From positions 372,001 through 436,000 of the forward strand of contig JAXHNP010000007.1 of assembly GCA_034520365.1 (NCBI GenBank): DNA of 64,000 nucleotides. The letters are read 5' to 3'. The notes under the pieces were generated by a model. The model did no database searches, was not told where the DNA came from, and saw nothing but the letters and a program-made list of their open reading frames with translations. The stretch's first letter is position 1. Each line of letters starts with the position of its first letter. The translations under genes were made by a program, and so were the position numbers. Of the stretch, positions 1 to 64,000 are shown piece by piece. This DNA is from Desulfobacterales bacterium (GTDB lineage: Bacteria > Desulfobacterota > Desulfobacteria > Desulfobacterales > Desulfosalsimonadaceae).

Positions 1-2
1 TT

Positions 3-1403
3 AATTATTTTAAAACCCGAAACGCACTGAAAAATTTAAAAAACCAGCAAACCGGGCCGAGCCATCAAAAAAAACTCAAAACCCGGGCCCGCGACCAAAA
101 ACAGCGACTCAAACAGTTTTACCGGATCGTTTCAAAAAATTTGATGATCCAGGGCATTGTGGCCCCCTACCTGATGCAGCCGGTTTTTAAAGAATACTGC
201 CCCCCGCTGTCCCCGCAGGAATGCCTCCAATACCTGGTTATCCCCAAGGCCCGCAAACCGGTTGTCCGCAAATTAAACCGTTTTAAGGCGTACTATTCCC
301 AGAATTTCCCCTTAGGGCCCCTGAATCAGATGGTCCGTAAAATCAAGCGGACCTCCAGAAAAGATCAGCAGAAATACCTGATCCGGTATTTAACCGATTT
401 TGCCCGCTACCACCGGGACCTCATGAATTATCAGGTGCTGAAAGATACCGCAGACAGCATCAACCTTCGGACCGAGGAGAAAAGCATCCGGCTGTCCCGG
501 GAAAACCAGACCCTTTATGAATTCCTCCTCGCCCATGAACAAGCCGCCGAGGCCAGCCGAATTCAGAACCATTCCGTGATTAAGGCCGATATCCGGGGCT
601 CTTCGGCAATCATTGGGCAGATGAAGGAAAAACAGCAGAACCCGGCCACCAGCTTCAGCCTGAACTTTTTTGATCCGGTCAATAACGTGCTGGCCCTCTA
701 TGGGGCCCAAAAAGTATTTATTGAGGGCGATGCGGTCATTCTTTCAATTTTTGAGCATGAAGAAAAACCCGACGAATGGTATGCGGTTTCCCGGGCCTGC
801 GGCCTGGCCGTCAATATTCTGCTGATCGTGAGCCGCTATAACCTGAGAAACCGAATCAACCGGCTGCCCATGCTGGATATCGGCATCGGCATCGGCTTTT
901 CCGATCAGGCGCCGACGTTTTTCTATGACAACGACAACCGGATCATGATCTCCCCGGCCATCAACACCGCCGACCGGCTGTCGGAATGCCATAAATCCAT
1001 GCGAAAAAAGTTTCGCAAAAAAAAGCGGCCGTTTAATGTCTATCTGTATAAGCCTTCGGCCGAAGGCGGCGGAAGTTCGCTTCCGCCCACCATGGGACTG
1101 CTCCGGTATAATGTCAAAGGCATTGAACTGCACCGAAAGGCCTTTGATAAACTGGCGAAAGAGATTCATCTGAAACGGCTGAGCTGCCGGCTCCCCAAAA
1201 TTTCGGATGCACCGATAACGCTTTATTCCGGCAAATTTCCCACCATGGCGGGCCGCTATCAGCGCCTGGTGATCCGGGAGGCGCAAATCCCGGAAGTCTC
1301 CCTGACCGACTTCCGGACCCTCAGGTATACGGACCAAAAATATTATGAGGTCTGTACCAACTCCCAGATCTATGCCTATGTTAAAAAACATCTCAAAAAA
1401 TAA
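3..1403 (+). CDS. Class III nucleotide cyclase-like protein, 5' end outside window
   Basis: The reading frame is open to the left edge of the window, so the true start is upstream; the first in-window start codon is a TTG at 141. The C-terminal half resembles a class III adenylyl/guanylyl cyclase fold. KADIRGSS (Asp codon at 588) matches the first metal-binding Asp, IEGDAV the second, GIGIGF the glycine strand, and INTADRL has the N-x3-R pair used for transition-state stabilisation. The N-terminal half is basic, helical and unrecognised. The usual Lys/Glu substrate-specifying position is not clear, so the nucleotide made, if any, cannot be told. The stop lies 17 bp before the GAF-ANTAR gene, which suggests one signalling unit. 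Fold assignment is by motif reading only. Confidence 0.6.
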   Translation, partial: NYFKTRNALKNLKNQQTGPSHQKKLKTRARDQKQRLKQFYRIVSKNLMIQGIVAPYLMQPVFKEYCPPLSPQECLQYLVIPKARKPVVRKLNRFKAYYSQNFPLGPLNQMVRKIKRTSRKDQQKYLIRYLTDFARYHRDLMNYQVLKDTADSINLRTEEKSIRLSRENQTLYEFLLAHEQAAEASRIQNHSVIKADIRGSSAIIGQMKEKQQNPATSFSLNFFDPVNNVLALYGAQKVFIEGDAVILSIFEHEEKPDEWYAVSRACGLAVNILLIVSRYNLRNRINRLPMLDIGIGIGFSDQAPTFFYDNDNRIMISPAINTADRLSECHKSMRKKFRKKKRPFNVYLYKPSAEGGGSSLPPTMGLLRYNVKGIELHRKAFDKLAKEIHLKRLSCRLPKISDAPITLYSGKFPTMAGRYQRLVIREAQIPEVSLTDFRTLRYTDQKYYEVCTNSQIYAYVKKHLKK

Positions 1404-1420
1404 CGCGTTCAAAGGTTTTC

Positions 1421-2134
1421 ATGGAAATTAAATCTTCTGAAAATACCGATAAATATTTAAAAGCCCTGATGGATATCAGCCGGGCCATTAATTCGGATCG
1501 TTATCTGGAGGATATCCTCAAACTCATCGTTATGGTGACCGCCAAGGTCACGGGCGTTGAAATCTGCTCCCTCTGGCTGATCGATGAGGATAAGGAGCCC
1601 AAAGAGTTAAGGCTTAAAGCGACCCAGACCATTGATCCGGAATATGTTCAGGACCGGGTTCTGACCCTAAACGAAGGTGTGGTCGGTTATGTGGCCGCCC
1701 AGCAGCAGCCCCTGCTGATTCCTGATGTTCTGACGGAACCCCGGTTCAAAGAAAAGGAAATGGCCCGGAAACTGGGCCTTAAATCCCTGGCCAGCGTACC
1801 GCTTCAGGTCCGGGATGAGAAGGTGATCGGGGTGTTAAACTGTTTTACCTCGGAATACCACGACTTCACCGAAAACGAGGTGAACCTGATCAAGGCGGTG
1901 GCCAATCAGGCGGCAGTGGCCATTTTCAACTCTGAACTCATGGTCAAAACCCGGGTAATCCAGGAAGAGCTGGAAACCCGCAAACTGGTGGAGCGAAGCA
2001 AGGAAGTGCTGATGCGGCGGATGGATTTATCCGCTGAGGAAGCCCACCGGTGGATCCAGAAAAAAAGCATGGATAATAGAAAACCCATGCGCCAGGTGGC
2101 TGAGGCCATTTTACTATCTGAGGATATGTATTGA
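1421..2134 (+). CDS. GAF-ANTAR transcription antitermination regulator
   Basis: A GAF sensor domain spans about residues 12-170 (GVVGYVAAQQQPLLIPDV and SVPLQVRDEKVIGVLN segments). A short helical linker follows, then a C-terminal ANTAR domain (about 185-235). The ANTAR part is recognised from LMRRMDLSAEEAHRWIQ and the VAEAIL ending. ANTAR proteins bind paired hexaloop hairpins in nascent mRNA and prevent termination. Here the gene is followed within 60 bp by a leader with just such hairpins, ahead of a glutamate synthase-like gene. Regulation of nitrogen metabolism is typical of the family (NasR, AmiR, EutV). The ligand of the GAF domain is unknown. Protein length (237 aa) fits the GAF-ANTAR class. 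Confidence 0.85.
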   Translation: MEIKSSENTDKYLKALMDISRAINSDRYLEDILKLIVMVTAKVTGVEICSLWLIDEDKEPKELRLKATQTIDPEYVQDRVLTLNEGVVGYVAAQQQPLLIPDVLTEPRFKEKEMARKLGLKSLASVPLQVRDEKVIGVLNCFTSEYHDFTENEVNLIKAVANQAAVAIFNSELMVKTRVIQEELETRKLVERSKEVLMRRMDLSAEEAHRWIQKKSMDNRKPMRQVAEAILLSEDMY

Positions 2135-2150
2135 TACTTAATAAAAGCTA

Positions 2151-2179
2151 TTGACATTAAGTTTCGCTTTATGTAGAAA
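2151..2179 (+). promoter_or_regulatory. Sigma-70 type promoter for the glutamate synthase-like gene
   Basis: TTGACA at 2151-2156 and TAGAAA at 2174-2179 are separated by 17 bp. The -35 is a perfect consensus. Transcription would begin near 2186, just before the two leader hairpins, giving a leader of about 170 nt. Confidence 0.6.
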
Positions 2180-2189
2180 GCTCTTTTGA

Positions 2190-2265
2190 ATTCACACAAA
2201 GATGTGTGAATCTTTTTTTGTGACGAAGGCGTCTCTATCCGGCAGGATAGTAGGCGCTTTTTTTT
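2190..2265 (+). promoter_or_regulatory. Candidate ANTAR-responsive leader: two hairpins plus terminator
   Basis: Hairpin 1 (2190-2211) has an 8-bp perfect stem ATTCACAC/GTGTGAAT closing the hexaloop AAAGAT, with A at position 1 and G at position 4, the two loop bases conserved in known ANTAR targets; it is followed by TCTTTTTTT. A smaller hairpin, GACG/CGTC at 2222-2233, encloses a loop with G at position 4 of the six-base version but G, not A, at position 1. This second hairpin overlaps the 5' arm of a strong terminator (about 2229-2257, CTATCC/GGATAG core) ending in T8 at 2258-2265. Small hairpin and terminator are mutually exclusive, as in antitermination. The second loop is imperfect, and hairpin 1 alone could be the terminator of the upstream gene. 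Confidence 0.6.
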
Positions 2266-2355
2266 GTTCTTAAGCGCCCATCCATTGCCTCAGACGTAAC
2301 CTGTTAAAATAAAAACATATAAAAATATCTAAGAACAATTGGAAGGAGAAAAACC

Positions 2356-3993
2356 ATGCGATTTTCAAAAAACAATGATGTGCTGGGCACAACCAACCGG
2401 GGCAACCCCGCGGAATCCAGCCTGTGCACCCTATGCCGGGCGGACTGCCAGGGCAAATGCGAAACCTTCATGTCAAGCCTTGTGGGCAGAAAACTGCTCT
2501 ACCCCAGAAGCTTCGGCATTGTCACGGCCGGGGCCAACAATACCACCCATGTGGGCGCCTCCTATAATTCGCTTCGGATCCAGGGCTATGCCTACGGCTC
2601 CCACGGGCTGACCGCCGGACTATCCAGGGATCCGGATGACTGCCTGTTCACCAATGTCAGCCTGGAGTCCGAATTCGGCAAGGAAATCAAGACCAAGGCC
2701 CGGATGCCGCTGATGACCGGGGCTCTGGGATCAACCTTTGTGGCGGCCAAGTACTGGGATTCATTTGCCATCGGCGCATCCCTGGTGGGCATCCCCGTGG
2801 TTATCGGGGAAAACGTGGTGGGCGTTGACCGGGAGTCCGAGATGAGCAAGGGCAGAATCACCAAAGCCCCGGAGCTTGATCGCCGGATTGATTCCTACCT
2901 CCGCTACAACGACGGCTACGGCGCCATCATCATCCAGATGAACGTGGAGGACACCCGAAACGGCGTTGCCGAATATATCGCTGAAAAATACGGCAACAAA
3001 TGCATTCTCGAGCTCAAATGGGGCCAGGGCGCCAAGGATATCGGCGGCGAAATCCAGGTGACCAGCCTGGATTACGCAAAATTCCTGAAAGACCGGGGCT
3101 ACCTGGTGGATCCGGATCCTTATAAGGAATCCGTGCAGGAAGCCTTCAAACACGGCTCCATCCGGTCTTTTGCCCGCCACAGCCGCCTCGGGGCAACGGA
3201 TATGGACACCGTGGAGGCGGTTCGCGAATCCTTCATGCAGAGCGTGGAGTACCTGCGCAGCCTGGGATTCAAACGCATTTCCCTAAAAACCGGCTCTTAC
3301 GGCATGGAAGAGCTGGCCATGGCCATTAAATTCGCCGCTGAAGCCAGGCTTGACCTTTTGACCATTGACGGCTCCGGCGGCGGCACCGGTATGAGCCCCT
3401 GGAACATGATGCAGAGCTGGGGCGTTCCCTCGCTGCACCTGCATGCCAAAGCCCATGAATACAACAGCATTCTGGCCGCCCGCGGCGAGGACGTCGTGGA
3501 CCTCTCCTTTGCCGGCGGATTCGCCCTGGAAGATCATATTTTTAAAGCCATCGCCCTGGGCGCCCCGTATACCAAGCTGGTCTGCATGGGCCGGGCCATC
3601 ATGATCCCGGGTTTTCTGGGCTCAAACATCGAAGGCGCCCTGAATCCGGATCGAAAGGACAAAGTGGCCGGCAACTGGGATAAACTGCCGAAAACCGTAG
3701 GCGATCTGGGCAGTACGCCGGAAGAAATCTTTGCTTCCTATTATGATGTTCAGGCCAAGGTCGGCAAAGATGAAATGCAGAAGATCCCCTATGGGGCGAT
3801 TGCCTTCTGGACCCTGTCAGACAAATTGTCCTGCGGCTTGCAGCAGCTGATGGCCGGCGCCCGAAAATTCTCCCTGGACAAGATCGCGCGGGCGGATCTT
3901 TTTTCAGGTAACCAGGAAACCGCTGATATAACGGGCATTCCCATGGTGACCGAGGCAAACGACGAGTCTGCGAAAAAGATTCTGAATTCCTAA
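2356..3993 (+). CDS. FMN-dependent glutamate synthase-like protein
   Basis: The protein is 545 aa and resembles the FMN/synthase domain of GltB: IDGSGGGTGMSP carries the glycine-rich FMN/2-oxoglutarate region, and LKWGQGAKDIGG matches the conserved KxGQGAKPG-type segment. An N-terminal Cys cluster (CTLCRADCQGKC) may hold an Fe-S centre. There is no glutaminase domain and no GXGXG domain, so it would need ammonia or a partner. The start has a strong Shine-Dalgarno (AAGGAG, 8 nt before ATG). It is preceded by the terminator-type leader and the GAF-ANTAR gene, suggesting nitrogen-linked attenuation. It is separate from, and additional to, the three-gene glutamate synthase operon at 21-26 kb. Confidence 0.8.
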   Translation: MRFSKNNDVLGTTNRGNPAESSLCTLCRADCQGKCETFMSSLVGRKLLYPRSFGIVTAGANNTTHVGASYNSLRIQGYAYGSHGLTAGLSRDPDDCLFTNVSLESEFGKEIKTKARMPLMTGALGSTFVAAKYWDSFAIGASLVGIPVVIGENVVGVDRESEMSKGRITKAPELDRRIDSYLRYNDGYGAIIIQMNVEDTRNGVAEYIAEKYGNKCILELKWGQGAKDIGGEIQVTSLDYAKFLKDRGYLVDPDPYKESVQEAFKHGSIRSFARHSRLGATDMDTVEAVRESFMQSVEYLRSLGFKRISLKTGSYGMEELAMAIKFAAEARLDLLTIDGSGGGTGMSPWNMMQSWGVPSLHLHAKAHEYNSILAARGEDVVDLSFAGGFALEDHIFKAIALGAPYTKLVCMGRAIMIPGFLGSNIEGALNPDRKDKVAGNWDKLPKTVGDLGSTPEEIFASYYDVQAKVGKDEMQKIPYGAIAFWTLSDKLSCGLQQLMAGARKFSLDKIARADLFSGNQETADITGIPMVTEANDESAKKILNS

Positions 3994-4022
3994 TATTATC
4001 CGCTGAGTCCGAGAGTTTTTAA

Positions 4023-4094
4023 GGCAGGCACGGTGGCCTGCCCTACGCAAGGGGAAAACCCGCCCGTCGTAGGGTCGGCCACCGCGCCGACCCC
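4023..4094. repeat. Core palindrome of the dispersed REP/MITE family
   Basis: GCAGGCACGGTGGCCTGCC and GTCGGCCACCGCGCCGACC form the two palindromic arms shared by about eleven sites in this window. No terminal inverted repeat is left on the left side. The copy abuts the repeat block of S23 gene copy A. Confidence 0.7.
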
Positions 4095-4103
4095 ACGGGC
4101 TTT

Positions 4104-4702
4104 TTTCGATTTCGATCCCGATCCCGATAGCGATTTCGATTTGGATACAGAACAAATCCATACCCCCGGTCCTGTTAACGCTAAAGTTGGGATTCGTTTT
4201 CTTCGCTATCGGGATCGAAATCGGGATCGAAATCGGGATCGAAATCGCTATCGGGATCGAAATCGATGCTGTAGACTTCCTGATCCTCTCGAACTTGGTA
4301 TCCTCTTCCGCCGAGACGGCTGAGCATCGCGGCCATACGGTCGATTTCATCCTTGCGGTTCCGGCTTTCCATCTTGTCCAGCGCCTTGCCGACAACCAGC
4401 ACATCTTGAATCGCCACGCACTCAAGCGCGGAGCCACGAGCGATTTCGAAATAACGCCTTCGGTCGGCTTCCGCGGTCTTGCCATTACCTTCGGCGATAT
4501 TGAGCGGTATCGACTGGCTGGCCCGAAGCCATTGATCCCGGGCGGGCCGATGGACTCCGTTCAGGCTGTCGGCCTTCTCGTAAACCCATGCAACGTAGCC
4601 TATTGAAAGGCGATAGACGTCCAGTTTTTCGCGTCCAAGGGTCATATTTTTTCGATTTCGATCCCGATAGCGATTTCGATTTGGATACAGAACAAATTTA
4701 CC
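4104..4702 (-). mobile_element. Repeat-bounded S23 cassette, copy A (degenerate ends)
   Basis: From left to right this block holds the inverted 12-mer array of a lost neighbouring cassette (4104-4146), the junction ACAGAACAAATCCATACCCC, a 12-mer array (GATCGAAATCGG type, 4197-4265), the S23 gene, the inverted 12-mer array (about 4650-4685) and a decayed right terminus AGAACAAATTTACCCTT. The same order is found in copies B and C. No target duplication is visible here, and the left end is joined to a REP core, so this copy is probably rearranged. Confidence 0.6.
4181..4645 (-). CDS. S23-type four-helix-bundle protein, copy A
   Basis: The 154-aa protein belongs to the four-helix-bundle (23S rRNA intervening sequence, S23) family, recognised from SIPLNIAEGNGK and the RYFEIARGSALEC segment. 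Family members occur inside 23S rRNA intervening sequences and as free genes; their function is unsettled. The C-terminal tail is a run of DFDPDSDFDPD units encoded by the 12-bp repeat array, so its length varies with repeat number (longest in this copy). No Shine-Dalgarno is evident before the ATG. Copies B and C at 6889 and 7400 are nearly identical; this copy differs at a few residues (for example GSALECVAI instead of SSALECAAI). Confidence 0.75.
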   Translation of the reverse strand: MTLGREKLDVYRLSIGYVAWVYEKADSLNGVHRPARDQWLRASQSIPLNIAEGNGKTAEADRRRYFEIARGSALECVAIQDVLVVGKALDKMESRNRKDEIDRMAAMLSRLGGRGYQVREDQEVYSIDFDPDSDFDPDFDPDFDPDSEENESQL

Positions 4703-4724
4703 CTTCAGCCGCCGCCATCCCGGC

Positions 4725-4754
4725 TTGACATCTGACGATTTTTCAAATTATATA
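4725..4754 (+). promoter_or_regulatory. Candidate sigma-70 promoter for thiD
   Basis: TTGACA at 4725-4730 and TATATA at 4749-4754 with an 18-bp spacer lie 75 bp before the thiD start. No TPP riboswitch signature was seen in this leader. Confidence 0.5.
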
Positions 4755-4827
4755 CAATAAAAGACCCAATACCTGGTACCCAACACCCAAGACCCAAATA
4801 GATGCCGAATGATCCGGAAAATCCTTC

Positions 4828-5676
4828 ATGAATGAGACGCGGGCAATACCTTCCGTTCTGACCATTGCGGGCTCGGACCCCTCCGGCGGCGCCGGCATTC
4901 AGGCGGATCTGAAAGCGTTTGTCACGACCGGTGCATACGGGGCGGCCGTAATCACCGGCCTGACCGCCCAGAACACCATGGAGGTCTCAGGCACGCTGCC
5001 TGTGCCGCCGGAATTTGTGGAAAAGCAGCTGAGTGCGGTTTTATCCGATATCCGAATTGATGTCATCAAGCTCGGCATGCTGACCAGCCGGGAAATCTGC
5101 GAGGTGATTGCCCCGTTTTTAAAAGATCGCCTGGTGGTCTGCGATCCGGTCATGATCTCCACCACCGGCTATCAGTTAATTGATGAGGATACGGCACAGG
5201 CCCTTATAAGCGGCATCCTTCCGATAGCTGACCATATCACGCCCAACCGGTTTGAGCTGGAAAAGCTCTATGGCGGCCCTGCCGGGGACATTTTGGCGGC
5301 AGGCCGTGAACTGATGGGACGGTTTAACAATTTGGACGGAATAGTCCTTAAAGGCGGGCACATCCATACGGATGCATCGACAGTGACCGATACGCTGCTT
5401 TATCGAAAAAACGGCCAAATCCAGGAAGCGGCTGAAAGCCGGCCGCGCTATGACACACCCAATACGCACGGCACCGGCTGTACCTTTGCCTCAGCCTTTG
5501 CCTCATTTCTGGCCCAGGGAAACATTCCGGTACAGGCCTTTTCCAAAGCGGTGGATTATACGAATTGCTTGATCGGCCTATCCGCAGACATCCGCATCGG
5601 GCATGGCCGGGGGCCGCTGATGCATCACTTATCTCCCGCCATGCCCGGCCATTTTGACAGCGGATCGGTTGATTGA
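4828..5676 (+). CDS. thiD: Hydroxymethylpyrimidine/phosphomethylpyrimidine kinase
   Basis: The protein phosphorylates HMP and then HMP-P to HMP-PP for thiamin synthesis in the cytoplasm. Ribokinase-fold motifs are complete: the N-terminal TIAGSDPSGGAGIQADLK segment that binds the pyrimidine, DPVMISTTG in the middle, and HGTGCTFASA with the catalytic GTGC anion-hole loop near residue 213. Length (282 aa) is slightly above the family norm of about 265. The gene stands alone with no other thi gene nearby. Its 3' end overlaps the convergent isochorismatase-like gene by 52 bp. Confidence 0.93.
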   Translation: MNETRAIPSVLTIAGSDPSGGAGIQADLKAFVTTGAYGAAVITGLTAQNTMEVSGTLPVPPEFVEKQLSAVLSDIRIDVIKLGMLTSREICEVIAPFLKDRLVVCDPVMISTTGYQLIDEDTAQALISGILPIADHITPNRFELEKLYGGPAGDILAAGRELMGRFNNLDGIVLKGGHIHTDASTVTDTLLYRKNGQIQEAAESRPRYDTPNTHGTGCTFASAFASFLAQGNIPVQAFSKAVDYTNCLIGLSADIRIGHGRGPLMHHLSPAMPGHFDSGSVD

Positions 5677-6665
5677 ACCAGGTGCATGCCGGCTTCGGCA
5701 AATCTTTGGAAAATCTCATCGGATTCATCCGTATAGTCCACCACGTCCGGCACCACCACCGGAGATGTGCAGTCCTCCAGAATATAGACCTTCTCGACCA
5801 GCCTACGGTCATAAGCCATCACATCATCCAGGAGATCCGAAACCGTCCAGGCCACGCAATGGCTTTTGGCCTGCCCGGCGATCACCACCGCATCGTTTTG
5901 GATGAGCTTGTTTAAAATCTTCTCGTTTTTCTCCGCCAGCTGGCGTCCCCGGGGATCCCGGGTCACTTCCGGGCCCAGCACGGAATAATGCTCGGTAAAG
6001 GGATTCTCCCCTTTTACATGGTAATCCGGCTGGGTAGAGCGCGCGATGGAATGAAAAAACAGGGCCTCTTCCACCGCGGGGACCAGGGCGTGCCCAAGCC
6101 CGCCGATCATGGCGTGATAGGGCCAGATGATATAGTCATATTTGCCGGACGCTTTGAGCTGCCGGGCATAATGGTGCAAATACTGCTGACCGTATTCCGG
6201 TGTGATATTTAAAGTATCCGCCAGCTTTTCATTAAACCGCCAGCGGCCTTGTTCAATATCTGCTTCCGTTACAATGGTAAGCGGCGCCGGGTGCTCGCCC
6301 TTATCGTTTACGAGAAAAATATTGTGGAACACCTGGATCGGATAATGGGTATCCATGGTGGGCACGGCTTCCGTAATGGCATGCAGATGCCGGTAGATAA
6401 ACCGGCAGAGCCGGACATTGTCATCCACCGCCCCGGTACCGGAGCGGCCGGCCACATAGAGTTCATAGCCGGGGATGCAGAAGGTGTTCTGAACATCGAC
6501 CAAGAGCAGGCAGAGCTTAAAGCGGTCTTTGCCCGCCCCCTGGATTTGATGCTTTTGCGCCCATTTTTCCGCTTCGACCGCCTTATCCGCATAGTCCACC
6601 CGCCAGACATCGCCCACCTTTTCCGGGTCAAAATGCTCCGGGATCGGCAGTTCCTTAACAGCCAT
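5625..6665 (-). CDS. Isochorismatase-like cysteine hydrolase
   Basis: The 346-aa protein has the isochorismatase/nicotinamidase fold. LLLVDVQNTFC gives the catalytic Asp near residue 57, and AGQAKSHCVAWT gives the nucleophilic Cys with the cis-peptide loop. It is much longer than nicotinamidases (about 210 aa), with extra N- and C-terminal segments, so the substrate is not predicted. The start at 6665 was chosen because AGGAGAG lies 8 nt upstream; the frame stays open further upstream only because it runs antisense through the S23 gene at 6889. It converges on and overlaps thiD by 52 bp at the 3' ends. Confidence 0.85.
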   Translation of the reverse strand: MAVKELPIPEHFDPEKVGDVWRVDYADKAVEAEKWAQKHQIQGAGKDRFKLCLLLVDVQNTFCIPGYELYVAGRSGTGAVDDNVRLCRFIYRHLHAITEAVPTMDTHYPIQVFHNIFLVNDKGEHPAPLTIVTEADIEQGRWRFNEKLADTLNITPEYGQQYLHHYARQLKASGKYDYIIWPYHAMIGGLGHALVPAVEEALFFHSIARSTQPDYHVKGENPFTEHYSVLGPEVTRDPRGRQLAEKNEKILNKLIQNDAVVIAGQAKSHCVAWTVSDLLDDVMAYDRRLVEKVYILEDCTSPVVVPDVVDYTDESDEIFQRFAEAGMHLVQSTDPLSKWPGMAGDK

Positions 6666-6888
6666 CAGGGTCTCTCCTTTCTGTATGTTATCTTGCGTGG
6701 CATTAAATAACACCCGTTTACCGGGCTGTCTTGTAAACCCCAATAAACATATAATATTTATATTATAAAAGCGTTCCGGAATGGTGTCAAAAACCTGCGG
6801 AATCCGGAATCTATGTCTCAGGGAAAAGGACTGCCAACACGGTGAATTTGTTCTAACCGCAAAATCCATACCCCCGGTCCTGTTAACG

Positions 6889-7323
6889 CTAAGGTTGGGA
6901 TTCGTTTTCTTCGGGATCGAAATCGCTATCGGGATCGAAATCGATGCTGTAGACTTCCTGATCCTTTCGAACTTGGTATCCTCTTCCGCCGAGACGGCTG
7001 AGCATCGCGGCCATACGGTCGAGTTCATCCTTGCGGTTCCGGCTTTCCATCTTGTCCAGCGCCTTGCCGACAACCAGCACATCTTGAATCGCCGCGCACT
7101 CAAGCGCGGAGCTACGAGCGATTTCGAAATAACGCCTTCGGTCGGCTTCCGCGGTCTTGCCATTACCTTCGGCGATATTGAGCGGTATCGACTGGCTGGC
7201 CCGAAGCCATTGATCCCGGGCGGGCCGATGGACTCCGTTCAGGCTGTCGGCCTTCTCGTAAACCCATGCAACGTAGCCTATTGAAAGGCGATAGACGTCC
7301 AGTTTTTCGTGTTCAAGGGTCAT
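6889..7323 (-). CDS. S23-type four-helix-bundle protein, copy B
   Basis: The 144-aa protein is nearly identical to copies A and C, with the S23 hallmark SIPLNIAEGNGKTAEADRRR. The acidic tail encoded by the 12-mer array is the shortest of the three (one DFDPDSDFDP unit). The ATG at 7323 aligns with the starts of the other copies; the frame upstream of it is the inverted 12-mer array and the tail of copy C and is not counted as coding. No Shine-Dalgarno is visible, so translation may be weak or coupled to structure. Confidence 0.7.
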   Translation of the reverse strand: MTLEHEKLDVYRLSIGYVAWVYEKADSLNGVHRPARDQWLRASQSIPLNIAEGNGKTAEADRRRYFEIARSSALECAAIQDVLVVGKALDKMESRNRKDELDRMAAMLSRLGGRGYQVRKDQEVYSIDFDPDSDFDPEENESQP

Positions 7324-7399
7324 ATTTTTTTCGATCCCGATCCCGATAGCGATTTCGATTTGGATACAGAACAAATCCATACCCCCGGTCCTGTTAACG

Positions 7400-7846
7400 C
7401 TAAGGTTGGGATTCGTTTTCCTCGGGATCGAAATCGGGATCGAAATCGCTATCGGGATCGAAATCGATGCTGTAGACTTCCTGATCCTCTCGAACTTGGT
7501 ATCCTCTTCCGCCGAGACGGCTGAGCATCGCGGCCATACGGTCGAGTTCATCCTTGCGGTTCCGGCTTTCCATCTTGTCCAGCGCCTTGCCGACAACCAG
7601 CACATCTTGAATCGCCGCGCACTCAAGCGCGGAGCTACGAGCGATTTCGAAATAACGCCTTCGGTCGGCTTCCGCGGTCTTGCCATTACCTTCGGCGATA
7701 TTGAGCGGTATCGACTGGCTGGCCCGAAGCCATTGAGCCCGGGCGGGCCGATGGACTCCGTTCAGGCTGTCGGCCTTCTCGTAAACCCATGCAACGTAGC
7801 CTATTGAAAGGCGATAGACGTCCAGTTTTTCGCGTCCAAGGTTCAT
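7400..7846 (-). CDS. S23-type four-helix-bundle protein, copy C
   Basis: The 148-aa protein lies upstream of copy B in the same element. It starts MNLGREKLD; the C-terminal acidic tail has one more 12-bp unit than copy B and fewer than copy A. The near identity of the three copies points to recent duplication or gene conversion. Function unknown; the S23 family is classically linked to intervening sequences in 23S rRNA, but no rRNA gene is near. Confidence 0.7.
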   Translation of the reverse strand: MNLGREKLDVYRLSIGYVAWVYEKADSLNGVHRPARAQWLRASQSIPLNIAEGNGKTAEADRRRYFEIARSSALECAAIQDVLVVGKALDKMESRNRKDELDRMAAMLSRLGGRGYQVREDQEVYSIDFDPDSDFDPDFDPEENESQP

Positions 7847-8016
7847 ATTTTTTTCGATTTCGATCCCGATCCCGATAGCGATTTCGATTTGGATACAGAA
7901 CAAATTTACCGTGGGACTGCCAATCAGAGGCTTGCCTTTTGGCGGATGGGGTGTTAGGCAATAGGTTTCTATTTAACAATTAAAACCGATAATAAATAAA
8001 GAGATCCTGCTGCCTG

Positions 8017-8838
8017 ATGAAAATATTTGACAGCCATTGCCACCTAAATCTGGGGGCTTATAAAAAGGACCAGCCGGCGGTCATTGACCGGGCCAAAGCG
8101 GCCGATGTAGAAGGCATGATGATTGTCGGGATTACCGTGGGCGAGTCCCGCCAGGCCGTTGAAATCGCTGAACGGTTCCCCGGCTGTTATGCCTCTGTGG
8201 GGATGCATCCCCATGATGCCGGCGACTGCTCCGAAGACAGCCTGCAAAATTTGGAAGAACTCGCCAAATCCCCGGCAGTGAAGGCATGGGGGGAGACGGG
8301 CCTTGATTTTAACCGGATGCATTCCCCGCAGGCAGCCCAGGAAAAATGGTTTGTCCGGCAGCTGGAAACGGCGGATGAACTGGACCTGCCGCTTATTTTT
8401 CATGAGCGGGATTCCGAAGGCCGGTTTCTGGAGATCCTGTCCGCCCATTACAACAGCAGCCGGCGCCTGGGGGTCGTTCACTGCTTCAGCGGTTCGGCCG
8501 ATGAAATGCAGGCCTATCTAAAAATGGGCTTTTACATCGGCATCACCGGCATTCTAACCATGAAGACCCGGGGCGAGCCGCTGCGTTCCCTGGTGCAGCA
8601 GGTGCCGCCGGACCGAATGGTGATAGAAACCGACGCCCCGTTTTTGACCCCTGCACCGGATAAAAATCATACCCGACGGAATGAACCCGCATTTGTGCGG
8701 ACCGTTCTTTACAAGCTGGCCGAAGTGCTGGACCGTGATCCCCAAGCCCTGGCCGACACCCTATGGGCAAACACCTGTCAGCTATATCAGATTTCCGAGC
8801 CCGTTAACACGGATTCATCTGAGGAGCTATTTACATGA
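8017..8838 (+). CDS. tatD: TatD family metal-dependent hydrolase (DNase)
   Basis: The TIM-barrel hydrolase has all the expected metal ligands: DSHCHL at the N-terminus, GETGLDF with the bridging Glu, FHERD, VVHCFSG and ETDAPFLTP. TatD proteins act as 3'-5' exonucleases in DNA repair. Length 273 aa is normal. The stop overlaps the start of the next gene by 4 nt (ATGA), so the two are translationally coupled. No twin-arginine gene is adjacent; tatA lies 40 kb away. Confidence 0.92.
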   Translation: MKIFDSHCHLNLGAYKKDQPAVIDRAKAADVEGMMIVGITVGESRQAVEIAERFPGCYASVGMHPHDAGDCSEDSLQNLEELAKSPAVKAWGETGLDFNRMHSPQAAQEKWFVRQLETADELDLPLIFHERDSEGRFLEILSAHYNSSRRLGVVHCFSGSADEMQAYLKMGFYIGITGILTMKTRGEPLRSLVQQVPPDRMVIETDAPFLTPAPDKNHTRRNEPAFVRTVLYKLAEVLDRDPQALADTLWANTCQLYQISEPVNTDSSEELFT

Positions 8839-9869
8839 AACTCGGCATCATCGGCCTTCCGGTTTCCGGAAAAACCACCGTTTTTGAGGCGCTAACCCAT
8901 GAATTCGCCCATACCGGCGATAAAAGCGAAGACCGCCTGGGCACCATTCATGTGCCGGATGAACGAATCGACGCATTAAGCCGGATGTATCAACCCAGAA
9001 AAACGATTTACGCCCAGGTGGAGTATCTTCTGCCCGGCAAAACCGGGCAGAAAAATGCGGGCGACAAAACCGAAACCGCCTGGACCGCGTTGCGGGATAT
9101 GGATGCCCTGATTCACGTGGTGCGCAACTTCCGTATGTTCGGCCTGGATGCGCCCGCACCGGCGGCGGATTGTTTGAAGCTTGACCAGGAATTGATATTA
9201 TCGGACCTCGCGGTGGTGGAAAGACGCCTTGAGCGGATGACAGCCGAAAGCAAGAAGGGCAAGCCGGTGGATGCCGATGAACATGAGCTTCTTAAAAAAG
9301 CCCATGCGCTGCTTGAGGCAGAAACGCCGCTGCGCTGTGATCCGGAGATTGCTGCTGCTCCTCAGCTCAGAGGCTATGCCTTTTTATCCGCCAAACCGGT
9401 ATTGGTTTTATTCAACAACGAAGATGAGGACACGGACCTGCCTGAAAGAACGGATGCGTTAAGCCGGGAGGAGTGCCTGGTCATCCGGGGCAAACTTGAA
9501 CATGAGCTGGCCCAGATGACAGATGAAGAGGCCGCGGAACTTCTGGCCGAATTTGATATTGCCGCCTCAGCCACGGATCGCCTCATCCAGAAGTCCTATG
9601 GCATCCTGGGGCTTATCTCCTTTTTCACCGTGGGCGAAGATGAAGTCAAGGCCTGGACCATTCCCAAGAATACCATTGCGGTGGAAGCCGCCGGCGCCAT
9701 CCATACGGATATCAAAAAGGGGTTTATCCGGGCGGAAACCATTTCCTATGAGGACCTGATGGAAGCCGGCACTATGAATGCGGCCAAAAAAAAAGGGACG
9801 CTTCGCCTTGAGGGCAAAACCTATGGGGTACAGGACGGGGATATCATCAATTTCCGGTTTAATGTCTGA
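8835..9869 (+). CDS. YchF-like GTP-binding protein with TGS domain
   Basis: The 344-aa P-loop protein has GLPVSGKTT near the N-terminus where classical YchF has a GxxNxGKS loop, so it is a divergent paralogue of the Obg/YchF group. The C-terminal part (EDLMEAGTMNAAKKKG... VQDGDIINFRFNV) is the TGS/DUF933-type domain. The NKxD nucleotide-specificity motif appears as LFNNEDED, close to the N-x-x-E variant of YchF, which prefers ATP. It is coupled to tatD by a 4-nt overlap and is followed by a long inverted repeat. Confidence 0.75.
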   Translation: MKLGIIGLPVSGKTTVFEALTHEFAHTGDKSEDRLGTIHVPDERIDALSRMYQPRKTIYAQVEYLLPGKTGQKNAGDKTETAWTALRDMDALIHVVRNFRMFGLDAPAPAADCLKLDQELILSDLAVVERRLERMTAESKKGKPVDADEHELLKKAHALLEAETPLRCDPEIAAAPQLRGYAFLSAKPVLVLFNNEDEDTDLPERTDALSREECLVIRGKLEHELAQMTDEEAAELLAEFDIAASATDRLIQKSYGILGLISFFTVGEDEVKAWTIPKNTIAVEAAGAIHTDIKKGFIRAETISYEDLMEAGTMNAAKKKGTLRLEGKTYGVQDGDIINFRFNV

Positions 9870-9991
9870 TGGCCAAGCAAAACGCCCAATATCTGCGTTG
9901 CGCTTCATCTCTCGTCATTCAACGTACTTCTTGTACGCCTCATTCCTCGAGATTCGCGGCGCCTTGATCTTGAACTTTTTGCTTGGCCATC
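9868..9991. repeat. Long inverted repeat between convergent genes
   Basis: GATGGCCAAGCAAAA (9868-9882) is perfectly inverted at 9977-9991. The 94-bp interior holds a small hairpin CGTAC/GTACG. The position between two convergent genes fits a bidirectional transcription stop, though no T-run follows; it may also be a copy of a genomic palindromic repeat. Confidence 0.6.
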
Positions 9992-10001
9992 TCCAAATAG
10001 G

Positions 10002-12194
10002 TCAGCACGCCTTCTTCGAGGCCTTCTCAATAAATTGATATTTCCTGATGGCCTCAAGGATTCCGCCGGCACAGGACGCTTTGGCAAAATAGATGTTTTT
10101 GGCCCCCTTCAGGGTATCCAGCTCCGGGCTGTAGTTGCCGACCACGACCCCGCGCGGCTCGCCCCGAAGCATTTCCTCATCATTGCCCGAATCGCCGCAA
10201 ATCAAGAGATTGTTGAGCGGAAGCTCCCATTTATAGCTCAGATACCGGATGGCTTTGCCCTTGGACGCCCGGTAGGGGATAATATCCAGATGCTTCTCAT
10301 GCGAATAGATAAGCGTATACCGGCACTTGTTTTTAAGCAGGGCATCATGGACTTTTGCCAGCCGGTCTTTGCCGGGATCCATGTCGTAGCTTACCTTAAA
10401 CGGCCGCTGGGTGGCCTCCTCCTGGTATTGTAGAAAATCAAATCCTGAAAGCAAATCCACAATTTTTTGACGATCCCATTGATGGGCGATATGGGTTTCC
10501 CAGCCGCGGTCATAGTAAAGGTCCGACCCGTAATAAATTTCCGTGCCCACAGAGGCAATCACAATATCGGGCCTGGGCACATTATGGCGATCGAGAATCG
10601 CCTCTGCCGAGGATACATGCCGGCCCGTGGCTACGGCAAACCCCATTTTAGATTTGTTATCTTCAAGCAGATCGATGAGATCCGGCAGATGCTCATTGGA
10701 ATCACCGATCAGGGTATTGTCAATGTCGGTGATTAAGAAACGGTTCAGACAGGCCAGCCGCTTGCCGATGGGCGTGGCCGCGCGCTCCTTTTCCGCCGCA
10801 AAATCTGCTTTGGATTCTATTTGACTGACCGCTTCCATGTAAGTGGCCGCATGGCTTTCCCACGTATAATATTTCCGGACGTTCATAATGCCGTTTTTGG
10901 AATACCGGGCCCATAGCTCATAATCGGTGATAATGGTTTTCAAGGCCCCGGTAATTTCCTTTGGATTGGTCGGGTCCACCAGAATGCCGTTTTGACAGTT
11001 GTTGATGATATCATAGGGGCCGCCGTCATTGGTCGCCACAATCGGCAGGCCCGTGGCTGAGGCCTCCAGCAGGGTAAGGCCGAAGGGCTCGGTCAGGGCG
11101 GGATTGACAAACACCCCCCGCTTTTCCGCGGCAATCCGGTAAAGCTCCGGCACCTCATATTCAATATCATGTTTCTTGGGAATCGCCATTTTGCCGTAAA
11201 GGTCATACTTATCCATCATAAGGAGCATCCGCGTGAGCACATCGCTCTCATTCTCCTCCATCTTATCAATATCCTTGCGGATACCGGCGAATATGGCCAG
11301 ATTGGCCATGGTCTGCAGCTCCTGATCCTCGCCAAAAGCCTGGACCAATCCGGAAATATTCTTACGCTTGTCCGGCCGGGAAAGCGCAAGTACCAACGGT
11401 TTATCCGGATACATGAGAAACCGGTCAAGCTCACGCAGCACTGACGCCTGGGAATACAGCTCGATCTCGCTTTTTTCATATTCCGGGAGCCGGTCGTGGT
11501 AGTAGGGGTAAAACCGGGTAATGTCGATGCCCGGCGGGATGACCCGGTATTCAGGAATGTCCGAATTATCATATTGCTTATACTGCTCGGTGATCTCCTG
11601 GTTCGTGCTGGTGACGATAAGATCCGCACTCTTAATCACCTCTTCTTCCACGTTAATGCGGTGATCGATTTTATACTTCTTGATGATGTCATCTTCGGTC
11701 ATACCGTCATTTAAAAGCTTCTGAAATTTGGAGCGGCCCATGGAGTGCCCGGTGAAAACCAGCGGCAGGCCGAAAATCTTGGCCAGTTCCATGGCCACAT
11801 ACCCGGCATCCGCGTAATGGCCGTGCACGATGTCCGGCACCTGATTTTCTTTTTTGATGAATTTGACGGTCTTATCCACGTACTCATCCATGTACGGCCA
11901 CAGCAGTTCCTTGCGGATATATTTCAGGCCGCCGCACCGGATGCGCACGATCCGGAATTTGTCATTGACCGTTTCAATGGCCTTGCCGTAATCCTCCGAG
12001 ACTTTCTTGTCCTTGATCTGCCGGGTAAACAAGTCCACCTGCCGCACCTCATCGCGCTCGCTCAATTGATTGGCCAGCTCAATCACGTATTTAACCTGGC
12101 CCCCGGTATCCGCATCCCGGCCGAGCTCAAGGTGCTCGGAGCGCACCAGCCCATGAATACTAAACATTTGTACATACAGACCTTTTTCAGCCAT
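10002..12194 (-). CDS. sps: Sucrose-phosphate synthase fused to sucrose-phosphate phosphatase
   Basis: The 730-aa protein joins two activities. Residues 1 to about 470 are a GT-B glycosyltransferase: GRDADTGGQVKYV (acceptor loop), HGHYADAG, FTGHSMGRSK and the E-x7-E motif in EPFGLTLLEASATGLP. Residues from about 480 on are a HAD phosphatase, with ITDIDNTLIGD (nucleophile and acid/base Asp) and CGDSGNDEEML (Mg ligand). Together they would turn UDP-glucose and fructose-6-phosphate into sucrose, probably as an osmoprotectant. The start overlaps the upstream fructokinase-like gene by 8 nt. Both catalytic sites look intact. Confidence 0.88.
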   Translation of the reverse strand: MAEKGLYVQMFSIHGLVRSEHLELGRDADTGGQVKYVIELANQLSERDEVRQVDLFTRQIKDKKVSEDYGKAIETVNDKFRIVRIRCGGLKYIRKELLWPYMDEYVDKTVKFIKKENQVPDIVHGHYADAGYVAMELAKIFGLPLVFTGHSMGRSKFQKLLNDGMTEDDIIKKYKIDHRINVEEEVIKSADLIVTSTNQEITEQYKQYDNSDIPEYRVIPPGIDITRFYPYYHDRLPEYEKSEIELYSQASVLRELDRFLMYPDKPLVLALSRPDKRKNISGLVQAFGEDQELQTMANLAIFAGIRKDIDKMEENESDVLTRMLLMMDKYDLYGKMAIPKKHDIEYEVPELYRIAAEKRGVFVNPALTEPFGLTLLEASATGLPIVATNDGGPYDIINNCQNGILVDPTNPKEITGALKTIITDYELWARYSKNGIMNVRKYYTWESHAATYMEAVSQIESKADFAAEKERAATPIGKRLACLNRFLITDIDNTLIGDSNEHLPDLIDLLEDNKSKMGFAVATGRHVSSAEAILDRHNVPRPDIVIASVGTEIYYGSDLYYDRGWETHIAHQWDRQKIVDLLSGFDFLQYQEEATQRPFKVSYDMDPGKDRLAKVHDALLKNKCRYTLIYSHEKHLDIIPYRASKGKAIRYLSYKWELPLNNLLICGDSGNDEEMLRGEPRGVVVGNYSPELDTLKGAKNIYFAKASCAGGILEAIRKYQFIEKASKKAC

Positions 12195-13098
12195 TGGCCT
12201 CCCCCTCGATCATATTCCGCATATGCTGATAAAATGCGGTGTCCTCGGGCACAGCCCCTTCGATACGGCAGATACTGGCGGAAAACATGGTGGCATGGGA
12301 GAGAATCCGCCCGGGATGCCATCCGCGCAGGTAGCCCAGGGCCAGGACCGCCGCGTACGCATCGCCTGCACCCACCGTATCCACAATCGGATCCACATTT
12401 GTGGCATGAACGTAAAAGTGCTGGCGGCCGTCCATAAACAGCTCGCTTCCCTCGCTGCCGCGGGTTAAGGAGAGCACTTCGATTCTGTATCGCTCCATCA
12501 TGGAAAAAACCGCTGCCTCGGTTTTCTCCTCTATCTCAAGCATCTCCTGATTGATATAGGTGAGCTCGTCTTCGTTTAACTTGACGATGTTGGCTTTTTC
12601 CAGGGAATGGTTGATCACCTTGGGCTGGCGGGTTCCCTGCCTGAGGTTGACGTCATAAAAGCAGGGAACTTGGGGATCCAGGCTGTCAAGAAAACCCTGA
12701 AGCCTTGCGCACCCCTTTTCGGTGCGCTGGATCAGGGTACCGAAATACACCATGTCCGGCGGCTCGGACAGCGACAGATAAGGGGTGAAATCAATATAAT
12801 CAAAGGCCGCATCCGCCATGATATCGAATTCCGGATTGCCCGCGCGGTCAAAGGAGACGTGGACCTGCCCGGTGGCATGGGTCTCATCCATCTGGATATC
12901 CGCTGCATCAAACCGATTGCGCGATAACATGGAAAGGATTTCGTCCCCATAAGCATCCCGGCCGAGCCGTGAGACAAATCGCACCGGCATGCCGAAATTT
13001 TTTAAATGATAGGCAAAATTAAACGGGGCGCCACCGATACGCCGATAATCCGGGAAAATATCCACCAACAGCTCGCCAGTAACTAATATCACGGCCAC
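12187..13098 (-). CDS. PfkB family sugar kinase, fructokinase-like
   Basis: The 303-aa ribokinase-fold protein has GGAPFNFAYHL (sugar-binding signature 1) and DTVGAGDAYAAVL (anion hole and catalytic Asp). It overlaps the sucrose synthase/phosphatase gene by 8 nt, and this pairing with sucrose metabolism supports fructose as substrate. It could supply fructose-6-phosphate or recycle fructose after sucrose cleavage. No sucrase is in the window. The 127-bp gap upstream (13099-13225) is AT-rich and shows no gene. Confidence 0.8.
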   Translation of the reverse strand: MAVILVTGELLVDIFPDYRRIGGAPFNFAYHLKNFGMPVRFVSRLGRDAYGDEILSMLSRNRFDAADIQMDETHATGQVHVSFDRAGNPEFDIMADAAFDYIDFTPYLSLSEPPDMVYFGTLIQRTEKGCARLQGFLDSLDPQVPCFYDVNLRQGTRQPKVINHSLEKANIVKLNEDELTYINQEMLEIEEKTEAAVFSMMERYRIEVLSLTRGSEGSELFMDGRQHFYVHATNVDPIVDTVGAGDAYAAVLALGYLRGWHPGRILSHATMFSASICRIEGAVPEDTAFYQHMRNMIEGEANG

Positions 13099-13225
13099 CT
13101 CCAGGTTAAAAATAAAAACATTTTTGATTAAATTAAATCTGAATTAATTGGAATTCAAACAGGTTTGAAGCGGTAATGTTCTAATTGACCGTTATTTGGG
13201 CGGTTAAAAAAATAAATTGCTCGAA

Positions 13226-14227
13226 CTAATTCTGGCCGGGCACTTCTTCCTTTAGCAGGCAGCAGGCAATTCGGTATTCCGGCGTACCGTCGGCCTGATA
13301 ACTTAAATTTCCGGGCTGCACCAGTTTGTTCATCACGCAGCCCTCGGGAATGGTCAGGGAAAACAAATCCGCCTCATTGATCCGGCCGGTTTTCTCCAGC
13401 CGTCCATCCGTTATTAAAAGGCTGTGCAGGGGATAGTCCTCGCACAGGGGGCACTGGTACACCCGGCCATTGGGGAAAATAAAGTAGTTCTCCGCCACCT
13501 GACCGGCGCATTCGAACGGCTCTTCCGGCGATAAAAAGACTTTGGGATAGGTTGCTGTAATGCCCGATTTGGAAACCTTTTCGGCAATTTTCGGGATCAG
13601 ATGCATCCATGTTTGGCGGTCCACCTGGAGCTGATCCTTGCCGGACCCGGCGGATTTACCCCGAATGCCGATCACCTGAATAAAAAACCGGCTGACCCCG
13701 AGTGTTTCCAGCAGCGGGGGCATCATCTCGAGTTCCCCGATATTTTCGTTGCTCACCGTATAGATCAGGCTGGTCTTAAATCCGCGCGCCAACGCCGCCC
13801 GGATGCCTGCCAGACAAGCATCATAGCATCCACTGCCGCGGATGGCATCATTGGTTGCCGGCGTGGCCCCATCCAGACTGAAGCTGATAAAATCCACATC
13901 AGAAGGTCCGACTTTATTTAAAATGTCATGGAACAAATAGCCGTTGGTATCAATGGTGATGGAGCCATACCCCATCTGCCGGGCGGCCAGAATGATCCGA
14001 TCCAGCTGCGGATGCAGCGTGGGTTCGCCGCCCAAAAGAATCAGGTTGGCCTGGCGATTTTCATCCGGAAACAGATTCAGCCATTGGGTGATGGTATCCA
14101 GGGAAAGGATGTCACTGCCGTGCTGGGCGGGATTGATATAGCAGTGCCGGCAGTTCAGGTTGCATTGGGTTAAAATATGGAAAAAGACGTTGACCGAGTG
14201 TTTGGCGAACGCGACCGTTTTCTTCAT
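13226..14227 (-). CDS. Radical SAM protein of unknown function
   Basis: TQCNLNCRHCY near residue 20 is the CxxxCxxC motif for the SAM-bound 4Fe-4S cluster, and LLGGEPTLHP and TIDTNG are the usual downstream strands. The C-terminal third has six Cys (FECAGQ, YQCPLCEDY, EGCVMN, IACCLL) compatible with a SPASM-type auxiliary cluster. SPASM proteins often modify peptides, but no precursor peptide was recognised nearby. It follows the cyclic-nucleotide-binding gene by 30 bp on the same strand. Confidence 0.8.
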   Translation of the reverse strand: MKKTVAFAKHSVNVFFHILTQCNLNCRHCYINPAQHGSDILSLDTITQWLNLFPDENRQANLILLGGEPTLHPQLDRIILAARQMGYGSITIDTNGYLFHDILNKVGPSDVDFISFSLDGATPATNDAIRGSGCYDACLAGIRAALARGFKTSLIYTVSNENIGELEMMPPLLETLGVSRFFIQVIGIRGKSAGSGKDQLQVDRQTWMHLIPKIAEKVSKSGITATYPKVFLSPEEPFECAGQVAENYFIFPNGRVYQCPLCEDYPLHSLLITDGRLEKTGRINEADLFSLTIPEGCVMNKLVQPGNLSYQADGTPEYRIACCLLKEEVPGQN

Positions 14228-14257
14228 AACAGGGAGGGGGCTGAGAAGACGCTGAAA

Positions 14258-14773
14258 CTATTCGGTCTTCCAGTCTCTTAATTCCTTTATGGTCTCTTTG
14301 GCTTTGATCAGTTCCTCATTGGTGGCCCGCAGGCGAATCGAAATATATTCGGCAAATATCCGATACAAAAGCAGCAGAAAATCGAGCTTTTCATCCCGCT
14401 CCCTGACCGTGGCAAGCCGTCCCTTGGCCGAGGTGTCCACACACAGGCAGATCGTCGGGCCATCCGCATATACAGAGGCGGAGCGCGTCATATTGTCGAT
14501 AATCCGCATTTCACCAAAAATATCCCCCACCTGGTAAATCCGGCCGATTTCCACATCGTTTTTCTTGATCCGCAGCTTTCCAGACAGTAAAAAATAGAGC
14601 CAGGGATCGTTATCGCCTTCCTTTATAATCAGCTCGCCATCTTCGTATTCCCGGATTTTGCTCAGCCGCAACAGCTTTGCCAGCGATCGGGTCTCAAAAT
14701 CCTTTAAGCCGGGAATCGCCAGAAGCTTCTGGATGTTCTGGACATTATCCTTTAAATACTTTGTCTCGATCAT
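14258..14773 (-). CDS. Cyclic nucleotide-binding domain protein
   Basis: The 171-aa protein carries one cNMP-binding beta-roll: IIKEGDNDPWLYFLLSGKLRI, then GDIFGEMRIIDNMTRSASV in place of the phosphate-binding cassette (consensus GE(L/M)...RxA; here RSAS). No helix-turn-helix follows, only a helical C-terminus, so it is a sensor or scaffold rather than a Crp-type regulator. ATG at 14773 was preferred over a TTG 18 nt upstream because AGGGG sits 8 nt before it. It lies in the same transcriptional direction as purF and carAB. Confidence 0.78.
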   Translation of the reverse strand: MIETKYLKDNVQNIQKLLAIPGLKDFETRSLAKLLRLSKIREYEDGELIIKEGDNDPWLYFLLSGKLRIKKNDVEIGRIYQVGDIFGEMRIIDNMTRSASVYADGPTICLCVDTSAKGRLATVRERDEKLDFLLLLYRIFAEYISIRLRATNEELIKAKETIKELRDWKTE

Positions 14774-14833
14774 TGATTGACCCCTAATCAAAAATCAATT
14801 TGGACCTGCAGGCATCAAATCCCCCGGGTTGAT

Positions 14834-16276
14834 CTATGCCAAACATTTTTTGGACACATTTCGATCGAATTCTACCGGATAACATCCATCAAAGCAAGCC
14901 TTACAAAAATTATTTTCCGGATCCGCCCCGCCGGTCGCCTCCAAAAGCCCTTCCAGGCTCAGATAGTGCAGGGAGTCCAGATCAAGATAGGCGCGAAGCT
15001 CTTCAACGCTTTTACGGTCGGCAATCAGTTCGCCTTTGGTGGGAAAATCAATGCCGTAATGGCAGGGAAACCGATGCGGCGGACAGGCAATACGCATGTG
15101 GATACGCTTCACCCCCAGCTCCCGCAGGGTTTTAATCCGGGTTTTGGCTGTGGTACCCCGGATGATGGAGTCCTCAATGACAATAATTTCCTTTCCCGCC
15201 AGCAGGTCTTTTACGGGGTTTAGCTTCATCCGCACCCCGAAATCCCGCATGCTTTGGGTGGGCTGAATAAATGTACGCCCCACATAATGATTCCGGATCA
15301 TGGCCAGGTCAAAGGGCAACCCGGATTCCTCTGCATAGCCAAGCGCCGCATAGTTGCCGGAATCCGGAAAGGGCATCACCAGATCCGCATCCACCGGCGC
15401 CTCCCGGGCGAGCTGGCGGCCGTGGGCCTTACGTGTCTGATACACATTCCGGCCGAAAATATTGCTGTCCGGCCGGGCAAAGTAAATAAATTCAAAAATG
15501 CAGCAGGACTGGCGAACCGCCGAATGGGGATGTAAACTTCTGATGCCGGTTTTATCAATGATCACAATCTCGCCCGGCGCCAGCTCCCGGATGAATTCAG
15601 CCTGTACCAGGTCCAGGGCACAGGTTTCGGAGGCCAACACGTAGCGGCCGTTGGGTTTCCGGCCCAGGCACAGCGGCCGAAACCCGTTCGGATCCTTTAT
15701 TCCCACCAGTTCCCCCTTGCCGGTTAGAAAAACCAGGGCGTAGGCGCCCCTCAAACGCCTGACGGTCCGGGAGAGCGCTTCCTCAAACCCGTGGCCCAGG
15801 TTCTTGACCAGCAGGTGCAGAAAGATTTCACTGTCCATGGTGGTCTGGAAGATCGAGCCTTCCGCCTCCAGTTCCCGCTTTAAAAGGTGGGCATTGACCA
15901 GGTTGCCGTTGTGCGCCACCGCGTAGGATTTACCCCCATGGGTGACCACAAACGGCTGCGCGTTGGTGATGACCGAATCGCCGGTGGTGGAGTAGCGCAC
16001 ATGGCCGATGGCCGTGTATCTGCCGTCCAGCCATTCCAGGCTCGCGGCGTCAAACACATCGGGCACCAGGCCCATGCCCTTGTGGCAGTCAATCTTTTTC
16101 TGCCTGGCCACGGCAATACCGGCGCTCTCCTGGCCGCGATGCTGGAGCGCATAAAGACCGAAATAGGTGAGCTTGGCCGCCTCTTTATGGTTAAAGATGC
16201 CGAAAACGCCGCAGGATTCGCGGGGTCGGTCCCCCGTTTCCGGGGCTTCGATAAATGGATTGACAGACTTATTCAC
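14834..16276 (-). CDS. purF: Amidophosphoribosyltransferase
   Basis: First step of purine synthesis: PRPP plus glutamine gives phosphoribosylamine. The N-terminal 21 residues look like a cleavable propeptide ahead of the nucleophile in ESCGVFGIF (Cys22), as in the B. subtilis type. The PRPP loop is VIVIEDSIIRGTTA, and the C-terminal CKACFDGCYP fits the structural 4Fe-4S cluster. Length 480 aa is typical. It lies downstream of carB after 198 bp of short tandem repeats. Confidence 0.95.
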   Translation of the reverse strand: MNKSVNPFIEAPETGDRPRESCGVFGIFNHKEAAKLTYFGLYALQHRGQESAGIAVARQKKIDCHKGMGLVPDVFDAASLEWLDGRYTAIGHVRYSTTGDSVITNAQPFVVTHGGKSYAVAHNGNLVNAHLLKRELEAEGSIFQTTMDSEIFLHLLVKNLGHGFEEALSRTVRRLRGAYALVFLTGKGELVGIKDPNGFRPLCLGRKPNGRYVLASETCALDLVQAEFIRELAPGEIVIIDKTGIRSLHPHSAVRQSCCIFEFIYFARPDSNIFGRNVYQTRKAHGRQLAREAPVDADLVMPFPDSGNYAALGYAEESGLPFDLAMIRNHYVGRTFIQPTQSMRDFGVRMKLNPVKDLLAGKEIIVIEDSIIRGTTAKTRIKTLRELGVKRIHMRIACPPHRFPCHYGIDFPTKGELIADRKSVEELRAYLDLDSLHYLSLEGLLEATGGADPENNFCKACFDGCYPVEFDRNVSKKCLA

Positions 16277-16474
16277 GGTTCACAGCTCAAAGTTAAAAGT
16301 TAAAAGTTCACAGTTCACAGTTCACAGTTCACAGTTAAAAATATAATCATTCCTGAAACCTGACACCTGACACCTTAGGCCCTGAGGCACTAAGTCTTTT
16401 ATTTTCTACACCCTACACCCTACACCCTACACCTTACACCCCATACCTAATACCCAACACCTAACACCTAATAC
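16277..16474. repeat. Degenerate 7-8-mer tandem repeats between carB and purF
   Basis: The gap is almost wholly simple repeats: four TTCACAG units, AAAGTTA units, CCTGACA doublets, then runs of CACCCTA and CACCTAATAC variants. No gene or clear hairpin is visible. Similar blocks occur at 19710-19755, 44508-44573 and 45269-45330. Confidence 0.8.
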
Positions 16475-19400
16475 CTACTGGTGATAGCTCTGAATCGGGG
16501 CCACGGTCAGGGCCTTCTGTTTTAAGGCGGCAATGCCGCGGCTCATGGCCTTGGCGCCGGCTATGGTCGTGGCGTAGGGAATGCCGAATTTTAATGCCGC
16601 CCGGCGGATCATGTATCCGTCCCGCCGGGTTTCATCCCCGGTGCCGGTGTTGATCACGAGGTGAATCTCCCGGTTTAAAATGGCATCCACCACATGGGGG
16701 CGGCCGACGGAGACCTTATTGATCATGCGATTTTCGATTCCGTTGTTTGAAAAAAACTCTGACGTGCCGCGCGTGGCAATGATCTCAAAACCGATATCCC
16801 GGAATGCGGCGGCCACCGGCAGCACCGCCTGTTTATCCGAATCCTGGACGCTGATAAAGACATCCCCGTCAACCGGCAGGTGCTGGCCGGCACCGATCTG
16901 CGCCTTGGCATAGGCCCGCCCGAACTCTTTGTCTATGCCCATCACTTCACCCGTTGATTTCATCTCCGGTCCCAGCAGGGTATCCACGTCCGGAAACCGG
17001 TCAAACGGCATGACCGCTTCCTTGACCGATATATGGGCAGGCACGGTTTCAGCGGTTAATCCAAGCTCTGCAAGGCGCCAGCCGAGCATCACCTTGGTGG
17101 CAATTTTGGCCAGGGGCACACCGCTGGCCTTGCTGACAAATGGAATCGTACGCGAGGCCCGGGGATTAACTTCCAGTACATACAGATGGCCGTCTTTGAT
17201 GGCATACTGGACATTCATCAGCCCGATCACGTCCAATTCTTTAGCCATGGCCTTGGTGGCCGCGGTCACGGATTCAATCTCATCGGTTGTCAATGAATAA
17301 GGCGGCAGCACGCAGGCCGAGTCCCCGGAATGGACGCCTGCGGCCTCAATATGCTCCATGATGCCGCCGATAATGGTCTCGCGCCCGTCGCAAACCGCAT
17401 CCACATCCACCTCAACCGCATCTTCCAAAAATTTGTCAATCAATACCGGGTGATCCGGCGAAGCGATCAGCGCCAGGCGGGTAAAGTTTTCCAGGGTTTG
17501 CCCGTCATAGACAATTTTCATGGCCCGCCCCCCCAGCACGTAGGACGGCCGGACGATCACGGGAAACCCAATGCGTTCGGCCACGTTAAGGGCCTCAGAC
17601 ACACTCATGGCCGTATCATTGGGCGCCTGCTTCAAATCCAGTTTATTTAACATGGCCTGGAACTGTTTGCGGTCTTCCGCGCGGGCAATGCTCTTAGGAT
17701 GCGTGCCGATAACCGGCGCGCCGGATTCAAGCAGCGGGATGGACAAATTAAGCGGGGTCTGGCCGCCGAACTGGACGATCACGCCGTCCGGTTTTTCAGT
17801 CTCCACAATATGAAGGACATCCTCGTGGGTCAGCGGCTCAAAGTAGAGCTTATCCGATGTGTCATAGTCCGTACTCACCGTTTCCGGGTTGCTGTTGACC
17901 ATAATGGATTCGATCCCCAGCTCCCTTAGGGCAAAAGAGGCATGCACACAGCAGTAGTCAAATTCAATGCCCTGGCCGATCCGGTTCGGCCCGCCGCCCA
18001 AAATCATAATTTTTTTGCGCGCCGACACCCGGGCTTCATTCTCCTGCTCATAGGTCGAATAATAATAGGGGGTGGCTGCCTCAAACTCCGCCGCACAGGT
18101 ATCCACCAGCTTGTACACCGGCCGGATTTTTTGAGACTTGCGCTGATCCCGAATGGTTTTCTCATCCGTGCCGCTCAATACCCCCAGCTGAAAGTCGGAA
18201 AACCCGAAGGATTTAGCGCGCGCCAGCAATTCGGACGGCAGGGGGGCGCCGGTTTCCTTTACCCGATCCTCCATGTCAACAATCTGCTTTAGCTGATGCA
18301 AAAACCACGGATCAATGCCGGTAAGCCCATAAATGGTTTCTATGGGCATGCCGGCCAGCAGGGCGTATCTCAAATAAAAAATCCGATTGGAGGTGGGCCG
18401 GGCCAAAAGCCGCTCGATCTCTTCGGCCGATTCGGGAAACGCTTCCGCATCCAGATGATCCTTGCCGTCCGCCCCCAACCCGTAACGATTGATTTCCAAA
18501 GACCGCAGGCATTTTTGAAGCGCCTCTTTAAACGTCCGGCCGATGGCCATGGTCTCGCCTACGGAGCGCATGGACGTGGTGAGCACGTCTTCTGCCTCCG
18601 GGAACTTCTCAAAAGTCCATCGCGGAATTTTCACCACGCAGTAGTCCAGGGACGGTTCAAAGGCGGCCACAGTCTCGCCGGTAATGTCATTGGGCAGCTC
18701 ATCCAGGGTGTAGCCCACGGCCAATTTGGCTGCAATCTTGGCAATGGGAAAGCCCGTGGCCTTGGAGGCAAGCGCCGAGCTCCGGGACACCCGGGGGTTC
18801 ATTTCGATGACGAGCATCTCCCCGGTTTCCGGATTAACGGCAAACTGGACGTTGGAGCCTCCCGTATCCACTCCGATTTCCCGCAGAATGGCGATCGAGG
18901 CATCCCGCATGAGCTGATATTCCCGATCCGTCAATGTCTGGGCCGGGGCCACGGTGATGGAATCCCCGGTATGAACACCCATGGGGTCCATGTTTTCAAT
19001 GGCGCAGACAATGACCACATTATCGTTTTTATCCCGCATGACCTCGAGTTCGTATTCCTTCCATCCGAGCACCGACTCCTCGATCATTACCTGGGTGGTC
19101 ATGCTGGCATCCAGGCCCGCCTCGGCCATGTTTTTCAAGTCTTCCGGGTTATAGGCCACCCCGCCGCCGGTGCCGCCCAGGGTAAAGCTCGGCCGCACGA
19201 TAATGGGGTAGCCGATCTTATCGGCAATCCGCCACACCGTCTCCATATCTTGCGCAAAATCGCTTTTGGGGCTCCGCAGCCCGATTTTTTCCATGGCCCA
19301 GCGGAACTGGTCCCTGGCTTCCGCCTTTTGAATCGATTCAAGGTTGGCACCGATCATCTCGACGCCGTATTTTTCCAATATCCCCTTTTCCGAAACCGCC

Positions 19401-19699
19401 ACGGCGGTATTTAACCCCGTCTGGCCGCCCAGGGTGGGCAGCAGGGCATCGGGGCGCTCCTTTTCAATAATCATTTCCACCGATTTCGGGGTTACCGGCT
19501 CGATATAGGTGCAGTCCGCCATCTCCGGATCGGTCATGATGGTCGCCGGGTTGCTGTTGACGAGCACCACTTCGTAGCCCTCTTCCTTTAACGCCTTGCA
19601 GGCCTGGGTGCCGGAATAATCGAACTCGCAGGCCTGGCTGATGATGATGGGGCCGGCGCCGATGATCAGAATTTTATGGATGTCGTCTCGTTTGGGCAT
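16475..19699 (-). CDS. carB: Carbamoyl-phosphate synthase large subunit
   Basis: The 1,074-aa protein has the duplicated ATP-grasp architecture of CarB: first half [25 protein letters not shown], second half [25 protein letters not shown], with [12 protein letters not shown] and [11 protein letters not shown] as the two ATP loops. The C-terminal MGS-like allosteric domain (about 940-1074) includes [16 protein letters not shown]. It makes carbamoyl phosphate for arginine and pyrimidine synthesis with CarA, encoded 226 bp upstream. Full length. Confidence 0.97.
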
Positions 19700-19701
19700 A
19701 A

Positions 19702-19924
19702 GAAAGGTATAAGGTTTAGGGTTTAGGGTTCACGGTTCACGGTTCACGGTTCGTAATTAAATTCCAAATTACAATATTCAAATGACAAACAAATTCCAAA
19801 AATCAAATCCCAATGCTTAAAACAACCCCTCTTTTGCCGAACGCCTGTTGTTTTGAATTTTGGTCATTGGAATTTGAGTATTGTTTGTGTTTTGAGATTT
19901 GAAATTTGAGATTTTATCTTTCCA
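19702..19924. repeat. Repeat-rich gap between carA and carB
   Basis: TTTAGGG and TTCACGG heptamers (19712-19752) are followed by AT-rich sequence in which ATTCCAA/TTGGAAT-type words recur in inverted order (about 19758-19910). No gene is visible. Confidence 0.6.
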
Positions 19925-21067
19925 TTAGTACTTCAGTGCTTTCATCATCCCTGCGAATTCCTCAAACAAATACCGGGCGTCATGGGGGCCGGGGGCGGCT
20001 TCCGGGTGGTATTGGACGGCAAACAGCGGTTCATGCCGGTGCCGGAAGCCTTCCAGGGTGTTGTCGTTTAAATTCATATGCGTAATCTCCACAATCTCCG
20101 GATCCAGGCTTTCCGGATCCACCACAAACCCGTGATTCTGGGAGGTAATCTCAACCTGCCGGGTCGCCAGATACTGCACCGGCTGGTTGGCCCCGTGATG
20201 GCCGAATTTAAGCTTATAGGTCCGCCCGCCAAGCGCCAGGCCGATCAGCTGGATGCCTAAGCAGATGCCGAACATGGGCCGAAAGCCAATCAACGCCCTT
20301 ACCGTTTCAACCATATCGGTCAGCGGCTCCGGGTCCCCGGGGCCGTTTGACAAAAAAATACCGTCCGGCGCAAGCGCCCGGACGGTCTCGGCTTTGGTTT
20401 TCGCCGGCACCACCAGCACCTCAAACCCCACATCCGCAAGGCACCTCAGGATATTGTATTTCACGCCGAAATCGAAAGCCACCACCCGGTATTTCCCGCT
20501 TTTTGCGCGCCAGATCGTATCATCGACAACCGTTTCGGCGGAAAGGGGTTCCGGACGATCGGCCCAGAAATAGGGAATTGGTGTGGACACGCCGCTCACC
20601 AGATCCCGGCCCTCCATTTTGGGAATTTCCCGGGCCCGGGCGGATAGAGACGCCGGATCCAGATCCCGTGTGGATATCACCGCGCGCATGGCACCGGCAT
20701 TCCGGATATGCCGGGTGATGGCCCGGGTGTCCAGTTCATGAATGCCCAGGATATTCTGAGATACCAAATAGTCCTTTAAGGACGCGGTCGCCCGGAAATT
20801 ACTCGGAAATTCCTGGTATTCCCGGAGGATAAAGGCAGCTACCTGGACGCGGTCGGATTCCACATCTTCCGGATTGACGCCGTAATTGCCGATCAGCGGA
20901 TAGGTCATCACCACCATCTGGCCGCGGTAGGAAGGGTCGGTCAGCACCTCCTGGTAGCCGGACATGCTGGTATTAAACACGACCTCCCCCCCGGTTTCGC
21001 CGTGTCCGGTGAAACTTCGGCATTCAAACGTTCGGCCGTCTTCGAAGGCAAGCAGGGCTTTCGTCAT
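19925..21067 (-). CDS. carA: Carbamoyl-phosphate synthase small subunit
   Basis: The glutaminase subunit that channels ammonia to CarB. The class I amidotransferase triad is visible: nucleophile Cys in [14 protein letters not shown] and the His-Glu pair in [21 protein letters not shown] forms the oxyanion loop. ATG at 21067 (380 aa, starting [11 protein letters not shown]) matches the usual CarA start; an in-frame TTG 21 nt upstream is a weaker choice. Confidence 0.95.
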
Positions 21068-21130
21068 TGCTTCTGATTCATCCGTCAAGTTTTTGCATAG
21101 TATATTTTGTTATTCCAACACCTTCGGCCT

Positions 21131-21203
21131 CTGTCATTCCGAGGAGCACAAGCGACGAGGAATCTTAAAGTAAAAGATTTCTCGCTATCGCTCGAAATGA
21201 CAG
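21131..21203. repeat. Palindromic repeat, family 2 (CTGTCATT...AATGACAG)
   Basis: CTGTCATTCCGAGGAGC at the left and CTCGAAATGACAG at the right form an imperfect palindrome of about 73 bp with an inner GCGACGAGGAATCTT/AAGATTTCTCGC pairing. Related copies are at 47483, 48791 and (half) 49405. Confidence 0.75.
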
Positions 21204-21359
21204 TATGGACAGATTTTGAGAGCTTTTTTGAGTTACCTTCTGCAAAAATACCGCCTCAGCAGCAGAATAAATCGTTTTTTATAAATCCATCCATAATAAA
21301 TTGCTTAAAAAATCCCTTATCTCATACCAGATTCAGCCACCCAGTCAATTAAAAGCGGC

Positions 21360-23771
21360 CTAAAGCGGCGTATTCTCCACTATCTCCCAGACGCCGCACG
21401 GGCAGGCGCCGGCGCAGAAGCCGCAGCCGATACAGCGCTCAGGGTCCACCACATACTCATAATCCCCGTTTTCCTTTGCCGCCCGGCTGATTGCCGCCTG
21501 CGGACAGACCGCTTCGCAAATTCCGCAATCCCGGCACGCGCCGCATGAGGCACACTCGCTGCCGCATGCATTCATGTCATGATATTCGGTAATCCGGGGG
21601 TCAAAATATTCCAATTTGACGCGGTGTTTGTCAATCACCTCCCGAAAGTCCCAGGCCGCCCGGTGGATGGTGTGAGATTCGGACAGCTGTGGATCGACAA
21701 ACCCCTGGTGCTTATCCGAAACCGGCTTGACCATCTGCTCGGGCCGCTTGCCTTCCAGTATGTCGGCAATAACGGCCGCCGCCTTTCGGCCCGCGCCGAT
21801 GGCATCGGTTAACAGGCCCGGGGCCACCATGTCGCCGATGGCAAATATCTTCGGATCTGTTGTCTGGTAATATTCATTGACCGTCGCATAGCCTTTTTTG
21901 GCCTTCACCGTATCCGGCAGAAACGACAAATCCGGCATGTCCCCGATGGCAACCACCACCGTATCCGCCGGCAGCAATTCACCGGTATCCAGATAGACCC
22001 CGTCATCGGTGATTTCCTTTGTATAGCAGGGCCAGCGGAACTCTGCCCCCGCGGCCTCGGCGTGTTGTTTTTCCCTGCCAAAGGCAGCCGGCTTCTGCAC
22101 GTCAATCAACTGGATCGATTCCGCCCCCAGCCGGTTGGCCTCCACTGCCACGTCACAGCCCACATTGCCCGCGCCGATCACCACCACCCGTTTACCGGGA
22201 TCAATCGCGCCGGCTTTGGCCCGGGCCAGAAAATCGTTTGCCGGAATCATCCGTTCATTGCCGGCAACCGGCAGGGTTTTCGGCGTTTGCGCGCCGGTGG
22301 CGACCACCACATAATCCACCTCGGCTTTAAGCTGCTCAATATCATCCCGGGAAAGCTTCTGCTGCAGATTCACATGCGGGATGGCCGCTCTTACCCGCTC
22401 CAGCTCCCTGGCCACGATGTCTTCGGGAATCCGGCTCTCCGGGATCACCGAAAGAATTTTTCCGCCCAAAAGCTGGGACATATCATAAATGGTGGCCTCA
22501 TGCCCCCGAAGCCTCAGCTGCCAGGCCACGGAAATGCCCGCCGGGCCGCCGCCGATCACCGCCACTTTACCTTCTGAAAGTTCCGGCAGCTCGGGCGTTT
22601 TGGCCTCGATGCTGGCTTTTCCCAGCTGGGTGACATCAACCGGCGGCATATTCACAGACTGCTTGGTGCAGGCGTTCATGCACAGATTGGGGCACAGATA
22701 GCCGCAAACGGTTGCCGGAAACGGGGTATAGGCAAGCGCCATATCAACGGCCTCGTCCACCCGGCCATCGCGGATCAGGCGCCAGCGGTCATGAACCGGA
22801 ATGCCCGTCGGGCAGGCGGCTTCGCAAGGCGCTTTATACATGCGGTTGGCCCATACCGGCACATAGCGCCGAAGCTCACCCGAAGTAATTACCGGTATCG
22901 GGCTCATGTCCATGTCAGTCAAATCGCCGATCAGACCGCCGGCGCCAAGCTCCCGGTTCCAGACAGACTGGTGGAATTCCTGCATGGACCTTATTTTTCG
23001 CACCACCTTGTCCCGGGGCGTACGGGCGGCGATCAGCTGCCAGCGCTCACGCTCGGAGAGCTCATCATAGAGATCCATGCGACCGATCGCAGCCAGAAAC
23101 TGCTGCAAATTTTCCGCAAGCCATTCCCAGTCCGACTCGCTGATAGGCGTCAGGCGGGCGTCACTTTTGCTGTATCCGCCGTGCGGGCCGCGGAAAAATA
23201 CCTTGCCCCCGACCATGCCGACAAGCGGCCGGTAACCCAGAATATTCCCCGGCGTCTGCGCCTCAATGCCGCAGATAACCGCGATGCCGCCGGCCATGAA
23301 CTCGCCGAAGTAATCCCCGGCAGAGCCCAGCACCCAGAGTTCCGGCGGGGAAAACCGCGGATTGTGCTTGGTCATGGTCATGCCCCGGGCCCCGATGGAG
23401 CCGGCCACGCACACCCGGCCCTGGGCCATGGCATTGGCCACGCCGTTTCCCGCATGGCCGTGCACAATAATATCCGCTCCGCCGTTTAGCCAGCCAACAT
23501 CATCGGATGCCGGCCCCATGTTCTCGATCCGGGTGCTGGGAAAGCCCATGGATCCCAGCCGCTGGCCGGAATGACCGGTCACGCGGATATGGACCGGCTC
23601 TTGACCCGCCTTCCATAAACGCCCGCCGATACCGTGATGCCCGTAGGCATCCACCTCGATGTAGCGATGGCCTTTTTCAAGCGCTGCCTGAATCCGCTCT
23701 TCCAATACGCGGGATTCGAGCCGAACACCGTCTTCCCTGCCTTGCACAAGATAATATTGCTGATGATCCAC
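21360..23771 (-). CDS. Glutamate synthase: GXGXG plus GltD-like FAD oxidoreductase plus ferredoxin
   Basis: The 803-aa protein fuses three parts. Residues 1 to about 250 are the GltB C-terminal GXGXG beta-helix (GHHGIGGRLW, GGADIIVHGHAGNGVANAM). Residues about 310-700 are the GltD-like oxidoreductase: N-terminal Cys cluster CEAACPTGIPVHD, FAD site VAVIGGGPAGIS, NAD(P) site VVVIGAGNVGCDV and C-terminal GD motif. The last 70 residues hold two 4Fe-4S ferredoxin motifs (CGACRDCGICEAVCP and CIGCGFCAGACPCG). It would feed electrons to the FMN subunit encoded upstream. It is the last gene of the three-gene operon, 28 bp after the FMN subunit gene. Confidence 0.88.
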   Translation of the reverse strand: MDHQQYYLVQGREDGVRLESRVLEERIQAALEKGHRYIEVDAYGHHGIGGRLWKAGQEPVHIRVTGHSGQRLGSMGFPSTRIENMGPASDDVGWLNGGADIIVHGHAGNGVANAMAQGRVCVAGSIGARGMTMTKHNPRFSPPELWVLGSAGDYFGEFMAGGIAVICGIEAQTPGNILGYRPLVGMVGGKVFFRGPHGGYSKSDARLTPISESDWEWLAENLQQFLAAIGRMDLYDELSERERWQLIAARTPRDKVVRKIRSMQEFHQSVWNRELGAGGLIGDLTDMDMSPIPVITSGELRRYVPVWANRMYKAPCEAACPTGIPVHDRWRLIRDGRVDEAVDMALAYTPFPATVCGYLCPNLCMNACTKQSVNMPPVDVTQLGKASIEAKTPELPELSEGKVAVIGGGPAGISVAWQLRLRGHEATIYDMSQLLGGKILSVIPESRIPEDIVARELERVRAAIPHVNLQQKLSRDDIEQLKAEVDYVVVATGAQTPKTLPVAGNERMIPANDFLARAKAGAIDPGKRVVVIGAGNVGCDVAVEANRLGAESIQLIDVQKPAAFGREKQHAEAAGAEFRWPCYTKEITDDGVYLDTGELLPADTVVVAIGDMPDLSFLPDTVKAKKGYATVNEYYQTTDPKIFAIGDMVAPGLLTDAIGAGRKAAAVIADILEGKRPEQMVKPVSDKHQGFVDPQLSESHTIHRAAWDFREVIDKHRVKLEYFDPRITEYHDMNACGSECASCGACRDCGICEAVCPQAAISRAAKENGDYEYVVDPERCIGCGFCAGACPCGVWEIVENTPL

Positions 23772-23799
23772 TATTATAACCTCAGTGCCTTACCTAAAC

Positions 23800-25434
23800 C
23801 TACACCACATATTTAATCTGAAGCCGCTCTGCGGTCGCCTTATCATCAACCCCCAGCGCATCGGACATACCGATGGGAAGCGAGGTGGAACGGCCGAGCG
23901 GGGCCACGATTTTTCGAAGCTCCGTATCAAAACTCACATACATATCCACCACCCGCCGGGCCACATCATCGGGGTCCAGGCGCCGGTAAAGCCGGGGATC
24001 CTGGGAGGTAATCCCCTTGGGGCACTGACCGATGTTGCAGATATTGCAGCGGCCGGTTTCAGAGCCCAGGCACCCGGCAGCCGCCTGCATCACGTATTTG
24101 CCCACCTGAACCCCGCTTGCCCCCAGCATAATCAGCGCTGCGGCATTGGCGGCGAGATTGCCGTTTTTGCCGATACCGCCGCCGGCAAACAGCGGGATTT
24201 CATTCTGCTGGCCAACGGAAACCAGGTTCAAATAGCAGTCGCGCAAACAGGAGGCGATGGGATGGCCCATGTGATTCATGGACACGTTGTAGGCCGCGCC
24301 CGTACCGCCGTCCTCGCCGTCAATGGCAAGGCCGGCCGCATAGGGATTTCGGGTCAGGTTGTTTAATACGGCAAGGGCGGTGGATGTGGCGGATATCTTT
24401 GGATACACCGGCACCCGGAATCCCCAGGCCATGGACATGGACTGGATCATCTTGGCCACCGCCTCCTCGATGGAATACTTAGTCTGATGCGTCGGGGGAC
24501 TCGGGAGACTCACCCCCTGCGGGACGCCTCGGATAGCCGAAATCAGCTGGTTGACCTTGTACCACATCAAAAGCCCGCCGTCGCCGGGCTTTGCCCCCTG
24601 GCCGTACTTGATCTCAATGGCGCAGGGGTCCACCTTCATCTCGGGAATCGCATGAATGATCTCATCCCACCCGAAGTAGCCGGAGGCGATCTGCAGGATC
24701 ACATACCGCAGAAAACGCGAGCGCAAAAGCCGCGGCGGGCAACCGCCTTCCCCGGTGCTGATCCGAACCGGCATGCCCAGTTCCTCGTTTAAATAGGCTA
24801 CCCCCATCTGGAGCCCCTCCCACATGGGGGGCGAGAGGGCGCCGAATGACATCCCGCCGATGATCAGCGGGTAAATCTCGCGTACCGGGGGAATCCAGCC
24901 GCGCTCCCGGATCATGCGGATATTCTCCTCAGGCGGCAGAACCCGGCCCAGGAGGCTTCGCATCTCAAATTGGTGCCGGCCGGCATCCAGGGCCGGATCG
25001 GTTAACATGGAGATCCGGGTGAACTTGATCCGGTCCAGCACCCCGCCGGGAACATTTCTCCGGCCGCCGCGGCGCTCCGGCTCGCCGCCCTGGTTGATGT
25101 GAAACGAGAGTTTTTCCGCTTCATCGGAGTGCATCGGCATAATCGCGTCATTGGGGCAGACCATGGTGCACATGCCGCAGCCCACGCAATGATAGGCGGG
25201 CGAGGTGCGCTGGCGGATCCCGTAGTAGGTTTTGAAGACATTGCCCGGCTTGGCATTAAGGCCCATTTCCACGTCCACGATCCGCTTTCGAAAGACGCCG
25301 AGTTCAATGGCGTGCACCGGGCAAACGGCCGTGCACTTTCCGCACAAGGTACATTTTTCCTTGCTCCAGGCAATCTGCCAGGGCAGATCCTTGGTGCTTA
25401 ATGAAGAAGGGATAATTTTTCCATTTGATGACAT
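23800..25434 (-). CDS. Glutamate synthase FMN subunit with N-terminal ferredoxin domain
   Basis: The 544-aa protein begins with two 4Fe-4S motifs (CTLCGKCTAVCP, CVGCGMCTMVCP). The FMN synthase domain follows, with IKYGQGAKPGDGG, IDGEDGGTGAA and CNICNIGQCPKGI, the last resembling the 3Fe-4S cluster loop of GltB. This is the archaeal/clostridial-like split glutamate synthase layout. ATG at 25434 was chosen; the frame continues 35 residues upstream but only within the preceding gene. It overlaps the amidotransferase gene by 37 nt. Confidence 0.88.
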   Translation of the reverse strand: MSSNGKIIPSSLSTKDLPWQIAWSKEKCTLCGKCTAVCPVHAIELGVFRKRIVDVEMGLNAKPGNVFKTYYGIRQRTSPAYHCVGCGMCTMVCPNDAIMPMHSDEAEKLSFHINQGGEPERRGGRRNVPGGVLDRIKFTRISMLTDPALDAGRHQFEMRSLLGRVLPPEENIRMIRERGWIPPVREIYPLIIGGMSFGALSPPMWEGLQMGVAYLNEELGMPVRISTGEGGCPPRLLRSRFLRYVILQIASGYFGWDEIIHAIPEMKVDPCAIEIKYGQGAKPGDGGLLMWYKVNQLISAIRGVPQGVSLPSPPTHQTKYSIEEAVAKMIQSMSMAWGFRVPVYPKISATSTALAVLNNLTRNPYAAGLAIDGEDGGTGAAYNVSMNHMGHPIASCLRDCYLNLVSVGQQNEIPLFAGGGIGKNGNLAANAAALIMLGASGVQVGKYVMQAAAGCLGSETGRCNICNIGQCPKGITSQDPRLYRRLDPDDVARRVVDMYVSFDTELRKIVAPLGRSTSLPIGMSDALGVDDKATAERLQIKYVV

Positions 25435-26528
25435 ATCTTGGCCTCTTGATGATCCGGGCTGACAACCACCGTATCCATATGCATGGGCTGAAAATCGGCT
25501 TGTTTGTCCCGGTCCGGCAGCACCGCGTCCAGACCGCATATTTCGGAGGAGAATACATACATGCCGGGACGGCCGCCCACGACGCCGGGCCGCAGTTTTT
25601 TTCTGTCCTGGGCCATGAACATGGTGTTGTCCGGCATCACCCCGATGATACAGTTCGGACCGTCGATGATCAGTTTGCGGCAGCTTTTTTTCATGTGCTT
25701 TAAAAACATCCCGTCCGGATGATCCTCCAGGTGATCGTCCTGAAGCGGGGTGATAATGTGCTTGTAGGCTTCGATATTCAAGCCCAGCCGCGTGTGAATG
25801 TAGTGCAGAATATGCACAAACACCTCGGAATCCGAATAAAACCCGCTATAGCCGGAAACGCCCCGGCTCATGAGATATTCCCGGATGGGCACAAACGCCG
25901 TGTTCTCCCCGTTTGTCATGGTGGAAAACCCCTGGATGAAAAACGGGTGGCAGGCATACAGGTCAATGGCGTAGTTGGTGTTCTGCCGGCCCTGGGCCAT
26001 AATGATCCGGGAGTTTAATTTCTCGTTGGAAAGCTCCAGGTAGTTGCCCACGGTTAAGGGATCGCCGATTTCCTTGATCATAATCGTATCCGGCCAGAAA
26101 GAAAAGACAATCATATCATGCTTCTCCCGCCCCATGGCCTGGAGCTTTAAGCGGATATCCAGGAGGCGGCTGTGCTTTTCCGCATCGCTTAAGCTCTCCC
26201 ATTCATCCGGGTATTCATAGGCGCGGATCAGATAAATATCCCGCTTGGGCACACCGGGCGGGGGAACTTTCGGCACTTTGATGGTGATTTTATACTTGGT
26301 CAAAAACCCGATATCGATCATAAAGCTGTCCAGGCGCTTCAAGCCCGCCTCGGTGAAAATACCGGATAGAATGGGGGCATCCTTCATATCTTCAAACGGT
26401 CCGCCCAGGTCCCGGAGAAAAAGCCCCACCCCCGAGCCGTCATGGCCCTCGCGCATCACGTCCAGTGCATTTAAGGCGACCATGGGCGATACCGGCGCTT
26501 CACTGGTTAGACCGAACAGTCGACACAT
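25398..26528 (-). CDS. Glutamate synthase class II glutamine amidotransferase subunit
   Basis: The N-terminus MCRLFGL places the catalytic nucleophile at Cys2 after Met removal, as in the GltB glutaminase domain. GRQNTNYAIDLYACHPF and NGENTAFVPIREYL resemble the glutamine-binding Arg and Asn/Gly loops of the class II fold. The 376-aa stand-alone subunit would provide ammonia to the FMN subunit encoded next. First gene of the operon, with a 70-nt leader from the sigma-54 type promoter. Confidence 0.87.
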   Translation of the reverse strand: MCRLFGLTSEAPVSPMVALNALDVMREGHDGSGVGLFLRDLGGPFEDMKDAPILSGIFTEAGLKRLDSFMIDIGFLTKYKITIKVPKVPPPGVPKRDIYLIRAYEYPDEWESLSDAEKHSRLLDIRLKLQAMGREKHDMIVFSFWPDTIMIKEIGDPLTVGNYLELSNEKLNSRIIMAQGRQNTNYAIDLYACHPFFIQGFSTMTNGENTAFVPIREYLMSRGVSGYSGFYSDSEVFVHILHYIHTRLGLNIEAYKHIITPLQDDHLEDHPDGMFLKHMKKSCRKLIIDGPNCIIGVMPDNTMFMAQDRKKLRPGVVGGRPGMYVFSSEICGLDAVLPDRDKQADFQPMHMDTVVVSPDHQEAKICHQMEKLSLLH

Positions 26529-26608
26529 AAAGGCTCCTCATATTAAAGCCGCTTATAAACTTTTTGCACGGCTTGTTTTATCATTATTTTTCCAGCACAA
26601 AGTCTTAT

Positions 26609-26624
26609 TGCAAATCACATGCCG
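26609..26624 (-). promoter_or_regulatory. Sigma-54 type promoter for the glutamate synthase operon
   Basis: On the minus strand the sequence is CGGCATGTGATTTGCA: GG and GC are separated by exactly 10 bp and the TTGC box is perfect. It lies about 80 bp before the first gene, a spacing that fits. RpoN control of ammonium assimilation genes is common. No enhancer site was identified. Confidence 0.5.
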
Positions 26625-26936
26625 AAAATAATGCTATATTTAATTATCTGATATTTATACTTAAATTTATATTTTTTGCTTCACGCATGGGTTATTTTGT
26701 ACATTTTTGTCATTTATAGCGGAATGAAAACAACAAAATTGTAACACACCCCTAATCATTTAATATTAAATATTTTATCAACAAGTTATCTGGCAGCATC
26801 AGGCGGTATAACCATTGAAAGTATTCTCCACGAGCCGCAGCCGAGCCTGTAAATAACTTTTGTTGCGTGTTTGAAGGCACTAAGGCACAAATATATCACC
26901 AATAAGAGCGGGGTGCAAAAAAGTCGAAGGGAGTTT

Positions 26937-27083
26937 CAGGGCAAATTTGTTCTGTCTTTTCTTAGGCCGGCACGGTGGCCTGCCCTACGGCCACATGCGT
27001 CGTAGAGTCGGCCACCGTGCCGACTAATTGTCCGTTAACAGGACCGTGGTTGTGGGTTTTGCGGTTAGAACAAATTAGCCGTG
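26937..27083. mobile_element. MITE with 17-bp TIRs and a 10-bp target duplication
   Basis: Left end CAGGGCAAATTTGTTCT (26937-26953); right end AGAACAAATTAGCCGTG (27067-27083). The direct repeat AAGGGAGTTT flanks it at 26927-26936 and 27084-27093. Inside are the REP palindrome (GGCACGGTGGCC / GGCCACCGTGCC) and a stretch near the right end that is the inverse of the left interior of the S23 element at 6838. The rest of the 26529-27172 gap is AT-rich and shows only the promoter above. Confidence 0.85.
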
Positions 27084-27172
27084 AAGGGAGTTTAGTCAGG
27101 ACGGCGCGGAATCGGCTTGATAACGGCCGTCCTGCTGGCAGGAAAACGAGCTTATTGTTACCGCAACACCCC

Positions 27173-27268
27173 CTATTCGGACTTCTTTTTCTTCTTTTTG
27201 GGGCGCGTCTTGCCAAAGGTGCCGCGGTAAATTTTGCCTCTTTTGCTGCGGATGTCGCCTTTACCCAT
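27173..27268 (-). CDS. Small ribosomal subunit protein bTHX
   Basis: A 31-residue, very basic peptide ([12 protein letters not shown]..., ending in six Lys then Ser-Glu) matches the bTHX (Thx) family that binds the top of the 30S head. A strong Shine-Dalgarno AGGAGGG lies 6 nt before the ATG at 27268. The gene is too short for ordinary gene finders. It stands alone between the glutamate synthase operon and the TPR membrane protein gene. Confidence 0.85.
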
Positions 27269-27382
27269 TTTATCCCTCCTATAAAAATAATTTCCAATCG
27301 CTTTTCAATGGTTTGAGGGTTCTTATAAAGGATTTTTTTCGGATCTTCAACCCCTTCTACACCCCTTTTCTATATTCCGCAT

Positions 27383-29509
27383 CTATGGAGGGCTGATTTT
27401 GGCGGAAAGCTGCTTAAACCCCGGATGCTCGCGAAGACTGTCAAACCGCGAATCCCGCTTAAGCTCCGCCCCGTCCGAGAACCCCTTTTCAATGGCCTGA
27501 TCCAGGAAACTGAGCGATCGTTCCGGATTGCCCTTGATCGCCCATAGGGCGGCCAGGTGATAGTAAAAATGGGGTTCTTCGGGCGCCAGGCGGATGCCTT
27601 TGGTAAACATATCCATTGCCGCATCCAGTCCGCCGGTTTGAAAATACACCATTCCCAGCCGATTGAGCGCCAAGAGGTATAGCTTTCGATCCGATGGGGA
27701 AAGATTTGACAGCACAGCCTCATAGTCGGCCATGGCGGCATCCAGCTCGCCTCTTTCTTCAAGACTTACCCCCCGCTTGAATCGAAGCGCCATGTTTTCC
27801 GGCTGCTCATCAATCCGCTGATTAAGGCAATCAATCGGTGTTCGGCACTCGTTTAAAAACTGGCTCAAGGCCCGGAGCCGGTTCCGGGCGCTTTCATTTT
27901 GCGGGTTTCGCTTTATGGCGTTCTGATATTGCTGACGTGCTTCCTTAAACTCCCCCGCCATGGAGAGCGCATAGGCGAAATGCTGATAAATACCCGGGGC
28001 CTGATAGCCCATTTTCAAAGCGTTTAAATATGCGTTGACGGCGTCTACATATCGCTTCTCATTAATAAAAGAGAGTCCCAGGTTGAAGTAGACCGCCGGA
28101 TGGGCTTCAATATCTAAGGATGCCTGATAGTGGGTAATCGCCTCAGCATGCCGGCCATTCTGCTGCAGGGAATAGGCCAGGTTCTGAAGCGGCCTTGCTT
28201 TCTGCGGCGACTTTTTGGCCACATCCTTCCAAAAGGTCACATCCGAGGCCCAAATCTGGTTTCGCTCATAGGTCCAGAAACTAAACACCAGGGCAACCGC
28301 CACCCCAATCGGTATAATAACCCGCCAATTCTGCTTCAGTCGCCGGGATAGCAGCCACACCGCCATCAAACAAAGCATCATGGACGGCAGATAAAGCCGG
28401 TGCTCGTAGATGATTTCAATGCCGATGACCGATGATTCGATCACCAGATTGCCCACAAACCAGATCAAACAGAATGCCACCAGCCGCTGCTTTCTGACTG
28501 AATACAGGGCAAGGGCGAGGACACTAAGAATCATACCGGCCGAGGTCAGGGTGGTCAGCGGTGCGACAAGCGCATCGGACAGGGGATATGAATGATCCAG
28601 TAGAAGCCGACCGGCCCGGGGAAACACGATGAGCCCGGCATAATAGGCGATCACCCGCCATTCGGTCAGCACCCGCTGGAAAAGAGTAAAATCCCTGCGC
28701 TCATAAGCGGAAAGGATGCGCTCCAGCGGATGGCCGCCCAGATAAATATAGCCGATCACGCAGAATACCAAAATAGCGGCAATTGCCCCAAACATCAGCC
28801 GCTTTGAGCGGACCGGCCGCAGATCCTGAAAGAAAAACCATTCATAGAGCAGAATAAACACCGGCAGCATACCGGCATTCTGCTTGGTAAACACAGCGCA
28901 CAGGCCTGACAGAATGCATCCGGCCATAAATCCGGCCGCTCTTATCCGCCGGGTTTTTTGGATGGCCAGGCGGCCCTTGATATAAAGCAGCAGGGAAAGG
29001 ATATAGAACAGGGCGGCCATACTGGTCATGCGCTGCACCATGTAGGTCACCGCATTGGTCTGCACCGGGTGGACCAGCCAGATCAACACCGCCAGGAAGG
29101 CCATCCAGTTTGCCGCCGCTTCTGTCGTCACATTTTCCGGGGACGCCTTCGCATTGATTATCCCGAAGGTCAGGCGGATCAGAAAAAACAGCAGCCCGGC
29201 GGTTAGCAAATGAATAATCAGGTTGACCAGATGATAGCCGAACGGGTTTTCTTTTCCGAAGTAGTAGTTTAAGGCAAAACTTAAGTTCGCCAGGGGCCGG
29301 TTTTTGGGTTTTCCCTCCAGGGCCGCGGTTTTCAAAGCCTCCCAGGAGAATTCGGTCATATGGACATTGGGATCATTCTTGGTGATGTAGTTGATGTCAT
29401 CATAGACAAACGGAGCGCGAAACGCGGCTGAATAAAGGATGGCCGCAGCTATGCAGAAAACCGCGAAAAAGATAAGTGTGCGCCATTTGTTGGAAAGCGT
29501 TGAATTCAT
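27383..29509 (-). CDS. TMTC-like membrane protein with C-terminal TPR repeats
   Basis: The N-terminal half (about 1-410) has around ten hydrophobic segments. FVYDDINYITKND lies just after the first one; this acidic motif and layout resemble GT-C glycosyltransferases of the TMTC/DUF1736 type. The C-terminal half (about 430-708) contains seven or so TPR units (for example NLAYSLQQNGRHAEAITHYQ and NRLGMVYFQTGGLDAAMDMF). Such proteins are often called O-linked GlcNAc transferase-like, but activity is unproven. ATG at 29509 is chosen (GGTGAT 3 nt upstream); an ATG at 29527 is possible. Confidence 0.7.
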   Translation of the reverse strand: MNSTLSNKWRTLIFFAVFCIAAAILYSAAFRAPFVYDDINYITKNDPNVHMTEFSWEALKTAALEGKPKNRPLANLSFALNYYFGKENPFGYHLVNLIIHLLTAGLLFFLIRLTFGIINAKASPENVTTEAAANWMAFLAVLIWLVHPVQTNAVTYMVQRMTSMAALFYILSLLLYIKGRLAIQKTRRIRAAGFMAGCILSGLCAVFTKQNAGMLPVFILLYEWFFFQDLRPVRSKRLMFGAIAAILVFCVIGYIYLGGHPLERILSAYERRDFTLFQRVLTEWRVIAYYAGLIVFPRAGRLLLDHSYPLSDALVAPLTTLTSAGMILSVLALALYSVRKQRLVAFCLIWFVGNLVIESSVIGIEIIYEHRLYLPSMMLCLMAVWLLSRRLKQNWRVIIPIGVAVALVFSFWTYERNQIWASDVTFWKDVAKKSPQKARPLQNLAYSLQQNGRHAEAITHYQASLDIEAHPAVYFNLGLSFINEKRYVDAVNAYLNALKMGYQAPGIYQHFAYALSMAGEFKEARQQYQNAIKRNPQNESARNRLRALSQFLNECRTPIDCLNQRIDEQPENMALRFKRGVSLEERGELDAAMADYEAVLSNLSPSDRKLYLLALNRLGMVYFQTGGLDAAMDMFTKGIRLAPEEPHFYYHLAALWAIKGNPERSLSFLDQAIEKGFSDGAELKRDSRFDSLREHPGFKQLSAKISPP

Positions 29510-29552
29510 ATCACCAATCAGCACCATCTGTCGTCAGATTTTACTTTTTATA

Positions 29553-29704
29553 CACGGTGAATTTGTTCTGGCGAGAAACCCTATAACCATGGGGTTTCTC
29601 GCATGTAAGGTCGGCACGGTGGCCGACCCTACAAAATGTCGGCATTGTCGCGTAGGGCGGGCCACCGTGCCCGCCTGAAAAATAGATAGAACAAATTTAC
29701 CGTG
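29553..29704. mobile_element. MITE with 17-bp TIRs and a 10-bp target duplication
   Basis: Left end CACGGTGAATTTGTTCT (29553-29569), right end AGAACAAATTTACCGTG (29688-29704), flanked by the perfect direct repeat ACTTTTTATA at 29543-29552 and 29705-29714. The interior has a GCGAGAAACCC/GGGTTTCTCGC hairpin and the REP palindrome. No coding capacity. Confidence 0.88.
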
Positions 29705-29815
29705 ACTTTTTATACCAGACCCGCAGGGCCTGCCCAAATAAAATCTATCGCTTCTATCGACTTCTGCATCAAAATGATTACTTATTGAATTAAACCCCGA
29801 ACGGAGAAAAAATAT

Positions 29816-30631
29816 ATGCCTTTTGAAGCCTTTATCCGGGCGGCCTCTTTTGCGGGCATCCTGGTTGTCCTGCTGGCGCTGGAGAGTTTTAATCAAAAAA
29901 AAGACCGGGTGGACTCCAGAATAGTCCGATCCTTTAAAAATCTGGGCCTGATTTTGATAAACACCCTGGTTTTAAGATTTATCATACCGGTGGTACCGGC
30001 CGGCTTCGCCGTTTTCGCTGGCACCCGGGGCTGGGGCGTATTCAATTATGTCGAAACCCCTGTCGTCATTCAATGGCTGGCCACCCTTCTCATTTTTGAT
30101 TTTATTATCTATATCCAGCACATCCTTTTTCATGCGGTCCCGGTGTTATGGCGGCTTCATATGATCCATCATGCGGATTTAGATATTGACGTCACCACCG
30201 GCCTTCGCTTTCACCCGATAGAAATCATTATCTCCCTGTTTATCAAACTGGGGGCGGTGGCCGCGTTCGGTTTTCCCGCCGGGGCGGTAATTCTTTTTGA
30301 AATCATTTTAAACGCCACATCCATGTTTAACCATTCAAATATCTACATACCCGGGGCCATCGATAAATGGATCCGGCGGCTGATTGTCACACCTGACATG
30401 CACCGGGTTCATCATTCCGTGATCCTTACGGAATCCAACAGCAATTTCGGCTTCAATCTGTCCTGGTGGGACCGGCTCTGCGGCACCTACCAGGCGCAGC
30501 CCGCGGCCGGACACCACAATATGGTAATCGGCCTTTCCCGGTATCGGAGCCCCCTTTCCCTGTGGCGTATCCTCGTTATGCCATTTACGGATCCCCCCGG
30601 GCCGGGACCGATTAATACGCATCACAATTAA
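29816..30631 (+). CDS. Sterol desaturase / fatty acid hydroxylase family membrane protein
   Basis: The 271-aa membrane protein has the eight-His di-iron motif set: QHILFH, HMIHH, RFHP and HRVHHS, between about four transmembrane segments. Family members use oxygen or related oxidants on lipid substrates; in an anaerobe the substrate is unclear. The gene has a CGGAG ribosome site and stands between a MITE and a phosphoribosyltransferase gene. Confidence 0.88.
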   Translation: MPFEAFIRAASFAGILVVLLALESFNQKKDRVDSRIVRSFKNLGLILINTLVLRFIIPVVPAGFAVFAGTRGWGVFNYVETPVVIQWLATLLIFDFIIYIQHILFHAVPVLWRLHMIHHADLDIDVTTGLRFHPIEIIISLFIKLGAVAAFGFPAGAVILFEIILNATSMFNHSNIYIPGAIDKWIRRLIVTPDMHRVHHSVILTESNSNFGFNLSWWDRLCGTYQAQPAAGHHNMVIGLSRYRSPLSLWRILVMPFTDPPGPGPINTHHN

Positions 30632-30697
30632 GCCAAAAGCAGGCTGGATAAAACACCCCTAAATGATTATATTCATAAAATAATACAGGGGGTTAAT

Positions 30698-32936
<2,239 letters not shown>

Positions 32937-33224
32937 TTATTGAATAATTCCCAGGATATCGTCTTCCTTCATAAACAAATGCGCGACTTCCTCGATCTTG
33001 ATTTCGGTTCCGGCATATTTGGCGAACAGAATTTTATCACCCTCCTTGACATCCATTGGAATTCGTTTGCCTTTTTCATCCCGCTTTCCCGGGCCGACGG
33101 CCACCACTTTTCCGCGTATGGGCTTCTCCTTTGCCGAATCCGGAATCAGGATGCCGCCTTTTGTCTTCTTCTCTTCCTCTTCCCGAACCACCAGAATCCT
33201 GTCGTTTAACGGACGAATCTTCAT
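32937..33224 (-). CDS. groS: Co-chaperonin GroES
   Basis: The 95-aa protein begins [16 protein letters not shown] and contains the mobile loop ([16 protein letters not shown]) that docks on GroEL. It is the first gene of the groSL operon. No CIRCE inverted repeat was found in the upstream 200 bp. Confidence 0.96.
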
Positions 33225-33382
33225 TTCTCAGACAGCCCTTTCCCTAGTTGATGAAAACGTTATATCGAGCGGCGGCTGCCCTCTCGACTGACATACACCC
33301 CACCTGTGCGCCGAATTCCGGCAAGTTAGGGTAATTAATTTTTGGGTATGGTAAAAATCTGTTCAGGTAAGCTTTGAACTTC

Positions 33383-33413
33383 ATTATAGTAAAGCAAGAT
33401 TCCCATATGTCAA
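33383..33413 (-). promoter_or_regulatory. Sigma-70 type promoter of groSL
   Basis: On the minus strand a perfect TTGACA (33408-33413) and a perfect TATAAT (33383-33388) are separated by 19 bp, longer than optimal, which may make the promoter dependent on activation or supercoiling. It lies about 160 bp before groS. Confidence 0.55.
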
Positions 33414-33448
33414 GGCACACAAAGAAAATTTTAATATAAACGGAGAGC

Positions 33449-33550
33449 ATGTAAGGTCGGCACGGTGGCCGACCCTACAAAATGTCGGCATTGTCGCGTA
33501 GAGCGGGCCACCGTGCCCGCCTGAAAAATAGATAGAACAAATTTACCGTG
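33449..33550. mobile_element. MITE copy lacking its left terminus
   Basis: The REP palindrome and the right TIR AGAACAAATTTACCGTG (33534-33550) are nearly identical to the copy at 29553, but the left TIR is missing and no target duplication is seen. It fills most of the gap between the groSL promoter and the HEAT-repeat gene. Confidence 0.75.
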
Positions 33551-33702
33551 TAACCACTCGATTTACTATTTCAATCACCATCTGCTTATGCTATAGAGTT
33601 TTCTTATAATCCCCCCTTTTCCCGGCGGGAGAAGGCAGAAATGGCATCTTAAGTTAATGACATTGACCATAAAACAATTTTTCCCGATGGTCGGATTGTT
33701 GT

Positions 33703-35409
33703 ATGACGCAACATGCCAAAACCATTGACTGGTCCGAAGACAGGCAGCTACAAGAGGCAAAAACCGTTGTTGACAAACTGATTCTGGCTGCCAAGAACAC
33801 TTCCTTCTATCCGGAACATCACGCCGTTTCCCGGAAATCCGTTTCAGATCTTTACGAACACCTCAACGCCTATACCCGCAATTACGGGGCGCTCGTGCTT
33901 GAAATGGGCAAAGGCGATATCCTGTTTCAGGGCCAAAAGATCTATCATAACCCGGATCTTCAGAATAATCCGGCCTATCTATGCTTCCGCGACGGATTAA
34001 AATGGATTTCCTTTTCCGAGGGCATCGCCCAGGCGGAAATCCTGTCATTTTTAAACATATTAAAACATCATCGGGTGCTTGAGGAGGAAAGCAAGGGCGA
34101 TATTGTCACCAGCCTCTGGGAAGCCGGTCTTCATCATATAAAATACAGCACCACCAATGTGCTCTGGCAGAATGAGCCGGTGCTTGACCTGGCCAGCCTT
34201 AAATTAGCTGCCAGCCGAGCCGAGCCGCGGCCGGAACAGCCGCCCGAGGAAGATGAAGGGGATGCGCCAAGCATTTCCGATACCCTAAGCAACGGGCAGT
34301 TGCTTGACCTATCCCCCGAAGAAATCGCCGAAACCCGACTAATGGTGGAGGCGGAGGAAACACGGGATTTTGATCAGGATTTGTTTGACGTGCTCCTGGT
34401 CATCTTAAAGGAACAGCGGGAAAGCGAAGATTTTGCCACAGTGCTTGATATCATAAAGGACAGTTTTAAACGCACCCTTGCCCAGGGCGATTTTCCGTAT
34501 GCGGCAAAATTTCTGGGTCAATTAAATGATGTGCGCAAGACTTACAAAAATTCCGGTACCTGGGCGCTGGCCCATATTGATGATTTCCTGCTTATGATCT
34601 CCGGCCCCCAGGTATTGTCGGTACTAAATGATGCCCTGAGCAAAATAAAACCGGATGACCATCAGAAAATCAAAGCCCTGGAAAACATGCTCTGCCAGCT
34701 TCGGCCGGAATCGGTGATAAGCATCGGCCAGACGCTTCAGCAAATAAAGGACAAGACCTTAAGCGCCATGCTTTTACGGGCGCTGACCCATCAGGCATCA
34801 AAAGACCCTCGCCCGCTTATTCATATGGCCCGGCAGACGGCCCCGCCGGTTCAAAAGACGGCCATTTTCGCGATGGGCCACATCTCCCACCCGGATGTCC
34901 TGCCGGTGATCACCGAGGCCTCCCGGGCCGATGACAGCTCGCTGCGCAAAACCGCGGTACAGGCATTAACCCGCAAAACGCCGCCGCCCGCGGAACAGCT
35001 CCTGCCGTTTATTTCAGACCGCAAAAAAGAAATCCGTGAGCTGGCATTCCGATTTTTGATAAAACTGCCCGGGCAAACCCTTGAGCCCCTGATGCTTGAC
35101 TATCTCAACAAGACCTCCTTTACTCCGAATCAGCGGGAATCCCTGCTGCTGCTGTACCAGGTGATAGGTAACTGCAAAGGCGCCAATGTTTCAGGCTATC
35201 TTTCCAAACAACTGCTCGGCCGGCCCTGGCGGATCGGCACACTGCGGCGCATTCACCGCCAGGGGGCTGCCCTGGCCCTATATATACTCAATACCGATGA
35301 AGCGTCACAGGCTATAAAAACCGCCTCGCGAAGCATCTGGCCAAACATCCGCCGAGCTGTTAAAAATGCAAAGGAGTTGTCCCATGTTGCCCCCGGAACC
35401 AGGGTCTGA
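33703..35409 (+). CDS. HEAT-repeat protein with an uncharacterised N-terminal module
   Basis: The 568-aa soluble protein has a C-terminal alpha-helical repeat region (about 330-560, for example KTAIFAMGHISHPDVLPVI and LRKTAVQALTRK) of HEAT type, used for protein binding. The first 150 residues (ILFQGQKIYHN, FRDGLKWISFSEGI, ILSFLNILKHHRVL) resemble the N-terminus of the HD-GYP protein encoded next. It is co-transcribed with that gene: the two overlap by 26 nt. The role is presumably regulatory or scaffold for the phosphodiesterase; this is inference. Confidence 0.65.
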   Translation: MTQHAKTIDWSEDRQLQEAKTVVDKLILAAKNTSFYPEHHAVSRKSVSDLYEHLNAYTRNYGALVLEMGKGDILFQGQKIYHNPDLQNNPAYLCFRDGLKWISFSEGIAQAEILSFLNILKHHRVLEEESKGDIVTSLWEAGLHHIKYSTTNVLWQNEPVLDLASLKLAASRAEPRPEQPPEEDEGDAPSISDTLSNGQLLDLSPEEIAETRLMVEAEETRDFDQDLFDVLLVILKEQRESEDFATVLDIIKDSFKRTLAQGDFPYAAKFLGQLNDVRKTYKNSGTWALAHIDDFLLMISGPQVLSVLNDALSKIKPDDHQKIKALENMLCQLRPESVISIGQTLQQIKDKTLSAMLLRALTHQASKDPRPLIHMARQTAPPVQKTAIFAMGHISHPDVLPVITEASRADDSSLRKTAVQALTRKTPPPAEQLLPFISDRKKEIRELAFRFLIKLPGQTLEPLMLDYLNKTSFTPNQRESLLLLYQVIGNCKGANVSGYLSKQLLGRPWRIGTLRRIHRQGAALALYILNTDEASQAIKTASRSIWPNIRRAVKNAKELSHVAPGTRV

Positions 35410-36859
35410 ACCAGAGCCCGCATCGGAATCCCATGCCGAGGCGTTTGTGCTATTTTTTAAACGGCTTCTGCAGACCGCAAGAATTCACGAGGCCAACAAC
35501 CGGTTAACCGTCAATGCCGCCGGGAAATTCTTGGAAACAAGCCGGCAGCTCCTTTCCGAAAAAGCTGAAATCATCATTGAAGCCCGCCATGAAAGGCTCT
35601 TCGTACAAGGGGAAAAACTTTTACTCCGGCAGCAGACCGCTCCCACCATTTTTACACTGCTCGGCATTTTTGAAACCCTCTCCTTATACGGCCTGAAGTT
35701 TAACTTCCAGCTCCCTGATATCAGCTATTCACAGGCCTACCAATTTGCCCGGATTCTGATTGAAGCCCCGCAGCAGGAAGCCCCATTGGAATGGATGCAG
35801 AAATATCTGGACCAGGACCGGTTTGAGTTCGTGGATATCATCAATGAACCCCAGGGCGAAGGCAATCTAACCGAGGCCCAGAAAATGGAACTGGCCCACC
35901 GCGCCTACTCCTATGCGTATAATACAGTCAAAGAGGTGACCCGTAAAATCCGGGAGAATCATGCGGCCGGGGTCAGAAAAGCGGTCCGGGTGGTGCAGGA
36001 CATCACCGACCTGGTTTTTATAGATAAGAGTATCCTGATGGGCTTAAGCACAATCCGCGACTATGACGACTACACTTATACCCACTCGGTTAATGTGGCG
36101 GTCAATTCCCTCTGCCTTGGCCATGAAATCGGGCTATCGCGCAATTCCCTGGTCAGACTTGGCATCTGCGGCCTGTTCCACGACCTCGGCAAGGTGGACA
36201 TCCCCATTGAAATCATCAACAAAGCCGGGCGGCTCAATCATGAGGAATACAAAAAAATCCAGCAGCACTCCTTAAACAGCGTGCGCCAGATCCTTAAACT
36301 CGAGGCCTACCGGGAACTGATCGCCCAAATCATCCTGCCGCCGTTTGAGCATCACCTGAAATACGACTTATCCGGCTACCCCGCGGTCAACTGGTCCAAG
36401 CCGATCAGCCTGTTCGGCCGAATCATTGAAATCTCAGATGTCTATGATGCCCTGACCGCCCCCCGTGTCTATCGGCCGACCACCCTTTCCCCGGATCGGG
36501 CGCTGGGATTTATGCTTTCCAAAAGCGGGAAGGATTTTGATCCGATACTGCTTAAATGGTTTATTAATATGATGGGCGTCTATCCGGCAGGCACCCTGGT
36601 CAAGCTAAACACCGGCCAAGTGGGACTGATTTATAAAAACGGCGACCCGGAGGACCAGCCCATGCCGAAAGTACTGGTCCTCCGGAAAGACAAAAGCAGC
36701 AAGCAGCTTAAAACCGCCGAACTACTGGACTTAAATGAAAGGGCTGAATCCAGCGGCAAATACCGGCACACGGTCGAAAAAACTTATCATCCCGCCCAAT
36801 ACGGCATTCAGCCGGCTATGTATCTGATGGAGGCGCAATCTAAAAGAGAACGGCGATAG
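35384..36859 (+). CDS. HD-GYP domain protein, probable c-di-GMP phosphodiesterase
   Basis: The 491-aa protein has an HD-GYP domain (about 215-430): YTHSVNVAV, GLFHDLGKVDIP (metal-binding HD), QQHSLNSV, PPFEHH and DLSGYP. The N-terminal 150 residues (HEANNRLT, LFVQGEKLLL, LGIFETLSLYGLKF) form a module shared with the preceding HEAT-repeat protein. ATG at 35384 was chosen over 35366 because AGGAG lies 7 nt before it. The product would lower c-di-GMP; the pilus genes at 54-61 kb are a possible output. Confidence 0.85.
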   Translation: MLPPEPGSEPEPASESHAEAFVLFFKRLLQTARIHEANNRLTVNAAGKFLETSRQLLSEKAEIIIEARHERLFVQGEKLLLRQQTAPTIFTLLGIFETLSLYGLKFNFQLPDISYSQAYQFARILIEAPQQEAPLEWMQKYLDQDRFEFVDIINEPQGEGNLTEAQKMELAHRAYSYAYNTVKEVTRKIRENHAAGVRKAVRVVQDITDLVFIDKSILMGLSTIRDYDDYTYTHSVNVAVNSLCLGHEIGLSRNSLVRLGICGLFHDLGKVDIPIEIINKAGRLNHEEYKKIQQHSLNSVRQILKLEAYRELIAQIILPPFEHHLKYDLSGYPAVNWSKPISLFGRIIEISDVYDALTAPRVYRPTTLSPDRALGFMLSKSGKDFDPILLKWFINMMGVYPAGTLVKLNTGQVGLIYKNGDPEDQPMPKVLVLRKDKSSKQLKTAELLDLNERAESSGKYRHTVEKTYHPAQYGIQPAMYLMEAQSKRERR

Positions 36860-36868
36860 GGGTGAGGT

Positions 36869-36904
36869 AAAAAAAAAGAGCGGCCGGTTTTCCAGCCACT
36901 CTTT
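36869..36904 (-). terminator. Terminator after the tRNA pair
   Basis: AAAGAG...CTCTTT stem (36875-36904) with inner GGC/GCC pairing, followed on the minus strand by nine T (36869-36877). It ends transcription from tRNA-Lys/tRNA-Glu and may also serve the HD-GYP gene from the other side. Confidence 0.7.
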
Positions 36905-36916
36905 GGGGGTGTAAGG

Positions 36917-36994
36917 TGGCGTCCCCAAGGGGATTTGAACCCCTGTCGCCGGCGTGAAAGGCCGGTGTCCTGGACCGGGCTAGACGATGGGGAC
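36917..36994 (-). tRNA. tRNA-Glu (UUC)
   Basis: The cloverleaf folds with a 7-bp acceptor stem GTCCCCA/TGGGGAC, anticodon stem CCGGC/GCCGG, anticodon TTC and T-loop GTTCAAATC. The 3' CCA is encoded (36917-36919). Confidence 0.96.
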
Positions 36995-37017
36995 GCATGG
37001 TTAGCTGTATCGTATGG

Positions 37018-37093
37018 TGGTGGGCCGTGTAGGATTCGAACCTACGACTCTCTGCTTAAAAGGCAGATACTCTACCAACTGAGTTAACGGCCC
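37018..37093 (-). tRNA. tRNA-Lys (UUU)
   Basis: Acceptor stem GGGCCGT/ACGGCCC, anticodon stem TCTGC/GCAGA with loop CTTTTAA (anticodon TTT), T-loop GTTCGAATC, and encoded CCA (37018-37020). It precedes tRNA-Glu by 23 bp on the same strand. Confidence 0.96.
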
Positions 37094-37127
37094 GAAGTTC
37101 CCGGCTCAAATTATTTATAAATTAATA

Positions 37128-37156
37128 TTTTTATCTTTATTTTCAAACAGTGTCAA
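37128..37156 (-). promoter_or_regulatory. Promoter of the tRNA-Lys/tRNA-Glu unit
   Basis: Minus strand TTGACA (37151-37156), 17-bp spacer and TAAAAA (37128-37133), 35 bp before the mature tRNA-Lys. Confidence 0.5.
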
Positions 37157-37325
37157 TAAAAAAACAGAGAAATCCACGGTAAATTTGTTTTATCTATTTT
37201 TCAGGCGGGCACGGTGGCCCGCCCTACTACGCGGCAATGCCGACATATTGTAGGGTCGGCCACCGCGCCGACCGTTCGTACTTCGGCAAAAATGCCGCTT
37301 TATTTTCAAACAGTGTCAATAAAAA
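37136..37325. repeat. 27-bp direct repeats around a one-ended MITE copy
   Basis: A 27-bp sequence (TTTATTTTCAAACAGTGTC onward) occurs at 37136-37162 and again at 37299-37325. Between them lies a MITE relic with left TIR CACGGTAAATTTGTTTT (37175-37191) and the REP palindrome up to about 37273, without a right TIR. The first repeat contains the -35 box of the tRNA promoter. Confidence 0.75.
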
Positions 37326-37357
37326 TTGTAAAGTTTTTTTGCCAGGCAGCGTTGCGC

Positions 37358-38806
37358 CTACTTTTTCCAGAATTCCGGCACCAGAAAGATAATCACGGTA
37401 TAGATTTCAAGCCGGCCCAGAAGCATGCACCAGATCAGCAGCCATTTGCCAAGATCCGGAATATCCGCATAATTGCCGATCGGCCCGACCATGGCCAGAC
37501 CGGGGCCGATATTTCCAATGGAGGCGGCCACCGCGGAAAACGACGTTACAAAATCCACACCCATACCGGCCAGCAGAACAGAGCAGATTCCGAAGAGCCC
37601 CATGTAAAGGGCGAGAAAGCCCAATATGCTGCCGATAACCGCATCAGAAACCGTTTTGCCGCCGAGTTTTACCGGCACCACCGCACGCGGATGCACCAGA
37701 TTAAAGAGCTCTTTGTAGCAGTATTTAAAGCAGCACATGATCCGCATGAGCTTCATACCGCCGCCGGTTGAGCCGGCGCATGCGCCAATGAACATGCAAA
37801 GCAATAGGATCAGCTTGCTCATGGCCGGCCATTGGTTAAAATCCGCGGTGGCATAGCCGGTGGTTGTCAAAATTGAAATTACCTGGAAGGCGCCGTGCCG
37901 TAGCGCATTGCCGGCGGATTGATAAACCTGTCCATACACATTAAGGCTTACCACCAGAACCAGGATGCCGGTGACCAAAAAATAAAACCGGCATTCCGCA
38001 TCCCGCCAGAACGCCAGGGGCCTGCCTTTAAGCATCTGGTAGTGCAGGGAAAAATTCACCCCGGCCAGCAGCATAAAGACCATGATCACGATATCAAAAT
38101 AAAGGCTGTCAAAATGGGCGATGGAGAGGTTCTTGGTGGAAAACCCGCCGGTGGGCATGGTGGTAAACATGTGGCAGAAGGCGTCAAAAAGTCCCATGCC
38201 GCCAAAAAGCAAAAGCAGCAGCTCCACTAAAGAAATCAGGGCGTAAACCTTCCACAGGGTCTTTGCCGTGTCGCTGACCCGGGGCTTTAGCTTGTCCGGC
38301 ACCGGACTGGGCACTTCGGCCTTGAACAGCTGCATGCCGCCCACGCCCAGAAACGGCAGAATCGCCACGGATAAAACGATAATCCCCATGCCCCCCAGCC
38401 ACTGGATGAGGCTTCGCCACAACAGGATGCCCTTGGGGGTGGCTTCCACATTGGTCATCACCGAGGCGCCGGTGGTGGTAAAGCCTGAAACCGACTCAAA
38501 AATTGCGTTGACAAAGGTGTCAAACACCCCGCAAAAGTAAAACGGCAGGGCGGCAAAAAGCCCCACCGCCGTCCACCCGATGGCCACAATGGCCATCCCC
38601 TCCCGCTGACTGATGTGCTCAAGCGGCCCGGTCCGCAGAGCCAAATAAAGCACGGCACCCACGGAAATTGTGATAAGCGTGGCCTGAAAAAGGGAACAGA
38701 GACTCGCCGCGTCAAAATACCAACTGTACAAAAGGGGAAAGATCATGATCAGGCCCAGAAAAAAAACCAGAATCCCGACCATATAGAAGACCACCCGCCA
38801 GCGCAT
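37358..38806 (-). CDS. trkH: Trk potassium uptake channel subunit TrkH
   Basis: The 482-aa membrane protein has the four pore-loop signatures of the TrkH/KtrB family: SGFTTTGAS, MPTGGFST, LTTTGYAT and ASIGNIGPG, each with the selectivity-filter Gly. It is the last gene of recD2-trkA-trkH and begins right after the trkA stop. It forms the K+ (Na+-coupled) translocating subunit of the inner membrane, gated by TrkA. Confidence 0.95.
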   Translation of the reverse strand: MRWRVVFYMVGILVFFLGLIMIFPLLYSWYFDAASLCSLFQATLITISVGAVLYLALRTGPLEHISQREGMAIVAIGWTAVGLFAALPFYFCGVFDTFVNAIFESVSGFTTTGASVMTNVEATPKGILLWRSLIQWLGGMGIIVLSVAILPFLGVGGMQLFKAEVPSPVPDKLKPRVSDTAKTLWKVYALISLVELLLLLFGGMGLFDAFCHMFTTMPTGGFSTKNLSIAHFDSLYFDIVIMVFMLLAGVNFSLHYQMLKGRPLAFWRDAECRFYFLVTGILVLVVSLNVYGQVYQSAGNALRHGAFQVISILTTTGYATADFNQWPAMSKLILLLCMFIGACAGSTGGGMKLMRIMCCFKYCYKELFNLVHPRAVVPVKLGGKTVSDAVIGSILGFLALYMGLFGICSVLLAGMGVDFVTSFSAVAASIGNIGPGLAMVGPIGNYADIPDLGKWLLIWCMLLGRLEIYTVIIFLVPEFWKK

Positions 38807-40168
38807 TTAAAAAAACTCCAGCTTGACGGTCAGAATCTTTTCGATTTTTGCAATCACCTGGCGTTTGGCAAAAATGATGATACGGTCATGCGGCTGGATC
38901 ACGCTGTCCCCGGAGGGGATCAGGATCTTATCCTCCCGGATAATGCCGATGACCAGGGCGCCATGGGGCATATCGGTATCCCGAAGGGGTTTTCCGACGA
39001 TATCCGAGGTCTCCAGCGCCTCCGCCTCCCAGACCTCGGCCTGTTCATCGGAAATCGTCCGCGCGGCAAGCACCTTGCCCCGGCGGATGTACTGAAGAAT
39101 GGTATCAATGGCTGAGAGCCGGGGGCTTACCACCTGCTCCAGCCCGATGGAGGACATTAATGGAAAATAGCTGAACTTGCTTAACCGCGTAATGGTTTTG
39201 CGGGCGCCCATCCGCTTGGCCAGCAGCGATACCAGGATATTGGTCTCCTCGTCGTCGGTCAGGGTGATGACCACATCCATATCCTGGATGTTTTCTTCCA
39301 CCAAAAGGCTCTGATCCGAGCCATCCCCATGGATCACCACCACCTTGTTCATCTGCTCGGCAAGCTCGGAGCAGCGGGCGGGCGCCTTTTCGATCAGCTT
39401 GGTATAGATGCCTTTTTTCTCAAGGGACCTGGCCAGGCGAAGCCCCAGGCGGCCGCCGCCGACGATGAAGGCACGCTTCATGGGCTTGGACTCTTTGTCA
39501 AACGCCTTAAGAATGCGCGCAAGACCCGCTTCCTCGCTGATAAAATAAATTAAATCCCCGGGATAAATCCGGTCATCCCCGCCGGGGATAATCAGCTTTT
39601 CGTTTCGCACCACCGCAGCGACCAGCACTTTGGTTCCGATCCTGCCGGGTAGATCCAGAAGTTTCAGGCCAGCCAGCCGCGCGCCTTTATCCAGATAGAT
39701 GCCCACGAACTTAAGCCGGCCGTCGGCAAATTCGCCGACATCCACTGCTCCGGGAACGCCCATGAACCGCTCGATTGTGCGGACCACCTCGATTTCCGGA
39801 TTGATCACCGTATCAATGTGGGGGGGAGAATCATGAAATATCTGATGGTAAGCATCATAATCCTTCTGCCGGATCCGGGCCAGCTTCTTGGTGGCCGGCG
39901 AAATGGTATCCGCCATCAGGCAGGCCACCAGATTGGTCTCATCACTGTCCGTAACGGCCAGCAGAATTTCCGCCTCCTTGATGCCGGCCTCCTCAAGTAC
40001 CACCGGACTGCTGCCGGAGCCCACCACCGCCTCCACATCGATATTCTCAGAAACCCGGGCGATGGCGGCGGCATTCGTATCAATGACCACGACATCCTTG
40101 TTTTCATGCGACAGCCGGCTGGCAATATGAAATCCAACCTCCCCTGCGCCGACGATGATGATTTTCAC
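38807..40168 (-). CDS. trkA: Trk potassium transporter regulatory subunit TrkA
   Basis: The 453-aa protein has two RCK units: GAGEVGFHIASRL (Rossmann 1) and GGGRLGLRLARSL (Rossmann 2), each followed by a TrkA-C domain. It binds NAD/ATP and gates TrkH. GTG at 40168 was chosen: it gives the standard start MKIIIVGAG, has AAGGAG upstream, and overlaps the recD2 stop by 4 nt (GTGA). Confidence 0.95.
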   Translation of the reverse strand: MKIIIVGAGEVGFHIASRLSHENKDVVVIDTNAAAIARVSENIDVEAVVGSGSSPVVLEEAGIKEAEILLAVTDSDETNLVACLMADTISPATKKLARIRQKDYDAYHQIFHDSPPHIDTVINPEIEVVRTIERFMGVPGAVDVGEFADGRLKFVGIYLDKGARLAGLKLLDLPGRIGTKVLVAAVVRNEKLIIPGGDDRIYPGDLIYFISEEAGLARILKAFDKESKPMKRAFIVGGGRLGLRLARSLEKKGIYTKLIEKAPARCSELAEQMNKVVVIHGDGSDQSLLVEENIQDMDVVITLTDDEETNILVSLLAKRMGARKTITRLSKFSYFPLMSSIGLEQVVSPRLSAIDTILQYIRRGKVLAARTISDEQAEVWEAEALETSDIVGKPLRDTDMPHGALVIGIIREDKILIPSGDSVIQPHDRIIIFAKRQVIAKIEKILTVKLEFF

Positions 40169-42384
40169 GCTGGATGCTCCTTTTGAAATCGTTCGCTCGG
40201 CCATTTCAGCCTGAGGTCCAGCCGGGTATACCGGTGCTGGGTCTTGTTGTTTTTAATGCCGATGGCCAGGGCCTTTTTGGTCCCCACCAGCACCACCAGC
40301 TGACGCCCCCGCGTGACCGCCGTATAGATGAGGTTTCGCTGGAGCATAATATAATGCTGGGTGACAACGGGCACGATAACCGCCGGATATTCGGAGCCCT
40401 GGGACTTGTGCACGGATATCGCATACGCCAGCACCACCTCGTCCAGCTCCGTAAAATCATAGGGCACCCCGCGGGCCTCGAAATCTATGATCAACTCCCG
40501 GTCTTCATGGTTGATCGCCCGGATGCGGCCGATATCGCCGTTAAATACGCTCTTATCATAATTGTTTCGAATCTGCATGACTTTATCCCCAACGCAAAAA
40601 CTGGCATTGCCGACCGCCACCCCCTCTTTACCCGCATTTAAGCGCTGCTGGAGCTCACGGTTCAGATTGGCCGCCCCCACCGTGCCCTTGTGCATGGGCG
40701 AGAGCACCTGAATTTCATTTATCGGATCAAAGCCGAAGGATTCCGGAATCCTTCGGCCGGCCAGTGAAAGGATCAGGGAAAGCACCGTCTCGGGATCTTC
40801 CTGCTCGATAAAATAAAAATCGGATGGCGTCTGGCTTTCCTCGATTTTCGGCATGTACCCGCTGTTTATCCGGTGGGCGTTCACAATGATCCGGCTCTGC
40901 CGGGCCTGGCGGAAGATCTCATTTAACCGCACCACCGCCACTTTGCCGGATGCGATGATATCATCCAGCACATTGCCGGCCCCGACCGCGGGGAGCTGGT
41001 TGACATCGCCCACCAGGATCAGGGTCGCTTGAGGCGGCAGCGCCTTTAGCAGATGATACATCAAGACCGTATCGATCATGGAGGCCTCATCCACAATCAG
41101 TAAATCGCAGTCCAGCGGATTATCGGCGTTTTTCTGGAATCCTCCGCCGGCGGCATTGAATGCGAGCATGCGATGGATGGTGGTGGCCGCCTCGCCGGTG
41201 GCCGCGCTCATCTGCTTGGCGGCCCGCCCCGTGGGGGCGGCCAGCCTGATATTGACCTTGAGTCTGGCGAATATGGTGAGTATGGCCCGGATAATGGTGG
41301 TTTTACCGGTTCCCGGACCGCCGGTGATAACCATGACCTTGCTTCTGGCTGCATCCGCCACTGCCTGGCCCTGTTTTTCCGCCAGGGTAAACGCGAGCTG
41401 ATCCTGCACCCAGGAAACGGCTTTTTCCGTATCAATGGCCCGGATGGCCTTGGGCGTATTGAGCAGCCGTTTGATCATGGCGGAAACGCCTGTCTCGCAG
41501 GTATAATATTTGGCCAGATATACGGCCGTATCCGCCGCCGCTTGATCATGGCCGCCGGCAATGATTTCCACGCATATTTTATTACCGGAAGCCATGTGGG
41601 TAACGGCGTCGGCCACGGGATAGGCCTCGACATCAAGCATTTCCGCGCATTTTTCCAGCAGTTCATCATAGGGAAAATAAACATGGCCGTCTTCCGCCAT
41701 CTGATCGAGAACATAGAGAACGCCCGCGCGGATCCGCACGTCGGAATCTTTTTCAAACCCCAGTTCCCGGGCGATACGGTCGGCGGTTAAAAATCCGATA
41801 CCGAAAATATCGGTGGCCAGTTGATAGGGGTTGCGGGATACCACCTCAATGGCTTCATTGCCGTACTGCTTGAATATCTTGGTGGCATAACCGGCGCTCA
41901 CGTTATGGGACTGCAGAAAGAGCATGACATCCCGGATCTCCTTCTGCTCGGCCCAGGCGGATTGGATCATGGCCACCCGTTTTTTGCCGATGCCATCGAT
42001 CTCGGACAATCGGCCGGGCGCATGCTCTATGATATCAAGGGTTTTTTTGCCGAACCGGTTTACCATGCGCTCGGCCATCACGGGTCCGATGCCCTTGATC
42101 AGGCCGGAGCCCAGATATTTTTTGATACCGGTAACTGTTGCGGGGGCGGTGGTGCGGTAGGTTTGGACTTCGAACTGCTCGCCGAATTTGGGGTGTACCT
42201 TCCAGCGGCCCTCAAGCTCCATCACCTCGCCGGGGATCGGATCGATCAGGCTGCCGACCACGGTGACGATCTGCCGGCCGCCGTGAACCTTCAGCCGGGC
42301 CACCGTATATCCGTTTTCCGGGTTGGTGTAGGTGACCCGCTCAATCTGGCCGGAGAGGCTGACTGGTGTTTGCTGATTATTCAT
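40165..42384 (-). CDS. recD2: RecD2-type ATP-dependent DNA helicase
   Basis: The 739-aa SF1 5'-3' helicase has a long N-terminal extension with tandem helix-hairpin-helix segments (GIGPVMAERMVNRFG, IDGIGKKRVAMI), Walker A ITGGPGTGKTTI, Walker B LIVDEASMID and the SH3-like insertion and UvrD_C-type segment AYAISVHKSQGSEYPAV. It is the RecBC-independent RecD2 form. Translationally coupled to trkA, an association without an obvious functional link. Confidence 0.92.
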   Translation of the reverse strand: MNNQQTPVSLSGQIERVTYTNPENGYTVARLKVHGGRQIVTVVGSLIDPIPGEVMELEGRWKVHPKFGEQFEVQTYRTTAPATVTGIKKYLGSGLIKGIGPVMAERMVNRFGKKTLDIIEHAPGRLSEIDGIGKKRVAMIQSAWAEQKEIRDVMLFLQSHNVSAGYATKIFKQYGNEAIEVVSRNPYQLATDIFGIGFLTADRIARELGFEKDSDVRIRAGVLYVLDQMAEDGHVYFPYDELLEKCAEMLDVEAYPVADAVTHMASGNKICVEIIAGGHDQAAADTAVYLAKYYTCETGVSAMIKRLLNTPKAIRAIDTEKAVSWVQDQLAFTLAEKQGQAVADAARSKVMVITGGPGTGKTTIIRAILTIFARLKVNIRLAAPTGRAAKQMSAATGEAATTIHRMLAFNAAGGGFQKNADNPLDCDLLIVDEASMIDTVLMYHLLKALPPQATLILVGDVNQLPAVGAGNVLDDIIASGKVAVVRLNEIFRQARQSRIIVNAHRINSGYMPKIEESQTPSDFYFIEQEDPETVLSLILSLAGRRIPESFGFDPINEIQVLSPMHKGTVGAANLNRELQQRLNAGKEGVAVGNASFCVGDKVMQIRNNYDKSVFNGDIGRIRAINHEDRELIIDFEARGVPYDFTELDEVVLAYAISVHKSQGSEYPAVIVPVVTQHYIMLQRNLIYTAVTRGRQLVVLVGTKKALAIGIKNNKTQHRYTRLDLRLKWPSERFQKEHPA

Positions 42385-42471
42385 AACGCGAAGAACCGGA
42401 TGCCCGGCCCTGCTATTGCGATATCCATTGCCTGTTCAACCGGCCAGAGCCACTGGAGGGTTTCTGGGAGG

Positions 42472-43152
42472 TCAGCCCGCCAGTTTTTCCCTGGCCAGCT
42501 GATAATACATGGAATCCGGATAATCAGAGACGATCCGGTCATAGACCTCGCGCTGTTTTTCCGGTTTGCCCATTTTCCCGTAAATCCGCCCCAGGTTAAA
42601 AAGCGCCTGATCCTTCATTACAGCGGACTTGTCCGTAACAATCCGGTTAAAATACGTGGCTGCCTCCTCATAGGCATTTTTGCTTTCGTAGGCATAGGCC
42701 AGACCGTTTAGGATAAAGCTTTTGATCTCGCCGTCATCATAGGCATCCAGGGCTTTTTTATACATTTCAACAGCCTTGTCATAGTCGCCGGTCTGATAGC
42801 AAAGATCCGCATATTTTATTAAAGCCGCCCGTCCAGCGGCTGTAGAGCCATATTTATTGATCACTTCCTCGAATTTGGGCTTTATTTCGGCAAACCGGGC
42901 CGCGGCCTCGCCGCTCTGGGCGGCGGCCTCTGCCTGGGACAGGGCCGTTCCCAAAAGGGCCTGGGCCTTTTCCTCGGCGCGTTTCTGAAAATAAATCATA
43001 CCGGAAACCACCACCGCCGCCAGCACCACGGCGCTTACGGCAACAACGATGGCGGTTTGATTGGCCTTTACGAACTCCAGAATCCGCTTGGCATAGACCT
43101 CGATTTTATCCGGCTGGGGATGGGGGGTTTCCTTATTGTTATCTTCTGCCAT
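42472..43152 (-). CDS. Membrane-anchored TPR protein (YfgM-like)
   Basis: The 226-aa protein has a single N-terminal transmembrane helix (about 34-56, AIVVAVSAVVLAAVVV) after a cytoplasmic tail, then TPR-type helices facing the periplasm (YADLCYQTGDYDKAVEMYKKAL, LFNLGRIYGKMGKPEKQREVY). The layout is that of YfgM, a partner of the Sec translocon chaperone network. ATG at 43152 follows GGAG. It lies 87 bp before recD2 on the same strand. Confidence 0.75.
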   Translation of the reverse strand: MAEDNNKETPHPQPDKIEVYAKRILEFVKANQTAIVVAVSAVVLAAVVVSGMIYFQKRAEEKAQALLGTALSQAEAAAQSGEAAARFAEIKPKFEEVINKYGSTAAGRAALIKYADLCYQTGDYDKAVEMYKKALDAYDDGEIKSFILNGLAYAYESKNAYEEAATYFNRIVTDKSAVMKDQALFNLGRIYGKMGKPEKQREVYDRIVSDYPDSMYYQLAREKLAG

Positions 43153-43227
43153 TTTATCTCCAAATTTTTGGTATATTTCTAATTTATCGGCAATGCGAAC
43201 AATTGCCTCATTAAAGCTGTATTTTTT

Positions 43228-43396
43228 GGTCGGCACGGTGACCGACCCTACAAACCGTGCGCCGGCCGAGCCTGTGTAGGGCAGGCCACTGTGCCTTTTT
43301 ATTTAAACATAGCGGGTGGTCGGCACGGTGACCGACCCTACAAACGGTGCGCCAGCCGAGCCTGTGTAGGGCAGGCCACCGTGCCTGCCTGAAATT
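43228..43396. repeat. Tandem pair of REP/MITE cores
   Basis: Two near-identical copies (43231-43303 and 43321-43394) of GGTCGGCACGGTGACCGACC ... AGGGCAGGCCACCGTGCC, about 90 bp apart, with only a trace of a right terminus (AAATTTACCG at 43393). They fill the gap between the TPR protein and PfkB kinase genes; no gene seen. Confidence 0.75.
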
Positions 43397-43425
43397 TACC
43401 GCCTGTCTAAATTACCCCATTGATA

Positions 43426-44418
43426 TTAGAGCAACCGGCGAATGCGGCCCCAGCCGTCTTCCGGGATGTTGGCGCCGACCACCTGGCAGACCTCGGCGCC
43501 GCAGGCTGAGGCGAACTCACCGCTTTTTTGAATGCTGTAGCCATTCACCAAGCCGAATAAAAATCCGGCCGCCCAAAGATCCCCGGCGCCGGTGGAATCC
43601 ACGGCATGGGGGCAAGCCATGGGCTCAATACGAATCTGCTCGCCCTGGTAATGCACAAAACTTCCCCGGCCGCCGACTTTTAATACCGCGATTTCCACAT
43701 TTCTGGATAAATCCGAAAGGGCTTTGGCTTCATCGGTCTCACCGGTAAACGCCCGGGCCTCGTCCTCATTGGCAATTAAAATATCAATATAGTCTTCGAT
43801 AATCTGATCGAGAAAATCCCTGGATGCCTCCACCACATTAAAACTGGCAAGATCCAGGCTTACCCGCACGCCCTCGGCTTTGGCCGCTTTGATGGTGGCC
43901 AGCATCAGTTCCCGGTTAAACAACAGATACCCCTCGACATGCACAATCGCCGCCTGGTCAAAGCAGTCCGGGGTTATTTCCGAGGGATGCAGTTCCGCGG
44001 CCGCACCCAGATAGGTAAACATGGAGCGCTGGGCGTCCGGGGTGATAATTGATAACACCCGACCGGTGGGCAGATCCGAGGGAAACAGCACCGGTTCCAC
44101 ATGGTTTTTCTTAAGATCCTGGTGAAACATATCACCCAGGCTGTCCTCGCCCAGTTTTCCAACAAACCGGGCTTTGCCGCCCATCATGCCGACGCCGATG
44201 GCGGTATTGCAGGCCGATCCACCCGGAACGATGGTCGGCGGCTCTTTGGTCTTTTCCACCAACTGATCGATATAATCGCTTTCCACCAGGTTCATGCCGC
44301 CTTTCTCAACACCCAGGTCCTGCATAAATTCGTCGTTCTCCCGGGCCAGCATATCCACCAGGGCGGAGCCCACGCATACAATTACCTGCTTGTCCGTCTG
44401 AAACGATAATCCGCTCAT
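43426..44418 (-). CDS. PfkB family kinase, adenosine kinase-like
   Basis: The 330-aa protein has the ribokinase fold: VPGGSACNTAIGVGMMGG (signature 1) and DSTGAGDLWAAGFLFG (anion hole and catalytic Asp). The FVGKLGEDSLGDMFHQDL segment and overall length resemble adenosine kinase-like PfkB proteins of Desulfobacterota, which may salvage adenosine released from S-adenosylhomocysteine. Substrate is an inference. Confidence 0.78.
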   Translation of the reverse strand: MSGLSFQTDKQVIVCVGSALVDMLARENDEFMQDLGVEKGGMNLVESDYIDQLVEKTKEPPTIVPGGSACNTAIGVGMMGGKARFVGKLGEDSLGDMFHQDLKKNHVEPVLFPSDLPTGRVLSIITPDAQRSMFTYLGAAAELHPSEITPDCFDQAAIVHVEGYLLFNRELMLATIKAAKAEGVRVSLDLASFNVVEASRDFLDQIIEDYIDILIANEDEARAFTGETDEAKALSDLSRNVEIAVLKVGGRGSFVHYQGEQIRIEPMACPHAVDSTGAGDLWAAGFLFGLVNGYSIQKSGEFASACGAEVCQVVGANIPEDGWGRIRRLL

Positions 44419-44507
44419 AAATTTTCCTTTTTATCCTATTTGACTGCCAGTGTAGCCATTATACCAAAAAGATTTCCCGTCGCATGCGCTCCCCGAAATG
44501 ACAGGCA

Positions 44508-44573
44508 CCACCCTACACCCTAAACCTTATACCTTATACCTTATACCCTACACCCTACACCCTACACCTTATC
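44508..44573. repeat. Heptamer tandem repeat, CACCCTA type
   Basis: CACCCTA, CCTTATA and CCTACAC units run in a 7-bp period up to the stop of the SH3b gene. No gene or hairpin. Confidence 0.75.
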
Positions 44574-45035
44574 TCACCACACCAGTTTCTGATGAATCCA
44601 GCCCGTATCCCCATCCGCATGCTTGATCTGTATCCAGTCGCCGTCACGGCGCATCACCTTGAAGGGCACGCCTTTTTGCGCCTGAAACCGAAGGTCGTGA
44701 TCCGTTCCCGGACCGGACCGGATATTGCACAGCCCGGTTTTCGTGATCACCGTATCAATGTTTCGCACGAGATTTTTATGTATCCAGGCCTTGGTGCCTT
44801 CATAATCCTTAAAATAAATCCAATCACCGGATTGGTCGCGATCAAGCACCTCAATGGGCGTGTATTTTTCCGTTTTCCATAAAATCTCGTAGTCCTGCCC
44901 GGGGCCGGAGCGGATATTGGCCACAGATACGCTCACTGCCATTCGTTCGCCGGCAGCCGCGAGCATTGCAAAAAGCAAAACAAAAACAAACACCCATCCG
45001 ATGGTTTTAATTTGAGATTTAAGCCGCTGATTCAT
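44574..45035 (-). CDS. Secreted protein with two bacterial SH3 domains
   Basis: The 153-aa protein has an N-terminal signal or anchor segment (about 10-28, IGWVFVFVLLFAMLAAAG). Two SH3b units follow (ANIRSGPGQDYEILW... WIHKNLV and CNIRSGPGTDHDLRF... WIHQKLV). Such domains bind peptidoglycan or proteins in the periplasm. No enzymatic domain is attached. Confidence 0.82.
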   Translation of the reverse strand: MNQRLKSQIKTIGWVFVFVLLFAMLAAAGERMAVSVSVANIRSGPGQDYEILWKTEKYTPIEVLDRDQSGDWIYFKDYEGTKAWIHKNLVRNIDTVITKTGLCNIRSGPGTDHDLRFQAQKGVPFKVMRRDGDWIQIKHADGDTGWIHQKLVW

Positions 45036-45109
45036 AAACTGCTCCTGACGAGGAAGTTATTGTAAGGCTCGGCCCCCGACTGCAGACCCAGGGGGATACT
45101 TCTAAGTAA

Positions 45110-45338
45110 CTTATCGGGTTTTAGGTTTTGGGTATTAGGCATTAGGTTAATGAAATCAAGAATTTATGGTCGGCACGGTGGCCGACCCTACGATGAATCG
45201 GATTTTTCCCCATTCGTAGGGCGGGCCACCGTGCCCGCCTGAAAAATAGATAGAACAAATTTACCGTGCCTCAGTGCCTCAGGACCTCAGTGCCTCAGGA
45301 CCTCAGTGCCTTAGTGCCTCAATGCCTTATCACCCATC
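45110..45338. repeat. Repeat-rich gap with a MITE relic and heptamers
   Basis: From left: GGTATTAG-type units (45118-45147), a REP core (45168-45238) with right TIR AGAACAAATTTACCGTG at 45252-45268 but no left TIR, then CCTCAGTG/CCTCAGGA tandem units (45269-45330). No gene is visible between 45036 and 45338. Confidence 0.75.
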
Positions 45339-46529
45339 CTATGCGGCCATCAACTGGGTGACCGCGCCCTCCAGTCCGTCGATGGACAATTCATACATGG
45401 GAAAAATCTGCCGGATCATCATGATGGTCCGGGTATACGGCCACATCCGCTCGGATACGGGATTGAGCCAGACATTGCGGGGGAACGTCTCTGACAGTAA
45501 TCTCAGCCGCTCGATACTCGGCAGACCGCTTCGCTCCGTCGCATAAATGGAGCCGTCCCGGGCCATCACCTCGTAGGGCGCCATGCTGGCATCGCCTACC
45601 ATGATCAACCGGGTCTCCGGATCTTTACGGGCAAACTCATCCACCCGGACCGGTTTCTTGTACCGGCTGGGATCCTCCCACACCGTGTCATAGACCGTGT
45701 TGTGGAAAAAGTAGGTTTTCAAATCCTTGAACTGGCTTTTGGCGTAATTGAAAAGCGTCTGCACCACCGGCACGTAAGGGTCCATGGACCAGCCGCCGTT
45801 ATCGATCATCAGGATCACCTTGAGCCGGTCCCGCAGGCTGCGGTCAAACACGATTTCAATTTCGCCCGCATTCTTCATGGTCTGGTAGATGCTCTCATCA
45901 ACGTTGACCTCGTCCTTGGGCCCTGACGGCACCAGATTGCGGAGTCGCTTCAAGGCCTCGCCCATGGAGGCATGGGTGAGAGGGCCGGACCGGGAATAAT
46001 CCTTGTAGCGCCGTTCATTGGCAACTTTTACCGCGGATTTGTTCCGGGACTCGCCGCCCACGCGCATGCCCTCCGGATGATAGCCAGAGTGGCCCACCGG
46101 CGAGGTGCCGCCGGTGCCGATCCATCGGTTGCCCCCGTCATGCCGCTCGGTCTGCTCCTTTAGCCGCTCCTTGAAATACTCGAGCAGCTCCTCGGGCGAA
46201 TACTTTTCCAGGGTTTCCGGATCCACGCCGAATGCCTCGGCGATTTCCTTGGGATTTTTCAGCCATTCATCCAAAAGGGCCCTGGCCATGTTATCCAGCT
46301 CCAGCCCCTCCACGTCCGGCAGCTCCGCGCCCTCGAAATAATGGGCAAAAAGCTGGTCAAACAGATCAAAATGCCGCTCGGATTTTACCAGAATGGCCCG
46401 CGAGGCGGTGTAGAAATCCTCAAGCGAGCTGATCAGTCCCATGCGAAGCGCCTTGCACAGGGTCAAAAACGCCGTGGGTGTGGCGGGGATCCCGGCCTCG
46501 CGCAGTTTATAAAAAAAATCGACGAACAT
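45339..46529 (-). CDS. CoxE-like VWA domain protein
   Basis: The 396-aa protein belongs to the VWA/CoxE group that works with MoxR ATPases in maturing or remodelling protein complexes. The middle contains LKVILMIDNGGWSMDPY, which occupies the MIDAS position; the usual DxSxS is altered to D-N-G-G-W-S. The N-terminal third is helical (FYKLREAGIPATPTAFLTL). It starts 9 bp after the moxR stop, so the pair is an operon. The target complex is unknown. Confidence 0.82.
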   Translation of the reverse strand: MFVDFFYKLREAGIPATPTAFLTLCKALRMGLISSLEDFYTASRAILVKSERHFDLFDQLFAHYFEGAELPDVEGLELDNMARALLDEWLKNPKEIAEAFGVDPETLEKYSPEELLEYFKERLKEQTERHDGGNRWIGTGGTSPVGHSGYHPEGMRVGGESRNKSAVKVANERRYKDYSRSGPLTHASMGEALKRLRNLVPSGPKDEVNVDESIYQTMKNAGEIEIVFDRSLRDRLKVILMIDNGGWSMDPYVPVVQTLFNYAKSQFKDLKTYFFHNTVYDTVWEDPSRYKKPVRVDEFARKDPETRLIMVGDASMAPYEVMARDGSIYATERSGLPSIERLRLLSETFPRNVWLNPVSERMWPYTRTIMMIRQIFPMYELSIDGLEGAVTQLMAA

Positions 46530-46538
46530 TTTATAAAT

Positions 46539-47393
46539 TTAAAACAGTTTGCGACGGTTGATATAATTGCCGGCGTTTACGTAATCCTGGCTTTTCTTAA
46601 ACAAAACGCCCAGATAGGGGATATCCCCCTTGGCGAGCTGCTTTGGCTTGAAATCCGGGTCCATCTGAAGCGCCCGGATCCAGTTGATCAGCTCCCGGGT
46701 CGCGGGTTTTTTCTCCACCGTGTCGATCTCGCGGAGTTTGTAGAACGTGGCAACGGCGTTTTCCATGACCTCATTGTCCAGATTGGGAAAATGGACACCG
46801 ATAATTTTCCGCATCATCTTGGGGTCCGGAAACGCGATGTGATGGAAGTTGCACCGCCCCAAAAACGGATCAGACAGATCTTTTTTCGCGTTTGAGGTAA
46901 TGACGATCACCGGCCGGTGCTTGGCCCGGATGGTCTTGTCGATCTCGATGATGTCATACTCCATCTGATCCAGCACATCGAGCATGTCATCCTGAAAATC
47001 CGTATCCGCCTTGTCAATCTCATCGATTAAGAGCACTGTGCGGGTATCTGCCGCAAACGCCTGCCCGATTTTGCCCATCTTGATATAATCCTCGATCCGG
47101 CTCACATCCCGGCTGGAATCCCCGAAGCGGCTGTCGTTTAGCCGGGTGAGGGTATCGTACTGGTAGAGGGCCTCCACCAGCTTCATGTTGGATTTGACGT
47201 TTAAAATGATCAGCGGCATTTGCAGGGCCTCGGCGATTGCATGGGCCAGCATGGTCTTGCCGGTGCCCGGCTCGCCCTTTAAAAGCAGCGGCATCTCAAG
47301 GGCCATTGAAATGTTTACGATTTTGGCCAGTTCCTCGTCCAGCACATACTTGCTTGCGCCGCTAAACTGATTGGCCTGTCTGTTTTTACTCAT
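46539..47393 (-). CDS. MoxR-type AAA+ ATPase
   Basis: The 284-aa AAA+ protein has Walker A LKGEPGTGKTMLA, Walker B VLLIDEIDKAD and sensor 1 IVITSNAKKDLSDPFLGRC. MoxR proteins act as chaperones with VWA partners, and the CoxE-like gene follows directly. No substrate operon (for example CO dehydrogenase or methanol dehydrogenase genes) is near. Confidence 0.9.
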   Translation of the reverse strand: MSKNRQANQFSGASKYVLDEELAKIVNISMALEMPLLLKGEPGTGKTMLAHAIAEALQMPLIILNVKSNMKLVEALYQYDTLTRLNDSRFGDSSRDVSRIEDYIKMGKIGQAFAADTRTVLLIDEIDKADTDFQDDMLDVLDQMEYDIIEIDKTIRAKHRPVIVITSNAKKDLSDPFLGRCNFHHIAFPDPKMMRKIIGVHFPNLDNEVMENAVATFYKLREIDTVEKKPATRELINWIRALQMDPDFKPKQLAKGDIPYLGVLFKKSQDYVNAGNYINRRKLF

Positions 47394-47482
47394 AAGACTC
47401 CCCGTTTATTATACAATCAAATTTATTTTAATGCGTATTAATTCAATTCAACAAGCTATACGATATAGAAAAAGCCCACGCT

Positions 47483-47659
47483 ACTGTCATTTCGAGCGGC
47501 AGCGAGAAATCTTTCAAACGAGATTCCTCGTCGCTCGCGCTCCTCGGAATGACAGTAAATAATGCCAAGATTTTGTAGGGCCGGCCACCGTGCCGACCTT
47601 ACTATTTTGCCATCCCTTCCCGTATTTTTGTAGGGTCGGCCACCGTGCCGACCTTACAT
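47483..47659. repeat. Palindromic repeat family 2 followed by two REP half-cores
   Basis: ACTGTCATTTCGAGCGGC ... CTCCTCGGAATGACAGT (47483-47556) is an imperfect palindrome. Two direct copies of TGTAGGGNCGGCCACCGTGC + CGACCTTAC follow (about 47575-47603 and 47629-47658). The 47394-47662 gap holds no gene. Confidence 0.7.
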
Positions 47660-47662
47660 GTT

Positions 47663-48739
47663 TCAGCCTTCCATATACGCCCGTATCCTCTCTGACAAAT
47701 CCCGCGTCAACTCCAACACCCGCGTGGCATCGGGAAGCGATAGCGACCCCGTGCCGCAGCTTGGGGTAATAAGCGATTTTTCAAAAATGGTCGACCGATC
47801 CAGCCCGAGGGCTTCGGTGCGTTTAACCTCATCCTCCCACAATTCAGCCAGGGAAGAAACCGATTCTTTGGCGATGGTTTCCCCGTCACCGGTGGGCACA
47901 ATGCCCCAGGCCAGGATCCCGCCGTCTGTGATAAACTTTTTTACCTGATCCGCATACAGGATGAATTTGTCAAAAAAGGAATACGCGTCAAAGCTTGCGA
48001 TATCCGCCGGGGAGTCCAGCACAATGGACCACTCCGAGTTCGCACACACATGAATGCCGGCAAGCCCGCCTTCGGCATGGATGGCGGAAATCACCTCCGC
48101 CAGGCACTGATCCACATCCTCGCGGGATACGCTGATAAACGCGGATGAACCGAATCCGGCAAGCCCGGGTTCATCCAGAAAAATAATCACCGGCAACCCG
48201 TATTTTTTGAGCTGATTGACCTGCCAGCGCGCCTTCATGGCAATCAGCTTGACCGCGGCATCCCGGAGCTGGTCATCATAGAAAATCGCCCGGCCGGCAT
48301 CATCCACCACGCCGGTGGCAAAAGTAAACGGTCCGGTGACCTGGCCTTTTACCGCTGCCGGCGGCTCCGGCCGGCTGTCCAGATATCGCAGAAACTCAAA
48401 AAAACCGGGCGCTGTGTTATCGGTCAGGGCAAACCGGGAATCTGAAATATCAAGGGTTCCCCCCTCGACCGCCATATAATCCTCAAAAAACGCCAAAAGC
48501 GCCTGGTCAAAATCTTCATCCGCGGTATTGATATAGGTTTTCTCCCCGTCCCTGGCGACTGCCGGCATGCCCGGCAGAAACTGGGCCATCATGCCCTCTG
48601 CGGAAAAATGGGGGAGCTGGATCCATAAGGGAATTTCCGGTGTATATTCGCCCATCAACTGCACCGCCGCCGGATGCTCATCCATGGGCAGACTGCCGAT
48701 CAGCGCCGGCTTTGCGTTTGGTTTAAACTCGGTTTTCAT
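47663..48739 (-). CDS. MetE/UROD-superfamily protein
   Basis: The 358-aa TIM-barrel protein resembles the C-terminal catalytic half of cobalamin-independent methionine synthase and uroporphyrinogen decarboxylase-like methyltransferases (PALIGSLP, VKGQVTGPFTFATGV, IIFLDEPGLAGFGSS, IHVCANSEWSIVLDS). The His-Cys pair in IHVCAN could bind zinc. These short MetE-like proteins may transfer methyl groups from corrinoid proteins. ATG at 48739 follows AAAGGA; the frame is open 17 codons further upstream without a ribosome site. Confidence 0.72.
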   Translation of the reverse strand: MKTEFKPNAKPALIGSLPMDEHPAAVQLMGEYTPEIPLWIQLPHFSAEGMMAQFLPGMPAVARDGEKTYINTADEDFDQALLAFFEDYMAVEGGTLDISDSRFALTDNTAPGFFEFLRYLDSRPEPPAAVKGQVTGPFTFATGVVDDAGRAIFYDDQLRDAAVKLIAMKARWQVNQLKKYGLPVIIFLDEPGLAGFGSSAFISVSREDVDQCLAEVISAIHAEGGLAGIHVCANSEWSIVLDSPADIASFDAYSFFDKFILYADQVKKFITDGGILAWGIVPTGDGETIAKESVSSLAELWEDEVKRTEALGLDRSTIFEKSLITPSCGTGSLSLPDATRVLELTRDLSERIRAYMEG

Positions 48740-48790
48740 ATAAAACGTTTTTCCTTTGCAACCAAATATTAAAAAAGTCAAAGTTCCCAA

Positions 48791-48875
48791 ACTGTCATTT
48801 CGAGGAGCGCCAGCGACGAGAAATCTTTAAAATCATGCAATTGAAAGATTTGTCGCTCACGCTCGAAATGACAGT
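48791..48875. repeat. Palindromic repeat, family 2
   Basis: ACTGTCATTTCGAGGAGC (left) and CGCTCGAAATGACAGT (right) with GCGACGAGAAATCTTT / AAAGATTTGTCGC in between form an 85-bp imperfect palindrome. The rest of 48876-49110 is AT-rich with the tatA promoter. Confidence 0.78.
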
Positions 48876-49014
48876 TTAGCTCATGTGACCACTTTAATAA
48901 AATTAATGGTGACGATATGATAGAACTCATGATCAAAAGATATTAATCTTACAATTCTTTTAAAGCCTTGACAAGATTTTTGTATTTTTAAAAATTTTCA
49001 ATGATTGGAATGAA

Positions 49015-49043
49015 TTGACAGAATCTTAGGAATGCCCTAAGAT
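49015..49043 (+). promoter_or_regulatory. Promoter of tatA
   Basis: TTGACA (49015-49020), 17-bp spacer, TAAGAT (49038-49043), 68 bp before the tatA start. Confidence 0.5.
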
Positions 49044-49110
49044 AAACCCAACAAAAAAGAATGGACCCGCTCCTTAAAAAATGGCGGGCAGATAAACGGA
49101 GGAGAAATCC

Positions 49111-49302
49111 ATGTTTGGCATTGGCATGCCTGAGCTCATTATTATTCTGGTGATCATTCTCATTATTTTCGGGGCCGGCAAACTGCCTGAAATCGGCTCC
49201 GGCATCGGCAAAGGCATCAAAAACTTCAAAAAAGCAACATCCGAGGAAGACAGCGAACCGGAAAAGCTTGAAAACAAAAAAGAGGACCAGGATAAATCCT
49301 GA
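49111..49302 (+). CDS. tatA: Twin-arginine translocase subunit TatA
   Basis: The 63-aa protein has the TatA layout: a short N-terminus, one transmembrane helix with the polar Glu ([15 protein letters not shown]), the [10 protein letters not shown] hinge and an amphipathic helix ([12 protein letters not shown]), then a charged tail. GGAGG lies 7 nt before the ATG. No tatB or tatC is adjacent, so the rest of the translocase is elsewhere. Confidence 0.92.
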
Positions 49303-49404
49303 TCCCCGCCCATAACAGCCCGCAAAGTTGATTCTATCCCCTAAATTGAGCGATTTTTAAGTTTGGAACGTGCAATTTAGGTATCAGTTAACTAAAGCGT
49401 CCCG

Positions 49405-49443
49405 CCTGTCATTTCGAGGCGCGAAAGCGCCGAGAAATCTTTA
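49405..49443. repeat. Half copy of palindromic repeat family 2
   Basis: CCTGTCATTTCGAGGCGCG followed by AAAGCGCCGAGAAATCTT; the inner GGCGCGAAAGCGCC makes a small hairpin. Located in the 49303-49537 gap between convergent tatA and ssb, which holds no gene. Confidence 0.6.
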
Positions 49444-49537
49444 ATAACCCACAGGCCAATATCCTTTTATCTCCTTCTCCCTATGGGAGAAGGCCGGGAT
49501 GAGGGTAAAAATGGCTTAAGTTAATCACGCGAAACCT

Positions 49538-50005
49538 TTAAAACGGAATATCATCATCAAATTCATTGCCGCCCCCGCCGGATGATGCAGGCTGCTGCGG
49601 CTGCGGCTGCGACGTTGCGCCGGCATCATAGGAGGGCGCCGAATTATCCGCATACTGGGACTGGGCCGCATTTTTAGATTCCAGCATCTGCATGTCATTG
49701 GCCACAACTTCCGTGATATACTTGGTCACCCCGTCCTGCTCATAGGAGCGGGACTGGAGACGGCCCTCGATATAGACAAGCCGGCCCTTGGACAGATATT
49801 GACTGCAGATTTCAGCAAGCCGGCCGAATATCACCACCCGGTGCCAGTCCGTGCGCTCCTTTTTTTCGCCGGAGTCCCTGTCCGACCACTGCTGGCTGGT
49901 AGCCATGGAAAAATTCCCCACCGCCCGGCCTTCTTGCGTATAGCGGATTTCCGGGTCTTTGCCGAGCCGCCCGATTAACATCACCTTGTTCAGCGATCCT
50001 GCCAT
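49538..50005 (-). CDS. ssb: Single-stranded DNA-binding protein
   Basis: The 155-aa protein has the OB fold (NKVMLIGRLGKDPEIRYTQEGRAV, WHRVVIFGRLAEICSQYLSKG) in the first 105 residues. A Gln/Pro/Gly-rich linker and the acidic tip DDDIPF, which recruits repair and replication partners, follow. A broken partial copy of this gene is found at 61879-62195. Confidence 0.96.
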   Translation of the reverse strand: MAGSLNKVMLIGRLGKDPEIRYTQEGRAVGNFSMATSQQWSDRDSGEKKERTDWHRVVIFGRLAEICSQYLSKGRLVYIEGRLQSRSYEQDGVTKYITEVVANDMQMLESKNAAQSQYADNSAPSYDAGATSQPQPQQPASSGGGGNEFDDDIPF

Positions 50006-50153
50006 TGCCTGCTCCTTTTCCTGTTTGTCTCAATTTCCCGGTTTGATCCCACAGGGGATCCCCACGCAAACGCCGCAATCACCATTCTCCGGCAATTGCG
50101 GAGTGCCTTGCGTAATTAATACTATTTAATATGGCATATGTCAAAACAGTTAT

Positions 50154-50245
50154 CAGGGCAAATTTGTTCTGTCTTTTCTTAGGCAGGCACGGTGGCCTGC
50201 CCTACGATTACCTGCATCGTAGGGTCGGCCACCGTGCCGACTCCG
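50154..50245. mobile_element. MITE copy truncated on the right
   Basis: Left TIR CAGGGCAAATTTGTTCT (50154-50170) and REP palindrome, then a direct join to a DUF2442 gene fragment at about 50246. Compared with the fuller copy at 52492, the right TIR, the 3' part of DUF2442 and the sequence between are missing. Confidence 0.75.
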
Positions 50246-50349
50246 TGGAGTTCCTGACTGAGGTCGTCATCACCCTCTGTCCCGTCAGCGAATCGAAGGT
50301 GCACAACATAATCGTGTACGTATTCAGCTTCTATGACTTTCGGAATCAT
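50179..50349 (-). pseudogene. DUF2442 fragment fused in frame to MITE sequence
   Basis: From the ATG at 50349 the first 36 residues match the N-terminus of the intact DUF2442 gene at 52654 (MIPKVIEAEYV, VVHLRFADGTEGD). The frame then runs into the MITE, reading GVGTVADPTMQVIVGQATVP, and stops at 50179. The fusion ORF is 56 aa. It is most likely a relic, as the domain is cut in half. Confidence 0.75.
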
Positions 50350-50354
50350 AATTA

Positions 50355-50505
50355 TTACTCCAATGGATCAATTTTCTTAGTGAGGATGACCGGACTGAAT
50401 CAAATTCCGGTCTTGATGTCAACTGTGATCTGATATTCGCCATACACCGCATGAAAGTGAGGCGGTGAATGGTCCCGTGAATTGGCCATGTACTTTGTAA
50501 TTGAC
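50355..50505 (-). pseudogene. DUF4160 remnant
   Basis: On the minus strand RDHSPPHFHAVYGEYQIT is the core of DUF4160, and after a frameshift at ITVDIKTGI the reading IQSGH resumes near its C-terminus. Its end abuts the DUF2442 start, the usual DUF4160-DUF2442 gene order. The N-terminus is missing. No gene is seen in 50506-50829. Confidence 0.6.
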
Positions 50506-50829
50506 GGGAGGTTGTACTTTGTTTAGCTTAGGTGAATGACCATCATGTATGAAAACCCGGCCCACGATTGGCGGCTGAAATGACGCAAAACTCAAGCTGT
50601 ACGCCTGTTAAAATTCCTTTTAAAAAATCGGAACTTAAAATTGAAACTGGCGCAAAAAATGCCTAAGCTAATTGGTCAATTACCCGGGAAAAAGACGAAA
50701 ATTTCTCCGTTTATGCGCCTAACGAGTTTAAATAGCTGAAAAAATCCTGTTTTTGGATATATATGATGATATTTAAGTGGGTTGCGTGGGGCCAGTCCCA
50801 AGCCCGCGAAAAATGAGGGCGGTTAAATT

Positions 50830-52176
50830 ATGAATACAGAAAATTTGATAAAGAGCCCTGAAGGTCGCAACCTGGAGTTTAAAAGAGAAGTTTCCAGGAA
50901 ATTAGATAATATATTGCGTACTGTCATCGCTTTTAGCAATAGCGCAGGCGGAGAAATAATTATAGGCATTGATGATGACAGAAATATTGTCGGTATTGAT
51001 CATGATCCTTTTGAGCTTGAAGAACGTCTGGCCAATTCTATCTACGACAAGATCTCTCCAATTCCCGGTGTTTTTTTTCAGACGATCACATACAAGCAAC
51101 ACATTCTATTTAAAATCAAGGTATTTCCCGGCCCGAATAAGCCTTATTATTTGAGGTCCAAGGGGCCGGAAAAGGGCGCTTATGTCCGAGTCGGCTCGAC
51201 AAACAGAGTCGCTGATCAATGGATTTTAGCGGATCTACGCAGGCAAGCGCACAACCGCTGTCTGGATGAGGAGGTGGATGTCCGTTTCGACTGTCAGGTA
51301 TTTTCCACTCAGGTCCTGTCTAGGTATATGAATTGGAGGGAAATCAAGGCTAAGGTCAGTGTGGACTATTTGGTAAAAGAAAACTTGGCAGTGCGCTATA
51401 ACGGGAGTTGTCACCCTACAATTGGCGGGCTTTTGCTTTTTTGTGATTTGCTCCCGGATCCTTATGAATATGCTGGTTTCGCTGTGGCCATATACCGTGG
51501 CAATAGCAGGTCTGGCCTTGTCCATTCTCAATACATAACCTGCGGCCTTCTGGATGCCCCCCAGATGGTTATGGAAGCTGTTGACGCCTATCTTGGCAAC
51601 AGGGTTGAGATCAGCGGCCTGCGCAGGGATGAAAATTCGGATATACCCATTGTTGCTTTGCGGGAGTCTATTGTAAATGCGATTTGCCATAGGGATTACG
51701 CCATGCAAGGATCTCAATGCAAGGTAGAGGTTTTTACTGATCGCGTAGAGATCATTAGTCCGGGTACTTTGCCTGTGGGAATTTCTCTGTCTGACCTTGG
51801 TTTGGGGACTTCTGAAATCCGCAACAGACAGATCGTTAAGATTTTTCGCAAGGCTGGATATATAGAGCAGCTTGGAACGGGCATCATTCGAATGCGTGAC
51901 GCCTGTAGTAGAGCCGGGCTTATCGAACCCCAATTTCTGGAGATCGGCAATTATTTTAAAGTCATTTTTTACAAGCGCCATACTGCTTTGCCACATGAAC
52001 TCAAAACAATATATGATCTACTTACTGACAAGGGCCGTCTGGCCAGCAGTCAAATTGCTAACCATTTGAATATCCATCAAAATACCGCTATTAAGCGGTT
52101 GAATAAATTGATAGGTATGGACTTGGTGACCAAAAAGGGCCGGGGAAGTGATGTGAGATATGAAGTTCAAGTGTGA
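50830..52176 (+). CDS. AlbA_2 (Schlafen-like) ATP-binding transcriptional regulator
   Basis: The 448-aa protein has an N-terminal AlbA_2 domain (about 8-125: EGRNLEFKREVS, AFSNSAGGEIIIGIDDD, AYVRVGSTNR). A GHKL-type ATPase-like region follows (about 255-370: ALRESIVNAICHRDYA, VEIISPGTLPVG, LGTGIIRM), then a C-terminal winged helix (SSQIANHLNIHQNTAIKRLNKL). Members are often accessory or defence-linked genes. The gene is visibly more AT-rich than its neighbours and is bracketed by direct repeats of a MITE plus DUF4160-DUF2442 relics, which suggests acquisition by transfer. Confidence 0.82.
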   Translation: MNTENLIKSPEGRNLEFKREVSRKLDNILRTVIAFSNSAGGEIIIGIDDDRNIVGIDHDPFELEERLANSIYDKISPIPGVFFQTITYKQHILFKIKVFPGPNKPYYLRSKGPEKGAYVRVGSTNRVADQWILADLRRQAHNRCLDEEVDVRFDCQVFSTQVLSRYMNWREIKAKVSVDYLVKENLAVRYNGSCHPTIGGLLLFCDLLPDPYEYAGFAVAIYRGNSRSGLVHSQYITCGLLDAPQMVMEAVDAYLGNRVEISGLRRDENSDIPIVALRESIVNAICHRDYAMQGSQCKVEVFTDRVEIISPGTLPVGISLSDLGLGTSEIRNRQIVKIFRKAGYIEQLGTGIIRMRDACSRAGLIEPQFLEIGNYFKVIFYKRHTALPHELKTIYDLLTDKGRLASSQIANHLNIHQNTAIKRLNKLIGMDLVTKKGRGSDVRYEVQV

Positions 52177-52250
52177 GCTCGTGTGAGGATGTGAGAAATC
52201 GTGTGAGGCAAAAATTCGGGGGACACCATGCAGAAAATTCCATGAATCTG

Positions 52251-52480
52251 GGGTCGGACCAAAATAACACCTCGAAATAAATAGAAAAGATTCATGAAAA
52301 GGGCTGTTATTTGAGCTAAATCAAACTTTTGGGGTATAAAACTGACAGTTTAAAAAATTGTTATCTCCGGGCACCCTTAGAGGGCTCATTTCAATATCAA
52401 AAATCAGCTCCCAATACTAAAATCAGCATGAAATAACAAATCAAGAACAATGATATCAATAAGTTGTGCTGGTCCGACCC
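52251..52480. repeat. 10-bp inverted repeats around a 210-bp AT-rich segment
   Basis: GGGTCGGACC (52251-52260) and GGTCCGACCC (52471-52480) are perfect inverted repeats. The inside is AT-rich and has no gene. The ends look like a small palindromic element, but no duplication of target is seen. Confidence 0.45.
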
Positions 52481-52491
52481 GTTTAAAAATT

Positions 52492-52647
52492 CAGGGCAAA
52501 TTTGTTCTGTCTTTTCTTAGGCCGCTTAGGCAGGCACGGTGGCCTGCCCTACGCTTACCTGCATCGTAGGGTCGGCCACCGTGCCGACTATCTGTCCGTT
52601 AACAGGGCCGTGGTTATGGGCTGTGCGGTTAAAACAAATTGGCCGTG
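52492..52647. mobile_element. MITE copy with both TIRs, no target duplication
   Basis: Left TIR CAGGGCAAATTTGTTCT (52492-52508), right TIR AAAACAAATTGGCCGTG (52631-52647), same interior as the copy at 26937. The 10-bp flanks differ, consistent with later recombination. It lies 6 bp from the DUF2442 stop. Confidence 0.78.
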
Positions 52648-52653
52648 ACAGGA

Positions 52654-52899
52654 TTATGCGGTAATTTTTATCTTTTCGTAGAGGAACTCGGGCGCGATAT
52701 CGGCACCATTTGGCCAGCACAGAGTCCGAAACTCCGGATGTACTCTGACTTTTGCGAATGTTTCACGATTCTTGAGGGGTTCAAATATTTCTCCGTAGAG
52801 TTCCTGACTGAGGTCGACATCACCCTCTGTCCCGTCAGCGAATCGAAGGTGCACAACATAATCGTCTACGTATTCAGCTTCTATGACTTTCGGAATCAT
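52654..52899 (-). CDS. DUF2442 domain protein
   Basis: The 81-aa protein matches DUF2442 (VVHLRFADGTEGDVDLS, VHPEFRTLCWPNGADIAPEFLYE). DUF2442 genes usually pair with DUF4160 and are suspected toxin-antitoxin-like modules; the upstream DUF4160 gene is here reduced to its 3' end. The ribosome site TTGGAG lies inside that remnant. Function unproven. Confidence 0.78.
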   Translation of the reverse strand: MIPKVIEAEYVDDYVVHLRFADGTEGDVDLSQELYGEIFEPLKNRETFAKVRVHPEFRTLCWPNGADIAPEFLYEKIKITA

Positions 52900-52904
52900 A
52901 ATTA

Positions 52905-52990
52905 TTACTCCAATGGATCAATTTTCTTAGGAGGATGACCGGACTGAATCAAATTCCAGTCTTGATGTCAACTGTGATCTGGTATTCTGA
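52905..52990 (-). pseudogene. DUF4160 3' remnant
   Basis: The minus strand reads EYQITVDIKTGI, then after a frameshift IQSGHPPKKIDPLE and stop, directly before the DUF2442 start. Only the C-terminal 25 or so codons remain. It shares its sequence with the remnant at 50355. Confidence 0.6.
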
Positions 52991-53024
52991 TATTTTACGT
53001 TAATTTGGCCCTAATTTCCAGGCC

Positions 53025-53204
53025 ATGGTTTTCGTAAACGGCGTTTCCTGGGGTGAGAACCCCGGCGCCGGGGTTATCCAGGCGGTCCGTATGAAGAAAA
53101 ACGCGGGCGAGAAGATTTTGAAATTCCTGGCGGATGCAGCGGTTATGGATCGCCTGATCAACGAAAACCAGGTCGTCTGCCGCTACGCTACCATAGAGAT
53201 TTGA
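53025..53204 (+). pseudogene. 59-codon fragment resembling an internal PurQ-like segment
   Basis: The ORF reads MKKNAGEKILKFLADAAVMD and ends NENQVVCRYATIEI. The NQVVxRY word is typical of the glutaminase domain of phosphoribosylformylglycinamidine synthase (PurQ). No flanking PurQ sequence is present, so this looks like an isolated internal piece. Assignment is tentative. Confidence 0.35.
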
Positions 53205-53338
53205 ACCTCTGCGCCTCTGCGTCTTGGCGCGAGAATGATAGCTGTTGCTAAATACCGGATCGTTTTATTTGCATCTCTTCACCGGCCCTGATACATTTAA
53301 AAAAGCCAAAATGATGAAAGCGGGGAGGTTTTTTTACG

Positions 53339-53570
53339 ATGAAAACAGAAACATTGCTTGACCGAATAACGATTCATTCGGAAATAATGCTTGGAAAACC
53401 AACAATTCGAGGGATGAGAATCACGGTTGAACAGTTTTCTTGTGGATGTCGGTGTAGGCAGGCGCGTCGAAAAATTTTTATCTGAAGCCGGCTAAGATAC
53501 GAAAGCTGTGTGCAAAATTGTTCCGCGTTTAGGCGGATGAAACCATTATTCGAACTGCCGGAAGATCGTT
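53339..53570 (+). pseudogene. Collapsed DUF433-DUF5615 antitoxin-toxin pair
   Basis: The first 32 codons (MKTETLLDRITIHSEIMLGK, PTIRGMRITVEQ) are the start of a DUF433 antitoxin-type protein. At about 53433 the sequence jumps, in another frame, to FLVDVGVGRRVEKFLSEAG, the start of a DUF5615 PIN-like protein, which then meets a stop (GYD codon changed to TAA). The end of the first gene and the start of the second are deleted. No gene is seen in 53571-53755. Confidence 0.65.
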
Positions 53571-53755
53571 GATTGATTTGTTTCCTGCCCTTAATTTTTT
53601 TTAATGTGCTATTAAATTTTTTAATACTTTTGACCTTCCTTTTTTCTTTCTGTTTAAAAAGTGCTTGATTGTAGTATTTCCAATTTTTTAAATTAATCAA
53701 TAATTTCAAACATTTAAGTTGTTTTATGTGAATGCGGGAGGTAAAATCTGTTTAA

Positions 53756-53772
53756 TTGGTGCAGGAATTGCA
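53756..53772 (+). promoter_or_regulatory. Sigma-54 type promoter for the minor pilin operon
   Basis: TTGGTGCAGGAATTGCA has GG (53758-53759) and GC (53770-53771) separated by exactly 10 bp and a TTGC box. It lies 47 bp before the first pilin gene. Pilin genes in many Gram-negative bacteria depend on RpoN. Confidence 0.5.
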
Positions 53773-53818
53773 TTCAAAAAATATATAAAAGCTAAATAAA
53801 CCCTATCAAGGAGTCGTA

Positions 53819-54316
53819 ATGGGTAAAAAATATGGATTTACATTAATCGAATTGATGGTCGCAATTGCGATAATTGCCATTTTATCATCTATTGCTGTGC
53901 CCAACTATATTAGCTACAGGAACAATCAGCAAGTTACCAGAGCCGCCAGGCAGGTCTATTCCACCCTCCAGTCCGCCAAAATGACCGCAATCAAAGATAA
54001 TGCGACGGTATTTATTGACTTTGTCAATGGCAGTGGTTCTGCCGGAACGTTCAGAGTATTTGAAGATCTCGATGACAACGACACGTTTGATGCCGGAACG
54101 GATGATGTAATCCAGGAAGGTCAGATGCCGCCCGGCGTCACAATGGCGGATGCCGGGTTTAGCGGCGATACTCAGGCTGTTTTCAATTCCATGGGGATAG
54201 CCCGAAAGCCGGACGGGTCTTTGAATTTTGGCTCTGTTGAGGTCAAAAACAACATTCGGTGCAGTGAAATTCGAGTCAGCGCCACCGGAAGTATAAGGAT
54301 AGCGAAATGTCAATAA
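53819..54316 (+). CDS. Type IV minor pilin, GspH/FimT family
   Basis: The 165-aa prepilin has a short basic leader with the peptidase site G/FTLIELMVA (Gly6-Phe7, Glu5 of the mature protein) and the hydrophobic N-terminal helix to about residue 30. The C-terminal domain fits GspH/FimT (VYSTLQSAKMTAIKDNATV). Minor pilins prime pilus assembly. AAGGAG lies 5 nt before the ATG. It overlaps the next gene by 10 nt. Confidence 0.88.
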   Translation: MGKKYGFTLIELMVAIAIIAILSSIAVPNYISYRNNQQVTRAARQVYSTLQSAKMTAIKDNATVFIDFVNGSGSAGTFRVFEDLDDNDTFDAGTDDVIQEGQMPPGVTMADAGFSGDTQAVFNSMGIARKPDGSLNFGSVEVKNNIRCSEIRVSATGSIRIAKCQ

Positions 54317-55014
54317 TTCAGAAATTGAAACGACCAGCGGATAACAAGGGGTTCACTCTAATAGAGCTTCTGATCGCAATGGCGGTGGCTTCCATTATGA
54401 TGACCCTGATTGTCGGGGCATACTGGACCCAGACGCGGATCAGCCGCGAACAGCAGATGATGATTGACATGCAGCAGAACATGCGCCTTGCCATGAATTT
54501 TTTAAAGTGGGATTTAATGATGGCTGGCTACGGCCTGGATAATGATGACACATTTGAAACCGCAGATGCAGGTGGGCTGGAATTCTCCTATGTGGCAGAT
54601 CGTGACGGTATTGATAACAACAACGATGGCACGACCGATGAGGGCGATGAAACCGAAACCGTTTTTTATGAACTCTATGATGCCCATGGCGACGGGGACA
54701 GCGATCTCCGCCGGGAGCTCAGGGACGGCCCGGGGGTTGTGCCAGACCCAAGAGGCCAGGCCATTGCATTAGATATTGAAGAGCTTGAATTTTTTTATAC
54801 CCTGGCGGATGGCACTCAGACAAGCACTCCTGCGAATCTTGAAGATATCCGGGCGGTGGGTATCTCGTTTATAGCCCGCACGGCGCATGAAACCGGCTCC
54901 AGAGGCAATCAAACTTACACCTCATTTTCGGGCACTGACTGGAGTTATAACGATGGGTTCCAACGTCAAATTATTACCGGCAGGGTCCAATGCCGGAATA
55001 TGATCGAGGATTAA
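54307..55014 (+). CDS. pilW: Type IV pilus minor pilin PilW-like
   Basis: The 235-aa prepilin has the leader site G/FTLIELLIAMAVASIM and a PilW-type globular part. Around residues 98-116 the acidic DGIDNNNDGTTDEGDE loop resembles a calcium-binding DxDxDG motif. Second gene of the operon, overlapping the first. Confidence 0.85.
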   Translation: MSIIQKLKRPADNKGFTLIELLIAMAVASIMMTLIVGAYWTQTRISREQQMMIDMQQNMRLAMNFLKWDLMMAGYGLDNDDTFETADAGGLEFSYVADRDGIDNNNDGTTDEGDETETVFYELYDAHGDGDSDLRRELRDGPGVVPDPRGQAIALDIEELEFFYTLADGTQTSTPANLEDIRAVGISFIARTAHETGSRGNQTYTSFSGTDWSYNDGFQRQIITGRVQCRNMIED

Positions 55015-55081
55015 GGCAGCGGCCGGAAACCCATACGGATTAAAAAATAATTGGCAACCCAAAACTCAAAGAGCAAACCAT

Positions 55082-55666
55082 ATGAAACCAATGAAACAGC
55101 AAGTAAAAGAAGCAGATAAAAATCAGGCAGCCGGGTTTACACTTGTTGAAGTCATGCTTGTCATCGCCATTTTTTCAATCGCCATCATGGGCACCATGAG
55201 CCTGCAAACCGGCACGATTAATAAAAACGCCGTTGCACGTAAAAGTACCCTGGCCACGGAGTATGCCGCAGATACCATGGAACTGTTGATGCGGGTTGGC
55301 GGCGGCTCTGATGACCGTTTCAATATTGATGATGACGGGGATGGCACGATAGATAATGATGATGAATCCGAGCTACTAAACGATGGCATAGACAATGACG
55401 GCGATAGCACGAAAGATGAGGCGGATGAGGGGGAGTGGCACCGGCTGGATGAGTTTGCCGAGGGCACGGATTACACCCGTGGCGATAATGATAATATCCC
55501 GGAACATGATTATTTTAGCGGTATATTCAATCTCACCTGGGATATCACGGATGTGGATTTAGATGGGGATGGCCCTGATGATGCCAAACAGATTGATATC
55601 ACCGTTACATGGGAAAACGGGGGGCGGGAGCTTCACCTCACAGGATTTCGCACAAGCGTACTCTAA
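55082..55666 (+). CDS. pilV: Type IV pilus minor pilin PilV-like
   Basis: The 194-aa prepilin has an unusually long leader (about 18 residues) before G/FTLVEVMLVIAIFSIAIMG. The globular part holds two acidic loops, DDDGDGTIDNDD and DGIDNDGDSTKDEADEG, of EF-hand-like spacing. It lies 67 bp after pilW. Confidence 0.82.
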   Translation: MKPMKQQVKEADKNQAAGFTLVEVMLVIAIFSIAIMGTMSLQTGTINKNAVARKSTLATEYAADTMELLMRVGGGSDDRFNIDDDGDGTIDNDDESELLNDGIDNDGDSTKDEADEGEWHRLDEFAEGTDYTRGDNDNIPEHDYFSGIFNLTWDITDVDLDGDGPDDAKQIDITVTWENGGRELHLTGFRTSVL

Positions 55667-55691
55667 ACAAATAAGGTCAAAGGATTAATTA

Positions 55692-56231
55692 ATGATAGAG
55701 CCGATTCTCCCAGTCAACAATCAAAGGGGATCTTTGATGTTCATTGTGCTTTTAATAATGGTGACCCTGACGATTGCCGGGCTCATGGCCACAGAGGATA
55801 CCATTACGGAAAACTGGGTGGCCCGCAACTACGCCATAAGTAAGCAGAACCTGTATATGGCCGAAGGGGCAGCCAAACAGGCGGCGCAGCGCCTTGACCT
55901 GCTCAGCGGCATCGCAGATTTTGACGATCTGATGGGTCAAACCAACGACTTGCCATGGGTCAACAAAACAGATACGGATAACACCCATTTTGAAAGTTCG
56001 GATAACTGGCCCGACGACCCCTCTGACGATTCTACCGAATCAATGGTTTTAGACAGTTCATCGAATGTCCATGCGAATGCATCTTATGCGGTGGATTTTG
56101 ACCCGCCGGTGGTGATTTCCGGCGAAGATGCCGATATCGACTATGCTGTTTATGGTCTGGCGGAATCGAATAGTGACCAGGGCGAGGCGCTTGTGGAGGT
56201 TGGTTTCAGAAAGCGGGTCCGGGCGCCCTGA
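55692..56231 (+). CDS. pilX: Type IV pilus assembly protein PilX-like
   Basis: The 179-aa protein has NQRGSLMFIVLLIMVTLTIA, the PilX-type N-terminus in which Gly-Ser replaces the Gly-Phe of ordinary prepilins, followed by ARNYAISKQNLYMAEGAAK. PilX acts with PilV, PilW and PilY1 at the pilus tip. It lies 25 bp after pilV. Confidence 0.8.
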   Translation: MIEPILPVNNQRGSLMFIVLLIMVTLTIAGLMATEDTITENWVARNYAISKQNLYMAEGAAKQAAQRLDLLSGIADFDDLMGQTNDLPWVNKTDTDNTHFESSDNWPDDPSDDSTESMVLDSSSNVHANASYAVDFDPPVVISGEDADIDYAVYGLAESNSDQGEALVEVGFRKRVRAP

Positions 56232-56348
56232 ATGATATTTTAAAGAAACGGCAAACAGGGATAGATTGACAATTGCCCATGCGGACAAACTCTTTGTCGG
56301 TTTCCATATATTTGCCGAAACATGCTAAAAAAAGAAAGGCAGGACAAT

Positions 56349-59300
56349 ATGTATTATCCAGGTAGATATAAAAACAGGGTAGGCATTATTGCGGCCGCTG
56401 CGCTTTTGGCCTTTGTTTTGATCGCCAGCCCTTTGCCTGCAAATGGCGAATGTGTGTTTAATTATCTGGCAGATATTCCGCTCGATACCCAGGAGCAGGC
56501 GGCGCCGGGCATTATCATGTTTCTGCTCGACGATTCCGGCTCCATGGATTGGTCCATTATGATGGATGAGTCAGATGGCGGAGACGGCAATGGGTTATAT
56601 CATGGCTATGGGTATGTATTTGATGATCCAGGTGATATGTATTCCTCTAGTTGGCCTCCCCTTCCGGACAGCCGCAGAATGGAATGGGTGACCCAGTGGT
56701 CGGAAACCAATAAAATGTATTACAACCCGGGCTCTGAATACAAGCCGTGGCCCCGGTGGAATGATTTGGCCGAGACGGATACTCCGGATTGGAATGACCC
56801 TTTGCCCGCTACCACGCCCTATGACATGGACCCGAACAATCCCCGGTCTTTGCCTACGTCCAGTGCCCATACGCTTAATATGGACGCCACCTATTTTGAT
56901 TTCGGCGAAACCCTCTCCACGCAGCAGATTCTGGATGCCGGCGGGGTGATCGTGGACAATGAAGACGCCACTGTTACCGACCCTACAGAAACAATTATCG
57001 ACAACTGCGATCCGGGGTTTTCCAAATCTACGAATGGTGGCAATTGGGTTGAGAACGGGAACGGTTACGACGGGGGTTGTAATCCAACCTCCTGGGTCGC
57101 TGGCAACGATTGGGAGGGCGTTTCTTACACGGCCACCTGGCAAGCAGCAGTGGATCCAAATGCCGAATACGAAGTATATGCCATGTGGAGTGCTTATGAT
57201 GAGCGGGGAACCCAGATTCCTTATACCATCAATCATTCCAATGGGCAGACAACAATTTACGTCAACCAGGAAGATTATGCCGGACAAAACGACTGGCAGC
57301 AACTGGGCAATGACACATATACATTTGACTCGGGCACAGCCACGATCAAGATTGACAATTATGAGGTGACAGAAGCCGGCAGCGGTTCTTCTTCGGACGA
57401 AGTCAGCGCGGATGCCATTAAGCTTGTATGCGTTTCGAATTGCGGTGATGCCTGCGGATTTAACGCGACCGGCCCCTGGGATGATTCCACCGCCGCGGAT
57501 GATCAGCGCTACGGGCCTGATTATCTCTGGACCCCCGATGTTGAAAGTTATACAGCGACCTGGACGGCCTGCGGCCTTGATTCATCCATGGATTATGATG
57601 TTTATGTTTGGTGGGTGGCATTTGACAGCCGCTCCACGTCCGTTCAGTATTCCGTTGACCATGACGGCGGGACCGCCACCAAAAATTTTGATCAGGAGCA
57701 AAACGGCGGTCGGTGGATGGAGCTGGCCACGGAATTGTCATTCAGTTCCGAGACCGGTGTGGTAACCCTGGATCATTATGTGCCGGATGCAAATAATGAT
57801 CGGGCTTCAGCCGATGCGGTCGCCTTTATGCCCTCAAGCGGCCCCTCGCCCATTAACCTGGTGCGCGCCCATTATTATGTGAAATCCGAATCCGAAGACA
57901 AAATGTATTTGGTGAACCTCGACGGCGAGATCGAATACTGGCGGGTCAACGACGATAATGACAACATGGAAGTCGATACCGTCGAGGAACTGGAACGGGT
58001 GAACAACCCGCCGGCCGATATCGTCACCGGCCGCACTTATGACGAAGAACGGGTCAACTTTGCCAATTGGTATTCGTTTTACCGCAAGCGCGAGCTGACC
58101 GCCAAAAATGCCGTGGGCAACGTGATCGATGATATACAAGGGGTTTATATCGGCATGCTGGGAATTAACGGTCAGGTTGAACAATCGGCGCTGCCGGTCA
58201 ATGTGACATTGAACGATACGCTTTACGACCAGAGTGATTCTTTAATGGGACAGATCTATGCTTATGATTCAGGCGGCGGAACCCCGCTTAGAAATGGATT
58301 GGAGGATATCGGGCAATACCTTGACGGCACCGATTATGGTGCGAATCTCAGGCCGGATTCAATCTCGACTGAGCCGGATTATATCAGTAATTTTATGTCT
58401 GAGGACAGCTATCCGTTTTTTCTTGCAGATAAAGGCGGGGAGTGCCAGCAGGCGTTTTGTATCGCCATGACCGACGGCTACTGGAACGGCGGCGATCCCG
58501 GTGTCGGCAACGAGGACGGCAATGGAGACACCGAATTTGACGGCGGAAAGTTTGCCGACAGTTATAGCGATACCCTGGCGGATGTGGCCATGCGCTATTA
58601 TGAGGATGATCTGAATGAAATCCTTGCGGATTATGTGCCCAAGAATACCGCCAACAGTGATGATGCCACGCATCAACACATGGTGACCTATTCGGTATCA
58701 TTCGGTGTCAGCGGGACCATCGATCGGGAAAGCTATCCAAATTGTCCGGTTGAGGATTGCCCCGCCTGGTCGAATCCTTATGATTCCGATAAGAAAAAGA
58801 TTGATGATCTCTACCATGCAGCGATAAACGGCCGCGGCAAGTATATCAACGCCGGCAATCCGGAAGAACTTCTTGATGCCTTAGAGCGGCTGAAAAGTGA
58901 TATAGAATCCCGGCTCGGGTCGGCTGCAGCCGTTGCCACCAACTCCATTCAGCGGCAGGCGGGCAGCAAAATTTACCAGGGGACCTATCACACGGACAAC
59001 TGGTACGGTGATGTGGTTTCAATGGATGTCAATCGGACTACCGGGGCCATCGAAACTGGCGGAGACAACTGGTCTGCCAGTTCCAAGCTGGATGAAGTCG
59101 ATCATGGGGATCGGGTTATTTTTACCTATGACGGCTCGAGCGGAATGGCGTTTACCAGCGGCAATGCCGATAATATCGGGCTGTCAGGAGATTTGATCGA
59201 TTATCTGCGCGGTGATACCTCCAACAACCAGCAAAACGGCGGATCATACCGGGTAAGAAGCGGCAAGCTGGGCGATGTGGTTCACTCCGCGCCGCATTTG

Positions 59301-60758
59301 TTTGACGGGGTGATCTATATCGGGGCAAACGATGGGATGATGCATGCATTTGATGCGGAAACGGGTGACGAGCTGTTTGCCTATGTGCCCAAGATCGTAT
59401 TAGATGCAGGCAATCTTCCTGATTATGCAAATCCCGGTTATAGCCATAAATTCTATGTCGATAATACGCCCTATGGCCGAAAGACGGACAGCGCCTCCCT
59501 ACTCGTCGGCGGGCTGCGCAAGGGCGGCAAAGGCTATTTCTGCCTGGATGTGAGCGCGCTGAGTGATCCGCCGGTTGAAGGGGATGCAAGCGGAGCGGTC
59601 AAATGGGAATATACCGCTGACAGTGATGATGATTTGGGCTATTCCTACAGCCGGGCGTTTATTGCCAAGACCAAAGCCGAAGACTGGGTGGTGGTTTTCG
59701 GTAACGGCTATGGCAGTGTGAATGAAGAGGCAGTGCTCTATGTTCTGGATGCTGATAACGGGACCGTCATCAAGAAATTTCATACCGGCGCAACCGGCTG
59801 CAACGGCCTGTCCACACCTGCGGTGGCTGATGTAGATGCTGACGGTTATGTCGATTATGCTTACGCCGGTGACCTTCAGGGCAATCTATGGAAGTTTAGC
59901 CTAAAGGGGGATAACGTCTCTGATTGGGGGTTCGCCTATTCAGACGGCGGCACCGCCAAGCCTTTAATTCAGGTCAAAAACGGGGACGGCGGCCAGCCAA
60001 TTACCGTTCAGCCGGACTTGACGAGCATGGCCTGCGATGCCAGCCAGGATGGGTTTTTTGTGGTATTTGGCACCGGCCAGTACATCGGTGCAACGGATTT
60101 TGAGGACACAACCCAACAGTCCTTTTACGGGGTGTGGGACTGGCAGGATAACTGGCCCGAGGGAGAGCGGGCGGACAAATACCTTGGCGAATTTACAGCC
60201 ACCGACACCGCCCCCGTGTTGACAAACGCCCCGGGTGCTGCGGACAATCTGACTCTGCTTGAGCAAACGGCTTCAGATGCCGGCGATGGATGGCGGGAGT
60301 TTACCGATAATTCCATTGACTATTTCGTGCCGCCGGGCGGTGATGATGATACAGAGACGGATCATGCCGGCTGGTATTTCAACCTGAATGATGAGGGGGC
60401 GCGTGTTATCCGTGATCCGGACATCCGAATGGGTACAGGGGATGATGTGGGAATTGTGACATTTATTTCTTCGATACCTTCAGAATCGCCTTGTGCCGCA
60501 GGCGGGAATTCCTGGCTATATCAGGTCAGCCTTTGCAGTGGGAGTAAGACCGACAGGGCGCAATTTGATACGAACGCAGATGAAGAGATCAATGCGGAGG
60601 ATGATGCCAGCAAAACCGGAAAATCATTTGACCAAATGCTTTATACGCCGATTCAACTCGAGGATCGTTTGTATATTAATGACTCAACAGGCAATATCAA
60701 CCCGGTGCTGATTCCGTATTCCGGTGAAGGGGTTTTGTATTGGCGTTGGATTCGATAA
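56349..60758 (+). CDS. pilY1: PilY1-type pilus tip protein with inserted golvesin-like domains
   Basis: The 1,469-aa secreted protein has a signal peptide (AAAALLAFVLIASPLPANG) and a VWA MIDAS motif FLLDDSGSMD near residue 60. The remainder of the VWA-like region continues only after residue 500 (MTDGYWNGG near 700). Between them are two beta-sandwich repeats (about 212-360 and 367-496; YTATWQAAVDPNAEYEVYAMW, TATWTACGLDSSMDYDVYVWW, SADAI/SADAV ends) that resemble golvesin C-terminal/Xly CBM-like domains. The C-terminal PilY1 propeller (about 865 onward) has the DVDADGYVDYAYAGD loop, a calcium site in PilY1. ATG 56349 has a GGCAGG site; ATG 56322 lacks one. Confidence 0.85.
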   Translation: MYYPGRYKNRVGIIAAAALLAFVLIASPLPANGECVFNYLADIPLDTQEQAAPGIIMFLLDDSGSMDWSIMMDESDGGDGNGLYHGYGYVFDDPGDMYSSSWPPLPDSRRMEWVTQWSETNKMYYNPGSEYKPWPRWNDLAETDTPDWNDPLPATTPYDMDPNNPRSLPTSSAHTLNMDATYFDFGETLSTQQILDAGGVIVDNEDATVTDPTETIIDNCDPGFSKSTNGGNWVENGNGYDGGCNPTSWVAGNDWEGVSYTATWQAAVDPNAEYEVYAMWSAYDERGTQIPYTINHSNGQTTIYVNQEDYAGQNDWQQLGNDTYTFDSGTATIKIDNYEVTEAGSGSSSDEVSADAIKLVCVSNCGDACGFNATGPWDDSTAADDQRYGPDYLWTPDVESYTATWTACGLDSSMDYDVYVWWVAFDSRSTSVQYSVDHDGGTATKNFDQEQNGGRWMELATELSFSSETGVVTLDHYVPDANNDRASADAVAFMPSSGPSPINLVRAHYYVKSESEDKMYLVNLDGEIEYWRVNDDNDNMEVDTVEELERVNNPPADIVTGRTYDEERVNFANWYSFYRKRELTAKNAVGNVIDDIQGVYIGMLGINGQVEQSALPVNVTLNDTLYDQSDSLMGQIYAYDSGGGTPLRNGLEDIGQYLDGTDYGANLRPDSISTEPDYISNFMSEDSYPFFLADKGGECQQAFCIAMTDGYWNGGDPGVGNEDGNGDTEFDGGKFADSYSDTLADVAMRYYEDDLNEILADYVPKNTANSDDATHQHMVTYSVSFGVSGTIDRESYPNCPVEDCPAWSNPYDSDKKKIDDLYHAAINGRGKYINAGNPEELLDALERLKSDIESRLGSAAAVATNSIQRQAGSKIYQGTYHTDNWYGDVVSMDVNRTTGAIETGGDNWSASSKLDEVDHGDRVIFTYDGSSGMAFTSGNADNIGLSGDLIDYLRGDTSNNQQNGGSYRVRSGKLGDVVHSAPHLFDGVIYIGANDGMMHAFDAETGDELFAYVPKIVLDAGNLPDYANPGYSHKFYVDNTPYGRKTDSASLLVGGLRKGGKGYFCLDVSALSDPPVEGDASGAVKWEYTADSDDDLGYSYSRAFIAKTKAEDWVVVFGNGYGSVNEEAVLYVLDADNGTVIKKFHTGATGCNGLSTPAVADVDADGYVDYAYAGDLQGNLWKFSLKGDNVSDWGFAYSDGGTAKPLIQVKNGDGGQPITVQPDLTSMACDASQDGFFVVFGTGQYIGATDFEDTTQQSFYGVWDWQDNWPEGERADKYLGEFTATDTAPVLTNAPGAADNLTLLEQTASDAGDGWREFTDNSIDYFVPPGGDDDTETDHAGWYFNLNDEGARVIRDPDIRMGTGDDVGIVTFISSIPSESPCAAGGNSWLYQVSLCSGSKTDRAQFDTNADEEINAEDDASKTGKSFDQMLYTPIQLEDRLYINDSTGNINPVLIPYSGEGVLYWRWIR

Positions 60759-60807
60759 GGTTTTGCACGAGACAATGAAGCAATTAAAATAAAGGAGATA
60801 TATATCC

Positions 60808-61170
60808 ATGGGCAGGATAAACCTTACTAATAGAATAAAACATGGCGTGATGATGCTTTTTGTGGTTTTGGGGATGGTTTTTGTGGCTCCGGTGGCCGCC
60901 GATGAAGGGGGGGAAGGTGTCAGAGAAATCCGGCCGCCGGCAGGTTTTGATGCAGGCGAAGTCGATATCTCCAGCGCGGTCAAAAAACATTTCGACCTTA
61001 CCGGTAAAGTTAATTATAAAACTGATGACCGGGTGGTTATATCGGATGGCAACTTTAAGATCGCTGAGGACGCCAAAATTTCATCCGTAAGCCAGGGCGC
61101 TTACGTCGGCGTCAAGTTAAATGATCGTGGCGAAATCGTCGAGTTAAAACGCCTGCAATCGCCACGGTAG
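60808..61170 (+). CDS. Small secreted protein of unknown function
   Basis: The 120-aa protein has an N-terminal signal peptide (MMLFVVLGMVFVAPVAA) and a compact C-terminal part (FDLTGKVNYKTDDRVVISDG, GAYVGVKLNDRGEIVELK) that reads like a small beta-barrel. It follows pilY1 by 49 bp with GGAGAT before the ATG and is likely part of the pilus operon. No family recognised. Confidence 0.6.
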   Translation: MGRINLTNRIKHGVMMLFVVLGMVFVAPVAADEGGEGVREIRPPAGFDAGEVDISSAVKKHFDLTGKVNYKTDDRVVISDGNFKIAEDAKISSVSQGAYVGVKLNDRGEIVELKRLQSPR

Positions 61171-61212
61171 ACAGACAACTGCAGATTCAGGATGGAATGA
61201 GGAGCGATAAAG

Positions 61213-61764
61213 ATGAGGGTGATGCGATTTCAGATTGTACTTTATGCGGTTTTGGTATGTATTTTGTTTCCGGGCGTTACCTTGTCTGAATACTATCAGT
61301 ACACGGACAAAGACGGGAATCTTCATTTTACAGATGATAAAGCACAGGTTCCTGAAAGTCAGCGGGGTGAGATAGATAAATTTGAATCCATTGAAAAAAA
61401 ACCAACCCCGTCCAGTATAAATGCACGGAAGCGTTCTTCCGGATCAGGCGACCGGGCAACAGCCCCTGATCCAAACACATGGGACGGCGGCTTACAGATG
61501 CGTGCTGAGCAGCTAGATGCCGAAAAAGAGGCGCTTGACAAAAAGTTTGAGGCGCTTCAAAAAGAAAAGGCCGAGCTTCTGGGACGACAGTCCACTGAAA
61601 ATATGGATGCCGACTCCCGGGGTGCGCACAAAGCCCGTATCCAGGAGCTAAACGAACGGATTAAGCAATATGAAAGATCCTGCGAAGAATTTCAGGAAAA
61701 AGTGAACCAGTTAAATGCAAGGATTCAACAAAAACCGGAGCCGAATTCTTCCGAGCGGGAGTAA
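61213..61764 (+). CDS. DUF4124 domain protein with coiled coil
   Basis: The 183-aa secreted protein has a signal peptide and a DUF4124 motif (YYQYTDKDGNLHFTDD) near residue 27, then a low-complexity linker and a long coiled coil (about 95-175, AEQLDAEKEALDKKFEALQK). DUF4124 proteins often sit near type IV pilus genes. It lies 42 bp after the preceding gene and ends the pilus operon. Confidence 0.75.
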   Translation: MRVMRFQIVLYAVLVCILFPGVTLSEYYQYTDKDGNLHFTDDKAQVPESQRGEIDKFESIEKKPTPSSINARKRSSGSGDRATAPDPNTWDGGLQMRAEQLDAEKEALDKKFEALQKEKAELLGRQSTENMDADSRGAHKARIQELNERIKQYERSCEEFQEKVNQLNARIQQKPEPNSSERE

Positions 61765-61878
61765 AGCCTGAATTTCGCTCAATCGATTTTTAACAGTCGG
61801 AATACCGCTAATTACCCGGCCTCTGGTTTAGAAAAAGATTGGATTCTCTTTCCGACAAATCCGTCTTGCAGATGAGGA

Positions 61879-62195
61879 GGAATATCATCATCAAATTCAT
61901 TGCCGCCCCCGCCGGATGATGCGGAAGACTGCTGCTGCGGCTGCGAAGTTGCACCGGCATCATAGGCGGGCGCGGCATTATCCGCATACTGGGACTGGGC
62001 CGCATTTTAGATTCCAGCATCTGCATATTCATTGGCCACAACACTTGGTCACCCCCCGTCCTGCTCATAGGAGCGGGACTGGAGACGGCCCTCGATATAG
62101 ACAAGCCGGCCCTTGGACAGATATTGACTGCATGCAGATTTCAGCAAGCCGGCCGAATATCACCACCCGGTGCCAGTCCGTGCGCTCCTTTTTTG
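61879..62195 (-). pseudogene. Partial, frameshifted copy of ssb
   Basis: About 317 bp closely match the C-terminal two thirds of the ssb gene at 49541-49862, including the linker and the tail codons, but small indels (for example CATTTTAGATT for CATTTTTAGATT, loss near ACAACACTTGGTCACC and an extra TGCA near 62133) destroy the frame. There is no OB-fold start. The copy must come from duplication of the intact gene. Confidence 0.85.
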
Positions 62196-62274
62196 GGACT
62201 TAAAAATCACAAACGCATAGCACCAAATTTCAATAGGGCTAAACCAACCCCGGGCCTCTCCGGGATCTTTCCCG

Positions 62275-62424
62275 TTATTGATTATCTTCCGGATCTTTCT
62301 TTTTATTGCCTGGCACCTGACAGGCATCGCGCATTCAGGTGTTCACCCCGAGGCGAGGCAGTATCCAGAACTGAAGGGCGATCCAGACAACAATGATCAA
62401 CAGCGGAATCAACAGGGTGCTCAT
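62275..62424 (-). CDS. Candidate small membrane selenoprotein (TGA = selenocysteine)
   Basis: From ATG 62424 the frame encodes a hydrophobic helix (MSTLLIPLLIIVVWIALQF) and WILPRLGVNT. It meets TGA at 62335-62337 and stays open for 19 more codons (MRDACQVPGNKKKDPEDNQ) to TAA at 62275. Right after the TGA the RNA can fold as UGCCUG-U-C-AGGU-G-C-CAGGCA: a stem with a mismatched U and an AGGU apical loop, with the loop G/U at 18-20 nt after UGA versus 19-21 in E. coli fdhF. The product would be 49 aa, with one transmembrane helix and a U-x4-C pair. Without readthrough it is a 29-aa peptide. GAGAGAAG lies 3-4 nt before the ATG. Confidence 0.62.
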
Positions 62425-62513
62425 ATCTTCTCTCACATCTTTTTTTTATTTATAACGATTAAAAGGAAAAATGACGATTAAAAGGAAAAATGTCAAAAGC
62501 CGCAGTTAGAATC

Positions 62514-62550
62514 AAATAGGGCGTCTGAAAATTTTTCAAACGCCCTATTT
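62514..62550 (-). terminator. Terminator downstream of the Ig-like protein gene
   Basis: AAATAGGGCGT and ACGCCCTATTT form an 11-bp perfect stem around an AT-rich loop. It lies 60 bp past the stop of the minus-strand gene at 62614. The gap 62425-62513 also has a tandem 19-bp repeat (ACGATTAAAAGGAAAAATG). Confidence 0.75.
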
Positions 62551-62613
62551 GATAGATAATGTAATTATATTCCTAAATCATATCCCCCTAAGTCCGATAA
62601 CCGTCAAATTGCA

Positions 62614-63999
62614 TCATGGAGTCACCTCAGCACAAGGAAGCACATTAAATGGAGATTCAGGAAAGGCATTGGCGATATCTTCCTTTTCGTCCGTGGCAAT
62701 CGGCAGCCATTTGCGAGACTTAGTCGTATTTTCCGTTCCAAAAACCGTAGCCGTTGCGGTAATCTGTGCTTGAATCCATACAGCGTATTCCTTTTGATAT
62801 CTCAAGGTAAAGCTTGCCACCCCGTTTTCATCGGTTTCCACATTAGACGGTATGGAACCGGCGGAGGATTGGCCCGGCGTAAGCATGCCATTGTTGAGCC
62901 CGGGCACTTGGTCACCAGCGCTATACCCGTCAAAATACGCGGGTAAATCAGAATCCCCCACATTATAACCATCCGTTTGATCCTCACTCAAAGGCGGATC
63001 ATCATCAAGAAAGGAGTTGCCATTTAAATCTTCATTGACAAATATAAAGAGATCACTACCATCGCAGGGGTTCTCATAGGAGACCACCCATTCATCACCA
63101 GATTTAATCCATTCACCGGTCCTAAACAATGACGGCCTCAGCCCCAAAGAAACCTGTTTGCCAACCACCGGGTTTCCGTTAGTGTCTGCAACCAAGACAG
63201 ATACGGGGAGCAAATACTGGGTATTATCCTCATTGGATTCAATTTGGGTTGCAAATCCGATGGATATATTGGCGGCATCCTCCCGGATCACAATGGGAAC
63301 GTCATCCGATCTTGTCGTATCTGTCGGGTGAGCCGGGGTTGCAACCGTAGCGGTGACAAGAACCGCGTCATCCGATTCACTTCCGGTACCCTTGGAGCCG
63401 GAAGTGAAGGTGGTTTCCGCGATGCCGCTTGGATCGGTTGTTACTGTCGCCTGAGACAGGTATTCTCCACCCCCCGTGGTATTGTCCAAAGAAAAATAAA
63501 CCGTAGCGTCCCCAACAGGTGAATTGTTTTCATCAAAAACCGCCGCCGTAATGGTGATACTGTATTCCGTGTCGCCGGTACTCGGCAGTATGTTGGCCTG
63601 TGAGGCTTCTACGCTTATATCATAGGCTTTATCCGCCGGATTATAGAAAGATACTTGAACGGTATCCGAAGGATCAAGATCAGACTGCTCATATACCTCG
63701 ACAGTGGCCACGCCGGGGTCGTCTGCGATAAGCTCTCTGGTGACATCCTGACCCGCTGTTGTTAATGTCTCAGAAGTCGTACTTGAGCCAGTCCCAGCCC
63801 ACCGTCCAAATGAAGTATAAAACTCCACCGTTTCACCGGCACTCAACCCGCCCGCATGAACCGTAACCTCAACCGGTGTTGACCCGTCAGCTATGGCAAA
63901 AGAAAAATCTTCCGCAGGAGCAGTAATCTCGAAAATATCCGCTGCAGCCCCAATCTGGTAAGTTCCGGTGGCAGAGGCGCCTAAACTATCCACGGCATC
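62614..63999 (-). CDS. Bacterial Ig-like (invasin type) surface protein, N-terminal part outside window
   Basis: The frame is open to the right edge, so the true start is beyond the window; 462 codons are visible. It contains tandem Ig-like units of the Big_1/invasin kind: SITITAAVFDENNSPVGDATV ... DPSGIAETTFTSGSKG, LLPVSVLVADTNGNPVVGKQV ... DENGVASFTLRY. Such proteins are secreted or outer-membrane anchored adhesins. An acidic DLNGNSFLDDD loop may bind calcium. It is convergent with the pilus operon. Confidence 0.78.
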   Translation of the reverse strand, partial: DAVDSLGASATGTYQIGAAADIFEITAPAEDFSFAIADGSTPVEVTVHAGGLSAGETVEFYTSFGRWAGTGSSTTSETLTTAGQDVTRELIADDPGVATVEVYEQSDLDPSDTVQVSFYNPADKAYDISVEASQANILPSTGDTEYSITITAAVFDENNSPVGDATVYFSLDNTTGGGEYLSQATVTTDPSGIAETTFTSGSKGTGSESDDAVLVTATVATPAHPTDTTRSDDVPIVIREDAANISIGFATQIESNEDNTQYLLPVSVLVADTNGNPVVGKQVSLGLRPSLFRTGEWIKSGDEWVVSYENPCDGSDLFIFVNEDLNGNSFLDDDPPLSEDQTDGYNVGDSDLPAYFDGYSAGDQVPGLNNGMLTPGQSSAGSIPSNVETDENGVASFTLRYQKEYAVWIQAQITATATVFGTENTTKSRKWLPIATDEKEDIANAFPESPFNVLPCAEVTP

Positions 64000-64000
64000 A

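Follow-up and report, generated by a model that had tools for sequence, protein, structure and literature searches.

A GAF-ANTAR regulator adjoining a variant dual-hairpin leader and a glutamate synthase-like gene in Desulfobacterales

The window analysed here is a stretch of 64,000 nucleotides from a Desulfobacterales bacterium of the Desulfosalsimonadaceae (GCA_034520365.1, contig JAXHNP010000007.1, positions 372,001 to 436,000), whose genome is 4.33 Mb in size and 99.4% complete. On its plus strand lies a gene for a one-component regulator of 237 amino acids (1421-2134), followed by a leader and by a gene for a protein of 545 amino acids (2356-3993). A preliminary description of this DNA had placed a GAF-ANTAR regulator next to the leader of a glutamate synthase-like gene, and the Pfam domains, both hairpins and the terminator were all recovered at the locus. 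The leader appears to have its own promoter, with a -35-like TTGACA (2151-2156) and a possible weak -10, TAGAAA, near 2174-2179; it fails a consensus promoter scan. Downstream are a first hairpin, P1 (2190-2211), a linker (2212-2221), a second hairpin, P2 (2222-2233), and an intrinsic terminator (2225-2265). A ribosome-binding site read from the sequence, GGAAGGAG, is found at 2341-2348, 75 nt past the terminator. The gene upstream of the regulator (141-1403) was considered as a partner and set aside; it adjoins the regulator in 7 of 80 loci, and several loci end there.

The regulator consists of a GAF domain (residues 29-168; Pfam 3.5e-23), a helix (151-201) and an ANTAR domain (180-231; 9.9e-19), the last scoring 67.3 bits with PF03861 against a gathering cut-off of 27.3. 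An AlphaFold2 model (mean pLDDT 83.9) contains the GAF domain, the unbroken helix from 151 to 201 and the ANTAR helices. It is the only ANTAR protein matched in the genome, and its closest relatives, among the best 80 of 92 loci, are in Desulfobacterales metagenome bins. The RNA contacts R142, K143, M172 and R175 of EutV align with R187, K188, M217 and R220 of the regulator, given our own reading of a two-residue offset between the numbering of the PDB chain and that of the paper. In an alignment of 81 family members these four residues are invariant in 81, 81, 80 and 80 sequences, respectively. Other contacts are changed: K147 is replaced by R, Y164 by H, N173 by D and R177 by P. At 164 and 173 the residues of AmiR and NasR likewise depart from those of EutV, as does that of AmiR at 177, and both proteins retain E160. 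E160, one of the residues in contact with G4, aligns with A205 in the regulator; among the 81 sequences this position is occupied by G in 54 and by A in 22, and the residue that follows is E in 36 and D in 27. The alanine mutant of EutV E160 bound 60-fold more weakly, according to the text available from the EutV studies (PMC3369931; PMC8934654). Since E160 is not kept in the family, recognition of G4 must differ in detail.

The product of the downstream gene matches PF01645 (1e-14) over residues 291-417, a partial FMN synthase domain. It has an N-terminal CxxCxxxCxxxC, whose cysteines (C24, C27, C31, C35) are, like C410, the same in 25 of 25 sequences. A Pfam scan found no class II glutaminase or GATase domain in it, and it is therefore named glutamate synthase-like only. 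A fold search with its predicted structure, in which 152 of the 545 residues fall below pLDDT 50, returned FMN TIM barrels and ranked glutamate synthase 6s6s sixth; a sequence search of the PDB gave no match at E 0.01. As a family label, the name given in the preliminary description is right, and the activity is a predicted one. A role in glutamate metabolism is putative, and is proposed because glutamate-forming genes replace the enzyme after the same regulator or motif in other loci (designated L). Canonical GltB takes its place in L042 (same contig as L121) and glutamate dehydrogenase in L062 and L161, by Pfam, and in L052 (same contig as L149) and L120, by eye. In L162 a ferredoxin-type GltB follows an ORF that was read as a class II amidotransferase, without a Pfam match.

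P1 has arms at 2190-2197 and 2204-2211 and the loop AAAGAT at 2198-2203. P2, with three base pairs (2222-2224 and 2231-2233), has the loop GAAGGC (2225-2230), in which G4 is present and position 1 is G, a departure that the preliminary description does not mention. The first reading of the sequence had described an 8-bp hairpin with the hexaloop AAAGAT (A1, G4), and P1 agrees with it in stem length and loop. That reading also proposed that a second small hairpin and a terminator with T8 at its end cannot form together. This proved correct, as the terminator stem-loop spans 2225-2261 and thus consumes the whole P2 loop and 3' arm, and the T8 lies at 2258-2265. The stretch 2185-2272 folds with a z-score of -4.98, and 0 of 200 shuffled sequences were equally stable. 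When folding was computed on a growing transcript, P1 formed first, P2 formed once 2234 was reached, and the terminator had replaced P2 by 2258. The terminator fold at 2258 has an energy of -29.3 kcal/mol, compared to -21.5 for the P2 fold at 2252; for the full stretch the values are -32.4 kcal/mol, and -21.5 with P2 enforced.

The likeness to the layout of ANTAR antitermination, which had been recognized at the outset, was upheld for the dual hairpins with stems of at least 3 bp, for G4 in both loops and for the overlap of P2 with the terminator; it fails at position 1 of the loops, where P1 has A and P2 has G instead of A. Since P2 departs from the strict A1 rule, the leader is filed as a variant, which leaves the claim that it works in like manner unaffected. 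The linker of 10 nt falls within the 5-12 nt range of the E. faecalis eut leaders and holds the T7 that follows P1; P1 alone passes a terminator scan. In an Rfam scan of the window only tRNA (two matches) reached the gathering score.

Conservation was studied in 80 loci that have a relative of the regulator with 62-90% identity, the best 80 of 92. An enzyme homologue lies downstream on the same strand within 1500 nt in 36 of these, and together with the window they provide 37 regulator-enzyme intergenic regions. The covariance-model search for the two-hairpin motif that had been suggested gave a match between the two genes in 35 of the 36 loci, many of which were used in training the model; the sole locus without a match, L065, has both loop cores. 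Among the remaining 44 loci the contig often ends or a different gene comes next, and in 11 the motif is located in another place or precedes another gene. A model-free test fixed only the ten-base core ACRANGNNGT, leaving the stem pairs beyond it unselected. Two cores were present in 36 of 37 regions, where 0.015 would be expected, and the exception, L070, has a single core and a one-base variant of it. Terminator stems of at least 8 pairs overlap P2 in 37/37 regions, compared to 3.5% in shuffled controls, and TTGAC precedes the P1 core by 30-100 nt in all 37, compared to 6.7% of shuffled upstream stretches. The ground for refutation named beforehand was that orthologous leaders would show no conservation of the loop bases or the overlapping hairpin; both are conserved.

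The stems were examined pair by pair. With pairs numbered outward from the loop, P1 retains pairs 3 to 8 in 36, 36, 33, 31, 28 and 21 of 36 regions; with arms combined across loci, the same pairs are kept in 83, 70, 50, 73, 41 and 36%. P2 pairing has no covariation support in the 36 regions, its two inner pairs being fixed by the search pattern and the third being invariant; the fourth is kept in 23/36, barely above the 57% seen across loci. Position 1 of the loop is A in 36 of 37 regions for P1 and in 34 for P2, which has G in three, including the window. The shortest linker has 4 nt and the longest 27; at least 14 nt are present in 22 of the 37 regions, and 12 nt or fewer in 13. In the accessible portions of the eut studies, a 14-nt linker impaired the induction of eutP (PMC3369931; PMC8934654). 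A two-hairpin scan produced 48 rows, contributed by 42 of 81 sources, and no rows from both strands of five first-order Markov copies of the 80 loci. An alignment, A1, contains 28 rows of 40 candidate references, selected by closing pairs, A or G at loop position 1 and G4, at least 5 pairs in P1 and a terminator stem of at least 8 (L033, L051, L052, L061, L062, L063, L065, L069, L070, L072, L075 and L077 were excluded). As the rows were picked on pairing, the pair counts in A1 are partly circular and are not relied on.

The motif and the ANTAR gene occur together across genomes. In the order, 116 genomes were searched; the motif (E 0.01) is present in 62 and an ANTAR protein in 64. The two occur together in 55 genomes, the motif alone in 7, the ANTAR protein alone in 9 and neither in 45 (Fisher 9e-16, ancestry ignored). 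The enzyme (E 1e-50) was found in 75 of the 116, and 51 of these have ANTAR. The motif lies within 600 nt upstream of the enzyme in 46 of these 51 genomes, compared to 2 of the 24 without ANTAR (Fisher 3.6e-12, ancestry ignored). The two exceptions are G031, which is 65% complete, and G096. In the phylum, 39 of 198 genomes have the motif (1e-4), and ANTAR is present in 34 of the 39, compared to 82 of 198 overall; outside the order it is present in 29 of 34 motif genomes (Fisher 6e-9, ancestry ignored). A class-level search found the motif (1e-3) in 144 of 291 genomes. At least 16 of the later loci duplicate stretches already present among the first 80, and some genomes are those of training-set species, so that the locus sets overlap and these searches are not independent of the training set of the model. 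When 150 of 1179 first-look candidates in the genome of the window were scored, one strong motif was found (E 1.1e-11). A second, L083 (E 0.36), is located at the terminator of a gene that, by eye, resembles one for a cold-shock protein, and was taken as chance. With a single ANTAR protein and a single convincing motif, this genome has a private circuit.

The GAF-ANTAR protein is very probably an antiterminator for the adjoining glutamate synthase-like gene. By default the leader RNA would fold P1 and then, briefly, P2; the more stable terminator would displace P2, and the polymerase would stop at 2258-2265. When a signal reached the GAF domain, an ANTAR dimer would bind the two hexaloops through A or G at position 1 and G4 and hold P2 in place. 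With P2 held, the terminator would not form and the enzyme gene would be transcribed. P2 is transient in the folding computation, and termination would be averted by a protein that kept it folded; the mechanism proposed for EutV in the available text of two papers is the same, P2 being stabilized and termination prevented (PMC3369931; PMC8934654). The domains, the hairpins, their exclusion of the terminator, the conservation, the co-occurrence with ANTAR and the uniqueness in the genome were computed here; RNA binding, dimerization and an activating sign would follow by analogy with EutV, NasR and AmiR.

It is improbable, on present evidence, that the protein binds the motif and instead promotes termination or acts on translation. 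The sign of regulation cannot be read from sequence, and regulation by ANTAR proteins at the level of translation, besides transcription, is described in the text at hand of PMC8164766. However, the overlap of P2 with the terminator in 37/37 regions means that a stabilized P2 should relieve the terminator, and the ribosome-binding site sits well beyond it. Still less probable is a reading in which the hairpins merely end the transcript of the regulator and the likeness of the loops is due to chance. They are directly 3' of the stop codon of the regulator, and P1 with CTTTTTTT scores as a terminator, but the loops are conserved well above chance (36/37 regions against 0.015) and the TTGAC box upstream of P1 is present in all 37. 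The same leader also precedes genes that are not neighbors of the regulator on its 3' side, such as those for glutamate dehydrogenase and MvhD-MetV-MetF, and the motif is missing before the enzyme in 22 of 24 genomes that lack ANTAR. The thought that a ligand-binding RNA, a riboswitch or T-box, drives the terminator without a protein can be dismissed almost entirely, for while the leader does bear a terminator and precede a biosynthetic gene, no Rfam family other than tRNA reached the gathering score in the window, and occurrence of the motif tracks that of the ANTAR gene in the order and in the phylum.

In the antitermination circuit favored here, sensor, RNA switch and enzyme gene adjoin, as had been noted when the circuit was said to be directly readable; the input signal of the GAF domain is the part that cannot be read. 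Among curated profiles, the GAF part comes closest to NifA (9.9e-17) and NF008283 (2.3e-15), both far below their cut-offs. NF008283, a profile of PEP-protein phosphotransferases, is presumably PtsP. A fold search placed an HD-GYP protein first and PtsP-type GAF domains second and fourth, and GAF domains that bind cyclic nucleotides were also listed. The GAF domain of PtsP is needed for glutamine binding, according to the part of PMC4848567 that is available. Our guess is that the signal is glutamine or 2-oxoglutarate.

In relatives the motif is found at further genes. The search of the order gave 83 matches at E 0.01, of which 34 do not adjoin the enzyme; 17 matches above 1e-5 were omitted from the tally of targets. 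Of the 66 at or below 1e-5, 44 precede the enzyme and 22 are in other places. Ten of the 22 precede MvhD-MetV(-MetF), four ferredoxin GltB clusters, two glutamate dehydrogenase and one GltB. One more precedes a GXGXG protein whose GATase match is sub-threshold, and one a receiver-like ORF where the contig ends; two others abut contig ends, and one is in an ambiguous position. Target families were assigned with Pfam on examples and by eye for the remainder. Pfam identified FlpD (MvhD) in L166, L135, L139, L189 and L193, the MetV-type C-terminal domain in L166 and L189, and MTHFR in L166 and L113. Six weak matches (L153, L155, L157-L160) appear spurious on inspection, and L156 (E 0.00145), located before an MvhD-like ORF whose neighbor is not MetV, was left uncounted. 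When 22 of the 48 matches listed in the phylum search were examined, 14 were found to precede an enzyme homologue; other targets there are a glutamine synthetase gene (L187) and, in L184, a porin-like gene that has a P-II gene after it. L080, from the cultured relative Desulfatibacillum alkenivorans, has the motif together with two copies of the enzyme.

Matches up to E 0.01 place the motif before MvhD-MetV in 12 of 116 genomes; a strain with this second target is L073, labelled Desulforapulum autotrophicum. The motif-linked MetV proteins belong to a subgroup at least 63% identical to that of L166 and found in 23 genomes; ANTAR is present in 10 of the 12 of these with the motif, compared to 4 of the 11 without it (Fisher 0.036, a modest association, ancestry ignored). 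A similar MvhD arrangement occurs outside the order in two genomes (L189, L193); in L193 the MvhD ORF is 511 nt from the motif, and no ANTAR match was obtained in this genome, which is 84% complete. Four MetV homologues (E 1e-10) are encoded in the genome of the window, the closest with 52% identity, and none of them is preceded by a motif match at E 1. We are evenly divided on whether, in Desulfobacterota, a GAF-ANTAR nitrogen sensor governs a glutamate-forming enzyme of whichever type, together with an MvhD-MetV-MetF operon (methylene-tetrahydrofolate reductase), through the same leader. If so, one-carbon reduction would be tied to nitrogen status through antitermination, with only the glutamate arm present in the genome of the window.

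Having one obvious target and no other ANTAR match in its genome, the regulator offers a system in which ligand and RNA can be cleanly tested. The leader flags the glutamate-forming gene of a sulfate reducer, be it GltB-like, GltB or a dehydrogenase, and hints at nitrogen control linked to the methyl branch of one-carbon metabolism. In Geobacter, nitrogen genes are under ANTAR control through the two-component system GnfL/GnfR; the motif before the porin-like and P-II genes of L184 would fit that theme.

In the available text of their paper, Ramesh and colleagues defined the dual-hairpin motif, reported it before nitrogen genes, and predicted motifs at the glutamate synthase genes of Desulfotomaculum reducens and the nitrogenase genes of Pelobacter carbinolicus (PMC3369931). 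As motifs at D. reducens glutamate synthase were already reported there, this kind of switch is known. No GAF-ANTAR/glutamate synthase pair in sulfate reducers, and no MvhD-MetV-MetF targets of ANTAR leaders, were found in our searches of an open-access library. The main text of PMC3369931 has no mention of folate, hydrogenase, MetV or MvhD, and its supplementary hit list may include these organisms or targets. The MvhD-MetV-MetF branch of the regulon in relatives is possibly new. That paper, in its accessible text, stated in 2012 that no PAS- or GAF-linked ANTAR protein had been characterized; by 2020, two one-component ANTAR proteins had been, one being PAL, with PAS and LOV domains, in the portion available of PMC7496416. 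ANTAR is also mentioned in connection with ethanolamine genes in the text at hand of PMC6436200.

As far as the published descriptions are accessible, the locus most resembles the EutV/eutP leader of Enterococcus faecalis, with which it has in common the dual G4 hexaloops, the overlap of P2 with the terminator and the conserved residues R142, K143, M172 and R175 (PMC3369931; PMC8934654). It differs in the G at position 1 of P2, in that E160 is not conserved and in the longer linkers of many relatives; EutV is a phosphorylated response regulator, in contrast to the one-component GAF protein found here. The locus is accordingly a variant of ANTAR antitermination, with an off-consensus P2 loop, a GAF sensor and an altered G4 contact. 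NasR is likewise a one-component ANTAR protein, but it has a NIT sensor domain and responds to nitrate, according to the part of PMC7496416 available. The same RNA motif and functional theme are found in D. reducens and P. carbinolicus, whose predicted regulons, in the accessible text of PMC3369931, consist of several units. In the window, in contrast, the regulator adjoins its only target, and the pair recurs over the order, so that sensor and target are a conserved one-to-one pair in sulfate-reducing bacteria.

Between the -35-like box TTGACA (window 2151-2156) and P1, the first hexaloop hairpin, letters resembling AAGTAT-N-GCTAAAA are, judged by eye, common to many of the 37 leaders, those of the window and of 36 related loci with the regulator followed by the enzyme. 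This stretch (window 2157-2180) is a candidate conserved promoter or operator. In the terminator scan, P1 together with its T7 (window 2190-2219) itself scores as a terminator; the T run after P1 is absent from L001 and L002, the two closest relatives among the best 80 of 92 loci.

The gene upstream of the regulator (window 141-1403) encodes a 420-aa protein with no significant match in Pfam, in which the stretches ADIRGSS and GDAVILSIFE are reminiscent, by eye, of nucleotide cyclases. Among the best 80 of 92 loci, 7 have this gene immediately 5′ of the regulator. Elsewhere in the window (4126-7905), a 32-base repeat occurs in four exact copies. These adjoin two nearly identical genes for a 23S rRNA intervening-sequence protein (PF05635; window 4181-4645 and 7400-7903), and related reading frames are found near 6.9 kb.

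A second type of leader, seen at eight loci (L051, L061-L063, L065, L069, L072 and L075), has the P1 stem GTAATAC/GTATTAC and a linker of 4 nt, and several of these leaders carry within the terminator an extra hexaloop hairpin, its loop often AAAGAT. Two leaders in tandem precede one gene in L021 (3675-3825) and L165.

The dual-hexaloop leader found in the window also stands ahead of MvhD-MetV(-MetF) operons in L113, L115, L135, L139, L140, L147, L152, L154, L163, L165, L166 and L168 and, outside the order, in L189 and L193, loci from the phylum search. The function of these targets is in one-carbon, not nitrogen, metabolism.
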